64,000 bases of DNA from Vitis vinifera (Eukaryota > Streptophyta > Magnoliopsida > Vitales > Vitaceae), in assembly GCF_030704535.1 (NCBI RefSeq), contig NC_081810.1:7450501-7514500 (forward strand), read 5' to 3'. Positions 1-64,000 of this stretch are shown here, in pieces (position 1 is the stretch's first letter; the number at the start of each line of letters is the position of its first letter). The notes under the pieces were generated by a model. That model did no database searches, was not told the origin of the DNA, and saw only the letters and a list, made by a program, of their open reading frames with translations. A program made the translations under genes and the position numbers.

Positions 1-503
1 GACATTCAAGTTCATTGCCAAAAGCACTCAACAAAAGAAGCAAAGTAAAATTATATTACGTTACTGAAAGAAACTGAAGAAGTAGGATTTCAAGTTTTGC
101 TTTCTTTTCTTTTACTACCATTTCTCAGCAACCAAGCAGAAAGTGTAAAGACCATGTGATTACCAGTCATGTCCAAGAACAAACAGGGCCCAGAACATTG
201 TTCCCTGGGCAGCCCAGTAGAGTGGCCAAACCACCCATCTGTCCAAGTATATAGCTGCTATAGCCAGTCCAAAAATCACAATGAAATCCCTGAAAACATA
301 ACTCATAGACTTCCATGGATCCTTAACCCAGCAATGCTTGGGAATAACAGCTCTGACCTCAGCCAACCGGAATGGAGGGGGAGCACTGGGGTCAAATTCA
401 TCATCCTCATCAACTCCATCAATGGCTTTTCCTTCTCCTCTCTCCCCATTGATAGATGAGGCCTTCAGTTGAGAGCTTGCTTCAAGTCCCAGGTGTTCCT
501 TGC
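1..503 (-). CDS. FAD3: FAD3-type omega-3 desaturase, copy A (partial, cut by window edge)
   Basis: Only one coding exon lies in the window (164-503). It starts after a CTTGCAG acceptor and ends at a GTAATC donor inside the first histidine box (GHD-TG|). Positions 1-163 are the next intron and the rest of the gene is to the left of the window. The exon encodes the N-terminal part with the [27 protein letters not shown] and [21 protein letters not shown] segments typical of endoplasmic-reticulum omega-3 (18:2 to 18:3) desaturases. It is 36 bases longer than the matching exon of copy B and stays in frame. No equivalent of copy B's tiny first exon or TATA box is visible upstream: the matching flank (about 860-1020) is about 500 bases shorter. 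An in-frame ATG at 598-600 with open frame through the acceptor is an alternative start. The exon is intact, but whether the gene is expressed is unclear. Confidence 0.8.
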
Positions 504-2277
504 CTGCAAGGCCAAGAAAGATGGTTATAGATATATAGCACTCTGAAAGGATGAAGAGAGAACCAGAACTCCATGCATTGCTCCTTTGCCTTTGAATCAA
601 ACATGTCAGATCTCCACTTGCTTATTCCATTATTTAAGATCAACCAGAAACATCTCAACTACTAGACATAACTTCTTAACAATACATATTGTAATCTTAA
701 GAAATTGACCCAAAAGCTTAAAATTGCAAGCTAAATTGGAAACTTCATATAATATCAAAGCCTTTGAAGTGTGAGGAGTGTCAAAACTTTAGCTTAAATC
801 AACTTGATATTCTGGCCCTTTAGCTAACAATTTATCCTTTTATTATTTTGGCATAGCTGTCTAATAAGATTGTTTCAGTTGTGCTGTTCAAACTTCAAAA
901 ATTAAGCCATCTGTAGAACTTGATGAAAAACCAAATGACTGAAATGATATTTATCTTTCTCCAGTATATGGTGTGTAGTGCACTTAAATTATGTGTTCAC
1001 TTGGTGATCACACATCATTGTGGGCCCCAAACAAACCCAATTAATTCCTAGGTCTCTCTTTTTCTTGTTGGCCAAACAATAGAAGAAAGCTTAACCCATC
1101 ACAACACTACAATGTCACAATCCAAGAGTCACTTTTGGTCCTACTCTGTACTGTCTGTTTGAGATGTAAAAATCCTAGGATCCAATTCACCTAATAGGTT
1201 ATAGCTAATTGTTTGTATTTCCCCATCAGCATCACACTGAGGTTTTATAGTTTTTCTGTTTTCTTCAAGGTGGAAAGCAAAAACGAAAAAGAAAACCCAA
1301 AAAAGGAAAGAGCAAATATCCTGCATTCCATGTTTTTCCTAAAGATACTTTTAGAAAAACCTGACTTGAAATACACGCACCCTTTTACACAAACAATAAG
1401 GGAAAGTCTCAAGCAGAAAAAATAGCCGCAGAGCCCATATACATCACACATGTCTATGCTGTTTGTAGAGACACATAGAGTATGTACCTTGGCTCATCTT
1501 TTAAGTTGCTCTTGGGTGGCCTCACTTCAGTGACCCTGACTACTTGACACTCTTCTTTGTGAATCAGTTTGGATTACCAATCTTCATTTATAGGCTCAAT
1601 CCTGGATCTGAATGTGATTTTCGCTCCCTAGAATTCACATCATAGTCAGATTGAATTTCATTTCCTGCCACCCAGACTATTGATGTCAAGACTTTCACGC
1701 CCTAGAATACACATTAAAGACAGATAAGACAATAATTTTTTTGCATAATTTGTTCCTCCTTTTTTTGAATATTCTTGATTTCAAGATTTTTTTCTCCCTA
1801 GACTTCGCCTTAAATACAGGTATGTTCATCCCTTTTCATGGAATTTACACCGACCTGGGCCTAAAGTTGGCTACCTGATTTATTACTGGTCTTCCCTGCA
1901 TATGATGTACTCAAGTGGACAATCACAACTAAGCAGGAGCCAGTATTTTTTCCATTCCTGGAGACGTTAATTCTCCTTCTTGGGTTGTTCCCAAACAAGA
2001 AGAAGATGCATGCATTATTATAAATTCTCAGTATCCAAACATGATAAAACATTGATTGGAGACTCAGCTGGGAAAATTTTGATTGCCATAAAAATTCAAG
2101 TAGCCTCATGGAAAGCTGGGCATAGCATACTCAAAACTGCCCTATCTAGAGTATCTTCTACCGTATTTCACACCAATACCATATAAAAAAGAATTCCTTT
2201 CTCCTCCAGAAAATTGAATAATCTAGATTTCCCTTTTTTTTTTTTGTTAAACTTAAAATTCAGAATAAGAAAGCTTC
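504..2277. other. Upstream flank of FAD3 copy A, paralogous to the flank of copy B
   Basis: No gene is seen. Blocks match the flank of copy B in order: about 856-880 with 7566-7590, 1018-1080 with 8240-8340, 1265-1345 with 8560-8640, and 1850-2160 with 8750-9020. The block pairs share short motifs such as TAATAAGATTG and GGAGAAGATGCA-like strings with many indels. This shows that the duplication includes at least 2 kb of 5' flank. The region of copy B that holds the TATA box and first coding exon has no visible counterpart here. Confidence 0.6.
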
Positions 2278-2442
2278 ACAAAATGACAAGATTAAGAAAA
2301 GGTATCCAAGATAATTTGGTATAAGCAATATAACCCATGAAGAATGCCTGGACTTTTTTCATAAAATGACAAGATTAAGAAAAGGTGTCCAAGATAGTTT
2401 GGTATAAGCAATATAACTCATGAGGAATGCATGGATTGAGTG
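2278..2442. repeat. Two-copy tandem repeat, about 82-bp unit
   Basis: The string AAAATGACAAGATTAAG followed by AAAGG.GTCCAAGATA and TTTGGTATAAGCAATATAAC occurs twice, starting near 2279 and 2363. The copies differ at a few bases. No coding potential is seen. The following stretch to about 3150 is AT-rich without a recognisable gene. Confidence 0.7.
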
Positions 2443-3167
2443 TTATGGACTTTCCATCCAAGGCATTGATCTCCCTATCTATAAGGAAAAGTCTCAACTC
2501 CATTGATATTTGTTAGGACTTTCTTGTTACTATTGTTGTTTCTACTCATAAACACTATTGAATGACCAATTCCACCTTGGCTCTATTTCCCAAAAATAAT
2601 TTCAATGGGTGTCTTAGCACTTGAATACATAAAGAAAATTCCATGTCAATTACTTCTTCTCCTTCTTGGTTTTGCTTATTACTTTTTGTTCATCATACAC
2701 CATTAATAGAAATATTTTTTTGCTTAAATTGCCTCTTACATAGCTGGCCAATCTGCTGTTTTCAATGAAAGTAAGCAGGTGGTTCATGCACAAGTGAATC
2801 TTTTTGAAGTTAAGTTCTGATCTTCTTCTCTTTTGAGCATTCTTATTCTTCTCACGAAGGAGAAAGTGATCATTTAAGAAAGAAAAAGGTGAAAGAGTGG
2901 ACTGATTTTTTCTTAGTCCTATCATCACCTGCAACCCATAAAGATGGTAAAGAAGATGGGTGGAGTTGATTGAAGATTAAGTAGCTTCTATGCCAACTTT
3001 CACCTTACATACTAGGTTCTCAAGGATATGGAAATGGGCTGCACCTGAGTGTAATTCTTGTACCTAGTAGACAAATACCATCACAACCATAAGCCAGAAT
3101 GCAGTGAAATACACGGAGGCACTGTTACATCAACTAGAACTAAGATGATTCTCGAAAAATTCTGGGG

Positions 3168-3400
3168 GTCCTCATCTGTAAGAAGGTCCACCAAGGATCC
3201 AATGGAATTGCTCTTAGGCAAAACACAACTGGGAATCTTCTTCATTCTGTGCTGCACATAGAGGGGTTCTGATAGTTTGTCTTTAAAACAAGGGAAGATT
3301 GTTAGCAGGTTTTGAGCTGTATTAGCTAAATCTAGGTCAAACCTTCCAAAGGGTACGCTAGTAAGCCTGAAAGCATAAATTCTGGCAACTCTACAATAGG
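3168..3400 (-). pseudogene. Relic of a PUB42-type U-box/ARM gene between the two FAD3 copies
   Basis: Two short blocks match the last exon of the complete U-box gene further right. 3168-3266 (CCTCATCTGTAAGAAGGTCC, then AAGGATCCAATGGAATTGCTC) matches about 23696-23800. 3284-3400 (AAGGGAAGATTGTTAGCAGG, then AAGCCTGAAAGCATAAATTC) matches about 24264-24390. The 460 bases that separate the blocks in the intact gene are missing, and there are frame-breaking differences, so no product is expected. Strand is the same as the neighbouring FAD3 copies. It is best read as the remains of a duplicated FAD3-PUB block rather than a retrocopy, because it keeps the same neighbour and orientation. Confidence 0.75.
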
Positions 3401-3583
3401 TTAAGCAAATTTCCTATGAATTTCTCATGGGGCTGCAGCCATGCCCTTAAACAGAGACAAATCTTAAGTTCATTGCTCTTAGCACCATAGGATAATCACT
3501 CTAAATTCATATGATGGGTGTGGCAACATTTTTTGTTTTTTTGCATGTGGTTCAGTTAACCTTCTATTATAGTGTGTTGCTGA

Positions 3584-3677
3584 TGTTGGGACGTCATTTG
3601 TTTTGAGTATATTTGGCTCTGTGATGCCCATGATTGGCACAGAGCCAAATATACTCGAAACAAATGACGTCCCAACA
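3584..3677. repeat. Short near-perfect hairpin, 40-bp arms with 14-nt loop
   Basis: Arm 3584-3623 (TGTTGGGACGTCATTTGTTT and on) pairs with arm 3638-3677 (ends AACAAATGACGTCCCAACA on the same strand, i.e. the reverse complement). Only one base pair differs, a T opposite G that could wobble in RNA. The loop is 3624-3637. The flanks become very AT-rich directly after it. It could be a remnant foldback element, or the stem of a small-RNA-producing transcript; the sequence alone does not decide. Confidence 0.85.
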
Positions 3678-5116
3678 GTTGATTTGCTAAATTTTTCAAC
3701 ATTCGTTTCATTTATGTGGAAAAAACTTATGTGGGAAATTATTATAAATTACTTAATTTTAATTCTTGTGTGTTTTTTAAAATAATTAAATATAAATTTA
3801 TAAATAAAATTATCTAAAATAAAAAATACTTATACATGCAATATCATCTCTTTTATGTTACTGAATACATTCAAATTAGATAAATATCTATAAAATATAT
3901 TTTAAAATTTTAAATATTATTATTGAATGTCATAAATTATATCATACATATACTAATTTCTTTAATAAAACAATATCAAATTTTCTATTATTACTTTTTA
4001 TACCATTTATATCAATAATATTTCATTAATTTCTTTATAAAATGCACAATAAAAAGTAGTTAAAAATTAAAATGTTAAAAGTGAAAACTATTATGAATTA
4101 AAAAAAATGTAAATATTGTATGAAACAAAAAAAATCATAAAATTGGTTTTTCACTTGTTAGATCATATTTATCATATAATTATGATGAAAAGATTTTATA
4201 TTCAAAAGACAACAATTATTTTTGAAACAAATTGAGTATTTGCAATGGTTTAAATTTATCCCAATGATATTTTTGTTGACGGATATTTGTTGTTGCAATT
4301 ATTGTCAGTAAATAATTACATATAAACGACAAATAATTCAATTTGCAACGTAATATGCATGTTAGAAATTTACAATAGCTTAAATCTATCACGAGAGTAA
4401 ATATTAGTGAGTTGACAATACTTAATTTTTTGGTAGTATATATATAGAAGCAGTTTTTGAATAGTTTCAATTCCCAAAAACTGTTCCCACTCCATCTCTT
4501 TTTTTCTTTTTCTTTTTTGGATCAGGTCGGGTCAGCCCCGCTTAGGACCCAAACCCAACTCCAACAGTTAACATATCTACTGTATGCCCCCCAAAAAGTG
4601 TATTAAGGCCTAGCCGGAGTTGTTCTATATAATTTGATTCCACACACAACATAATACTCATGATTGATAAGCATCTCAGTATCCCTTTCTGCTTGAAGAG
4701 GGATGGGATTCACATATTGAAATCAGTAAGACACTGATGCAATGTTGAGAATTAACATAATGAAAAGTACTCTTCAAGACTCTCTGTTTGCATTGCAATT
4801 TACTTCTATTCCTGTAACTGATACCTGATATTATGTTTGATGAACATCACATCTATACTTTATTCAGATGTGAAAGCATATCAGAAACTAAGAGTTCCAA
4901 TCCCATTGTTAAGACTTAATAGAACATCCCATGATCATCATCCTGGTATCATTCCTTTATGCCCTGTGGCAGGAGAGTGTATTGAACATAACTTTATTGC
5001 AGAAAATAGAAGTACATGCTAATACAGTCTACTTCCGTTTTCTCAAGAGTGAGGCTACTAAATAGTTTTTCCAGGCTACTGAATGGTTTCACCTGTTTCT
5101 TCTGAGTTTTTGTAGT
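3678..5116. other. AT-rich intergenic DNA downstream of FAD3 copy B
   Basis: About 3700-4480 is strongly AT-rich with no open frame of interest. 4480-5116 is less biased and contains the probable 3' UTR and polyadenylation zone of the minus-strand desaturase. I see no other gene. Confidence 0.4.
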
Positions 5117-7695
5117 TTATTTGGATTTGTCATGAAAAAATTGGTATAGGTGAGGGTCAGTCTGATAGTACACAACATCTCCAGTGTCACTAACATAATG
5201 GTCTTGTTTGATGCTTCTTGTTAGATTCTTGAGTAAATGTATTGGAATAGGCCCAGACTTCTTGGGTTCTCGGTAATACTTTCCAAGCACTGGCCTGGCT
5301 GCCTTTGTCTGCAAGCAGGAATATCAAACAGTTAGAGAGTAAGCTCTTAACATGGAGTTTAATCCTCAGGATTTTCCAATTGGGGATTGGTTATTTTCAT
5401 CAATGGAGGTCGTACCGCTTCTATTAAGTGATAGTGTGGGATTTGAGGGAAGAGATGATGTATAACATGGGTGCCAATGTCATGGTGGATGTTGTTAAAC
5501 CAGCCATAGTCACGATCAACCGTTGTTAGCCCTCCTCGTAGATAGCTCCATTCCTGTTCCATACCAACATAATGACAACTAAAGCATTAGGCTCTATCCA
5601 TTCTACATAAAATGTACTTCTCAGCAAGGTTGGACCCCTGAAATCTATTTTGGTTGCAGGCTGCAGCTAACCATCAAGTTAAGAATCCAAGAACTCAAAT
5701 TAGTGTTCTGACCATATCTTTGTTTATCAGTACCTTGCCCCGATACCATGGAAGTTTTTGCTCATAGCCATGGTGATGCAAGTAAGTAACAAAGTCCAGC
5801 CACATAACGAAAACCTGCAACAGAGGTGGAATCATACTATTAGTCTTTTTCAAATAAGGCAAAATACTTGAAATTCCAGCAGTTCATCAATATGAGATGA
5901 CTAAATTTTACCCACCAGATATGGGACCCCATAGAGCTTAAGCACTTGGGGAAGACCCACTACAAAGGATACGCAAACAAGCAGAGCAACCATCATACAC
6001 CAACACAGAGTTGAAGTGAGCACAGCTTTCCTTTCACTGGTTGGGAACAGATCACTGTTAGGATTGAAGTGGGAGCCCTTCTTCCCTGGGCTTCTATGCC
6101 ACTGCAGTGAAAGTATGAAATTATCATAAGAAAAATTCTCAATGACAAGACATGGGGTGTGATTAATCAAAGAGAAGCATTCTCACCAAGTACATAGGGT
6201 ATGCAAAGATGGGGAAAGGCACTGTAAATCTGAAAATTCGGGTGCTGTTGTCCAAGTTCTTGTACATTTTCTCAGGCAACTGAGAGAGAGTAAAGTATTA
6301 GAAGGCTAAAAAGGATACATAGAAACGAAGAATTTATCATGGATGACAAGAATAAGCCATTTACCGGGACCCATGATTCATCATTTTCAACATGACCATG
6401 GTTTTGATGGTGAGTTCTGTGGCTGATTCTCCTATATTATTCATTGGTAATGGAAAATGATTATAAATCAAACATGTGGGATACTAGTTCCTAAGAATTA
6501 AAGAAAAAAATTGAGTATCAGGGCCTACCATCCATGGTAGGGAACAAGAATCCAAGAGTGCAGGAGATGCCCCACTATACTATTCAGCTTAGGATTGTCT
6601 GAAAAGCTTCCATGGCCACTTGAAATCAAAAACCAAACACAAGACATTCATGTGAAATCAGGGAAAAGACATTCAAATTCCAAATCAAGAATACTCAACA
6701 AAGTATAAAACTTAGTTCGGTTTTGATTTTTAAGAGAACCAAGGAAAAGGAAAGCTAATAAAGTTTTTGAGTGTGACATTTTAGCTAGATTAAAACTAAT
6801 CTCAAATCAGCCAAGTAGAACTGTTTTATGTTATTAAAAGAAACTTGAAAAAGTAGAGGTAAGAGTTTTACTTTCTTTTATTTTACCACCATTTCTTAGC
6901 AACCAAACAGAAATAATGGCTAAAATTAAGTGATTACCAGTCATGTCCAAGAACAAACAATGCCCAGAACATTGTCCCCTGGGCAGCCCAGTACAGTGGC
7001 CAAACCAACCAGCTGTCCGAGTAAATGGCAGCCACTGCCAACCCAAACACCACAACAACATCCCTGAGGACATAACTCATAGACTTCCATGGATCCTTGA
7101 CCCAGCAATGCTTGGGAATCGCAGCTCGAATATCAGCAATCCGGAAAGGAGGTGGCGCACTGGGATCAAATCCATCCCTTCCACCAACCCCATCAGTAGC
7201 TTTACTTCCTGCCCTCTCCCCACTGAAAGAGTTCTCTTTGTCTGCAAGACCAAGAAAGAAGATTATTGTGTCACATTGCAATCTCAAAAGATCGAAACTC
7301 AGGCATTTAAGACCATATCCGGAGAGAAACAGACCTCTCTCAAACTTCCATGCATGTCAAAACCTTTAAAGATCTAATGTAACCTTTTTATACTTACTGT
7401 ATATCAGATCACATAGTTTAATCTCCATAGATTCATGTCATAATCTATGAATTCTGGGGCCCTAAAGGCCACAAACTTTTGAACCCAATGGCAGTTTGCC
7501 ACGTATAGACTTAAACTTCAACTGGGTATTCCCAGGATCCTCCCACAAATCTTGGAGAAGAACCCACTCGTCCAATAAGATTGCTTCAATCAAACAAACC
7601 TCAAAATATTTCCAATGAAGAGCAGCAAATGATAAAACTAATCGATTAGCGTAAGCTAAATTAAAAATTGAAACATAGAACTTACCCCCAGCCAT
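5117..7695 (-). CDS. FAD3: Omega-3 fatty acid desaturase, ER (FAD3 type), complete, copy B
   Basis: Nine coding exons on the minus strand: 7686-7695, 6938-7241, 6529-6618, 6365-6431, 6187-6279, 5916-6101, 5734-5814, 5416-5553 and 5117-5308. All introns are GT-AG and the sum is 1161 nt, giving 386 aa, the usual FAD3 length. The first exon holds only ATGGCTGGGG; splicing restores frame into DKENSF. The three histidine boxes of membrane di-iron desaturases are present: HDCGH (about 103-107, across an intron), HRTHH (139-143) and HVIHH (306-310). The family inserts the third double bond into linoleate bound to phosphatidylcholine in the ER, giving linolenate. There is no plastid transit peptide, which argues against FAD7/FAD8. 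A TATA box at 7787-7796 supports the start. No frameshift or stop is seen. Confidence 0.93.
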
Positions 7696-7784
7696 TGATG
7701 ATGGATGTGGAGTCACCAAGAACTAGTGCTTTTTCTCTTTTCTTCTATCCTCAGGAGAGAGCTCTTTGAGCAGCAAAGGCCAGA

Positions 7785-7800
7785 ACTCTATTATTTATAG
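7785..7800 (-). promoter_or_regulatory. TATA box of FAD3 copy B
   Basis: On the minus strand the sequence reads GGCTATAAATAATAGAG, about 95 bases upstream of the proposed ATG at 7695. A transcription start about 30 bases downstream would give a 5' UTR of roughly 70 bases, rich in CT. This placement supports the very short first coding exon. Confidence 0.6.
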
Positions 7801-9180
7801 CCATGAATGGGCCACTCATAGCATCCAGATGTGACTTCTCTTGCTCGGAGCCATGGCGTGTGAGATGCACAAATCTATAATTTTGGAACATGCCCACATA
7901 ATAAACGAGTTATATATTTATAATTACTTGTCCAAAAGAAACACCTATTACAATGTTCCAACAGGCAAGTTTAGGAGGCAATTTTATGATGCTCTGGGAG
8001 GAATGCATCGAAGAGGAGTGCCAGTGTCATCGCCAAGTGGGGAAGCATGAGACTTTATTTGCCCTTTCAAGGTACCTAAAGTCCTAACAACCCAATTAAC
8101 TTTTACCATGGAAGAAACTTTGTGTCTATAAAGTTCATTTTGGTGTGAAACTCCGGGTGAGAAGCAGAGAAATGCACGACTCTCTGCCATACAAATTCCT
8201 TGAGAAAGAAAAAGAGATTGTACTATATATCAGGGACACCACCTTGTGGGCCAAACTTTTGTCAGGACCATGTTCAATGCACCAGTGAATCATGTGGACC
8301 AATGAATTTCCGCCCTTCTTTCTTGGTTGCCAAACAATATAACAGTGAGTCCTTTACTTGGTACCGTTATGATCTCAGCTTCAGATCATTAAAGCTACTA
8401 TTTTATGGGTGAGAAATTTACTCTGTAATTTAAAACAAAAAAGGCTTGGAGACATCATCACTGCTTTCCATGCTCCTACTCATGCCACCACCATCACTAT
8501 TACCACTAGTGTTGGTGTCCCCCATCACCTACCACAGTAGGGTTTCAGGCTTTTACCTTTTTTGGGAGTTCCAAACCGAAAGAGAAGACAAAACCCAGAA
8601 AGAAAAAGTGAATATGTTGCATGCCATGTTTTTTCAAAGTATACCCAACATGAGAAGAAATTTTCAAGCAGTGATTTTTAGTGATTTTTTGAACCCTAGA
8701 ATTGCCTCGAAGATATGTAAGGATCATGGTTTTCATGGAATTCAAGGCAAGGTGGGCCCAAATTAGTTGGCAGGTTCGTACAGTAATATAATTATATTTA
8801 TTGAATCTGATGTCCTGCAACCACAACCACAAGTGGGACAGGAGCCCAGAATCATTTTTCCATTGCTCCCAGACAAGGAGAAGATGCAGGCATTATGAAT
8901 CTGCAGAGTCCTAACATGGTGAAGACATCAGTTGGGAAATTTTTTTATTGCAATAAATGTTTGAGCAACCTCATGAAGATACTGCATAGCATGGTAAAAG
9001 CTGCTTTCCCCACCAGAAAATAGCTTTTGTGCAGTGCAGATGAGAATTGAGTTTCTATTTTATCAAATTTCAGATAAGGAATTAAAACATCTTTTTTTTG
9101 TTCTTAAGACTGAAAGCAGTTTGCCAACAATTCTAGCAATTTTTGGATTGAAAACATTTATTAAATTTATTATTACTTTT
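7801..9180. other. Upstream flank of FAD3 copy B
   Basis: No gene is seen. 8240-9110 is paralogous to about 1018-2230 upstream of copy A, as described there. The rest (7801-8230) has no counterpart next to copy A. Confidence 0.5.
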
Positions 9181-10205
9181 AAAATATTTTTCACACCAAT
9201 CGACTAAGATTCCACGTATGATAAATCTTACAAACTCATCACTTTTCATGATGGTGAGTTTACATGTCTCTTTCAACAATCATTTAACGGATTCGTATTG
9301 TGTTTAGATAAGAAATAATAAAAAATATAATAAACACAGATATCTGTCTTAATAAACACAGATATCTGTCTTAATAAACACAGATATCTGTCATTTTTGA
9401 GTTGTTTTTGTTACTTCTACCCTTCCTATACTTAATATGTAGGTAGAGAGGTGGGTTGCTATGGGTGGTAGTCATATTTCAATATACATAGTAATATGGA
9501 TGAAAATTTTACCGAAATTTCGTATATCGATAATCAGTGATACAAAACAGGCGAAATTTTGGATCTTTTTCGGCCCGTTAATGCCTAATCAAAGGTTCAA
9601 AAATATGATGGGTGGTAGTCATATTTCAATACACATAGTAACATAGATGAAAATTTTGCCAAAATTTCGTATATCGATGATCAGTGATACAAAATATTTT
9701 TCACACCAATCGACTAGGATTCCACGTATGATAAGTCTTACAATTTCATCACTTTTCATGATGGTGAGTTTACACATATCTCTTTCAACAATCATTTAAT
9801 GGATTCGTATCGTGTTTAGATAAGAAATAATAAAAAATATAATAAACACAAATATCTGTCATAATAAACACAGATATCTATCATTTTCGAGTTGTTTTTG
9901 TTACTTCTACACTTCTTATACTTAGTATGTGAGTAGAGAGGTGGGTTGCTATGGGTGGTAGTCATATTTCAATATACATAGTAATATGGATGAAAATTTG
10001 CTGAAATTTCGTATATCGACGATAAGTGATATGAAATAGGTGAAATTTTGGATATTTTTTTACCCGATTAACACCCAATCAAAGGTTCAAAAATATGATG
10101 GGTGGTAGTCATATTTCAATACACATAGTAACATAGATGAAAATTTTGCCGAAATTTCGTATATCGATGATCAGTGATATGAAAAAATTTCGAATCTTTT
10201 TCGGC
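9181..10205. repeat. Two tandem units of about 511 bp with inner repeats
   Basis: Unit 1 begins at 9181 and unit 2 at 9692, both with AAAATATTTTTCACACCAAT. Each contains two or three copies of a 22-bp motif AATAAACACAGATATCTGTC (9329-9393 and about 9840-9885) and two copies of a roughly 140-bp subunit that starts ATGGGTGGTAGTCATATTTC and runs through CGAAATTTCGTATATCGAT. No protein is encoded; short open frames here only follow the repeat. The same subunit motif recurs at 12.5-12.9 kb, so both arrays belong to one family. Confidence 0.8.
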
Positions 10206-11560
10206 CCAATCAACGCCTAATCAAATGTTTGAAAATATGAAACTGGGCAAACATTAGGACTCAACCCCGCCCAAACCCAAAATAAACACATCCTCACCTT
10301 GGTGAGTGTCACACCCCTGGTTATCTCACTTAATTTTTCACGAGTGTGCCGTGCTAAGGACCCTTCCTTAGCCAACCTTCTCTTCCCATATTTAGAAGAA
10401 CAGAGTAGAATATAGAAATAACAAAGCAACAGGGGCACACGAGGTTACGGGAATCCTTTCCCAACTTGTATTAATCACTCTTACAAGACAAAATTGCTTC
10501 TTGAACCAGAGTACAATGCACTCACCCAATGCATACGAGAAGGAACCCTTTCCCCAACTCTCATCCTCTGTTTCAAGGCTGTAGGAGCCCTATTTAAATG
10601 ACTCAATATGCAGTTACAAATTTGAATTCCCTCAATTCAAATCTTGGAGCCAACTAGGTGGTCATGCAACTGGCCAGAACTGCTCTCAACTGCCCTGCAT
10701 AACCACCCACCACCCCAGATAGTGGCCTGCACATGTCACCCACTTGCACTAGCCATCATCCTTCAGCCAACTGCAGGTCAATGACGGCTTGATTTGGTCA
10801 CTGGTTTGTTTGAGCTAGCTGCCACTAGCTAGCTACACTGCCATCTCCTTCAGGTCTTGCTTGCCAAGCTGCTGGTGAGTCCCCCTAACAAGTCGACCCC
10901 TCCCCCTCAAGGCGCCTCTTGTGACCGAGTGCCCATCAGCATGTCTTTGATCAAGTCCCTCCGAGCCAAGCAGCGTGCACCACCCATCTGACCAAGTGTT
11001 TGGTGCATCAGCGTGCCTTCCTCACATTGGTGTATGAGCCCGTGCCATGTCTAGGTGCCCATGGCTTGGGCTTGTTGCTTGTTTCCCAGCTTCCCAGCAA
11101 CGAACCATGGCATTGCGCCCATGGCTAATCCTTCTTGTGCACAGGGCACTACGCCCCTATGTTGTGCGTAGGCATCTCGGTGCGAGTCAACTACTAGAGC
11201 CATCAAACCATGACATTGCGCCCATGGTTTCATCATCTGGCTCACTGCACAAGGCTTAAGCGCCCTCGTGCCTTTGCGGGGAAGGGGTAGGCCGCACCAG
11301 GCCCCGTGCCATTGAGGCCACAGGGTGCACAACACATATGTCGTGGAGCCCATGTGTGCGTGCTTGAGTCGCATCATGTGTCTTTGGCACGCCAAGGCCG
11401 TGCCATGGTGCCCCCTTGGTGTGGTCAAGGCTTCTCTTGGTGGCTCCCTCCTTTGAGTCACCTACCCTCCCTCCCCCCCTTAAAGAGCAATACGGGTTGT
11501 TTTCATTGTTTCTTGAGGAGACATTAATATGTCTGAGGATGCATAATGGAATATAATTTT
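10206..11560. other. GC-richer unclassified block, possibly retroelement-derived
   Basis: Base composition rises sharply here against AT-rich neighbours. Read on the minus strand, 10600-10300 has a TATTTAAATAGG-like box followed by unstructured sequence that ends GGGGTGTGACACTCACC, which resembles an LTR in layout. 10640-11560 is rich in CCATGG/TGCCATGGCGC motifs that create long overlapping open frames on both strands, but none looks like a known protein. I cannot name the element or give its borders. Confidence 0.3.
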
Positions 11561-11609
11561 AATTATAAATTAAAATTCCAAGTCAGATTTCATCTGCACC
11601 ACCTAAGTT

Positions 11610-11752
11610 AGGTACGCGCGCGATGCCCATCTGGTGTGCACGCGGTGCATGTCTGGCTCGCGCGTGGTGCGTGTCTGGCTTGCTTGCGGTGCGCATCTGG
11701 CTCGTCCGTGTGCGCGCGCGGTGCGCGTCTGGCTCGCTCGCGGCCTCTTCAC
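11610..11752. repeat. GC-rich minisatellite, about 27-30-bp unit
   Basis: Variants of GCGGTGCGCGTCTGGCTCGC repeat about five times, with CpG-rich variable ends. The open frames on both strands here follow from the repeat. The following 11753-11910 holds a sequence that recalls an element end but cannot be assigned. Confidence 0.7.
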
Positions 11753-11910
11753 ATGGCTCCTGGAGTTTGAACCACCAAACCTCCAAGATTTCTCTGCTTT
11801 CATCCTAGGCTTTCATGGGTGCAAGGCCTACCCATGAGGCCTATTCCTCCATGGTTAACTCAAGGGTCTAAGGAGCTGACAGTGAGCCACTAGGCTAACT
11901 TGCCCACTTG

Positions 11911-12520
11911 TTAAATATTAGACACCAAATAATATATAGTAAAACTATCACAAAACAAAATATTAAAAAAGAATTTTAATAAACAAATTAATTCTAATTA
12001 TTTTATTTTTAAATTTCATTTAATTAAACACTAAAAATATAAAACCTATCATTATAATTTTCTTAATAGTTTTTTATATCATTTATATATTAATTAAATA
12101 TAAAAAATGTAAATATTAAAAAAATTTATATATATATCATCATTTATTTTATATCATTTTATACAATTAAAATTAAATGAATTATAATTTTAAAATAAGA
12201 TAGAAGTAATCAAATATCACAATATTTTGTGTGGATGCATACGATATTATTATCAAATATGATTAATTATATCATATACATATATTATTTTTTTATAAAA
12301 CAACTTTAAAATGTATATTATTGTTTATTATATCATTTTTTGAGTTTTTATCAATATTTTCATTTTTTTTTATATCAATTTTAGGCTATTGAATTTTTTT
12401 TTTCCAAAATATTCGTCGATATATCTCTGATATATTTGATATATTTGTAAAATCGAAGTTTCTGATATATCCATGATTACCGATATTTTCATCAATGCAT
12501 AGTAAGTAGTAAGAATGTGG
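11911..12520. other. AT-rich spacer without genes
   Basis: Low-complexity AT-rich DNA. The end (12400-12500) has CGATATATC and GATATATTTGATATATT strings like those found inside the flanking repeat family. Nothing coding is seen. Confidence 0.4.
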
Positions 12521-12522
12521 GT

Positions 12523-12920
12523 TAAGTAGTAAAGAGGTGGGTTGTGATGAGTGGTAGTCATGTTTCAATATACGTAGTAAATAGTAAAGAGGTGGGTTGT
12601 GATGAGTGGTAGTCATGTTTCAATATAAATAGTAAGTGGTAAAGATGTGGATTGTGATGGGTGGTATTCATGTTTCAATATACATAGTAAGAAGCAAAGA
12701 GGTGGGTTGTGATGGGAGTCAAATTTCAATATATATACTAAGTAGGTAAAGAGGTGGGTTGTGATGGGTGGTACTCAATTTTCAATATATATAGTAAGTA
12801 GTAAAGAAGTGGATTGTGTTGGGAGTCGAATTTCAATATATATAGTTAATAGGTAAAAATGTGGGTTGTGATGGGTGGTAGTCAAATTTCAATTTACGCA
12901 GTAAGTGGGTAAAGAGGTTC
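12523..12920. repeat. Minisatellite, about seven units of 52-62 bp
   Basis: The core AAAGAGGTGGGTTGTGATG followed by GGTGGTAGTCATGTTTCAAT and ATATA.GTAGTAAG repeats about seven times with length and base changes. It is the same core as the inner subunit at 9.4-10.1 kb (GTGGGTTGCTATGGGTGG). The sequence 12921-13329 that follows has no recognisable gene. Confidence 0.8.
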
Positions 12921-13334
12921 TACAAAATGTTGAATATCTTCTTAGGTCTTATTTTCAAAGTGATCAAGGCGTCGCCATGTTTAGAGATTTCTTAAATCCA
13001 GAGGGTGAAGAAGTAATCTCTATTTCCAATATTTTGGTAACTCTGTACTGAGGCGTTAATCAAAACAATGACTTGATTTCATCAAATTCATTCATGGCTT
13101 TCAAACTATTAATTGCAATACATTTAAGAGATGTTTTATAAGTACACTCAAATTCCAATTGGTTTTTCCTTTAAATATTTTGTAGTATTTATATTTCCTA
13201 AGCTTCCATGTATCATCTTCTATTTGAATTGGGCGACAACTATCCATAATAGAAAAGAAGAGCCTCATGGGCTTTCATAACCGTGTTAGTGTGAATTGTA
13301 TTTTATTTAAATGAATGATTTGTGTAGTTGATAA

Positions 13335-13793
13335 TGTTGGAGCTGAGAATTTCTTGAACAATGGTCATTTTCTCGTCACGCGTTTCCTTATACCTGTCAC
13401 ACAAGGCTTGCCCGATTTTACCCCCAGATCACCTCATTCGATGATTAAGTTAGCTGAGGTTTTCAAGAAAAGGTAATATATTTAATGCTATTATTTTTTC
13501 TTTCCTCTCCTAGACTTGCTAGTTGCATTCATATACCTTTTAGCTATGATAGGCATAGAGATCGCGGAAGCACTTTTTGGTCACTTCAAGTAGTTACCGC
13601 CTCAAGTGTTAATTGTTTCCACTACTCCACGTGGGTTGTTCTCCTATGTTCTATTTCCCACTTTACCTGTTGGGCTATTTAAGTTAGTTGGGCCATTAGG
13701 CTAGTTGGGCTTTTAACTCTGGCTTGAACTAACCCGACTCAGTTGATAGTTTTTTGGGTAGACCCATTATCCTCATTTACGGGGATGCCCACA
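13335..13793 (-). repeat. Left LTR (3' LTR) of the gypsy element
   Basis: Begins TGTTGGAGCTGAGAATTTCT and ends CCCACA on the plus strand. It aligns over its whole length with 21431-21879, sharing stretches such as TTAAGTTAGTTGGGCCATT and GATAGTTTTTTGGGTAG. The flanking 5 bases GATAA are repeated after the right LTR. Confidence 0.88.
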
Positions 13794-15389
13794 ATTGCCC
13801 TCAATTTTTTGTTGACCTTTGGTTGAGGTCAAACGGAAAATTCTTTTTCATTTTAAGCGGGAACATATTTTCCTTGATTTTCTGGATTTTCCAATTTTTG
13901 TATTGGACGTACATACCAATGTACCCTTTAGTCATCTTTGGGGGTTTCTTTTGCCCTCTAGTGACGACACACGTACCATGCTTTTTCAAATTCCAAAAGT
14001 TATCATATCCTTCCTTTTGGAGTCTCAACAACATTGTTACCTCACCGCAACATTCTTGATTTTTCCTCTTCTATTTGCATCAAGCTACCAATCCTGCGTT
14101 ATTGGTGTTCAGGTAAGGAAAACTCATCTCTTTCATCATCTTTATGTCCTAATTCCGGTTTTCGTTATATTTGCTTCATTCACATTCCTATTTTCCTGGA
14201 TAAAGAGTTCTCTTATTCGTTTGGTTCCTCGAACTCTGCACGAAAGTGCACTAAGAAACCTCTTTCTAGGGTTTCCTTCTCCTCTTCATTTTTCTGCTAG
14301 TAATGAGAACTCTTACAGAATGTCGAAGCAATCTAAAGGTTCTATGAAAAGGAAAATACCCTAAAAGGGTTCCTCTTTAGATAACACAACCCGCACTTTA
14401 GTTCGTATTGTAGACGATTTTGCCACTGATGAATTCAAAAGGGATTTTAATATTCCAGACAATGTTGATATCCAACTATTGTGCAACACCACACCCCTCC
14501 CAACTGATACACACATGCAACACTCCATATGTTTCACCAGGGAACAGTTCCATGCCGAGCTACGCTAACTTTTGCCTTCATTAGTGAGGGATTTTTTGCA
14601 CTATACCCAAATTTCGCCATCATTTGTCCATCTGAACTTGATCTACATTCTCATGGGCTGCTCTATTTTAAATCAGTTATTCAATCTCGAGTTGTTCTTG
14701 CTTGAGATTATTTTCATTTACACTATTAAGTTGAACAAATGAGGAAAATTCATCATTTCTACTTGTAGAAGGCAGTTGCAATTGATCACAAACTTGTCGA
14801 ATTCTAGGAAAGGTTGGGCCATCAAACACGTGATTGTTTCTAGAGAATGGGAATTTGCAACTCCAGATCCTCGCGGTCCTTACCCCTTGAATCATACCCT
14901 TAAACTGCCCAGTAAATGCCCTGATACCATTTATTTATTTATTTAATATTTGTCTAATGTTGCTTCTCGATAGTTGAAAATTACCGAGGATGCCTAGTAG
15001 AGTGGGTGGAAAAACCTTACCGGGAACGGCTTACCAAGCTGTTCAACATTGATTTCAAGCAACTAAGTTTTTCTTTTTTTACTTACCAAGACCAATCTTC
15101 AAAGTGTGCTCTCGAACCAGGACTCTTTCACCCCTCAAATTTTTCTAAGGATTGCTCCTAGCGACCTAATCCTCGGGGTGAATTTTATTCCAAAAGACTT
15201 TAAAGTAAACAAACCTTCTGGCTCTTTTGACACTAGCACAAAAGCTACTGGGGAGAACGACCAACCTATCCCAATAGCAACTACTAAGCAAACTACCCCG
15301 CCTGGTTCCTCTGTCACAATTCCACTCTCTTCGCCTAGAAATTTACCAATTACCAAATTCTTGTTCAGAGTAGTAGGACAAAATTTTAA

Positions 15390-16704
15390 AATCTCCAAGT
15401 ATCAACTTTAAAAAAAAACTAATACATCAACCAAAGTGTTATTGTCTAAATAACTCCAAAATCAAAATAATTCAAATGAGAATTAAGTTTTAACATCTAA
15501 ACAAGGTCCAAAATAAAGAAAGTTTAAACAAATGTCCTAATAAAGCCAAATTTCCCTTCTAACGGTCACTTATCGCCCAAACTGAGGTTACCTGAAAAAT
15601 TATCAACAAAAAGGATGAGCTCAAAGCCCAATAAGGAACATTAATACAGTTTCATAGATCATACGTTTTCAATCATGCTTGCAAATAAGAGATATAACAT
15701 ATACTTATTTTCATAAAAACTTTTGAGTTCAAAATACTAATATATTCAAACTTTGTAACAAAACTTTCTCATATCCATTTCAAAACAATTTCTCATCAAA
15801 ACTAAATCGAATACTTTCAAAATATCTTTACTCTAATTATCGTATGACAAATGGTGCCTAATTAGATGGGAATTCCCAATTGAGTAACTAGTTTCAAATT
15901 TGTTCCATTTAGGGTGAACAAACCAAATGTCAACAATTATAACCCACTGACTAAGGTCATATAATCCAGAGTCAAACATTTTATTTTACTAATTCAAACT
16001 TACAAAACAAAATATCATATCTCCTTAATTTTTCATGTTTCATAAACAGATAAAATGTTTAAACATATTTTTCATACAAAACATATATTTTATCCATGCA
16101 TAGAAATAAAAATAACATTTTTAAACATTTCAAAATACAAAATAAAAAGAAAATTATTTCCTTTTACAAAATTTGCATTAATTTCCCTTAATTTGAAGAA
16201 GCACTCAAAATCTTGAAGTATTTAATTTTGAAGAATTTCCTCCTCATCTAACATAATATCATACACAATATTGATTATTAATTATTTATCTAAATATATA
16301 AATTTGACAATCCTAAAAATATTTTATTTAGTATTAGAGATCCTAATTAATTTCTCATGGTAATATTATTACTACCCAATATTTTTTCAACTTACTAAAC
16401 AATAATAAATTAATTTAGTGAGTTTCCAAATTATTGTAAAATTCATTTTCTTTCATAATCTTACCCTCATTATTTATTTCTTTATATACCTAAATTAAAT
16501 TAAAACCTATACAACAAACTATTATTATTATTATTATTATTATTATTGGTTCCAAATCCAATTGTCACTTAACCACAATTCCACCCCCACACCTCATTAT
16601 ATATGTATTATCACTTTCAAAGACTCTGCAACACCATTATTCCAAGCCACCAACTACACCCATTATTATTATTATAATCATAACATTTTTTTTTCTTTTT
16701 ATTA

Positions 16705-16738
<34 letters not shown>

Positions 16739-16968
16739 CACCAACTACACCCATTATTATTATTATAATCATAACATTTTTTTTTCTTTTTATTATTATT
16801 ATTATTATTATTATTGTTATTATTATTTTCTTTTTATTATTTTTATTATTATTGTTATTATTATTTTCTTTTTATTATTTTTATTATTATTGTTATTATT
16901 ATCACCAACTACACCCATTATTATTATTATAATCATGACATTTTTTTTTCTTCAACATTTGTTTTTTC

Positions 16969-17002
<34 letters not shown>

Positions 17003-17098
17003 GTTATTATTATTTTCTTTTTATTATTTTTATTATTATTGTTATTATTATCACCAACTACACCCATTATTATTATTATAATCATAACATTTTTTTTC

Positions 17099-17139
<41 letters not shown>

Positions 17140-17250
17140 TTCTTTTTATTATTTTTATTATTATTTTCTTTTTATTATTTTTATTATTATTGTTATTATT
17201 ATCACCAACTACACCCATTATTATTATTATAATCATAACATTTTTTTTTC

Positions 17251-17297
<47 letters not shown>

Positions 17298-17381
17298 TTC
17301 TTTTTATTATTTTTATTATTATTGTTATTATTATCACCAGCTACACCCATTATTATTATTATAATCATAACATTTTTTTTC

Positions 17382-17413
<32 letters not shown>

Positions 17414-17536
17414 TTCTTTTTATTATTTTTATTATTATTGTTATTATTATTTTCTTTTTATTATTATTATTATTATTGTTATTATTATCACCAACTACAC
17501 CCATTATTATTATTATAATCATAACATTTTTTTTTC

Positions 17537-17572
<36 letters not shown>

Positions 17573-17828
17573 TTCTTTTTATTATTTTTATTATTATTGT
17601 TATTATTATCACCAACTACACCCATTATTATTACTATTATAATCATAACATTTTTTTTTCTTTTTATTATTATTATTTTCTTTTTATTATTTTTATTATT
17701 ATTGTTATTATTATCACCAACTACACCCATTATTATTATTATTATAATCATGACTTTTTTTTTTCTTCAACATTTGTTTTTTCTTTTTTATTATTATTAT
17801 TTTTTTTTCTTCAACATTTTTTTTCTTC

Positions 17829-17865
<37 letters not shown>

Positions 17866-18180
17866 GAGATATTTCAAAGAATATCTAAAGTGTTCAAAAC
17901 TAATTAATGAATATAAAATATTAATTTAAGGATTAAAAATCTTACCTAAAAAAATTGATCTTCAAATCCTCAACCTCCAAATCTTCAGCCATATACTCTG
18001 ATATTTATGATCTCTATGTAAAAAGGTTTTATGAATAAAGAAGATAGGAAAAATCTAATTTAAATTTAGGGGTTTTAAATACGAAAAAACTTTTTTACCC
18101 TTATTAAATTACTTTAATTAATTAATAATTTTCAAATTACAATTTTACCCCTAAATTGGGTTTGGGACATTACACCACTA
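15390..18180. mobile_element. Probable nested AT-rich insertion in the antisense ORF
   Basis: The antisense frame breaks off near 15380 and its later part resumes near 18190. The DNA between is very AT-rich and unlike the rest of the element. On the minus strand its right end reads TGTAATGTCCCAAACCCAAT, which looks like an LTR terminus of a small non-autonomous element. I found no matching left end and no convincing target duplication, so borders and class are uncertain. It contains the TTA-rich array. Confidence 0.45.
16520..17866. repeat. TTA-rich higher-order repeat array, about nine units
   Basis: A complex unit of about 90-165 bp recurs: ATTATCACCAACTACACCCA, then ATTATTATTATAATCATAAC, a T8-9 run, CTTTTT, a variable (ATT)n tract, then TTTTCTTTTTATTATTTTTA with ATTGTT interruptions. 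The anchor ACCAACTACACCC (once ACCAGCTACACCC) occurs near 16648, 16740, 16903, 17052, 17204, 17334, 17490, 17610 and 17716. Unit length differs mostly by the number of ATT triplets. Long open frames in all directions are artefacts of the triplet repeat. Confidence 0.92.
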
Positions 18181-19925
18181 CTGGTACTGGACAGTGATTC
18201 TATTGAACATAACGAGTCAGCTCCTTTGATTGCGAAGAACATGGACGACACAGAAGGTGAGGTCGTTGACATATTTAGTTGGGTTAGAGAGAGAAAAAAA
18301 AACTAAACTAAAGATTGTCCCGTCTAAGACCACCCAACCAACTTCTAGCACACTTTAAAAGACGTCGACTACACAAAGTGCTTTATCGGATACTACTCCA
18401 CAAATGGCCCCTCACGACAATATTATTGTTCTTAACCTGCGTCAAATGAAGAATCTGCACTTTCACAAGATTGGTCCCATTTCAACTAAGGAGGTAGGGG
18501 AAATCCAAAACCAATATTCCTCATTTACCACTGTTGATCCTCTTTTAGCATATATGGACTACTAAGCAGATCACCATGGAGGTTCTTGGTTGGCTAGACT
18601 TGAACTTTATTGCAAATGTTTCCATTGGGGCACCTGCTTGAGTTGTGCAAATGGTAGCTACTATTTGAGGACTAGATGAAGATCAAATTACCGAAATGGT
18701 ACTACGGCAAACCGAGCACGCTTTTGATACCCTTCCTTAAAATTCTTCAATACATTTAACACTATCATATTTATATACCAAATGGGTTGTTGTTGGTAGA
18801 GACTTGAAACACCAGTTTTAAACCACCAATAAGAAGTTGAAGGCTGCCAATAAACTTAGACAGTACGTTGTTGAGTCCATGGCCAAGCAGGAAAACCTTG
18901 AAATGGAGTTGGCTTCAGCTAAGTTGCATATTGCTGAACTTGGGAACTCTAATAAAGTCCTTTAGGCCTCAATCCAAACTCTTCAGACCAAGTACGGGGA
19001 CTTGAAAAATGATCAAAAAATGAAGGTAAAAGAGATAGAACGACTCCATATTCAAATTAACTAGTCCTAGTCCGCGCTAAAAGCTCAACATGCAAAGTTA
19101 ATTGCCAAGTACACCGAGCAGGTAGAGAAAATGTATTGGTGCGCATACCGGTGTTTCAAGCAAATGCATGCTATCACTGAAGACTTTGATACTAACGAGG
19201 ACTTTGTCACCGAAGATGAAGGTTCTGCCCTTGAAACCTCACCGTTGGGTACTGGCAAGGCCGACAAGAGAGTGAGGTCGACTATTACAGACGAAGACGA
19301 AGCCAACCCTACTGGGGTGTCAGCCCTGTCGGATGCTTCTTTGCGAGAAGATATCGCCCCTTACTTGGATAAGGTTTCTCCTCTATGTCACATTGGTGAT
19401 GTGTCTTCCATTGTTGAACCGATAGGTAGTCAAGAGAACGTCCTTGAGAGGACTGAAGAATTAGAACCCCTATTGGCCAGCTTGAATCCCATTACATACA
19501 TTGATGACCTAGAAGAATGAATTGAAGTCATAGTTTTTTTTTTTTTTTTTTGGTAAAAACTTAACAGTTACACTAGTTCTTTGACATTTGGTGGGTTTTA
19601 CCGTCTCTTTTCTTCTTCTTCTTTGGTTTTGTTTTGTTTTTTTTTTAAATGTTTGCATGATATTTCCTTTACAATAGGTTTTTGTGCCCTACTTCTTTTG
19701 CCCCTACTTTGTTTGGCTTTTTATTTTATTTTATAATATTGAATCTATCATGTAATGTATTTTGCTAGCATGTTTACACTTTTTACTTAATCATAGGATT
19801 TTTACTCAAGAAAAATATCTTTTTAGGTTTGAAATATTCTATGGACGAGGTAAATGTTCCTCAGTTATTTTTTCTAGGTGGTAGGCTCCTCCATGTTTTA
19901 TTTTTATTACATTGTAAGGACCTTC

Positions 19926-20960
19926 CTAATCGGCTTGCAATTTGCCAAGCCCGAGATCTGTCATATTCTCAAACATTTTCCTCAAGACTAAGTCCCTGAC
20001 TTGCAGTTGTCGCGGTTTTGCCCGCTTGTTGTAATATGTCATTGCTTGATGACAATAAGTTTCCATTCGAATCAGAGCTGCCTCCCTCAACTCATCAACC
20101 CAACCCAAACTAGCTTGGATATCTTGGTTTCTTGTTGGGTTTTGGGTTGTTCACAATGTTGGTGTTCTTATTTCAATTAGGATGACAACTTCCATGCTAT
20201 AAGCTAGGGAAAAAAAAGTCTCCCCGGTTGGGTGTCGTCATGTGGTTCGATGTGCCCACAATACTTCGAGCAACTCTTCCACCCAGTGGCCATTGGCTCA
20301 TTGAAGTCTTTTCTTTAGTGTATCAAACAGGGACTTATTCATTGATTTCCTTTTCCCATTAGCCTGTGGGTAGCATGGTGAGGAATACAGGTTCTTGATC
20401 TCCAACTCATAACAAATTTTTTTATAATTAGAGCTATCAAACTATGGCCCATTATTTGAGATTATCACCCATGGTATCCTAAAACGACAAATAACGCTCT
20501 TCCATAAAAACCTTGCTACATCCTTATCTTTTATTGTTGCGAAAGCCTCTGCTTCAACCCACTTTATAAAGTGGTCAGTTGTCATCAACAAAAATTTCTT
20601 TTAGGAAGAGGCTACTAGGAAATGACCCATTATATCTATTATCCACTGGGCAAAAAGCAAAGGACTAACCAATAGAGTGACGGACTTTGATGGTAGCCAG
20701 GGAATGTGTGCATACCGTTGACAACTGTCACACGTTCGCACTAACTCCTGGGAGTCCTTATGTATGGTGGGCCAGTAGTACCCTTGTGTGCATGTTCGAT
20801 GAGCAAATGTCCGACCGCCCAAGTGGTTTTCGCACACTCCTTCGCACAATTCTGAAATTACATACTTCGCTTCTTCTGGGTCCAAACACCTTAAATATGA
20901 CCCACTGTAAGACCTTCTGTATAATTGACCCCCGATCATGCGGACTTAATCCTAATCCAA
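19926..20960 (-). pseudogene. Gypsy integrase fragment (zinc-binding, core and C-terminal parts), decayed
   Basis: Minus-strand reading gives GGQLYRRSYSG, then the zinc-binding HHCC region (H-L-GGRTFAHR, GYYWPTI, CDSCQRYAHIP, about 20700-20900), then the catalytic core start FAQWIIDIMG. The core continues through TDHFIKWVEAEAFATIKDKD with stops and shifts. Catalytic residues are damaged: the usual ADNGPQF reads SNNGP-stop-F, and the usual glutamate after QSNGQ is not kept (QANGKRKS). The C-terminal part at 19926-20108 reads MGWVDELREAALIRMETYCH and is open. The start 20960 marks where similarity begins; gag, protease and RT are absent upstream. Confidence 0.8.
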
Positions 20961-21412
20961 TGTGTCTAGAGTTCATCCTCTAGTAGCTCCCCTGCTTCCA
21001 GATACTTGAAGATCAGTTCCATTCAACTTCCATGGATATCATAAACTTGATTCACTTGTTCTTTTTCTAGGATTGATGGGTCATCTTGGTAATAAACCAG
21101 CAAAATAGTTGTTTGTGTCACAACTAAGGAAGTTGTTAATCCAGTTAATGCATCTACTTAGACACTCTCTTCCTTAGAGATCTGAGTCACTTTCCACTCA
21201 CTAATCTGAAGCTAGTTTTTCTTCTATCCTATTCCGCTTGATGTCTTTCGAAATCCTCAAGAATAATCTCCAATGTTGCAGCCTTCCAAGGAGTTGTCAT
21301 ACTAATTGAATCCCGCGATTGACTATCTCCCATTGCTAAGCTTCCAACTCCAAACAAAAATAGGGGTCTACTTTCAGCTCAAAGTAAAAATGTTACTAAA
21401 ATGTAGAACCTT

Positions 21413-21430
21413 CCCACAGACGACACCACT
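21413..21430 (-). other. Primer-binding-site-like sequence
   Basis: Directly inside the right LTR the minus strand reads AGTGGTGTCGTCTGTGGGAA. This resembles the TGGCGCCGTCTGTGGGAA form common next to the 5' LTR of plant Tat elements, with two C-to-T-type changes. It fixes the polarity of the element together with the integrase. Confidence 0.6.
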
Positions 21431-21879
21431 TGTTAGAGCTAAGAATTTCTTGAGCAATAGTCATATTCTCGTTGCACGCTTTCTTATACCTGTCATACAA
21501 GGCTCGCTTGATTTTACCCCAGGATCACTTCCTCCAATGATTAAGTTAGTTGGGGGTTTCTAGAAAAGGTAATATTTTTAGTGCTGCTATTTTTTTTCCC
21601 TCTCCTGGATTTGCTAATTGCATTCATATACCTTTCAGTTACCGATAGGCGTGAAGATCGCGGGAGCACTTTTTGGCCACTTCAAGCGGTTACCTCCTCA
21701 AGTGTTAACTGGCTCCACTACTCCTCGTGGGTTGTTCTCTCACGTTCTATTTCTCACTTTACTTGTTAGGCTATTTAAGTTAGTTGGGCCATTTGGCTAG
21801 TTGGGCTTTTAATTCTAGCCTGACTTAGCGGATAGTTTTTTGGGTAGGCTCGTTATCCCCATTTGCAAGGGTGCCCATA
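21431..21879 (-). repeat. Right LTR (5' LTR) of the gypsy element
   Basis: Begins TGTTAGAGCTAAGAATTTCT on the plus strand and ends CCCATA, where the left copy has CCCACA, so the last C of the LTR end has become T. The 5 bases after it (GATAA) repeat the target site before the left LTR. Confidence 0.87.
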
Positions 21880-21884
21880 GATAA

Positions 21885-22770
21885 TATGGTTATAAGAGAT
21901 ATCTTTCTAAACAAGTGGTTCGTGTCAATTTTCGATAATGGCTATTATGGGAAAATTTTACAAAGTGGGTGTTGTAAACCTAGTTTGTGTGGGGTTTTTA
22001 GCTGAGGAAAGATTTAAAAGGAGATTGGCCTTGAAGAAGCAGCATTTCTTGAAGGTGGAAAGACCAGCCCCTATCAAGACTTCAAGAGTGTTGATAGATC
22101 TTCCCTCTCCTCCAAGAATGTTGAAGACCGATAGGAAGAGAAGAGGTGGGTCAATTTTTTAGGCTTATTAATGCTGTGAGTTTGCAAGCAGATGGGGAAG
22201 ATACCTCATTGTGGAGGGAGGAGAACAAAGGGAGATTTCGAAGTGTAATCCTTTTCTAGATTCTCATGTGATGAGAGAGAGCTTTGTTGGGGCACTGCTG
22301 CTCTTTTGAGAAATTGTGTATTTTTTTATTTTTTTATTTTTTGCTTGGAAAATAGTTTCAAAATTTTGAAACCAGTTTTAAAAAACTCATTTTCTAGGTT
22401 TTTGGAAAATGCGTATGTTTTTTAGAAGAGAAGATTGCCTTAATAAAACAATTATTAAACCGGCCTAAGATTCCATCCCCCAATTCGTTTCCAACCTTGG
22501 CTGAATATGTGGCTAGATATCAATGTGATAAAATCGCCAAAACATCTGAGATTATTAAAAAGAACTCAAGAAAACCATGAAAATCGGTGATTTTCTGGTG
22601 ACTTGAACCTGAACCTGATTTCATTTCGGGGCCAATATGGACCAACACGCAGTGGTAAATACGATAAACAGAAGGGTATAAAATTAGAACATTTGATTTT
22701 GGTACCTCATATTCATATATTTCCAAGAGCAGACAAGTTAAAATCAATGATAAGACCAAGCTATTTTACC
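21885..22770. other. Spacer between the gypsy element and the FAD3 relic
   Basis: A 74-aa open frame at 21938-22162 (MAIMGKFYKVGVV..., ends RKRRGGSIF) is rich in Lys/Arg but I do not recognise it and see no upstream promoter or splice support. The rest has no coding signal. The gypsy element inserted into this sequence, since 13.33 kb and 21.88 kb share the target site. Confidence 0.35.
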
Positions 22771-22774
22771 TGAC

Positions 22775-23075
22775 TCTGCCATTCATCTTCTTCAACATGA
22801 CCATGGTTCTGATGGCGACTTCTCTGCTTGATTCTCCTCTATTATTTATGAACAATTTGAATGGAACATAAATCAAACATCAGGGGTAATGATCCTGAAA
22901 ATGAAAAAATCTAAAAAGTTATTAGGAACCTACCATTCATGGTAGGGAACAAGAATTGGAGAATCCAAGAGCTGCCCACCACAATATTCAGCAAAGGGAA
23001 GTTTTCCAAGCTATTTCTCAGTAGCCAAACACAAAGTGTTAAAATGATTACTAGTCATGTCCAAGAACACAATGC
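22775..23075 (-). pseudogene. FAD3 relic (pieces of exons 2, 3 and 4 with introns)
   Basis: Minus-strand order is kept. A scrap of the second coding exon (GTTCTTGGACATGACTAGTAATCA, including the donor) lies near 23055-23080. A damaged third exon (ending TTCTTGTTCCCTACCATGAATG|GTAGG, near 22932-23000) and a fourth exon (GAGAATCAAG to GAAGAAGATGAATGGCAG, near 22780-22845) follow. The second histidine box HRTHH has become QRSRH, so a metal ligand set is lost. Because intron borders are still visible, the relic arose by DNA duplication and not by reverse transcription. It lies directly next to the intact PUB42-type gene, as the PUB relic lies next to FAD3 copy A. Confidence 0.8.
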
Positions 23076-23329
23076 CCTCAATATATTCCTTCATTTGAAT
23101 GCCTCCAATTTTCAGTGAATCACAGCAAAAACATTTAACAAAAACCTTGTTTCACAAAAGAAATAAAAAGGACATCAGTTTCTATGCTTCATAACGAGCA
23201 ATACTCTTGCTTCTTTTGTAATAATGAATGCAAAACTAGGCAACTGTGACTGATATACAACATGAGATTTTGACATGAATAATACAACATACACATGGTA
23301 TAATACAAGCAATCCTTTAGTGTCAGTAA

Positions 23330-26300
23330 CTACCGCCGAGGACGAGATTGACTCGAGTTCTTTCCACTGACTCCTGATAACTGTTTTAGGTTGGTAAGAG
23401 CGTCCTGGGCATACCCCTTTGCATTGGCATTGCCGTGCTTAAAGGCTTCTACCAAGGCCCTGACCAGAGACTGATTTAGCGAGTGCCGGTTAATGTCACT
23501 CTCTACTCTTAATATTCTCTCTATCATCCAAAGTAACCTCTCTTGAAGAATACCAGGGCGAACTTCTGTAAAAAGAGTAATAGCAGCTTCAACCACACCC
23601 AGATGTTCAAGCTCATCAACAGCTCTCTTAAAGTTGTTGGAAGTATCTATCACGAGAGTAGAAAGTGCCTCCACTGCAGCAATTTGAACATTGGTGTCCT
23701 CATCTGTTAGAAGATCTACCAAGGGTTTAATGCAATTGCTTCTAAGCAGGCAAAACTGATTATCTTCTTCACATGAAACATTGTGTATGGCGCACACAGG
23801 CAGTTCTGGAGGCCTCTTCCCACACATGAACACCAAGGAGGAGCAGAAGCCATGGGAAAGTTGCACTTCTAAGTCCCCAGTGCTGATTAGTGTCCTTCGA
23901 GACTCTGACAAGTTTTTCAATCCAAGGGCAGCTAGCTGTTTAACTCTTGGTTTTAAAGGGAAGTTGAGCTGCTCACGGAAAATATTCATGAGGGAATGCT
24001 CTTTGACCACACTAACAGTTTGCGGATCAGGACTCTGAGTAAAGTGGAGTAGGAGGCCAAGAAGCCCTTCCTCCAAGCATGAGGAGGATCGAGTAGTTCT
24101 CCAATTGGTGCTTCGGAGACGATCTTTGAGAGTAACAACTGTCCATCCCACAAAACTAGAACCTAGGACTGTTTTTACTTCATCTTCTGAGAGAGGAAGG
24201 TTAGCCAGTATGCATGCAGCATCGGATCTTTCACCATCTGTGGATTGGTTGTCAAGTAGTTTCTCTTTAAATAAGGGAAGCTTGTCAGCAGGTTTCAGTT
24301 CATTAGCTAAATCTTCGCCAAACGTTCCAGAGAGTATCCTTGTAAGCCTGAAAGCATAAATTCTATGTTCAACTTCTGGGTGCTCTAGAAATGGTATAAT
24401 GGTTTTGATGCCATCCCCAGACTTTATATGGGTAACTACTGACTCTGCAAAAAAAAAAAGGGATGAAGAAAATGATACCCATCAATCTTTGTTGTATAGG
24501 TATTTGTTTTATGCAAAAAGAAGCAGTTAATCCCAACTATATATGTAGGAATAAATCATGCCCATATCCAAGAGGTTGAGAACTCATGAAGACATTTCTG
24601 TTCATGATCTCATTCTCCATTTAAGCAATTGGAGCTGAGAAAAGAAAACAGTGTGGACACCATGACACCATGACTTTGGTAAATGTGTGTACATAATTCA
24701 ACATCATGAAGAATCCACCATAAAAAACAAATGTTGGCTCCAGCATTCCCATGCATGAAGGCATATGACAGGGATAATAAAAAAAAGAAATAAGCATTCA
24801 GAAACTAGTGATTTAGGAAACACCTGAAGCCTGGGGTGAAGATGAAATTCCATAAAGGATCCGGAGAACAGATACTTGACATTGAGGGGAAACATGAGCT
24901 AGAAGCCCCAAAAGACGGAACACAGTTGTCTCTGACTGCATTGAATGTCCTTTGTTGTCAATAGATGAATATTCCCAGTGCCCTGGATGCTGTACTATGT
25001 TTGCAATTATTGATGTAGCTAATTCCTTCAGCTCTGAATCATCCATATTTTCGAAAAGAATATCTGTAAGAGCTGGAATCACAGCAGAATCAACAAGAAT
25101 GGTTGCATTGTCATCCAAGACTGACAAATTACACAATGCTTGCAAGCTTGGAGCTCTTCCTTTTGGCTTAGATAACAGTTGAACAAGGGTTTTAGCACAT
25201 TTCCTTGCAATTTGTTCCTTACTGCTATTTGTCAGGGTCATCCTCCCCATAATACGAGCCATCTCTATTTTAACATCATCGGTACCTGTTTTCAGAAATA
25301 ACCCAATTCTAATTAATGTCAAGATTGACAGAACCCAATAAAAATAAATAGCCAACAGAAGTAAGATGGATCTCTATAAAGTTTGTGTGTTTCCTTCTCA
25401 TTCAAATGTGATTCTTTTCTGAGAGGTCACTTTCAATAATGTTGGACCCTCTCTAAAGCATTAACAACTAGGCAAACATCAATAACAACTAAAACAATGA
25501 GTTTCTATTATTTACAGACTTCATTGTGTATCTTCTGGGTTAGGCATTATTTATCTTCTATTTAAGTGTTCTTAAATTTGATGTCTTTCTTTTCCCTGAT
25601 AGGAAAGCAAATCTATTAAAAGAGCACCAAAGAAAGGGTGCACAGCCTATGCATACAGGAAGTATACTAAAAAAAAACAAAGAAAGAAAAACAAACATGA
25701 AACAGCCAAGACAGCCAGAAAACCACCGCTACCCACAACAAAGACTATCTAGGAAATCAATCATTGACAAGATTCCCAAATCTAGCAAGGTGTTTGTCCA
25801 TTCCAAGAGGACCATAATGAGGAAGTTTTAACTTCAGCTAAGAAATAATAAAATCCCTGAGGATGAGATTTCTCCTTTAGTACTCTTCATAACATAGATT
25901 ATGGGATCAAGGTTTTTTTCTAAAAAAAAAATATATATTTTTGCTGCAATTATTAAGTCGATAACCGAGAGATAATAGAAATATCCAATAATAACCCCAG
26001 TAAAGTGTTTTAGCTTCAAGGATGGTTAACTAATTCTCACAGAAAAAAATTGCTTCTAATTTTTGCTCACAATTGTGTGGTCTCTTCAAGAACTTTTTTC
26101 ATCAGTCCACTTACCATTAAAAGAAAAAAAGAAAAAAGAAAAATGGAAGACAAGCACAAGACATACAACCAGCTTATGCAGTAGCATGACTACCCACATG
26201 TAAAGAGCTGTGATAAATAGCTGTTAGGGTCCAAAATTCAAATGGTTGGGTGGAATCACAAGTGACTAAGATATTAAGAACAACTACCAATCACTTAACA

Positions 26301-28968
26301 CAAAATAATTTTCTTCCAACTGATCTAAACTCCCTTCCAAGGGATGTGAAAATAAGGTGTTGGTAATTAATGACTGAATGCTCACCATTTTGTCTAGGAA
26401 GTAAGGAAACACAATAGTTCATATCACTAGGAAAAGAAGAGTCAGAAAACTGTTGGAGAGTGTAGCATCACTCCTATTTAATATTACACCTAATACACGG
26501 TCAGATACAGCATAAAACATACCTTCACATAACCGGCTAAGTAAGGGTTCAAATCTTCCAGCTGCTGCCAAATGCTGAACATTATCCTCCACCCTCTCCA
26601 TCTGTTTTAGCACCTCTTCAGCTAGATTAGATAAGGCAGGATGCTCCAGATTTCCTGCCATGCTCGAAAGAAGAACTAGTGCCCCTTTTTCTGATGCAAT
26701 TTTTGTGCAGTAAGCTTCATCCCTCGAGAACTCTAGCAATAACTTCACAGCATACTCTTTCTCTTTCTCTGAACTCCCAATAAGACTATGTATTGCCAAT
26801 CTAGTGATACCCTCTCCAAGCATTATGTTCTAACAATATATGACACACTTCATCAGAATGTCAAACAGTATGATATCAAACAACCAGATAAGATTTGCGG
26901 AGAGAGCACTTATTTAGATGCATCGTCAAAAGGTATGTAGTTTTCCAGCTAAAAAATTCACCAAAATGAAATCTTTTGGCTATAGTTAGAGATGAAGTGA
27001 GTTCAAAGGAATAAATAAATCCTTGGGATCAATTGTAATGATATATCAGCTCATAAAGTTGGTTTACATTGTAGATCATCCTCTATAACTGCTTAGAATG
27101 TCCTAAAGCTGTTAGATGATTAACTTTCAAAGATTCAAATTGCAAACACTAAGAAATGAAGTTGTTTATTACCAAAAGGGAGTCAAGCCACCTTATGACA
27201 TTGAAGTTAATTTATCAAAAAGTAGACAGACTTATAAACAAGGTTTCCAAGATACAGGGACAAATCCAACCTCTACTATTTTATTTTTCACATTTTGAAG
27301 TCACATCAAAATATATTCGGAAAGAAGCTCAGTTTTTTTATTTGCATTCTTTGCCTTTCATCTAGTAACTTTAGTCCTTAAAGATTGTAGTTTTTGCAAC
27401 AAAATTGGTGTCTTGTTATATCTTTCAAACATTTCCCAAATTTTCAACAGAAACCTCAATGTTTTCCTTTATGTTATCTAAAATCTTTCCCTAGAACAAC
27501 AAAATACCCCTACATCAAATTTTCTAGTAATGCAGCCCATTTGAAACTAGTGCTGTCTATCTTATAAAAGTGTCATTTGAAACCACATAACAACAAATAA
27601 CTGAAGAAGCTAATTGTTAGAACTTTGGACATCTATCCAAGGAGAGATTTAATGAAACTCACCTTGCTTTCTTCATCCTTGGCCATGCTAAGCAAAGTCA
27701 TAAGAGCTTTGCCTCTCATATGTGTTCCCATGCTCTTCGAACAGTTTCTAAGAACTTTAACCATAAGAAGAACAACACCTGCATGTCTCACTCTGTATCT
27801 ATTAGATGGGTGCTCTTCTGATATCTTATAAATGACATCCAAAACCCATTCAACAGAATCCACTGGGGGTTGATTCTCAGAAAGACACTGCACTGCTGAC
27901 TTAAGTTGAATTTCAATATTCCTACTAACCCACTCTTCAATTGCGCCAGCCAATCCGATGTTTGGTTTCATCTCCGTAGACTTGAGCACCTGCCCCGTAA
28001 CAGGACAAGTTGGATCCCGACCATCCTCTATACATCGTCGGAACCAGTACTCAATTGCAGTCCGCTCATAATTCTGAGATGATTCCAACACCACCGGATC
28101 CTTCATCACTTCCTTTGTCAATGGGCATAGAAAATTCTTAAAGGGCGACATTTGGGCATCCTCTTCAAAATCAAAATCCAAGTTCCACTCTGAAGTGGCT
28201 GGATGAACAGTCCAGTTATCCATAATTCTCTCCAGGGACATCAAAACCCGCCTTTCTGCAAGTGGATTCGAGCTCGCCAAGTCCGTCTTCAGGAGCTTGA
28301 CCTGCTCCGACAACTTTGCATGATCATCTGCCTCGATCCCGAGAGCTCGAGCTAAATCCATGACAATGGCACTTTGCACTGCTTTGCTGGTCGGCCTGCC
28401 TTGTCCCTCCTTCTGCAGTGTACAGTGCACTCTCTCTTCGTTCTCCGAAACCTAATTCACTATGAAGAATTAAACAAAAATCTACATATAGCACATATTT
28501 AAATTCCAACAGGATACACAAGGAATGATAGAGATTTTGAGAAGAGCTTACTCTGAACTGCGCTTGTTTCATATCCTGGGAGAGATCGGCGACCTTCTTG
28601 CGAAGATCTGAACCCTCCGGCAGAGTCGACTCCAGCAGAGCCAACCATCCTCCGATTGCTACGGTGTGCTCCTGAAGGGACGCGCACAGAGACTGACAGT
28701 TGATGAGGACGAAGATTTTGCTTCTGTTCCTATACACTGACACCGCCTCAACCGCCTTCGACAGATCACCAGAAACCCCTCTCAAGGTAGTTTGTACGGA
28801 CGGAGACAAAGCCTCCGGCGACGACGATCGCAGGAACTGGTTCAGAACAAGCTGGAGGCGATTGGCGTAGGCAGAGAAGCGCCTAGGGTTCTCCCAAGCG
28901 AAGTTATCGTCGGAAAGGCAGAGTTCCGATAAGGAGCGAAGAATGGATTCCAACGCCGGCGCCGTCAT
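23330..28968 (-). CDS. PUB42: U-box/ARM E3 ubiquitin ligase, PUB42 type
   Basis: Five coding exons on the minus strand: 28552-28968, 27663-28451, 26523-26829, 24824-25285 and 23330-24444. All junctions are GT-AG and the sum is 3090 nt, giving 1029 aa. Plant PUB42 proteins are about this long, while PUB43 and PUB44/SAUL1 are near 800. The N-terminal 240 residues form the UND-like helical region (MTAPALESILRSLSELCL). The U-box is at about 243-316 (SPFKNFLCPLTKEVMKDPVV, then ERTAIEYWF and TCPVTGQVL). ARM-type helical repeats fill the rest to about 1010. The U-box recruits a ubiquitin-charged E2; the ARM region is expected to bind substrates or membranes. I chose the ATG at 28968; an in-frame ATG at 29049 lies only about 12 bases after the TATA box, upstream of the expected transcription start. 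No defects are seen. Confidence 0.92.
25590..25830. mobile_element. Possible LINE 3'-end fragment in PUB42 intron
   Basis: Inside the third intron, the string TTTTCCCTGATAGGAAAGCA continues into AAATCTATTAAAAGAGCACC and AAGGGTGCACAGCCTATGCA. I recall such sequence from non-LTR retroelement tails in plant introns, but no reverse-transcriptase frame is present. This is a low-confidence assignment from memory. Confidence 0.25.
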
Positions 28969-29060
28969 TTCACGGCGAGAAGAGGAAGAATCTGGCCAAG
29001 ACAAGGCATGTATGTAAGATTCTGCAGTAAAAACCGTGCCGATCCTCACCTCGTTGCCGG

Positions 29061-29070
29061 CTTATATACG
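29061..29070 (-). promoter_or_regulatory. TATA box of the PUB42-type gene
   Basis: The minus strand reads GCGTATATAAGCC about 95 bases upstream of the ATG at 28968. A start about 30 bases downstream (near 29035) puts the proposed ATG in a short 5' UTR and excludes the upstream ATG at 29049. The stretch from here to 29500 shows no other gene. Confidence 0.6.
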
Positions 29071-29503
29071 CAATGGTGTTCAACAGTTGAAGCCCACCTA
29101 GGAGGAGGAGGAGGAGAAGAAACAGTCAAACATTGACCCAGTGCAGACCCGCCAGATCCCACTCTCAAATCCGGGTCGGACAAGGATTTTCTCTGTTCCT
29201 GGACCTAACTACAAGTCTACAAGTCGATGCGTGCAAAAGTCAATTGCAAACGTGGCAGCAAATTAGTAACCGTGGTGGATCCCACACTCTGTCCTCTCAA
29301 TGTTCAGCTTCGCCGCTCCCGTACGCCTCTCTTTCCGCCCCGTCCGGAGTCCTTATCTTTCCTGGAGACGACCGGCAGCATCGGCGGCTGAGTCTAACAT
29401 TAATTAAGTCTTTTTAAAGAATATACTTTTTATCTTTTATTTTTAAATAAAAAACTTTAATATAAACCTATAAAATCTAATCTAAATAATAAATTTATCC
29501 TAA

Positions 29504-30796
29504 ACAAGGAGCTTTAAGAGCTTTCAAGCATGATGAGAGCTACAACAAATGAAAATGGAGCAATGCTAGCATGAGAGATGAAAAATGAATATCATGGAGA
29601 GATATGTAGAGCAAGTAAAAACGAGGAAGAAGATTGGATGTCATAGCTCAAAGTTCAATATGGGAATTGATATGATTTTTGACGTACTTCCCAAGGTTAA
29701 TTTTGAGCAAATTATATATCATTTCAAAGATCAAAAAGTTAGAAAGAGTCAAAAGTTCAACGTTTTAAACAATATGCAAATCAAAGTTGAAATGAAGAAG
29801 TTATAATCATTTGAAGATAACTTGGTAGAATTAAAAAGTCATTTTCGAATTTGAAACGATGATTTTGAAAATTTAACTTATGATTTCAAATCCATCTCGA
29901 AATTACCATAATTTCAAGATCACCCACTATCACTTTGAGTTTTTACTTTCATCACCTCGAGAATTATGTCTTAGGCACTTCATTAGCCCTAAGAGGGCCT
30001 CACATTACTAGAAATCAAGATTTCAGTATTCTTTTGTTATTTTTAAGTAATTATTTAGGAAACAAGTGACTAATAAGAACATGTTACATGCTAGTTTTTT
30101 TATATTTCCTATAAAAACTCCAATTTTAGCTCCTAAAAAAAAAATCTTCGATTAATTCTTTACTTGAAACCTAAAATTGGAGTTTTTATAGGAAATATAA
30201 AAAAACTAGCATGTAACATGTTCCTATTGACCACTTATTTCCTAAATAATTACCTAAAAATAACAAAAGAATACCAAAATATTGATTTCTAGTAATATGG
30301 GGCTCTCTTAGGGTTAATGGAGTGCCTAAGACATAATTCTCGAGGTGATGAAAGTAAAAACTCAAAGTGATAGTGGTTGATCTTGAAATTATGGTAATTT
30401 CGATATGGATTTGAAATCATAAGTTAAATTTTCAAAATCACCATTTCAATTTCAAAAATGGTTTTTTAATTCTACCAAGTTGTCTTCAAATGACCATAAC
30501 TTCTTCATTTCAACTTCGATTTGCATATTGTTTAAAACGTTGAACTTTTGACTCTTTCTAACTTTTTGATCTTTGAAATGATATATAATTTGCTCAAAAT
30601 TAACCTTGGGAAGTATGTCAAAAATCATGTCAATTCCCATATTGAACTTTGAGCTATGGCATCCAATCTTCTTCCTCGTTTTTACTTGCTCTACATATCT
30701 CTCCATGATATTCATTTTTCATCTCTCATGCTAGCATTGCTCCATTTTCATTTGTTGTAGCTCTCATCATGCTTGAAAGCTCTTAAAGCTCCTTGT
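29504..30796. mobile_element. Long foldback element, two 626-bp inverted arms with 41-bp loop
   Basis: The left arm 29504-30129 starts ACAAGGAGCTTTAAGAGC; the right arm 30171-30796 ends with its reverse complement GCTCTTAAAGCTCCTTGT. The loop is 30130-30170. Arms have equal length and differ at few sites (e.g. GACGTACTTCCC against GACATACTTCCC, and TTATAATCATTTGAAG against the arm that reads TTATGGTCATTTGAAG). Each arm carries the same short open frame (MNIMERYVEQVKTRKK...), open to 73 aa in the left and 87 aa in the right, on opposite strands. I do not recognise the protein, and I see no transposase and no convincing target duplication. A read-through transcript would form a very long double-stranded hairpin. 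Confidence 0.9.
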
Positions 30797-31575
30797 ATGC
30801 ATATTAAGTCCTGTTTGTTCTAAAGCTCTTAAAGCTAAAAAACTGTTTTTTTCTTTTTCTTTTTTTTTTTATAACTTAAAAACAGTTTTTAGAAACAAGC
30901 ATGTTCAGAGTTAAATTTCATCCTGTTTGTTCATTTGAAACTGCAGAAAATCATGAGATACCATACTCCAAAACAATGTGAGGAAGAAACCCATGACACC
31001 CTCTCACACAGAAATCTTATGAACTTATCCCTCGTACTAAATTCAAAACAAGAACACAGCTACATGCTTCACAACAACTATCATCATTGCTTTAATTCAA
31101 GAAGATCAGATATACTATTAAAATGAAATGGTTCAAATGTATCACAATTGATGTGCTTAAGACTAACCAATACCTAAGAATATAACCCCAGTCAATAATA
31201 GGCAGAAAAAGACCATGGGTACTTGGGGGAAAAAATTGAGGGAGATAAAAAAAAAAAAAAACAATAAATACATATCTTTTGTACTCAGCAACCTTCATTA
31301 TTCAAATATGTTCTGTTCTTCTCTGCTCTGCTTGATGGAGCCGGAAGAAAAGCATGGAAGCATGCTGAGCTGCGCCTCTAACATCATCAGGAAACATTGC
31401 TTCACTGCTAATTGAGCCAAAAAAACTGATTCCTGGAAGCCATGATGGAAATCTGAATTAGGGGGAGCCAAATTACATTTATTGTAACAGCCATTTTCGA
31501 AGAGGTGGGAAAGAAGAGAAGGAAAACCACGTTTGGGTTGGAGTCTTAAGCATAAAAGGGTACCTTCCTAGAACT
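30797..31575. other. Spacer with probable 3' UTR of the NDA gene
   Basis: 30800-30920 repeats the motif TCTAAAGCTCTTAAAGCT seen at the foldback end, beside a T-rich tract. From about 31200 to 31575 lies the expected 3' region of the minus-strand NDA gene. No other gene is seen. Confidence 0.4.
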
Positions 31576-34500
31576 CTATATTCGGCTTATATCACGACCA
31601 AACACAAAAGTTGTTGCCCAGTTGATTGCAACATATAACCGGTTCCTCCAGCTTAAAACGCGCGTGAGATATGCTGATCGCCAAATAATCCAACTTGTAA
31701 ATCCTGCCAGAGATAAACCTTTGCCCTCCTGTGGAAGAATTTCCATCAGTAAGCACCTGATTTAATTGTTAATCACAGTTCAAGGAAAAATTGCTTTGAA
31801 GGAGTCCGAATTTCAACCTTGCCCTGCCTAAGGTCCACAAGAGCCTTGTATCTGCCAAGGGATGCCATGCTTCCCAAATGCTTATAAACAAAGGGCTCTC
31901 CAAATTCCATGTCTCTTGCTCTGTTTGCATACCCTCCACCAGCTTTGCCAATCCTGTTCAATTGTTCTGCTAGATACTTCCCTTGCCTCTCTGCAACCTG
32001 TTTCAAATATTCCAGAGAGGTAGACTAAAAATTATGGAATTACTATAAATAGAAAATTTTCACATTATTGCCATAAAAAAAAATTTAAAATAAAACAAAA
32101 TAAAAGATCCAGCCAAATCAACAATAGTTCCATGAATTATATTTCAGATTTCTCATAGTCAGAAGAATTCTTTTGCCCTTATCGCAGAGTAAAGAAGAAT
32201 TTTTTCCTCTCTTGCAATGTGACTTCTTTCAAGAAGTATGCAATATCCAATTCATGTATTTCCAAATTTTTTGAATTGTGAAAAAGGGTACACAAAGGGG
32301 AATTAGATTATACACAATAGCAACAATGGCATGAATTAATTGAGAGAAGAAACAACAGTAGTTTGTGTTTTTCTTTTGCCTAGCAGAGCAACTAATCACT
32401 TGGTTCAAATGCTCCCTTGGGCAATTCAAGGGGGTAACAACTAGAGCGTGTGTGTGTGTGTACAGGGTCATGTGGCAACTTGCACCTGCAAACCCTTGCT
32501 TGAGAATGCAAATTTGTTCAACACATAGAAAACCCGAAAAAGCAGAATTTGCTCGCTACTTACCTGTGCCAGAGCTGGAAGAACTGGTTTGCCGGTACTT
32601 TCAAGGAACCCACTGCAGTCACCTATTGCAAAAATGTCCTGTGCAGAAGGAACGCGTAGCCACTCATCGATGCCAATCCTGTGAACAAATGGTAATCATT
32701 GGATGAAGATTAAAAAAAATGGTAAAACACAAGTACATATTTGTAAAGGAAAGGACAGAGGAGTCTAGGAACAAGATGGTCAAAAGTTAAGGAGGAAATG
32801 CAATACAGGAGAACAGCAACAAATTAGATGGAATACCAAAAGAAAACTATACTGAGAAACTCAAGATGGAGAGGTGGCAGTAGAAGAGCACATAGGAAAC
32901 CTAAACTCAAAGAGATTTTACCCATAGAAAAAACCGGCTTCTTGGATGCATGGATGAAAACTGAGGAAAAAATGTCCTTTGAGGGGAAACAGAGAATAAG
33001 GGAGTTACCTTCCACCAGGAGATTTTGGGACCTCCATAGACTTCACAAAAGATGAGGGACCAACACCTGTAGACCATACCAACAGCCCATATGGAACCTC
33101 CGTGCCATTATTTAGAATTATTTTGTCAACTTTAACATCTTTAACAATCCCACGAACAAGACGAACTCCTGACTGAGAGAAACCATCAAAATGAAAAATG
33201 GAAAATCCAAAACTAAAAAGAAAATTAAGATAAATCAGAAAGAATCAATGGAGCCTGGTAAATAAATAAAGAAGCTAAAATATTTCAACATAAACACTTC
33301 CATAAAGAACTAAAACAAGTTCCACAAAAAAAGTCAATCAAAAATCCTATAAATAATTCAAATCAAGAAAGAGAAGTTTTTGTTTCAAACATGGTAATTG
33401 TGGAACAGCATGCAAGCAGCAACTAACAAAAACGCTAAGCTATATCTTTGATTAGATGAACGTATCTTCCATGTAGTTTCCAAATAAGCTATATCTTTTA
33501 ATGCAAAAATACATTAAAATTCTTTGTATTAACGGAGTATCTTGATACTCACCTTAGTCAACTGCCTAGTAGCATAGTGCCGAAGGCGATCATCAAAGGA
33601 AGACAATATCTCGTTTGCCTGTAAAGATAAGAGAACTTAATTAATTAAACATTTCCACTAGACTTTTTGCAAATCTGACATAAGTATTTGTTTCAAACTT
33701 TTGCCATCCAAGGAGCATAGTGAATCTAGTGAAAGGCAATCACTGAGTCAGAAAGTTGAAAACAATAAAGCCAGAGTCTGGGTTTTTGACTTTTTGGAAA
33801 CAAACCTCAATCAAAGTAACATGGATGTAATTTTTCACATGGGCATATCTTTGATGAACGTCCCTCGTGATAAAATCACTAAGTTCACCACTGAACTCAA
33901 CACCTGTTGGACCACCTCCCACAACAACACAGTGTAGGAGCCTCTGCTTCTCTGCTTCCGAAATTCCTGCCCCATCAACAAACCCAAAGATCAAGTTCAC
34001 AGAGAGCTCATGCCTCATAGCATATTAACTGGTTCACACCCATAAATGCCTTGTTATCAGTAGCATACCAGGCACATCAGACAGCATCAAGTTTAGGAGC
34101 AGCTTCCTCCTAATTTCCTGAGCATGATGGACTTCACGAAGAAAAAAGGCATGTTCTTCCACACCATGAATTCCAAATGTTAAGGGCATTGAACCCGAAG
34201 CAATAATCAACTTATCATATGAGATCTCAAAGTCCCATGGCTCCCGGACATTTGCTCCATTAGTTAGAGTCTGGCAGTGTACCTTCATCAATACCCAATA
34301 CCAATTAAGCCTTTACACTCAAAATCAACATGGCATCCTAAAATGTATGACAACTGAATCTGAGAACTGGAAGTTGGAATAAAAGTTACAAATATGAACC
34401 ACTCCAAGAGGTGTTCTCTCTATCAGATTTGACCCAGAGAATCATTATCAGATCTTCACATAACCCCAAAATTTTATAAAAATACTTATAAATCATTAAG

Positions 34501-35123
34501 CTAAAAATGCATTATATAGTAAATCACAATATGGAATGCAAAAATAGGAATCAATCACGGATTCACACACATTTCCCTTCTATTGTATTCAACAAATAAC
34601 CCCAATGCTTTCCAATCAATGCTCCACCCAAAACACAAAATCAAAAGCCCAACTAGCAAAAGTTCAACCAGCATACCACATGGTTATCGGGATCAACCCG
34701 ATTACAATTAGCAAGAAAGAAGTAGGACCCAGTTTCCCTTGAAATCACCGGCTGGATCCGCGCAATGGGTTCAGCCACGGACCGGAACTCAAGAGTCCCA
34801 ACACAAGTAGAAGCCAAGAGAGGAGTGAAGACCATGTGGTTCCTTGGCGACACGCACACCACATCATAGATGTTGGTGTCCAAGCCCTTCATGGCCCTGC
34901 ACCCAGCCCACCCAGACCCCAACACCACCACCCTCGGCTTCTCTTTCGACGAGGTGGGTCCGAGCCCAGAGCTCGGCACATGGCGGGTGGGCTCCGAATT
35001 TGGCTGAGAACTAAACTGCAAGATGGAGACGAATTGGGTGTTTGGAAATGGGGTTGTGGCGCTTCTGGATCGGAGTGAAGATTTCAGAGATGATAATTGG
35101 ACGAGATTTCTGAACCAGGCCAT
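31576..35123 (-). CDS. NDA: Internal alternative NAD(P)H-ubiquinone oxidoreductase, mitochondrial (NDA type)
   Basis: Eight coding exons on the minus strand: 34677-35123, 34069-34282, 33806-33966, 33553-33618, 33009-33172, 32564-32678, 31818-31997 and 31576-31728. The sum is 1500 nt, giving 499 aa, close to the usual 500-510. The first ~60 residues are rich in Ser/Arg without acidic residues ([12 protein letters not shown]...), a likely mitochondrial presequence. Two Rossmann motifs are present: [10 protein letters not shown] (about 65-74, FAD) and [12 protein letters not shown] (about 234-245, NADH). The C-terminus ends [10 protein letters not shown], which plant NDA proteins share. The enzyme passes electrons from matrix NADH to ubiquinone without pumping protons. 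I see no calcium-binding EF-hand insert, which argues against the NDB type. The seventh intron uses a weak donor AAG|GTTGAA. Confidence 0.92.
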
Positions 35124-37643
35124 GGTCGTTCACTCGTTCCTAGAGGCTAGAGGTTCCTGCTCATGCATCACCCATGATGGTGGTGAGATTTGTAGGGATT
35201 TTTGACTCGGAGGCGAGTCAGCTTCGCTATCAGCGGTCTGGCAGGCTGAGACGGTTACAGGTGGCGGCGGGAGGAAAGGATCAATTGTGGATATTAAAAT
35301 ATAGTACATATATTATTTAGGAAAATATATAAAAACTAATTTAGGGAAGAAACTGGTTTTCTTCTATTTTTATTATTTCCTTTATCATTTTTACCCTTTT
35401 CCATTTTGAACAAACATATTTAATTAAAAATATATTCTAATTTTCTATATATTAAGAAGATAATTTAATTAAAAAATACTTCCAGAAAACAAATGAGAAA
35501 AAAAAATATTAATATCAAAATTTTATAATAATATAAATTTGTGAAGATAATATTTTATTCAACCAAATTATTTTCTCATGTAAGAAATTTTTTTAATAAT
35601 TTCTATCTTGAAAGAATTTTATAAAATTAATTTCTTTATAAATAAAATATTTTTATTTTTATTTTGTTTAAAAAATGTGAATGGTATCGGTAATAAAAGT
35701 AATCAAGATATAAGAAAATGACACTCAGGTTATATTATTTTGGGAGTACTTTTAATGCTTATTTGGTACATGAGAATAAAAAATAAGAATAAATATTATA
35801 TTTTCATTCTATTCCCAAGAATGAATTTTATAATTTTAATTGTGTTTGAATGCACATAAGAATATAAACTTGGGACGATAATTTGTTTTTATTTTAATGT
35901 AAAGTAAAAATATGGATGAAAATAGAAAAAATAAATAAGTTGTCTATAATATTCCTACATATGATTTAAAATAATTTTAAAAATAAATCAATAAAATGCC
36001 AATAATATCCATGTTTTAAAAAAATCAAATAAAAAATAAAAACATATTTGGACATGTGATTTAAAAACAAAATTGTTTTTAAAAATTTATACCACTATTT
36101 AGTTATTATTCTTTTGAAACAAGTTTTAAAAACAAAGTAAAAATAGAGAACTATTCTTCCAATTTTTATTTTTTTCATTAGAGATATAAATTTTAAATTA
36201 AGTGACACTTTGAATTAAATTTATTAATAAGTTTAATAGTTCTAAAAAATAATTTAAAACTCAAGAAATATATATAATAATTATAAAAAATAATAGACAT
36301 AATTCATATTTTAAATTCTTTAGTAAATCTTGTAATTTTTAAGAATAATTTGAAATTCAATAAACAGATTAATTAATTATAAATAAAATAAAATAATTCA
36401 CAAAGTCATTTTCATAATTCTATAATAAATGTATACATATAGTGAAAAATGTAGGAAAAGTGGCTAACAATAGGTGATAAAGTGAGACCTGATATAAATT
36501 TCCTTATTTGGGAGTGAAATTAAACAAATGAGGAGCGCAACTAGGAGGCATGAGAGTATAATGGAATCATATGGGAGCAAAATCATAGAAAATGTTCAAA
36601 ATTCATATTTATTTGCTTCCAACAACACATATATTTCCAAATTGATAAATTAATCATAGGATTAAATTTAAGGTCAAGGTGAACTTAAAAACATCTTACT
36701 TTTTAAAACATTCAACCTAAAGTACAACCAAAAGGGACCTAATCCTTATTTGGGAGCGAAATTGAATAAATTGAGAGTGCATCTAGAAGACATGGAGCTA
36801 AATGGGACCACATGAGAGCAAAAAAGAAATGTTTCAAAATTCACATTTTTTAGATTTCAGCAACACTTATATGTGTCAAAATGAATAATCATATAATTAA
36901 CTTTCAACTCAAAAATGAGTCAAAAGCACTCATGTTTTAAGAACAATCAATACAAGCACAAAGATATAAGACAAGATCTAAGGAAGTGGGGTTCGAGTAA
37001 TAACCCAATGGAAGCCAGGTACAAACTCATTGGTACTATCCAATGGACTGAAAAACATTTTATTTTTTAAAAACATTTAGAGTATAGTGTCACGACCTGC
37101 TCCAAAAAGCCTAACTTCGTGACACTAGGGTTATTACTTATGCTCCAAAAAGCATAAGTAATCTCAAATATGGATTACTTATGAAGTATTTGACAGCAAC
37201 CAGTCAGAATAAGGGAGCCATGAAGGAGGCCTCAACCTTGGGTCAGGCCCAATTATTTCAAGGCCCAAACCCACTTTCCTATTCTCCTCCTCCCTCCGTC
37301 CCATCCTATACTTTCGTTGGCACTTTTTGTTGAGCCATTTGTATGTATCCCCCTCCTAAGGATTTTTGATTGAAGAGTGGATTAAATGAAAACAGTTTTT
37401 TAACGGTTATATTTTCAAAATGAAAGAAAAAGCAGAAACATTTTGGCAAGTGATGAGTAAATAAAAGGAAATATGAATAAACGAAGGTGGGAATGAAAGG
37501 AAATTGGTGTGGTTTGGAGGATCACATCCACGTAGTTTTCCCATTGATTCGCTTTACAAAGTTTCCCTTATTATCAAAGGATTCAAACTCTGAAACCACA
37601 TACTCAGATCATACTGCATACATATAGATGTAGATCATTTAAT
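35124..37643. other. NDA promoter region and AT-rich spacer with one tandem duplication
   Basis: 35124-35280 is the GC-richer 5' region of NDA, without a clear TATA box. 35300-36480 is AT-rich without genes. 36500-36960 consists of two diverged tandem copies of about 243 bp, each opening TCCTTATTTGGGAG. 37088-37127 and 37133-37162 are two small inverted repeats (GTGTCACGA...TCGTGACAC and ATTACTTATGC...GCATAAGTAAT), both with CTCCAAAAAGC between the arms. Confidence 0.5.
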
Positions 37644-37985
37644 TCAAGGCGCGCTGCTGTCTCGGCCTTTCCACCCCCCGCCGCCGATTCTGTTCCGCGG
37701 ATCATGCCCTTTGTTCGCCGACGGATCACTGTAATCGTCCGTGCTCACCGCCTTCAGCCTCCTCCCCACGGCGCCCGCCGCCTCCTCATCTACTGTCATA
37801 TCAGTTTCCGATGTTATTGTCTTATTGATAACCGCCATCATTTTATTTTCATCAGAGGAAGATTATAAAAGAAGGGGGGGGGGGGGGGGGAAATGTATAC
37901 CTGGGAAAATGAGAGTATTCCGGGCAGTGCAGATGAGGAAAGAAGCGAAGAAGACACACCACCAGAGACGATTTCCGAATCCCAT
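37644..37985 (-). CDS. PSY-type sulfated peptide hormone precursor (two exons)
   Basis: Proposed exons are 37901-37985 and 37644-37792 on the minus strand, 234 nt in total, giving 77 aa. Exon 1 encodes MGFGNRLWWCVFFASFLICT, a good secretory signal peptide, and ends CCCAG|GTATAC. Exon 2 follows a TATGACAG acceptor and restores frame (FP-VDEEAAGAV). Residues 48-60 read DYSDPSANKGHDP, matching the core of plant PSY peptides (DYGDPSANPKHDP in PSY1). The Asp-Tyr pair is the tyrosine-sulfation site of this family, and RR at 39-40 precedes the core. The tail is GGGGWKGRDSSAP. PSY peptides act outside the cell through PSYR leucine-rich receptor kinases on growth and stress. The intron is about 108 bp with an unusual C18 run. 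A TATA box lies upstream at 38077-38083. The exon join is inferred; the core motif is seen directly. Confidence 0.82.
37873..37891. repeat. G/C homopolymer in the PSY gene intron
   Basis: A run of about 18 G (plus strand) sits just inside the intron, i.e. poly-C in the transcript. It could vary in length between alleles and may be read inaccurately by sequencing. Confidence 0.8.
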
Positions 37986-38090
37986 CGCTCTCTCTCTCTC
38001 TCTCTCTCTTTCTCAGTGTCTCGTGGGCTGTGTGAGTAAAGAGTATTGAGTTGTGGGACAAGAGATAGCCCTGTGAATTTATAGGCGACG
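37986..38090 (-). promoter_or_regulatory. Core promoter and 5' UTR of the PSY-type gene
   Basis: The minus strand has CCTATAAATTC (TATA box, 38077-38084) about 95 bases upstream of the ATG at 37985. The 5' UTR contains a GA repeat (CT repeat on the plus strand, 37988-38009) directly before the start codon. This layout matches the other genes of the window. Confidence 0.6.
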
Positions 38091-41000
38091 ATATCTGCAG
38101 TAACAACGCGTGGCGAGGGGTCATTGGAAGATGAACGATCGTGGGTGACACGTTCGATGCATGAAGGACCCTTCTTCTGGCTTCATATCAGCCGTTCATT
38201 TGTGGTCAATAGGGTTGCTGTCGCTTGCTTTACTCGAAAAGGAAACAGCTTACCCGTAATCATTTGCCACTGAACTCTAAGTCAAAGCCCTAAATTACAT
38301 TTGTTTAAAGGTAAAATGTAGGGACTATCATACCAAAAAGTGCAGAAGGGTTCACAAGTCACAACGGACGGCTTCGGTTTGCGTAGCCCGATCGCTTCCG
38401 ACTCCCGTTCCGTTCAATCTATGAAAACCTATTTCCATTTTCCACAAATTAAAAATTAAAATAACGTGGAACCGATGTCAGAAATTTTCAAACCCTTTTG
38501 GCATGTTTGATAGCTGTTTTTAAAAATGGCTCTGAAAACAGTTTTTGAGAATAGAGTTTATATATTTTTTTTAAAATTATTTTTGGAAACTAAATTCTGT
38601 AAAATAATTTTTGTTTTAAAAAAAAAATATGTACATATTTGAAAGTTATTTTTTTAATTAATAAATTTTTTTTTATTAACTTGATATTATAAATATATAA
38701 ATAATTTTCATACGCATAATTCATTTAAATTGAAAAAAATTATTCTATTTTAAAATTTTAATACCAATTATAATTTTCTTAAATAAAAAATGATTTTATA
38801 GTCATGAGTAAGTATATTAATTTTAATAATTTAAGAAAAAAGAAAAGATTTACTGGTGGGGTGTGGTAGTTCGATGGAACTCACCACCTTTGTGGAGATA
38901 TAAAAACGTAGTTAGGAAAAAAAACATGAAAAATAATTTATGCTTTGAACAGTGGAAAAAATAATAAAAACATATTTTTAGTGTTTTCAAAAAAATGATT
39001 TTTGAGAATATAGAAAACAAAAATACACCCTCTTCCCCAAATAAGTTTTTTGTGGTTTTTATTGTTAAGAACAAAAAACAATTATTGAAAACATGAAACA
39101 AATAAACCCTTTATTTTTATTTTTATTTTGTTATAAAGTTTTGATATTATTATTAAAAATAAATAGATTTTATAAATAAGTAAATATTATAATTTTTTAT
39201 TATTTTATATGATGAAAAAATAAACTAAATTATTTTTTAATTTTTATACAATCCAAAAAATGTGAAGATGAAGACAAATTAGCACTCAGAAAATCTCAAA
39301 CCCGTTACTAATTCGGATGTTTCATCTTAAAATGGTCTTCGAGTGTAGTCTGAGTATGTAGTCATTGTTGCTTGCATAAGGCCGTTTTAAGACGTGTAGC
39401 GAGTCCATATTATGATCACGTGAAAAGGGATTTTGGATGGGACTTAATGGCACAGTCAGGCATTATGTAGGTAGTGTGGTGGAACTCGTTTTCAATTGGA
39501 CTTTTATGGCAACAGCAGGACGAGATGAATAAGCAAAACGAAAGAGTCGGGATTAGGAAAAAGATTGACTTCGTCCTACTCGCCATTGGTTCAAGGGAAA
39601 AAGTGTTACCTAGTTTTTCCACTCTACCAATAAAAAAAACCACCTTTTTTATTCAGCAATAGGGATTGAAATGTGAGCCACCTCGTTTTCAATTCTATGA
39701 AATATTTGCTTACAATCAAAATCACTTTTGATATAAATCGTTTTGAATTAATCTAAAAAATCCTTAGTAGTGATGATTTTGAGAGAATTAGAACTACTTT
39801 TCTTACCAAAAATAAAAATGTTATTTTAAAAATATCATTATTTTACAAACAAATAATGCTACAAACTAAGCAGGGACATACAAAATGGGCTACATATCCG
39901 AGTTGAATATAATATACATATGTAAATATGTGTGTGTTTTATTTTTTTCATTTTTATATTTATTTTAAAATAGGGATTCAGTGCATCATAATGGGACACC
40001 AGAATGGAAGAATGTGGGTGTACAGGAGTCAAACCCATTAGTTGAGATGGGGTGTGTGAGATGATGTCAACATTTGGGAGGTTGGGTGCCATATGAGAGT
40101 CTACAACATCATCCCAATAATATATCATCAAGTATCAAGTATAACCATGCCAAAGCGTACAAGGTGTCTACCAAGCATTGGCCCCGCTGATATTTGGACG
40201 CAAGGGAAAACACAACAATTCCAAAACCATTTTTCTTTTTGATAGACAACAAAATCATGAATTAATAAACGCCATAACCAACAATTCGAGACTATGCTAA
40301 ACTCGAACTTGTTCTAAGAGTCATCATTTAACCGACTAAACTCGAACTTATTCTAAGAGTCATCATTTAACCGACTTAGATGACCCGTCATCCAAACTTA
40401 CCGAGCAACATTCTTACATTCCAACTATGGAACCCCGATGTGAGGCTCCAATGACTTCAATCATTCAACTTAAAAACAACATTATTACACTATAAAAATC
40501 CTTTCCCCAATATAACCTATAATAACAATTTTTAGATAAGGTTTTAACCATCACGTCCAAAAACCAATCAATATCCAATGAGGATAAACTAAACCTTTTA
40601 TAGCGCATTTAACATCACACTAAGAAAGATCATTTAAATGACTCATGACATTACTCTTAATACTACGAGGTCTACCAACTAAGAAGACAAAGTGTCAAGA
40701 CAACTCAAAAGCCTGGCTATAAAAGAATCAAAGGAAGAATCATCTCGAATTGCTGCAAAAACCTGTAATTGATGAACACCAAGAAATCTAGAATTTGATT
40801 TTTGCAATATTAGAAAAAGCATGATGAGCCATCAAGATAGTCTAAGTTCATTGTCAAATCCACCAAAAAAGTGCCTAAATATACAGCAAGATCTAACTAA
40901 AATGATCATGATTAGGTTAAGAGTCAAGTCATAACTCCATCCACAATCTGATAGTTACTTTGTACGTGTCCTGCAAAAATAAGGCAATTGCAAAGTGATT

Positions 41001-41826
41001 CTAAAAATACAATCACCAATTATTAAAGGGAGACTTTTTGGATGCTATTGGTGCAATTTTCTTGCCCCCAACAGAGTTCACCTCATCACAATAGAAAATG
41101 ACATCGCAACTAAAGCTTATCCCTAAAGACCCCATCACCCCACAATGGGTGAATAATTTTACAAGCACTTCTTAGAGATCAGTCACTAATGGGTAATGGC
41201 ACACTAACAAAATGAAGCACCATTACCAAAGGGAGATGGATAAAAGAAAAACTAAACAGCACCACTAAGGGAGCTCTCACTTTCTATAAATTCAAAAGAC
41301 CACATGGAAAATCTCTTGTCAACATAACTCAAATCTACAAATGCTTTCAATCAGCAAAAGAAAAATCACAGAGAGATTAAACTACAAGACTTCCAGATTA
41401 AAATAATATTCCCAACTACTTAAAAAAGTGTTGAAAAAACCAATCTCCGCATACTGAGTCAATACAATGGAAAGGGTTGATCATGAGCCCGCATAAGAAA
41501 CCTAATTATGAATGAGAGAGAAAATCTCTACAGTAAAAAATTGAAATCTGGAGTGTAGGAAACCAAGATTTAGTAAAAATAGAGTAGGTAAGAGAAAAAC
41601 TACAGAATCCACACTTATAGTTCAATCAATTCATTATAGGCCATGATTGATAGGGTTTACGATGATTAGTACCCTCCAGCTACAATTCTCAGAAACTGGC
41701 AAAGTCCTACGAATACAAAATGAAGCCCCAAAACTTTGTTTCAACACCTTAAAATGCATCATCTCAGTCTATAGAATATGAGGGCACAGAGAGAACACGT
41801 AGCAAGAAAATTACCCAATGTCAATC
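38091..41826. other. Gene-poor spacer
   Basis: 38500-39110 is AT-rich, with TGTTTGATAGCTGTTTTTAA at one end and related GTTTTT/AAAAAC strings at the other; it may be a decayed MITE. 40297-40374 holds two copies of a 39-bp unit starting CTAAACTCGAACTT. 40130-41100 is less AT-rich and may be an old coding remnant, but I recognise no frame. The last part (41650-41826) is the likely 3' UTR of the PHF5A gene. Confidence 0.4.
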
Positions 41827-42159
41827 TCATCGTTTCTTAAAACCATATTTCTTCCGTTCGTAGAACAGGTCTGTTTTGGCACTCCCTAAATTGACAATTT
41901 TCGGACACCCATCCCTATCCTTCTCTTGTTGTGTACACTCTTTGCAGTAGTAGGCATCTGAGATTCCAACTCCTCCACAGATGACACATCGACCCTGAAA
42001 GGATCCATAGTTGCATTCATCGCAAACTCGCACAAGTGTGCAAGGACGCACATAGGAATCACAGATCACACACTTCCCATCACACTTTTCACAAAGCCGT
42101 CCAATTGCAATTCCTGGCTGCTTTCGGCACATAATCAAATCGGGATGATGCTTGGCCAT
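41827..42159 (-). CDS. PHF5A: SF3b splicing factor subunit PHF5A / Rds3
   Basis: A single coding exon encodes 110 aa ([20 protein letters not shown]...), exactly the length of the highly conserved family. Cysteine pairs of the zinc knot are all present: CEKC, CVIC, CDEC, CVIC and CKEC. The protein is part of the SF3b complex of U2 snRNP and helps to fix the branch point during pre-mRNA splicing in the nucleus. The end reads [12 protein letters not shown], as usual. An acceptor CTGCAG|G at 42201-42203 shows that the coding exon also carries about 42 bases of 5' UTR, and that an intron precedes it. No defect is seen. Confidence 0.96.
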
Positions 42160-43960
42160 GCTTTCTACAACAAGCTCTCAGCCCTTGAATGTCCCTGTGA
42201 CCTGCAGGTACACACTCCACAGTGTTAGAACTTAGAACGTATTGATTCCCAAACATTTTATCTGAATTGGGATGATAGATCAGGAAGATGACAAACATCA
42301 AAACGAAAGTCAATAGTCAGATAAACATAATTAATTATAAAAAAAAAAGTAATTTTCTCTTTACTCCTTTTTAGGGGCATGCACACAGATAAAGAACCAA
42401 CTTAAAAGCGAAAGAACATATTCATGTTAGCATCAGAAAACATCCGGAAGCAGTAATCGCTCGGAGCAGGAAACTATGAATGTAATCATCCAATAATAAA
42501 GCACACTTCAATACCACCACCATTTTTACTCCCCATGTGGATTTTCAACAAAATAAATTTTAGGAAATGAAAACAAGAAGATACCATCAAAAAAGAGTTT
42601 GTTTTAATCTTTCAAACTAATTTCTTCACTAATCCAAAGGTTTTCAAACTAAAAGAATTCCCACCATCACGCTTCTCTGTACCTGTCTGGTAAGGCTGAG
42701 GCATAAACATAAAATGCATAAAAAAATTTGACTGCTATTAATGCAGTCTAAGAAAACCGGTAGCAGAGAAAGACAGTATACTATCAAATCAAGAGATTTC
42801 AAAAAATTTGTCAAGAATAAGGAACCCTAGCAACAGATTCATGACTATGCTTCAACAATTCAACTTATAATCACACATGAATCAAGCCATCACCCAATTT
42901 CAAGAACTGCATACAAGACCCTCTTGTCAATACATGTCAATTTTCATTCAAATTAACAGGTCACCTACCACACCAAGTCAAAAATAAAAACAAATGTAAC
43001 AATATCCAAAAAAATAAATACCCTTGCTATCTTTTCTCCTGTTTACCCCACCATTTCATGAGACAAACTCAAAGCTAGATTCATCAATTCAAAATCTACT
43101 CCTGAACCAAACTACAAGAATTGTGTCAAAAGTTGAGCACCATCCATAGCTAGGAACCCAGTTTGGGATTCTAGGCCAGATATCCACAAGTGACCTTTAA
43201 ATCGATGGGAACAGATACCCAGAAGTAGAACCAATATTTTCTTATCATCTAAAATCCAAAATCAATGAGGAAAAAAGAGGAAAAGCATTCGCAGGGTTTA
43301 GGGCGTGTAACAATCAAGGAAAAAATTAATTTGAGGAGGCTATTATGGGTTATTTACTAATCATGTTTTCCTTGATTGTTGCAGGGTGATTCTTAAATAC
43401 ATAGAAAATCAATGCAAAAATTTCTACAAAATGGGTACAACGCCAACAATAGGGTTTCAACAAAGCTACCTAAAGCAATAAAAGATTTACCTCCACACTT
43501 GTTGCTCCTTCTCCTTAAATTTTTTCTAGACTCGAATAAAATTATTTTCTTATCTAAAAGGTGAAGTCAACATTTTCATCGAAAAATAACAAACGATTAT
43601 CTCTTTTCTCAATAACCTCATGTTCCAATGCATTCTCATCCACAGCCATTTCTTCTTAAATATTTAGGGCAAAATCATTAGGAAACTTACAGCTTGATCT
43701 CAATCTGAGATTTGAGCCGGAAAAAAAAATTAGGGTTTCGCCGCGATTTTATTTTGTGAGCTTAAGCTTTCTGAATCTTTCCAATCCTTCCACTAAACCC
43801 TAATGCAGATGTTTAACAATTTTCAAGAAAGAGATCTAAGTAAGGGATGTAAAGCACTAACCTGAGCGAGTGTCGGTCGAGCGGTAGGAAGCTACTAACG
43901 TGCACCGGGTGTGGAGCGTACTCACTCTGAATAATGCTGACGCATGGAGGAAGGAGGAAT
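42160..43960 (-). other. 5' UTR and leader intron of the PHF5A gene
   Basis: The minus strand shows a 3' splice site before 42201 and candidate donors at 43690 (CT|GTAAGT) and about 43862 (CTCAG|GTTAGT). The leader is therefore spliced, with an intron of about 1.5 kb that has no other gene. Leader text such as AAATTAGGGTTTCGCCGCG near 43720-43745 is typical of plant housekeeping 5' UTRs. Which donor is used cannot be decided from sequence. Confidence 0.55.
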
Positions 43961-44129
43961 ATGCAGAAAATATGAGAACAATCGAGACAATCCGTGACCC
44001 GGTTGGGTAAAGTCGGAGTCGGTGGGATTGGCCTTAAGAGAGTCGGGTTGGATAAAGTCTGAGTGATGGGGTGGGCCTTAAAGGCCCATTTAGTGGCCCA
44101 AAAAATTCCAAAAAGATAAAAACTTTTGA

Positions 44130-44343
44130 GTCTGTCAGACAACCGTGCGACCATCCCAGTCGAGCCAAAGCTCGGCTGAGAACGATCCTCTACAGCCCTG
44201 ACCCAACAAAGCAGGTTAAGCAGTTAATCACGCTCTGATCGCACGGTCATTGTTCATCCACCAGACTGAGGTTCCTGTCTCCTTAGAACTCAAGGATACA
44301 GAGGTACGAGCCTATAGAACAGATCCTGTTCAAGTAAGGTCGT
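44130..44343 (-). ncRNA. U3: U3 small nucleolar RNA, gene 1
   Basis: The minus strand from 44343 reads ACGACCTTACTTGAACAGGA, then TCTGTTCTATAGGCTCGTAC, the hallmark 5' end (boxes A'/A) of plant U3. Further on are GGATGAACAATGACC (box C' region), GAGCGTGATTA (box B/C region) and GTCTGA (box D, 44135-44140). Length is about 214 nt, as usual for plants. A T5 run at 44118-44122 follows and can stop Pol III. U3 guides early cleavage of the pre-ribosomal RNA in the nucleolus by pairing with the 5' external spacer and 18S sequence. Upstream USE and TATA elements are present. The exact 3' end is an estimate. Confidence 0.92.
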
Positions 44344-44367
44344 GGCATGTGAATCTCCTATCCTTTG

Positions 44368-44409
44368 TTATATAGTCATTAAATGTTTCCTGCATTTCCG
44401 ATGTGGGAC
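44368..44409 (-). promoter_or_regulatory. Plant snRNA promoter of U3 gene 1 (USE + TATA)
   Basis: The minus strand has GTCCCACATCG (44399-44409), a perfect upstream sequence element (RTCCCACATCG), 24 bases before TATATAAC (44368-44374), which lies about 23 bases before the RNA start. This shorter USE-TATA spacing marks Pol III-type plant U-RNA genes (U6, U3), while Pol II types have about 10 bases more. Confidence 0.88.
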
Positions 44410-45086
44410 GGCTAGTCACCGCGTGTTCTCATTGGCCATATATTTGCAATGAACTTCTTGGTAACAACGATTGACAGCTGATGCACGACAGATTGCCAAA
44501 TGAAATTCTTGCAAACTTCTGGATTCATTTAAAATAATTTTAACGGCCGATGTATGATATTTTAATTTGCAAAATTATTTTGATAAACATTTTTTTATTT
44601 ATATCGTTAAAGAAGATAATAGTTGTACGTGTAAAGTAACGGATCTGTCACTTGAATCCTATTTTTAAGATTCTGCGATTAAATTTTTTTGAGAAAATCA
44701 TGTTTATCTCATAGTAAAAGTTTTTTAAAAATTAAGGTAAATGATTTTTTTCTATTCCTATGAAAGTACTTTTAATTCGTAAAATATTTTTTAATAATAT
44801 TTTTATTATAAATACTTTTCTAAAAAATAATTATTTTTAACAAAACTAAAAATAAGATGACATGAATTACAATTTAACAAACTAAAAATAAGATTTACAT
44901 TACCTTGTAAGATTGTGATAAAGATAACTATACGATGGTTTACAATGTTGCTTTACTTGACCCGGTTGGGTAAAGTCGGAGTCGGTGGGATGGCCTTAAG
45001 TGAGTCGGGTTGGAAAAAGCCTGAGTGATGGGGTGGGCCTTAAGGTCCATTTAGAGGCCCAAAAAATTCCAAAATGATTGGGTTTG

Positions 45087-45300
45087 TCTGTCAGACAACC
45101 GTGCGACCATCCCAAACGAGCCTAGAGCTCGGTTGAGAACGATCCTCTACAGCACTAACCAACCGAGGCCGGTCAAGCTATTAATCTCGCTCTGATCGCA
45201 CGGCCATGATTCATCCACCAGACTGAGGTTCCTGTCTCCTTAGAACTCAAGGATACAGAGGTACGAGCCTATAGAACAGATCCTGTTCAAGTAAGGTCGT
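45087..45300 (-). ncRNA. U3: U3 small nucleolar RNA, gene 2 (possibly impaired)
   Basis: The start ACGACCTTACTTGAACAGGA at 45300 and the following 60-70 bases are identical to gene 1, and box D GTCTGA lies at 45091-45096. Two differences may matter. The box B/C region reads GAGCGAGATTA where gene 1 has GAGCGTGATTA. The T5 run after box D is lost; the next T run on the minus strand is T6 at 45061-45066, about 25 bases further. Promoter elements are kept. It may be active, give a longer precursor, or be on the way to a pseudogene. Confidence 0.85.
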
Positions 45301-45324
45301 GGCATGTGAATCTCCTATCCTTTG

Positions 45325-45366
45325 TTATATAGTTATTAAATGTTTCCTGCATTTTCGATGTGGGAC
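45325..45366 (-). promoter_or_regulatory. Plant snRNA promoter of U3 gene 2 (USE + TATA)
   Basis: USE GTCCCACATCG at 45356-45366 and TATATAAC at 45325-45332 have the same 24-base spacing as in gene 1. One base differs just after the USE and one between the elements. Confidence 0.87.
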
Positions 45367-45499
45367 GGCTAGTCACCGCGTGTTCTCATTGGTTATAGAC
45401 TTCCAATGAGCCTTCCTGGGAACAACGATTGACAGCTGATGCACGATTGATTGCCAGTGAAATTCTTGGAAACTTCTGGATTCATTTAAAATAATATAT

Positions 45500-48400
45500 A
45501 CGGAATATACCAAACATTATTATTTTTCTTTTATTTTTCAAAACAAGAAAGATATTAGAATTATTAATATTTGTTAGTATTTGTAAAAATTAAAATATAA
45601 TTGAAAAAATATTAATGATTTTTGCTTTTAGAGAGAGTCAGGATCGAAGTGTATCACAAAGGTTCATTTGAAACCTATTCCTATGAAAGTACTTTTAATT
45701 TGTAAAATGTTTGTTAATGATCCTTTTATTATAAATACTTTTATATAAAAGTTCAAATTTTAAACAAAATAATTATTTTTATTAGCATTTTTATATTTTG
45801 TTATAAATTAAAATTGATTTTTAAATAAATATTTTAATGACAATTAAATACACTAAGACAGAGAAGATATGTGAGAGATTTGTTATCATCGTGGTCAATA
45901 CCCAAAAAGTATTGGAGAATTATATTGAAAAAAAAAATATAGTTTTAAAAATTTGTTTAAAATAATTGAAATATTAGAAAATGATTATTTTGAATTTAAA
46001 ATTTTTTGAAAAAAATATAAGAGAAAGTGTATAGGATTTATATACTACTTTTCAATTAAAAAATAAAAAAAATGGAAATTGCATCCAAACAAGCACTTAT
46101 GATATAAATATTCAAAACTATATCAAAGTAATAATTTTGGAAAGAAAGTGCTTTAAAGTTTAAAGGCACTTTTTAACTTGTCAAAATCACACTTTCAACC
46201 CAAGTCTAATTACAAACCATAGTTAACCTATAATTTTAACCATAGTCATGTATACCAATTTTTGTCACACCATTATTAAATTTCATGTACTATATGAAAA
46301 TTTCAATTAAGCTTGGTACATGACTTAATTCAATGTATCTTGTACCTAATTTGGTAGGTTCATGACTTTGGTCCCGATACCTTGTACTTTTTCCATATAG
46401 CTTATGCATTTAATCTTCCCACATATATTAAGGGAAATGTAAATACATTAGGTTCATGAATCTTTATAATGGTGGGGATTAACTTCATGTAATCATGAAG
46501 GTCACAATAATTCCGACGATGTGTATATTACTATGACATTTAATTATAAAAATTAAATATAATAGTATTTTTTTTAGAAAAATACTTTTAAAAATCTTAA
46601 TAATACCTTTAACTTAATATATGGACGATAACTATTTTGGTGATTTTTCCAAAGCTCGCTTTTTATTATATTACTAGTAAGTGTGCACATGCCAATAAAT
46701 TACAGGATGAAAAAAGTTTAATAAATAAATGAATATGTGAATTTATTCTTTCAAGAATCATGTATGAAATGGAGTAAGGATTGATAATTGAATTAGACAT
46801 GAAACCAAATTAAAAAAAAAAAAAAAAAGGATGAAATATAAATAGGATTATATATATTTTTCCACACTAAAGTTTATGAATAGGATTCCATTTTCAAATT
46901 GTAAAACATGTTTGTTTAAAATTATTTTTAGTATAATAATATATATTAAGAAATTTTTTAAAAAAATATGAGAATTCTAATCATCCCAAAATGAAGATTC
47001 AACTAAATTAAAATTAAAAAAAAAAACTCAAGAAGCAATTGCCGAAAAAGCATGGAAATTAATTGTCTTAACAAATCCATTTGTGGTAAATATATCCTTT
47101 AAAAATCATATGAAACAGATAAGAATTTATAATCACAAAATGGGTAAATATTTATAGATTTAATTGATAGCATTGAATTTATGGTAAATTTCTTTAAGAA
47201 TCATATGAAATGGATAGAAATTTCTAACCACAAAACAATCAAATAATTAATAGAATTGATTGAGAATATTGAAAGTTATACCACAAAACAAATGTTTCTA
47301 TTTTTTTAAAATAAAAAATGAAATAATATAATGAAGTAATTTTTTTCCCCCTAAATTGCTAAGGGGTATTTTTGAAAATTAAAAGTAAATTAATGGACAT
47401 TTTGGAAATGAAAAAATTGACAAATAAAGTAGTATAGATTATAGAAAGTATTATAATTCTTTTTTTATTTATTTAAGTTTATATACAAATCTCAACTAGT
47501 TCTCTTTAAAAACATTTTTAACAATTTTTTTTACAAATAAAAGCATTATAGTAAAAACATTTTAATATGGAATTATATCCAAATAAAGTTTAAAATGACC
47601 TTAATTTAGAGTTCATTTGATAGTGATTTTAGAGAGTGTTTCTAATATTTGAAAATTTGTATCATTCAAGCTTTAAAAATGTTAAAAACATATAATAGAA
47701 TTATTACCAAATACATTGAGAAAAGTGTTTTAAACTTTTTTAAACACTTAAAATTTTTATTTTTCAAATATTAGAAAATTTAGAAACACTTCTTATAATT
47801 ACCGTCGAACACACTCTTATAAAGTATTGAATTATTTATAATATTTATTTTTTCTTGATTTAAGTCTTAAAGCAATTTGTCAAAAAGTATATATATATAT
47901 ATATATATATTATATTAAAATAGTTAAATCTCCCCATAGATGTAAAAAAAAACCATGACAATAAATTTCAAAATTCTAAAAAGGAAAATGTTGAAATAAT
48001 GGTAAGAAATCATGATATAAAAAGTAGGATATCAAGGAAAAATAATTTTATAAACAAAAATAATAATAATAATAAATTTACATAAAGTTTCCATAAACAT
48101 GGACATGACAAATATGGGAAAAAAATTTACAATGGGATACTGAATTATCCTTTAACTCATGCTACCATTTTTAGCAGAATGCCCCCACATTTTCATGGTT
48201 TATATTTATAACATTAGAAAAGGATGGCATTTTACCATTGGTTATATATAGTATTAAATTATTTTTAAAAAAAAACAATAAAGAAGATATTTTTGAAATT
48301 AAAAAGACAAATAGGATAGTGGATTCACTCAAAAACAAAAAAGTCAAATTTTGACAGACAAAGGGATGATTCTGAGGCAGAACAGTGGAGAGGGACCATG

Positions 48401-48500
48401 GGCAGGTGTCAGCATAGAGTCTCAGTCGTCCTTCACAAAGTTGGCATTGGGACCCAATACTTTTTTTACTTTTTTTTTTTTGTCTATTTATTTATTTTCC
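45500..48500. other. AT-rich spacer with small repeats
   Basis: No gene is seen. 46340-46520 resembles 55055-55250 on the other side of the dioxygenase gene (TTAGGTTCATGA, GGGGATTAACTTCATGT, CATGAAGG.CACAATAATTC). 47040-47270 holds two diverged tandem copies of about 105 bp. 47608-47822 has inverted ends (AGTGTTTCTAATATTTGAAAA near both ends, inverted) and may be a small MITE without a clear target duplication. 47889-47912 is a TA microsatellite. Confidence 0.5.
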
Positions 48501-48528
48501 AAAATAAAAATAAAAATTACATATTGGG

Positions 48529-48540
48529 TTTATATAAAGA
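48529..48540 (+). promoter_or_regulatory. TATA box of the dioxygenase gene
   Basis: GGTTTATATAAAGAGAGAG lies about 88 bases upstream of the ATG at 48621, with a CT/GA-type leader after it. Placement and sequence match a plant core promoter. Confidence 0.65.
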
Positions 48541-48620
48541 GAGAGTTGTTGGGTGAATGGGTGATGAGTTGAGAACTAGAGATAGTGGAGTAGAGAGTTG
48601 GGAGTGGGGGGGCATTGGCC

Positions 48621-50799
48621 ATGGCAGGGACAGAAGTTTCATCATACCCTCCTCTGTTTCGTGAAGAGAAAGGGTCAATCCATGGGGGGGTAGAGGGAGA
48701 AGAAGGGGTGAAGGTGGGGGGTGGTAGTTCAGAGTCAGACCCACTTCCAGTGATGGATCTTGAATGCATGGAGATGGAGAAGCTAGGAGAAGTGTGTAGA
48801 GAGTGGGGCATTTTTCGGCTGGTCAACCATGGGATTCCTTTATCTCTATTGAGCCAACTCGAGGACCATGCAAAAAGGCTGTTTGGGCTGCCTTTTGAAT
48901 CCAAGGAGGCCGTCTTCACCACTCCTGTGTCCTACTTTTGGGGCACCCCTGCGCTTACCAAATCCGGAGTGGCCCTTTCACAGACCCCCCAAAATGTCAA
49001 TTGGGTGGAAGGCTTCAATGTTCCTCTCTCTCAATTGCCCCTGCTTCAGACCCAGGATCCCATCATTGCTTCCTTCAGGTACATCCTCTCCTCCCTCTCA
49101 TTCCTTTTGGGTTTTTTTCTTTTCTTTTTTTTCCTTTTTGGGGTTTCTCATGTTCTTAGTAAGTATTAATGATTAAGATTATATATTTTTGGACTGAGTT
49201 TCCGGCTCTCCTCAAAAGACAAAAAGTGTGTTCCCGAGGACATGTCACTCAAAATATTTCTGATCATTTGCCATCAATTATTTCCTCTTGTACTTAAGAA
49301 TAGTGATTCTAAGATACCCACCACCACCCCATATTTGATGGTAAAACCCCAATCCAAGGAAACGGAATGGGTTTCTGCAAAAGGGGAAGGAATCCATTTC
49401 CCGGAGACGGAGAGAGAGTTTCCTCCCCTGTACCCATCTGCCCATGTCAACCTTTTTTTCAAAATTTAAAGAAATAAGATGAAAATAATGAAGATGATTT
49501 TCATTGGTTTCATTCAAATTACATCAAAAGTCTTAAGCAATCATTTTTAATATTCCATTACATTTAATCTAAGTTTTTCTACACATAAATTTTTTATAAT
49601 AATGTTTTTAAGCTAAAAAAAGATTAGATGAGATTATTGATTGCTTTCTAATTTAGATTGAGATCGATGCTCACCAACCGACCCCGACCCCAACCCCAAA
49701 TTGTAATTTTAATGGAATGAAATTAAATAATACAAGGTCACATCATCTAGTGCATTCCAATCGAATCTTACAAAAAAAAAAAAGTATTAAATTATATATA
49801 TATATATATATATGGCATTGAGAGTGTTTTATTAAATAGGAAGCATGGCCACATGACTTAAATATTTGTCTCCTATTGTGTCCGGATTGCTTTTGTCTCT
49901 TCCTCCAAGACAAAAAGTCCTTGCTAACTAAGAATCCTTCTTTTTGCAATGGCCACCATCACTTTCATTCATAATTCAATTACTTTTTCTTGGCCCCATT
50001 TACTTTTTCTTGGCCCCATTACAAAGGGGAAAAGGTTAAGCAAAGCTCAACGTTCATGTCTCTCTCATCATCAACACCATTTCCGTTCCCCTTTTAATTC
50101 TATGAAGAAAGTATGCTACTAAATCATATGCCTTTTTTGTTTCGTTTCATGGCCCACAAGACTTATCCTCGAGGAATATGGAAGGCATTTGTCTAGAATT
50201 GCGAGAACTCTCTTTGAGGCTATGGCTAAGAACTTGGGACATGATCCAAAGCAATATGAGTCTAGTCTAGACGAATCTTCCGGAATCGTTCGAGTTTATA
50301 GATACCCATTACGCCCTAATCGTGACCATGCAAGCCACATGGAGGTGCACACGGACAGTTCTGTGCTCTCAATTTTGAATCAGGATGAAGTCGGTGGCCT
50401 CGAAGTCTTGAAGGACGGTGAATGGCTAAGTGCAAGTCCAATTTCCAATACCTTGGTCATCAACGTTGGTGATATGATGCAGGTAAGACATATTTTAATT
50501 GAATTCAAAAGCTTAAATTATTAGATGATGAAATGTATTAATAAAAATTTGTCCTTTTGAATTAGGTTATAAGTAACGATAAGTACAAGAGCGTGATTCA
50601 CAGAGTGAAGGTGGCAAAAGAGAGGGAGCGGCTCTCGATATGTTACTTCGTGTTTCCAGAGGAAAACACCGTAATCAAAAGCTCTAAGTATAGACCATTT
50701 TCGTATAATGATTTTCGTAGCCAAGTGCAGGAAGACATAAAGACCTTAGGGCATAAGGTTGGGCTTAAACGGTTCAAGATTAATGATGATAGTGACTAA
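48621..50799 (+). CDS. 2-oxoglutarate/Fe(II) dioxygenase, gibberellin 2-oxidase-like
   Basis: Three exons, 48621-49078, 50161-50482 and 50566-50799, sum to 1014 nt, giving 337 aa. Exon 1 has the N-terminal DIOX_N region (LPVMDLECMEMEKLGEVCRE, GIFRLVNHGIP). Exons 2 and 3 carry the catalytic double-stranded helix. Iron ligands are His216, Asp218 (VHTDSS) and His272 (SVIHRV), and the 2-oxoglutarate site is Arg282-x-Ser284 (RLS). The end VQEDIKTLGHKVGLKRFK resembles gibberellin 2-oxidases of the C20 class, as does LNQDEVGGLEVLKDGEW. Those enzymes inactivate gibberellins in the cytosol. Substrate cannot be read from sequence, so the gibberellin role is inferred. I chose the ATG after the TATA box; the first intron is about 1.1 kb. 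Confidence 0.88.
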
Positions 50800-52020
50800 A
50801 AGTTTATTAGGTTCAAGGGAGCTTACCATATTTGATTTGTAACCGTAATGTTAAATAAACAAAGGGCCCATGACCCCAAATGGTCCCATGGTTCAATGAA
50901 TTAATAAAGCTCTTAACTATATTCTTAGCTCAAATGAGTCATTTTTATGTTATATAATTGTCCACTTGAAAAAGGATAAAAATAAAATAATGATGAGGAT
51001 AGTGGAAAATGGGCAGGGGGGCAAGGTCCTTGGTGTACCCAAACGGTGGGATAAGAATGGTACTGAGAATTCCGTAACTAGGAATTTTGTAAATACCAAG
51101 AGACTAGGGTACCCTAGGGCCTAGTCCTTATCCTCATTCCAACCATGCAAATGCACGTGGGGCCTTCCTCATCTGATTTATTCTTTGAAAAGCTGTTGCT
51201 ACCTACCCATTGTTTTATATATTTATTATTGGTATCACTTTTCCGGATTCTTGATAAATATACTGCAATTAAAAAAAAAAAATATTTAAAATACTATAGT
51301 TTGGAAAATAATTCCAATTCTACGGCACTTTTGAACATGTAGGATAACACGTAGGATAGATATGAAAACCCATTTCCCTTCCCGTTTTTCTTCTCTTCTC
51401 TTCTCGTTTTTCTTCTCTGCATCAAAACTCCTCTGCCCGAAAACCCACTATCCCACACGCTGATCATGAGTTGGAGATCCTTGCTTCAACACCAATAGGA
51501 AGGAAGTGAAGTACAGATCTGAGAAACCATTGCCCCCGGTGTTTTCTGTAAGTTTTGTGGTTATATTTGGTGGTGTGGTTGTGTTTGGTCACCGAGAAAG
51601 TGTGGGAAAGTTGTAAAAAAAATAAAGTTTTTGTTTTTTTTTACAATGAAACTGAGTAGACTAAAAATAATGGAGAAAGTTTTAATTTTTTTTGTGGTTT
51701 GGCTTGTTGTGATTTTGTTTGGTTGCCAAGAAAGTGTGGGAAAGTTGAAAAAAAAATTTTCCCAATATTTCCTACCAGTCCAGCCCGCGCACAGGGTATC
51801 TGTCCAATTTTTTTTTTATTAAAAAACATAAGCTATTTGGTAATCTGATCATGATTTGAGGAGAAAGGTGATCATGATTTGAGGGGAAAGGTTGTGTTTT
51901 TCAGCGTGGCTCAAAAATCGTGGATTTAGGGTTTGTGAAATTTCAATCCAATGGCACAAAAGCAAAGAGACCCCTGGACAGATCCAGAAAGCACGGAGCA
52001 AAAAAAAAACATTTTTTTGT
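50800..52020. other. Downstream region of the dioxygenase gene, with small duplications
   Basis: AATAAA-like signals occur at about 50851 and 50902. From 51350 the sequence has a short CTTCTCTTCTC tract, and a block around AGAAAGTGTGGGAAAGTTG repeats near 51594 and 51727. I see no gene. Confidence 0.45.
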
Positions 52021-52021
52021 T

Positions 52022-52360
52022 TGTTTTTTTAGGGGGTTTTGCATGGACTTTCCCGGAAAGCAAATGGGGGATGGATTTTCTTGGGAATCAAACGGGGATT
52101 GCACAAACTTGGGAATCAAACGGGGGTTGCAACAAAATAAAAAAATAATAACCTGATTAGATTAGTACCTACAATAATTGAAATTGAAAATTTGTTTTTT
52201 TAGGGGGTTTTCCATGGATTTTCCTGGAAAGCAAATGGGGGATGGATTTTCTTGGGAATCAAACGGGGATTGCACAAACTTGGGAATCAAACGGGGGTTG
52301 CAACAAAATAAAAAAATAATAACCTGATTAGATTAGTACCTACAATAATTGAAATTCAAA
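52022..52360. repeat. Two tandem units of about 172 bp
   Basis: TTTTTTTAGGGGGTTTT, then GGATTTTCTTGGGAATCAAA, GGGTTGCAACAAAATAAAAA and ACCTGATTAGATTAGTACCT occur twice, starting near 52022 and 52195, with only a few changes. Each unit also repeats TTGGGAATCAAACGGGG inside. Confidence 0.85.
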
Positions 52361-52374
52361 TTCAAATTTAAATT

Positions 52375-53245
52375 CAAGGAGACACTTTCAGTATAAACCA
52401 ATTTTTTAAAAATTATGAAAGGTGTCCGAATATAATTCCATTTTTTTGTAATTATGGAAGGTGTCTCTTGAAGAGACACCTTCAGCATAAATTCAAAATT
52501 TTCCACTGTTTGAATGGAAATTGTGGAAAGTGTATTTTGAACAAGCATTTTCAGTATAAACCCAATATTTTTAAAATTGTGGAAGGTATCAAGAGACACA
52601 TTTCACAATTCCCAAAAAATTGAATTATATTGAAGGTGTCTCTTCAAGAGACACCTTCTATTATTTTAAAAAAATTGGTTTATACTGAAAGTGTCTCTTG
52701 AAGAGACACTTTCCACAATTTTCATACATTAAAGAGAGACATCTTTAGCTTTAAAATCATTTCCACAAATAAAATACATATTGGATTTTGTGGAATTGTG
52801 TAAAGTGTCTTTCCAAGAGACACATTTAGTATAAATCTAATTTTTTGGAATTCTAGAAGGTGTCTCTTAAAGAGACACCTTTGGTATAAATTAAAATTTT
52901 TAGAAATTGTAGAAGGTGTCTCTTCAAGAGACATCTTTAGCTTTAAAATCAAATTTATAAGACATTCAAATTTTTGAGGAAAGTGTCTTTTCAAGAGACA
53001 CCTTTAATGAATATTGGATTTTTTGCCACGTGGAAAGTGTCTCTGCAAGAGACACCTTTAATACATATTGGATTTTTTGCCATGTGGAAAGTGTTTTTTC
53101 AAGAGACATCTTTAATATAAATCAAATTTTCTGAAATTGTAGAAGGTGTCTCTTGAAGAGACACCTTTAGCTTAAATTCAATTCTTTCATGATTTTGAAA
53201 ATTGTGGAAGGTGTCTCTTCAAAAGACACCTTCCACGTGGCCAAA
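52375..53245. repeat. Array of about eleven short palindromes (GTGTCTCTTNAAGAGACAC type)
   Basis: A palindrome of about 24 bp, consensus AAGGTGTCTCTTSAAGAGACACCTT, recurs at about 52460, 52636, 52688, 52803, 52856, 52912, 52980, 53034, 53090, 53144 and 53209, with decayed half-copies near 52378, 52535 and 52585. Spacing is mostly 52-65 bp, and larger at the left. Spacers are AT-rich and share strings such as TAGTATAAAT, TTTAGCTTTAAAAT and TTGGATTTTTTGCCA. Many changes keep both arms similar. No coding potential is seen. It is not CRISPR: units are palindromes in a plant chromosome with related, not unique, spacers. Confidence 0.9.
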
Positions 53246-53923
53246 ATTGCCGTAAATCTATCAATATTTTCAAAACTACCATTTTTTAATTATAATTTTT
53301 TAAAATTGCCGCAAAAGTTAAAAAAGCCCTCACTTTTCCTCATGTTTCGTGAAAACACGTGTTGTAGGCTTATAGCATCCATACCGTTTTCATCCTTTCT
53401 CTCTATTGTGTTCGTGACAGGACAAAAATAAATTTAAAATTTAAATTTTAAAATTTAAAATACAAGCTAATCCCCACCACTTAAGGTTCCCGACCAAAGT
53501 CATGAATCTAGTAATTTACATTTCCTTTATTATACATTTAATGCATATGGAAAGAATACGTGTATAAAGTGTGCAAAAAATGCATCGTGACTAAATTCAT
53601 GACCCTATTAAATTGTGTAGATGTACAATAACTAGAATCATGTTCCTACGTTAAAATTTTCGTGTACCATTAATACTATATAGAATTAAATGGGAAAAGT
53701 GGATTTACGTGGTTAGAAGGAAGTGTTTATTTGTGACTCTTAAGGGAAGGTGCTTGACATGAAAATGATGAGATTAAAATACAAATGAATACATCAAAGG
53801 TATAATAATATAAGGTCAAAGACAAAGTAATGGAACCTTACATATGATACAAATGAATAAAATATATGACTATATATATATATTTATATTGATATTTAAA
53901 TAATAAATAGAAAAATACTTAAA
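53246..53923. other. Spacer without genes
   Basis: 53480-53620 contains a diverged inverted copy of the 46340-46520/55055-55250 repeat (TACATTTCCTTTATTATACA, GCATATGGAAAG). Otherwise AT-rich DNA without coding signal. Confidence 0.4.
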
Positions 53924-53932
53924 AAAAAATTA

Positions 53933-54464
53933 GGGAGAATTATCTTTTGGGGGTAGATGGGCCCCCAAATTAACAAAAGGTCCATATAACTCTTCAAATT
54001 GAGTTGAAGGATATGAAATGGTAACGGACAAATATACCCTTTAAGAACACATATAAAATATTTTATAAAATTAAGTTAAATAATTTTTTTTTCAAAAATA
54101 CTAAATTAAATAAAAGTAGTTTTCAAAAATATTAAATTAAATAATTTTTTTTTCAAAAATATTAAATTAATTTATTTTTAAAAAATATTAAATTAAATTA
54201 AAGTATTTTAAAAAATATTAAATTACATAAAAGTATTTTTTAAAAATATTAAATTAAATAAAAAATATTAAATTAAATAAAAGTATTTTTCAAAAATATT
54301 AATTTTTTTCTCAAAATCAACAAAGGGCATTTTTGGAAATACTGAAAGATGATATCCTTCAACTCAATTTTCATATTTTCATTGGGTATTGGGCTCAATT
54401 TAAAGAGTTACATGAACCTTTTGTTAATTTGAGGGCCCATCTACCCCCAAAACATAATTCTCCC
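53933..54464. mobile_element. Mutator-like MITE, 532 bp, 9-bp target duplication
   Basis: Terminal inverted repeats begin GGGAGAATTATCTTTTGGGG on the left, and the right end read inverted begins GGGAGAATTATGTTTTGGGG. They match over at least 70 bases, including GTAGATGGGCC and TTAACAAAAGGT. Direct repeats AAAAAATTA (53924-53932 and 54465-54473) flank the element; 9 bp is the signature of Mutator-type transposition. The centre is AT-rich and made of AATATTAAATTAAATAAAAG-type repeats, with no transposase. Confidence 0.88.
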
Positions 54465-54473
54465 AAAAAATTA

Positions 54474-55357
54474 TGTATTTTTTAGTAAAAAAAAAAATGA
54501 AACATATTTAAAAATATTAAAAAATAAATTAAAAATAGTTTAGGTTATTTTAAAATCGTTTTTTAGAATATTTTTTAAAACACTTCTCAAATGGAACCTA
54601 ATTTGTTAGATTGGATACTGGGTCAATCCAAAAACATTCAACTCAATTTCAAACAAAACTATTCTTGAAATTGATATACTTGTGTTAAAAAATCAAGTAA
54701 ATAAGATCCCTCAATTTTAGTTTAATGGAACAAAATAGATTTGCAAAACTCACCTTGTGTCATGTGATAAAGATCACCTTTCTTGGATTGTCTATAATGT
54801 TGAGTCACTTGGTAGCACTTTATCTCCTTGTATTGGTATCGACACTTTGTATCTTCCTTCTCCTCTCTCTTGTTAAATGTTTGTATAAAGTGATGAGAAA
54901 CCTTATAAAACTTCGAATGAGTGGAGAGGGACAAAAAATTGTTTTATATCATGTTAACTAAACTTCTATCAATAGTTATAAATGAACACTTCCTTCCCGT
55001 TGCATGAATCCACCTTTTCCACTTAGTTCCATGTAGTATTGATGATATATGAGAAATTTAATCAATGTAGGCACATGACTTTAGGGCATTGTACCTTGTA
55101 TTTTCCATACACCTTATACACTTAATCTTCTCACATACATTCAATGTATGATGAAAGGACATGTAAATTCATTAGGTTCATGACTTTATTCATGAACCAT
55201 TAAGATATGGGGATTAACTTCATGTGGTCATGAAGGCCACAATAATTCTAATAACTTAATCTAAATCAAATCCAGTTTCATTCTTTTTAAAATTTAGGTG
55301 CTTTGTACTCATTGAATTGATCAAATTGTAGATCGAGAAAGAAACTAAATTAGAAAT
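54474..55357. other. Spacer without a convincing gene
   Basis: 54722-54961 is open in both directions for 70-78 codons but shows no recognisable protein. 55055-55250 is the repeat shared with 46340-46520. No promoter or splice support is seen. Confidence 0.4.
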
Positions 55358-55360
55358 TAA

Positions 55361-55569
55361 GGTGACGTTTAATTTTTAGTTGAATAGAAAAAGTCAAAAT
55401 ATTTTGTTTTTTTTTATTTAGTTAAAAGTAACATTTTAATATTAACTAACATAATTAAAATGAACTCAACTTTAGTTATATTGGTTAATATTAACAAGTT
55501 ATTTTTAATTAAATAGAAAAAGACGAATATTTTGGCTTTTTCTATTTAACCAAAAAAATAAACATCACC
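55361..55569. mobile_element. Small Tourist-like MITE, 209 bp, TAA target duplication
   Basis: The left end GGTGACGTTTAATTTTTAGT matches the inverted right end GGTGATGTTTATTTTTTTGG, followed in both by TTRAATAGAAAAAG and CAAAATATT. TAA lies on both sides (55358-55360 and 55570-55572). Trinucleotide TAA/TTA duplications are typical of PIF/Harbinger-derived MITEs. No coding capacity. Confidence 0.75.
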
Positions 55570-55572
55570 TAA

Positions 55573-58002
55573 ATTATAAATTATTAATTACCTCACTTTA
55601 AATTTTGGGGACAAAGTATAAAATCTTTAAATTATTTTATATTTTTTATAACTAAGTTATTGATTATGATAAATGTTGTCCATTTTATAGATATATGTAT
55701 ATATGTTGGTAATTATCTAGATTTTTATTTTTTAACTAATTACTACAAATAAATTTTTTGAATCAAAATTTATTAAAGTAACTTTAGATATATACAATAA
55801 CAAATAACAATAATTGAATTTTGGGAGAGGTTACACTTCAAAAGAAAGTAATTAATAATTATGAAAATTTGAATTTATTATTTAAGATAACAAATACTTG
55901 TGTGAATTGTTTTATTTTTAAAAGTCTTATACTTGTATAGGTAATCTTCTTGGGACTTGCAAGAGGCCAAAAATAAATGAAGGAAAAAAATAAATGATGG
56001 TGAAGCTTAATACACAACTTTTCATAAACCAGCATCAATGTGAATTCTTCCATCTTAATTAAAGTTATTCACAATATTATTATTAATTTCCTCTTAACTT
56101 TTCAAATTAATCCATATTCTCCTAAAGTACACTTTAGAATGCACATGATCCAAATCCCTTTCACTACCTTCACACTTAATTCATCAACTCTGAATTCATT
56201 TCAAAGTACATATTATAAATCATTAAATTTTGATTGTAGTTTCTAAGTAAAAATATATGTTGTAAGATTAATTAGTTATTGCAAAATAATAAGAAAACAT
56301 AATGCTAAATTGAAATAATGAGTGAAATTTTATCACTTAAACACTCAAGTCATGTTTGATTAGTCGGATATAACATAAGATAAGACAAAAGAATAAATAT
56401 TATATTATTTCTCATATTTGGTTTATGATAGGATAAGATAAGTTATCTCATCACTTATCTTATTTTATATTCAACCAAATACGAGATAAGATAAGTAATG
56501 AGATATATCATCCTTTTTTTTTTTTTTTTTATCATTTTTATATGAGATGTGTTAATCTCGTACTAAGGAGATATATTAATCTCACGAGGAGATATGCTAA
56601 TCTCCTGCTAAGAAGATATGAGATACGAATATCCCATGTATCATAAATTTCTATTTTATCAATTTTTAATAATATTAATATATGATATATAAATTATTTT
56701 TATATATTAAATAACATGATATAAAAAAAATTTATTGTAAAATTTAAATATTTTAATCATGAATATTATTAATTCTAAGAGAGATTTCATTTTTCCTAAA
56801 TAGAAAATATTGGAATGTAATATAATTTTTATTTTAAACATTGAAAATAAGATATAATATAGTATTTTCACCTTAAAATATAAGGTGATATATATATATT
56901 CAAAAATAAAAAATGAATATAATATAATATAGTATAATATATCTTATTTGATATATCACCTCATGTTTATAAGATATGCATATTCAAAATATCATATTCT
57001 AATAAAAATCATATTTTAGGGTATGTGTTTTGTATCTAATGGATATGATATCTTAAAATATACACATCATATCATATCCTATCCCACCAACTAAACTTAA
57101 CTTCAATAAGTGAAATTATTATTATTATTTATTTGGATGAATATACAAAAAATTCTTTTACCATACATAAATTTGTTATGAATATGTATATCACATGAGT
57201 TATTTGATTCGGTAATTGGATTAAAAGAAATAAAATAAACACAAAATCAAATAAAAGATAACCCACCATGACTTTCTAGAAAATTTCAATATTTTATTAT
57301 AAACTTTTTAAAATTTTTTGAAATAGCTAAATATAACTATGACAATTTTTACCGTTTTTTTCAATTGGGCTATTGTTAATTTTGAAAGAAAAAACCAACA
57401 AAAGAAAAAACAATGGATAATAATAATTAAAAAGAAAAAGACAACAGATAGTAAAACATATAAGAAATTTAGAATTAAATTAAAAGAGAAAATATATTAA
57501 TAGAAAAAAAAATAAAGAAAATAAGCAAGTCTAACTAGTATACAATAGAACACTGTTAAGGAAAATTAACAAATCTTGAAAAGAAAAATGTAAAATATTT
57601 TTTGGCTACAATTTAGGATACTAATACAATAAAATAAAACAATTTTCAAGGTTAAAGGAGGGAAAAAAAAAGGAGGAAAAAAACAGGAAAACAAAATATC
57701 AATAAAACAAAACAAAATACATCTTATGGGAGAGATCCTATAAAAAAATGAAAAAGAAATAAAATAAAACAAAATACCAATAAAACAAAACAAAATACAT
57801 GTGATGGGAAATATCCTATAAAAAATGGAAAATAAAACAAAATACCAATAAAACAAAACAAATGAAAAATATAAGTGTAGTTTCCTTTTACAAAAGATGG
57901 AAAAGACACAATAGCCATACTAATAATTAAGTTTGAAGGAGAGAATATAGATGATTGTCATGGTCAAATGGAGGAAACTGAAGAGTCATTGTGAATGAAA
58001 AT
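55573..58002. other. AT-rich spacer with a possible MITE and a tandem repeat
   Basis: 56350-57100 may be a larger decayed MITE: GTTTGATTAGTCGGATATAA at one end and, inverted at the other, TAAGTTTAGTTGGTGGGATA. It is filled with GATAAGATAAG and GATATGATAT strings. 57703-57856 has two tandem copies of about 77 bp (AATAAAACAAAACAAAATAC, then ATCCTATAAAAAA). No gene is seen. Confidence 0.45.
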
Positions 58003-59110
58003 TGTTAGCACAAGGGTTCTCCTAATAAGGTTTTAATGAAAACAAATCATGATTAATTTACTAATTGGTTTGAATTATAAAGAATTTTAAGTGTTAATTT
58101 GAAAATTCATCAAAGAACCAAATGAATGCAAGATCAAGACCTTTAGAAGACTTTTAACCATAGAAAACATATATAAGGTGAATGCATGAGTGCACTTAAG
58201 ATTAACATATAATTTCATGCATCTTTGAAAAACTTGATTTATTATTTAAAGTTACAGTTTCATCAAAACTCGAATTTTATCAAATAAACCTTAGGAAAAT
58301 CACTTCAAAATTGTCATATTAATTTACCTAAAGATCTTGCCTAAATGTTAAAAGAGAAAATACCCAAAAAATATAAGTTTTCAGGCAAAAAATGGTGAAT
58401 CAGTCGAGATACTAGCCAACAGGCTCAACCGGCCAGGGTATTAGTCGACGGGTTCCCTCTTCTCGATCGAGGTATTTGTCTTCCCGGTCAAGGTATTTTC
58501 CTTCCCGATCGACCTCCGATTGAGGGTAACGGTCACCTGTCAAGCATTAAATGCTCCAACGGCTAATGAACCGGTCGACCCCAACTCGATCGATTGAGGT
58601 TGTTTTTTGGTTTTCTTGGTTCTCGTGGTTAGAAACTTATAAATAGAGAGTTCCACTTCATTTTTGAGAAAGAGAACACTTATATTTATTTGTCTACCTA
58701 CTTGTTCTTGTCTTAAAAGCTCTCATTCATTTCTTGGTGCATTAAATCCCATTTGCATATCCTTTAGTGCACTTTTATGATTCATCCTAGCATTGAGTTG
58801 TATTTGAGCTTTTGTTGAGCTAAATTGAGTGTGTAAAAGTATTTGAGTGAGTTGAAACTTGAAGAGGTTGTGTAAGAGCCAATTAGAGCTGGAATCCAAG
58901 TGTAAAGGTGATTAGAAACTTGGTTGAAGTTTCAAGTTAGTGGAACCCTCACTCGGTTAAGAGCTTGAAGAAAATGGACGTAGGCAAGGAAGTGTTGAAC
59001 CACTATAAAATCTGAGTTTGATTTCTCTAACCTTCTTTTGTGCTTAAATTTGTTGTGTTTAAAAGAATTTTTAAAAACTCAATTCACCCCCCTATTGAGT
59101 GTTTTTCTCT
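58003..59110 (+). mobile_element. Probable solo LTR or LTR remnant, copia-like
   Basis: Begins TGTTAGCACAAGGGTTCTCC, contains a TATA box (ACTTATAAATAGAGAG, about 58628-58643), and ends around CTCAATTCACCCCCCTATTG, a text commonly seen at the 3' end of plant copia LTRs. No gag or pol follows, so it is a solo or truncated LTR. I could not find a target duplication, and the right border is approximate. Confidence 0.5.
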
Positions 59111-60130
59111 TTTTAAGATTTGCCTTTATTTTCTCAAGAATGAATCGATGTTAGCATACAAAGGAATGAATGGATTTCATTGTCGTTGGTGGATAGGAGA
59201 TAAGGATTTTTAGGGTTTTTTTTTTTTTAATGAGAAATACAAAATAAATAGATATTTGGTCAAGAAGGAATTAAGTGAAAAGAGAATTAAATGCGAAATG
59301 AATTATATGAGTTGAAAAGTCTCCAAATAAATCAATATTTTTTTAAGAGAATCATTATCTAAATCATTTATAGTTATCCACAAGCATTATCTGAATTAAT
59401 TAAATAAAATAATTAATGATATAACTATGAGATGATAATGCCATTTTAGGAAAGAAAAAAAAAAAAAAAGGAGTTCGAGAAACATTCAGGCTTTGCTTTT
59501 ATTTTTGGAGACCTCTTTCTGGAGAAAAACCAGCTGCATGGACGTGTGGCAAAGGGCATGGCTGGCCATGGTGGTGGTTGAGGATGACATATTCCCTGAA
59601 TAATGCACAGTGGAGCAGGTAGTGCATTACAGAGGAAGACAGAAACAAGGGAGAGGTCTTTTAGCTGAAGAGGGTGAGAAGGAAAATGGGGAAGCGACAC
59701 TTTTTTAAGGGGTTTTTTTTCAGATAGCTTGAGGAAAGCAAGGGGAGGGCTCGCCCGTTTGTCAAGGTACGATTACATCATGCTTTATATTCTTCTAGTC
59801 CACATTGTTCTGTTCTACCTCCATTTTGATGTCCAATGATGAACATTATACGTTGTGCACGTTTGGAGACTCTGGGATTGCTTTCTGTTTCTATCTTATG
59901 TCTGTTATTGATTTCATTTCTTTGGCTCTGCTTTGATTCCCCTTCGAGATGCCCAAATCATGCTTTTATTCCTGTTAAAAATGTGTTTAGTTTCGCTCAC
60001 TCGTTTAAGCTCGTTGTTTAGAGCATGAAATAGGGTTTCGTTCAATGGTTTGCCATTTTCTATTTCTATTCTCCACCTATACTCTGTTTTTGGTTGCTTA
60101 CCCATATCTCACCCATGCCTCTGCCACCCT
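59111..60130. other. Spacer, possible untranslated leader
   Basis: 59700-59770 has GCCCGTTTGTCAAG|GTACG, a possible 5' UTR exon and donor that would lead to the decayed frame downstream. Open frames of 60-84 codons on both strands have no recognisable product. Confidence 0.3.
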
Positions 60131-60179
60131 AAATTTCCCGATTGCTACCCAACAACCACCCAACAACTAAGGTTGAGCC

Positions 60180-60930
60180 GCTCGGCCCAAAAAAATAAGG
60201 TGGTAGTCTCTCTCGCCCCCGCAGCTACACCGACGTCAAAATTCAACTCTTCCCAGGTGGATCCGCCTGTACCGGTCTTCGATCTGTTTCTTTCATAGGC
60301 AGATGAGGCTCATTGGTCTATGGGTGGCCTAAACTCTAAGCGCTGCGAACTCCAAGGCCGCATCGAAGGTAGCCTTAAGAAGTTCCAAGCAGAGCGCGAA
60401 AGGTTCATGAAGATAGCCGAGAAAGGTGTCGTTGGGTTTGCCTCCAAGCGTCGCCATTAAAATTGATGATAACGTCGGTGGAAAACATTTGTCCCCTTCT
60501 CCACCTTCTGTTTCGCCTCCTCCGGCACTTGTGGCGGTGAAACGGTAGCGTTTAGTGGTGAATGATGACGAAGCTCTCCACCATACCCATGCCCTTATCC
60601 GCCTGCCTATGCGGTGGCTCACAAGCAGCAGCTCCCACCCCATTCCTCCATTTCATCATTGTCGTCATCAATGTGCCTCCAAGCGTCGCCATTAAAATTG
60701 ATGATAGCGTCGGCGAAAAGCAGCTATCCCCCTCTCCACCTTTTATTTCGCCTCCTCCAGCACTTGTGGCAGTGAAGCGACAACGTTTAGTGGTGAATGA
60801 TGACGAAGCTCTCCACCACACCCATGCCCTTATCCGCCTGCCTATGCGGTGGCTCACAAGCAGCAGCTCCCACCCCATTCCTCCATTTCATTATTATCGT
60901 CATCAATGTGCAAGCCCTATTCCTCACCGC
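60180..60930 (+). pseudogene. Unrecognised coding remnant with a 233-bp tandem duplication
   Basis: After a possible acceptor (TTTCTTTCATAG, about 60297) the plus strand reads ADEAHWSMGGLNSKRCELQG, RIEGSLKKFQAERERFMKIA, EKGVVGFASKRRH and then stops. This looks like a coiled coil of a real protein, but I do not recognise the family. 60438-60670 and 60671-60905 are tandem copies of a GC-richer unit (CCTCCAAGCGTCGCCATTAA at each start) with few differences. Frames within the units are proline- and serine-rich. Stop codons and the duplication suggest a pseudogene. Confidence 0.5.
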
Positions 60931-60979
60931 TAGCCTGCTGCCCATTGACCTTCAACTTAGCATTTTAAAAATGGGGTGA

Positions 60980-63280
60980 GGGCTTTCCTTGATCTTCATG
61001 GTAGATATTTTGAGCAGTGGGTTTTGTTGGTAGGCTCCCAAGGCATTGAGTTGTGGGCCTAAGTTGGTTCATGTAGGCCTTAAGCCCACTCTTTGAGTTT
61101 AGGCCTGATTAGTTTATATTGGGCTTCACTACAAGCTACTTGGCATGTTGTTTTTTTTTATTAGATTGCTCTAAGCCATTGTCCGTTTAGTGTAAACCCC
61201 AATGGGCCAAGCACTTGGCCCTCTCAAGTCTTCATATTTTTTTTAATGATACAAATGTAATTTTTTTTTATTAAAAATCTCATCCTCAAATAACCTTTCA
61301 AAATTCACTTTCTATTCATATATTCCAAATTTCAAATCCTTTTCCGAAATTCCAATTTTTAAAGTTTAGTTTACCAAACTTTAATTCTCGAAAATTCAAT
61401 TTTCCAAAACTCCATTTTTAAATTTAATTATACAAAATACCATTTTTGAAATAATTTCCTAAAATTTGATTTTAAATTTAGTTTATAAAACTTTGATTCC
61501 CCAAAATTCAATTTACCTAAACTTTGTTTTTTTTAAAATTCAATTTTCCAAGTTCCCATTCTTGAAATAATTTTCTAAGGTTCTAATTTTAGGTCTAATT
61601 CTTCAAGATTCAAATTTTTAAATTTAATTCTCCAACAAAATTCCATAGTTCCGAATTTAATCCTTTTAAAATGTCACCTTCAAATAAATTTCCGAAACTC
61701 CATTTCCTTTCAAATCAAATCTTCAAAAATTTCATTCTCAAATAAATCTTCAAAAATCCCTTTTCTTATACTTAATCTTCAAATTTCCACTTCCAAATAA
61801 TTTTTCAAATTTTCGATTTCCGAATTTAATTTCCAATTTCCACAATTCCAACTTTTCACACTTATTTATTATTTAATCATTATTATTTTCGTTATTTTTA
61901 TCATTATTCCATTCATTTATTTATTTATTTCCTTTAAAAATTCCAATCATTAAAGTTCAATTTTTCAAAATTCCATATTCCAAATTCAATTTTCAATCTA
62001 AAAAATTCCACTATTAACTTCATTCGTTTAAATATTATTTTCGTTATTATTATTATTATTATTCCATTTATTTATTTATTTATTTCTTTTAAAAATTTCA
62101 ATCATTAAAGTTCAATTTTTCAAATTTCCGTTTTCCAAATTTAATTTCCAATCTCAAAATTCCACTATTCACATTCATTTGTTTAATGATTATTTTCATT
62201 ATTATTATTATCACATTCATTTATTTATTCACTTATTTATATATTTAAAATCTCATCTCTAAATAATTTTTCAAATTTTCAATATCTAACTTCAATCTCC
62301 AATCGCTAAAATTCTATTTTTCGCAATTATTTACCTAATCTTTATTATTCTCCTTATTATTATTATTCCATTCATTTATTTATTCGCTCATTCATTTATC
62401 TAAAATTCCATCTCTAAATAATCCTTCGAATTTCCAATCTCTAAATTCAATTTCCAATTTCTAAAATTCTACTTTTCATAATTATTTATCCAATTTTTAT
62501 TATTTTCGTTATTCCATTCATTTACTTATTTACTTATTCATTTATTTAAAATTCCCTCTCTAAATAATTCTTCAAATTTCCAATCTCTAAATTCAATTTC
62601 CAATTTCCAAAATTCTCATCTTCGTAATTATTTATCCAATCATTATTATTTTTGTTATTCTATTCATCCACTTGTTCATTTATCTAAAATTTCATCCCTA
62701 AATAATTCTTTAAATTTCCAATCCCTAAGTTCAATTTCCAATTTCCAAAATCCTAACTTTCACAATTATTTATCCAATCATTATTATTTCGTCATTATTA
62801 TTATTCCATTTATTTATTATTCACTTATTCATTTAAAATTCCGTCTTTAAATAATTCTTCAAAATTCCGATTTCCAAATTTAGTTCTGTGAAATTTCAAT
62901 TTTCCAATTTCCGAACTTAACTTCTAGCATTTTATTCATTTATTTCTAAAAATTTTGTTTTCGAATGATTTCCAAGTTTTCCAATTTTTATAATTCAATT
63001 TTCATAGTTTTTACTTCTCAAATAATTTTCAATTATGATTTCTTTCAAAATTTAGTTTCCAAAGTCCCAATTTTCGTAATTTAATTTTTTAAAAATCTCA
63101 AACTCTTAAATAATTTTCATTTAAAAGTCTCAATTTCTTTCAAATTTAATTTCTAAAATTCTCATTCTTACATTTAATTTCTAAGACTCCAATTTTCAAA
63201 TAATCTCTAAAAATCCAATTTTCAAATAATTTCTAAGACTCCAATTTTCAAATAAATTTCAAAAATTCAGTTTTCCCTTG
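60980..63280. repeat. AT-rich degenerate tandem repeats (AATTTCCAATCTCTAAATTC type)
   Basis: From about 61280 the sequence is made of short TTCCAAATT / AATTCAATTTTCC motifs. From 61860 to 62870 it forms about seven units of 120-170 bp: TTATTTATCCAATCATTATT, a TTATTATTCCATTCATTTAT part, TTTAAAATTCCATCTCTAAA, then TAATTCTTCAAATTTCCAAT. Units are strongly diverged. It probably belongs to the long LTR or flank of the gypsy-like remnant that follows. No coding signal. Confidence 0.7.
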
Positions 63281-63790
63281 AATAGTTTTAATTTTTGTTT
63301 GATGATGCATGTGATATGTTTTGTACTCTTTAGTGTACACTGACCCCATTTTTATGATAGCGCATTGCTCGTTCGTGGCCCAGGTATGCATCCACTCCCG
63401 TTTTGGTCATTCTCTATGCATGTTTTGATTCCCATATGTGCATGATCGATTTGAGTATTCATTGATTTTTCTATTGATTGTCACATCAGTTTCATTTTAT
63501 TATTAGAGACTCGACTTTAGGGACTTAGAGGGGTGTAACGGTCTTTACCGTACCTTCCCGATAAGTAACCTGACCCCAAGCTCAATCCGGTTTTCCAACA
63601 TCAAGAGTCACACTTAGGGTTTTCTTTCTTATTTTGTTTATCCTTTTAAAAATAAAACAAAAATAAGTGGCGACTCCAAGTAATTTTTTTTAATAAATAA
63701 AATCATTTTTAAATAAAAATCGAGTTCGCCATCGAGTGGAAGCGCATGGGCCGAAATACGAGGTCCACACCTACCATATTCTATTAAGTT
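63281..63790 (+). mobile_element. Gypsy-like LTR end with PBS-like motif, truncated
   Basis: GGGGTGTAACGGTCTTTACC leads to a run AAAATAAG|TGGCGACTCC at 63668-63677. TGGCGACTCC is the start of a tRNA-Arg-like primer-binding site that I know from Ogre/Tat-type elements. It is followed by GAGTTCGCCATCGAGTGGAA, GCGCATGGGCC and GAGGTCCACA. No gag follows and the last 200 bases are AT-rich host DNA, so the element is truncated. The left border is unknown. Confidence 0.5.
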
Positions 63791-64000
63791 CCATTATGGA
63801 AAAAAAAAAGTCTTCACATATTATAATATGTTTAACGGATTATTTAATTAAAGATCAATCCTTCAATTTTGAAAATTATTTTTTATGGTTAATTTGTTTA
63901 GTAAAGTAAATAAATAATTAATTTTTGGAGTGTTTGATAAAACTTAATATTTATTACTTATTATTTAATAACTTAAGTTGATTTTAAGTTAAATTTTACA

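What the first reader, a model, noticed from the sequence alone, without database searches (positions are those of the whole stretch)
52375..53245. Array of about eleven regularly spaced palindromes
A 24-bp palindrome (GGTGTCTCTT-AAGAGACACC core) recurs at 52-65-bp intervals over 870 bp. The axis base varies (G/C/A) and substitutions tend to keep the arms related. Each copy can form a hairpin or cruciform, and a transcript would be a chain of stem-loops. Spacing near one third of a nucleosome, and the contrast of conserved palindromes with looser spacers, suggest that the palindrome is the replicated or selected part. I know no named plant element with this layout.
Basis: seen in the sequence. 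Interest (0 to 1): 0.8.

Follow-up and report, generated by a model that had tools for sequence, protein, structure and literature searches.

The report
Palindrome array inside grape jumping gene
The row of palindromes is the tail of a jumping gene (a Mutator-like transposon) repeated many times in what looks like the grapevine genome; its best-formed palindromes flip their middle letter again and again, and they look like docking sites for a protein that full-length copies encode, though docking itself is untested.

Summary
The array is real: 12 recognisable 27-bp palindromes plus four fragments at window 52375-53234. It is not free-standing. It is the right part of a 2,085-bp Mutator-like element (51245-53329) with a 10-bp target duplication. 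At least 40 array loci exist in this genome (grape-like by size; inferred). Longer relatives (two measured at about 9.9 and 11 kb) carry the same ends and array and encode a MURA transposase plus a plant-mobile-domain (PMD) protein.

Two things are unexpected. First, the axis base flips C<->G: 31 inferred changes in 12 axis columns, against 6 in 312 arm and 7 in 454 spacer columns, mainly in symmetric palindromes. A second family agrees on a small sample. This is the signature of local palindrome inversion by template switching. Second, a relative with 69% identical transposase carries arrays of a different palindrome, altered symmetrically in both arms, with unrelated spacers.

My reading: arrayed dyad binding sites for an element-encoded protein, working like the VANC motif arrays of Arabidopsis VANDALs but palindromic and paired with PMD. 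Binding is inferred; template switching alone might also keep the arms symmetric.

The parts
51245..53329 (+). Non-autonomous Mutator-like element (2,085 bp) that contains the array; internal-deletion derivative of longer coding elements
   Evidence: 14 of 30 fetched loci (window included) share both the left and the right part, mostly at 93-98% identity, L031 at 87%; L038/L040 carry the same left and right parts round a coding interior
51235..51244 (+). Left target-site duplication TCACTTTTCC
   Evidence: Sequence: 10-bp duplications in 12 of 14 copies with both ends fetched
53330..53339 (+). Right target-site duplication TCACTTTTCC
51245..51279 (+). Left terminus GGATTCTTGATAAATATACTGCAATT..., weak inverted repeat with the right terminus
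   Evidence: alignment score 32, shuffles 17.3 +- 3.4, 0 of 500 reach it
53295..53329 (-). Right terminus (read inwards GGGCTTTTTTAACTTTTGCGGCAATT...)
51245..52372 (+). Left non-coding part of the element, without palindromes
52020..52360 (+). 171-bp tandem duplication, 2 copies at 97% match, in the left part
52375..53234 (.). Palindrome array: 12 recognisable 27-bp units plus 4 fragments
52457..52483 (.). Palindrome 1, axis 52470 (G); perfect; 10 inferred complement flips
52526..52552 (.). Palindrome 2, axis 52539; asymmetric; 0 flips
52632..52658 (.). Palindrome 3, axis 52645 (C); perfect; 7 flips
52687..52713 (.). Palindrome 4, axis 52700; most symmetric on average; only 2 flips
52801..52827 (.). 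Palindrome 5, axis 52814; asymmetric; 0 flips
52856..52882 (.). Palindrome 6, axis 52869 (A); near perfect; A>T 2 and C>G 3 changes
52912..52938 (.). Palindrome 7, axis 52925; inner arms symmetric; 0 flips
52979..53005 (.). Palindrome 8, axis 52992; 0 flips
53033..53059 (.). Palindrome 9, axis 53046; 1 flip
53087..53113 (.). Palindrome 10, axis 53100; asymmetric; 0 flips
53142..53168 (.). Palindrome 11, axis 53155 (G); near perfect; 8 flips
53207..53233 (.). Palindrome 12, axis 53220; 0 flips
52582..52604 (.). Deleted unit (GGAAGGTATCAAGAGACACATTTC region); other half units near 52375-52389, 52417-52427 and 52731-52747
   Evidence: read by eye

Best explanation
The array is the right (3') subterminal region of a Mutator-like transposon family. 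Full-length members (two measured, about 9.9 and 11 kb) encode a MURA transposase and, downstream on the same strand, a PMD protein whose downstream frames are repetitive and Arg/Gly-rich; the array lies between the PMD gene and the right end. The window copy lost the coding middle but kept both ends and the array. Each palindrome is, most likely, a twofold-symmetric recognition site whose two half-sites (AAGAGAC plus a family-specific triplet, ACC here, GAG in the sister family, then TTC) are bound by a dimer of an element-encoded protein, MURA or the PMD protein. Many sites close together would give that protein a family-specific address, for transposition and/or to keep the element free of silencing. 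The array grows and shrinks by tandem duplication, visible as extra 67- and 99-bp steps. Separately, because symmetric units can fold back, replication template switching inverts the palindrome centre and flips the axis base. Shown: element identity, target duplications, coding relatives, array size variation, axis flips, symmetric motif difference between families. Inferred: protein binding, which protein, anti-silencing role. My odds: element identity 0.97; flips are local inversion 0.85; dyad protein-binding array 0.5; PMD rather than MURA as partner about even.
For: Element: 10-bp target duplications in 12 of 14 copies with both ends fetched, 9 bp in one, none in one; of four long copies probed for the left end two reached it and both show matching 10-bp duplications. 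Coding: Pfam MULE 1.4e-18, DBD_Tnp_Mut, SWIM in an uninterrupted 854-aa ORF; PMD 3e-58; 2 uninterrupted 854-aa copies of the family's transposase; PMD within 15 kb of 32 of 36 larger transposase pieces. At least 33 of 40 left ends have an array downstream, at spans of 1.9-12.3 kb, 15 of them under 2.3 kb. Between units of the window array conservation ends sharply at +-13 bp. Sister family: palindrome differs in both arms at the same three positions, spacers unrelated; core CGTCTCTTNAAGAGACG at 1,604 places, reversed control 0. The centre TTNAA, which would be an RNA loop, is the same in both families, as expected for DNA contacts. Unit number 11-18 per element. Flips. Precedents: VANC motif arrays (PMC5735166, passages); speculation that MULE-captured PMD serves anti-silencing (PMC5418596, passages).
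Against: No binding, expression, methylation or small-RNA data. Between copies, arms diverge as fast as spacers, so no selection is visible on inserted copies. Template switching also makes inverted-repeat arms alike (PMC8604942), so symmetry alone does not prove selection. In the second array of the sister family and in L055 the arm/spacer contrast is weak (spacers 0.74-0.83 and up to 0.70). Three other PMD-carrying relatives (transposase 59, 62 and 71% identical over the matched part) show no array in the 3.3-3.5 kb examined downstream of PMD (L060-L062), so PMD and array do not always go together. Seven of 40 left ends had no listed array, and pairing used truncated lists. Some listed core palindromes stand alone rather than in clusters and were not examined.
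Confidence: 0.5

Rival explanations
1. Selfish baggage: the array is a minisatellite inside the transposon. Tandem duplication multiplies it and template switching between arms both flips the axis and makes the arms symmetric, with no bound protein.
For: Arms and spacers diverge equally between copies. Flips show that template switching or hairpin inversion does act on these units. Arm homogenisation by the same process is published (PMC8604942, passages).
Against: In the five units with two or more complement flips, arm changes have hardly ever spread to the other arm: 1 complementary of 2 both-arm cells against 94 single-arm cells. Palindromes of two families share symmetry and the inner seven positions while spacers are unrelated. 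At least 33 of 40 left ends still have an array, including short derivatives, though this could be chance of where deletions fall.
Confidence: 0.28
2. The array binds a host factor or acts as promoter, enhancer or 3' end for the neighbouring PMD gene rather than as a target of the element's own protein.
For: In the window-type family the array lies downstream of PMD; in the sister family arrays lie on both sides of an inverted PMD gene.
Against: The motif differs between families in the same genome, which a fixed host factor would not favour.
Confidence: 0.12
3. RNA-level role: transcripts through the array form a chain of stem-loops that feed or escape small-RNA pathways.
For: A perfect unit folds as single-stranded DNA to -11.5 kcal/mol.
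Against: Arm changes are strand-symmetric (C>T 56, G>A 58), with no sign of G-U tolerance on one strand; two asymmetric units tested barely fold (-0.6 and -1.8 kcal/mol); the would-be loop is unchanged between families; no Rfam match.
Confidence: 0.07
4. One reading: micro-MITE whose unit is the palindrome, or an ordinary satellite.
For: Core palindrome dispersed at 242 places, some of those listed standing alone; the sister family's arrays reach about 7-8 kb.
Against: Many of the listed sites lie in clusters with the element's internal spacings (175, 225, 286 bp); target duplications flank the whole element.
Confidence: 0.03

Closest known systems
VANDAL elements with VANC anti-silencing proteins, Arabidopsis (PMC5735166, PMC10398659; passages seen)
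   Same: Transposons with degenerate terminal repeats, short motifs multiplied in tandem repeats of non-coding regions, motif differing between related families, accessory protein with tandem peptide repeats in a variable region
   Different: VANC21 motif YAGTATTAY is arrayed in one orientation, and 'palindrom' does not occur in either paper's main text; accessory gene here is PMD; anti-silencing not shown here
PMD-carrying MULEs (PMC5418596, passages seen)
   Same: MULE transposase together with a plant mobile domain; authors speculate on anti-silencing
   Different: Passages describe PMD-transposase fusions in grasses and Amborella. Here the PMD frame starts about 91 bp after the transposase frame on the same strand, so a spliced fusion is not excluded, but in the sister family it is on the opposite strand; and a palindrome array is adjacent
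Mutavine families of grapevine (PMC2528002, section 8 read in full, other passages)
   Same: Grape MULEs of about 9-11 kb, some without recognisable terminal repeats (Mutavine-6, -14, -17)
Subterminal repeats bound by TNPA in En/Spm (recalled, no call)
   Same: Short motif repeated many times near the element end and bound by an element protein
   Different: Different superfamily; motif not a 27-bp palindrome array
Inverted-repeat spacer inversion by template switching in yeast (PMC8604942, passages seen)
   Same: Spacer inverts, mostly when arms are already perfect; reversible
   Different: Here a one-base spacer, in many copies of a plant transposon

Membership tests
Mutator-like elements (MULE) | MURA-type transposase in coding members | tested here: met
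   Pfam MULE 1.4e-18, DBD_Tnp_Mut 1.6e-10, SWIM 1.1e-8 in L035:4981-7542:-; the window copy itself is non-coding
Mutator-like elements (MULE) | Target-site duplication of about 8-11 bp (range recalled; 9 nt reported for grape MULEs in PMC2528002) | tested here: met
   10 bp in 12 of 14 copies and in both long copies whose left end was reached, of four probed
Mutator-like elements (MULE) | Terminal inverted repeats (absent or degenerate in non-TIR MULEs) | tested here: inconclusive
   Only a degenerate repeat of about 35 bp, above all 500 shuffles
VANDAL/VANC system | Encodes a VANC protein | tested here: inconclusive
   Pfam scan of 7 reading-frame pieces from 2 long copies gave transposase and PMD domains and one sub-threshold HROB match; no VANC sequence was compared directly
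VANDAL/VANC system | Family-specific short motif multiplied in tandem in non-coding DNA | tested here: met
VANDAL/VANC system | Protein binds the motif and removes DNA methylation in trans | not testable with these tools
   No binding or methylation data
PMD-carrying MULE | Plant mobile domain encoded within the element | tested here: met
   PF10536 3e-58 (L039) and 6.8e-47 (L035); PMD match within 15 kb of 32 of 36 larger transposase pieces, 22 on the same strand, 10 opposite
Micro-MITE (palindrome as mobile unit) | Target duplications round single palindromes | tested here: not met
   Duplications flank the 2.1-11-kb element; stand-alone palindromes were not examined
Satellite DNA | Long homogeneous arrays independent of a transposon | tested here: not met
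   11-18 units inside element copies in the window family; the sister family's 7-8-kb arrays were located but only about 1 kb of one was fetched
Inverted-repeat spacer inversion by template switching | Spacer replaced by its complement, arms unchanged, preference for perfect arms | tested here: met

The most novel reading that the evidence does not exclude
A second sequence-specific anti-silencing system in plants, separate from VANC: a transposon-encoded PMD protein binds family-specific palindrome arrays as a dimer and protects its own family from silencing, motif and protein changing together between families. The same arrays would serve as a natural recorder of palindrome inversion, each axis base being a reversible switch read across dozens of copies.
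Probability: 0.2. Interest if true: 0.85.

Novelty: new variant of a known kind. Interest (0 to 1): 0.6.

Why it matters
PMD proteins MAIN and MAIL1 silence transposons in Arabidopsis, and authors have guessed that transposon-borne PMDs counter silencing, but no cis target is proposed in the passages I saw. These arrays offer one that can be tested directly by binding assay, with two motif types in one genome as each other's control. Independently, the axis flips give a countable record of palindrome inversion in a plant nuclear genome: about 31 C<->G events in one family, seen again on a small sample in a second, linked to arm symmetry.

Tried and rejected
Rfam search of 51200-53400: no match at gathering score. 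Micro-MITE and satellite readings: disfavoured by element ends and target duplications. Selection on inserted copies: tested and not seen (arms 0.036, spacers 0.034). A/T positions in arms vary about half as much as in spacers (0.012 against 0.023), but spacers are full of A/T runs, so I gave this no weight. Compensatory arm changes between copies: rare. Unit-to-unit conversion as the source of axis flips: disfavoured, because in 20 nearest-neighbour pairs 24 flips had 0-2 arm and 0-3 flank differences, and in 16 of 24 no other aligned unit offered a full-arm donor with the opposite base (my count of its rows; pairs share copies, and only the 12 aligned units were checked, not the extra 5' units of long copies). 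'PMD present means array present': not upheld. RNA hairpin role: disfavoured. Literature: I saw no palindrome array in a MULE, and no cis target for a MULE-borne PMD, in the listings of searches or the passages opened; this covers only open-licence PubMed Central, and most listed papers were not opened. Naming the Mutavine family: no sequence to compare. No structure prediction was run, because the PMD domain is split over two frames.

Full report
Observation. The window holds 12 recognisable 27-bp palindromes (arms GAAGGTGTCTCTT / AAGAGACACCTTC round one axis base) between 52457 and 53233, with four half or deleted units filling wider gaps from 52375. None with 8 or fewer mismatches occurs elsewhere in the window. 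The 21-bp core occurs exactly at 242 places in the window's genome, 0 for the reversed control (only the first 50 or so places are listed, many in clusters, some alone). The genome (495.6 Mb, 21 contigs) fits the grapevine T2T assembly in size (494.87 Mb, PMC10199708, passages); the species is an inference.

What it is. Searching the genome with 52360-53260 gave 277 matches from 40 scored candidates of 304, a lower bound; the 40 strongest rows are at 81-100% identity. Comparison of 30 fetched loci (L005, the window's own copy, included) with window 50001-56000 put common ends at 51245 and 53329; 14 share both parts and 16 only 52373-53329 within the flank fetched. Both ends abut a 10-bp direct repeat in 12 of the 14; one has 9 bp, one none. 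The termini form only a weak inverted repeat (score 32; shuffles 17.3 +- 3.4; 0 of 500). Five of the 16 were fetched at 10 kb; all five contain transposase matches. Four were probed for their left end; two fetches reached it and both show the matching 10-bp duplication, giving elements of about 9.9 and 11.0 kb by my arithmetic on the coordinates.

Coding content. L035 has an uninterrupted 854-aa MURA frame (MULE 1.4e-18, DBD_Tnp_Mut, SWIM) and, downstream, PMD-domain frames split by an apparent intron; L039 gives PMD at 3e-58. Frames further downstream contain a 29-aa repeat and an Arg/Gly-rich end; that they belong to the PMD protein is inferred. The array lies between this and the right end. 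Genome-wide, the transposase has 62 match pieces, including two uninterrupted 854-aa copies in this family and relatives at 55-85% identity. PMD has 136 match pieces. Of 36 larger transposase pieces, 32 have a PMD match within 15 kb, 22 on the same strand (often 91 bp after the transposase match) and 10 on the opposite strand, all 10 among relatives of 65-73% identity. The window copy is thus a deletion derivative that kept 1.1 kb of the left end, the array and the right end. Of 40 left-end matches, 33 pair with a listed array within 15 kb at spans of 1.9-12.3 kb, 15 under 2.3 kb and 7 of 3.2-7.8 kb. Seven do not; one of these (C3:5205153) has a core palindrome 1.6 kb downstream, and for the rest the truncated lists decide nothing. 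Seven of the 40 arrays also lacked a listed left end, one of which was found.

Array dynamics. Element copies hold 11-18 units; L017 shows 21 because a second, inverted array lies beside it. Extra units in long copies come in steps of 66-67 and 99 bp at the array's 5' side.

Conservation. Between units of the window array, arms are 0.72-0.94 identical within 13 bp of the axis and spacers 0.35-0.53 (composition alone 0.30); the axis itself is 0.41. The long copy L037 agrees (arms 0.78-0.96, spacers 0.35-0.57). The contrast is weaker elsewhere: L054 array 1 arms 0.83-1.00, beyond 15 bp 0.50-0.75; array 2 arms 0.75-1.00, beyond 15 bp 0.74-0.83; L055 arms 0.60-0.84, beyond 0.41-0.70. Units were picked for likeness to the palindrome, which favours the inner positions. 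Between 30 copies, arms (pi 0.036) and spacers (0.034) differ equally, most arm changes being C>T and G>A. Inserted copies therefore decay without visible constraint on the palindrome; constraint or homogenisation, if any, acted in the lineages that moved.

Axis flips. In 30 aligned copies (window plus L006-L034; L005 is the window itself, and L001-L004 are overlapping cuts of one locus), C<->G differences make up 29 of 319 C/G cells at axis columns, 3 of 3,567 in arms and 1 of 3,202 in spacers. With 40 copies (L044-L053 added) and a tree from non-palindrome columns, parsimony gives 31 C<->G changes in 12 axis columns, 6 in 312 arm, 7 in 454 spacer, 2 in 78 left and 7 in 95 terminal columns (of which 11, 123, 109, 19 and 27 are G/C columns; columns with fewer than 25 letters dropped). 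The complement changes by unit are 10 at 52470, 8 at 53155, 7 at 52645, 5 at 52869 (two of them A>T), 2 at 52700, 1 at 53046 and 0 in the other six. Their number falls with arm mismatches (Spearman -0.72, p = 0.008, n = 12), with exceptions: 52700, the most symmetric, has only 2, and 52925, symmetric near the axis, has none. The Fisher odds ratio of about 50 treats cells as independent, so its p-value overstates. Flipped nearest neighbours are nearly identical around the axis and often lack a donor unit. In the sister family three copies of one array differ C/G at 3 of 7 axis columns and at 1 of 1,044 other columns; in one of the three the arms differ too. A perfect unit folds at -11.5 kcal/mol, two asymmetric ones at -0.6 and -1.8. 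Spacer inversion by template switching is published for yeast, in 9 of 10 cases in already perfect inverted repeats (PMC8604942, passages). I take the axis flips as the same process.

Sister family. Downstream of a transposase 69% identical to ours (C9:1847661), L054 has two arrays, 10 and 8 units as scanned, of GGGAACTCGTCTCTT-S-AAGAGACGAGTTCCC, 87-256 bp apart, in unrelated A/T-rich spacers; shuffled controls average 0.45 palindromes against 16 found. Counting outwards from the axis, positions 1-7 match ours, 8-10 differ (ACC here, GAG there) in both arms, and 11-13 match. The core CGTCTCTTNAAGAGACG occurs at 1,604 places, and matches run almost continuously over 7-8 kb at two loci. Its arms vary less than spacers between three copies: 5 of 227 against 49 of 817 columns. 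Its PMD gene is inverted relative to the transposase, and a frame after the PMD frames has GGVRTRG repeats and an Arg/Gly-rich tail. A 78% relative carries our motif in a degenerate array of 24 units (L055). A 65% relative (L056) has three related palindromes and a 64% relative (L057) none; neither has a listed PMD within 15 kb. Against a simple rule, three other PMD-carrying relatives (L060-L062) show no array in the 3.3-3.5 kb fetched.

How it probably works. Symmetric difference in both arms with a fixed centre, an indifferent axis base, a sharp footprint in the window family, family-specific outer positions and multiplication in tandem fit a twofold-symmetric protein site. The nearest worked example is VANC in VANDAL elements, where tandemly multiplied family-specific motifs recruit an element-encoded anti-silencing protein with tandem peptide repeats (PMC5735166, passages). 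PMD is a reasonable candidate here because host PMD proteins act in transposon silencing and transposon-borne PMDs have been suggested to oppose it (PMC8616336 and PMC5418596, passages). MURA itself is the other candidate. The main alternative is that template switching alone keeps the arms symmetric; in the five units with two or more flips only 1 complementary both-arm cell stands against 94 single-arm cells, which speaks against it on recent time scales, not on old ones.

Limits. 

Noticed in passing
L054:6542-7631 and G000:C9:1856181-1863603, C13:7407125-7415350: In the sister family, matches to the palindrome array run almost continuously over 7-8 kb, which looks unusually large for an arrayed motif of a DNA transposon; 1,604 exact cores genome-wide.
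   Followed up: partly
L037:502-2033 and similar repeats in L035, L036, L038, L039: Long coding copies carry a minisatellite of about 444 bp period upstream of the transposase (for L037; repeated matches for the others).
   Followed up: no
L037:6611-7042; L054:2352-2689; L060:569-711; L061:2506-2651: The region after the PMD frames holds tandem repeats (87, 177/21, 21 and 21 bp periods) in different families, kept even in two relatives without palindrome arrays.
   Followed up: partly
G000 transposase relatives of 65-73% identity: The PMD gene is on the opposite strand from the transposase in 10 of the 36 pieces compared, and about 3-4 kb away, whereas in the window family it follows on the same strand.
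   Followed up: partly
L017:1668-3327: Two copies of the palindrome array in opposite orientation lie side by side at this locus.
   Followed up: no
window 50120-50800: Reading by eye, exons resembling a 2-oxoglutarate-dependent dioxygenase end about 0.45 kb upstream of the element (no database search made).
   Followed up: no
window 61781-62880 and 12523-12918: Other tandem arrays in the window, about 155-bp and 55/107-bp periods, holding none of these palindromes by the scan.
   Followed up: no
places listed (contig C1): The exact CG-type palindromes in the rows shown had only C or G at the axis, as if flips are frequent but A or T rarely persists.
   Followed up: no
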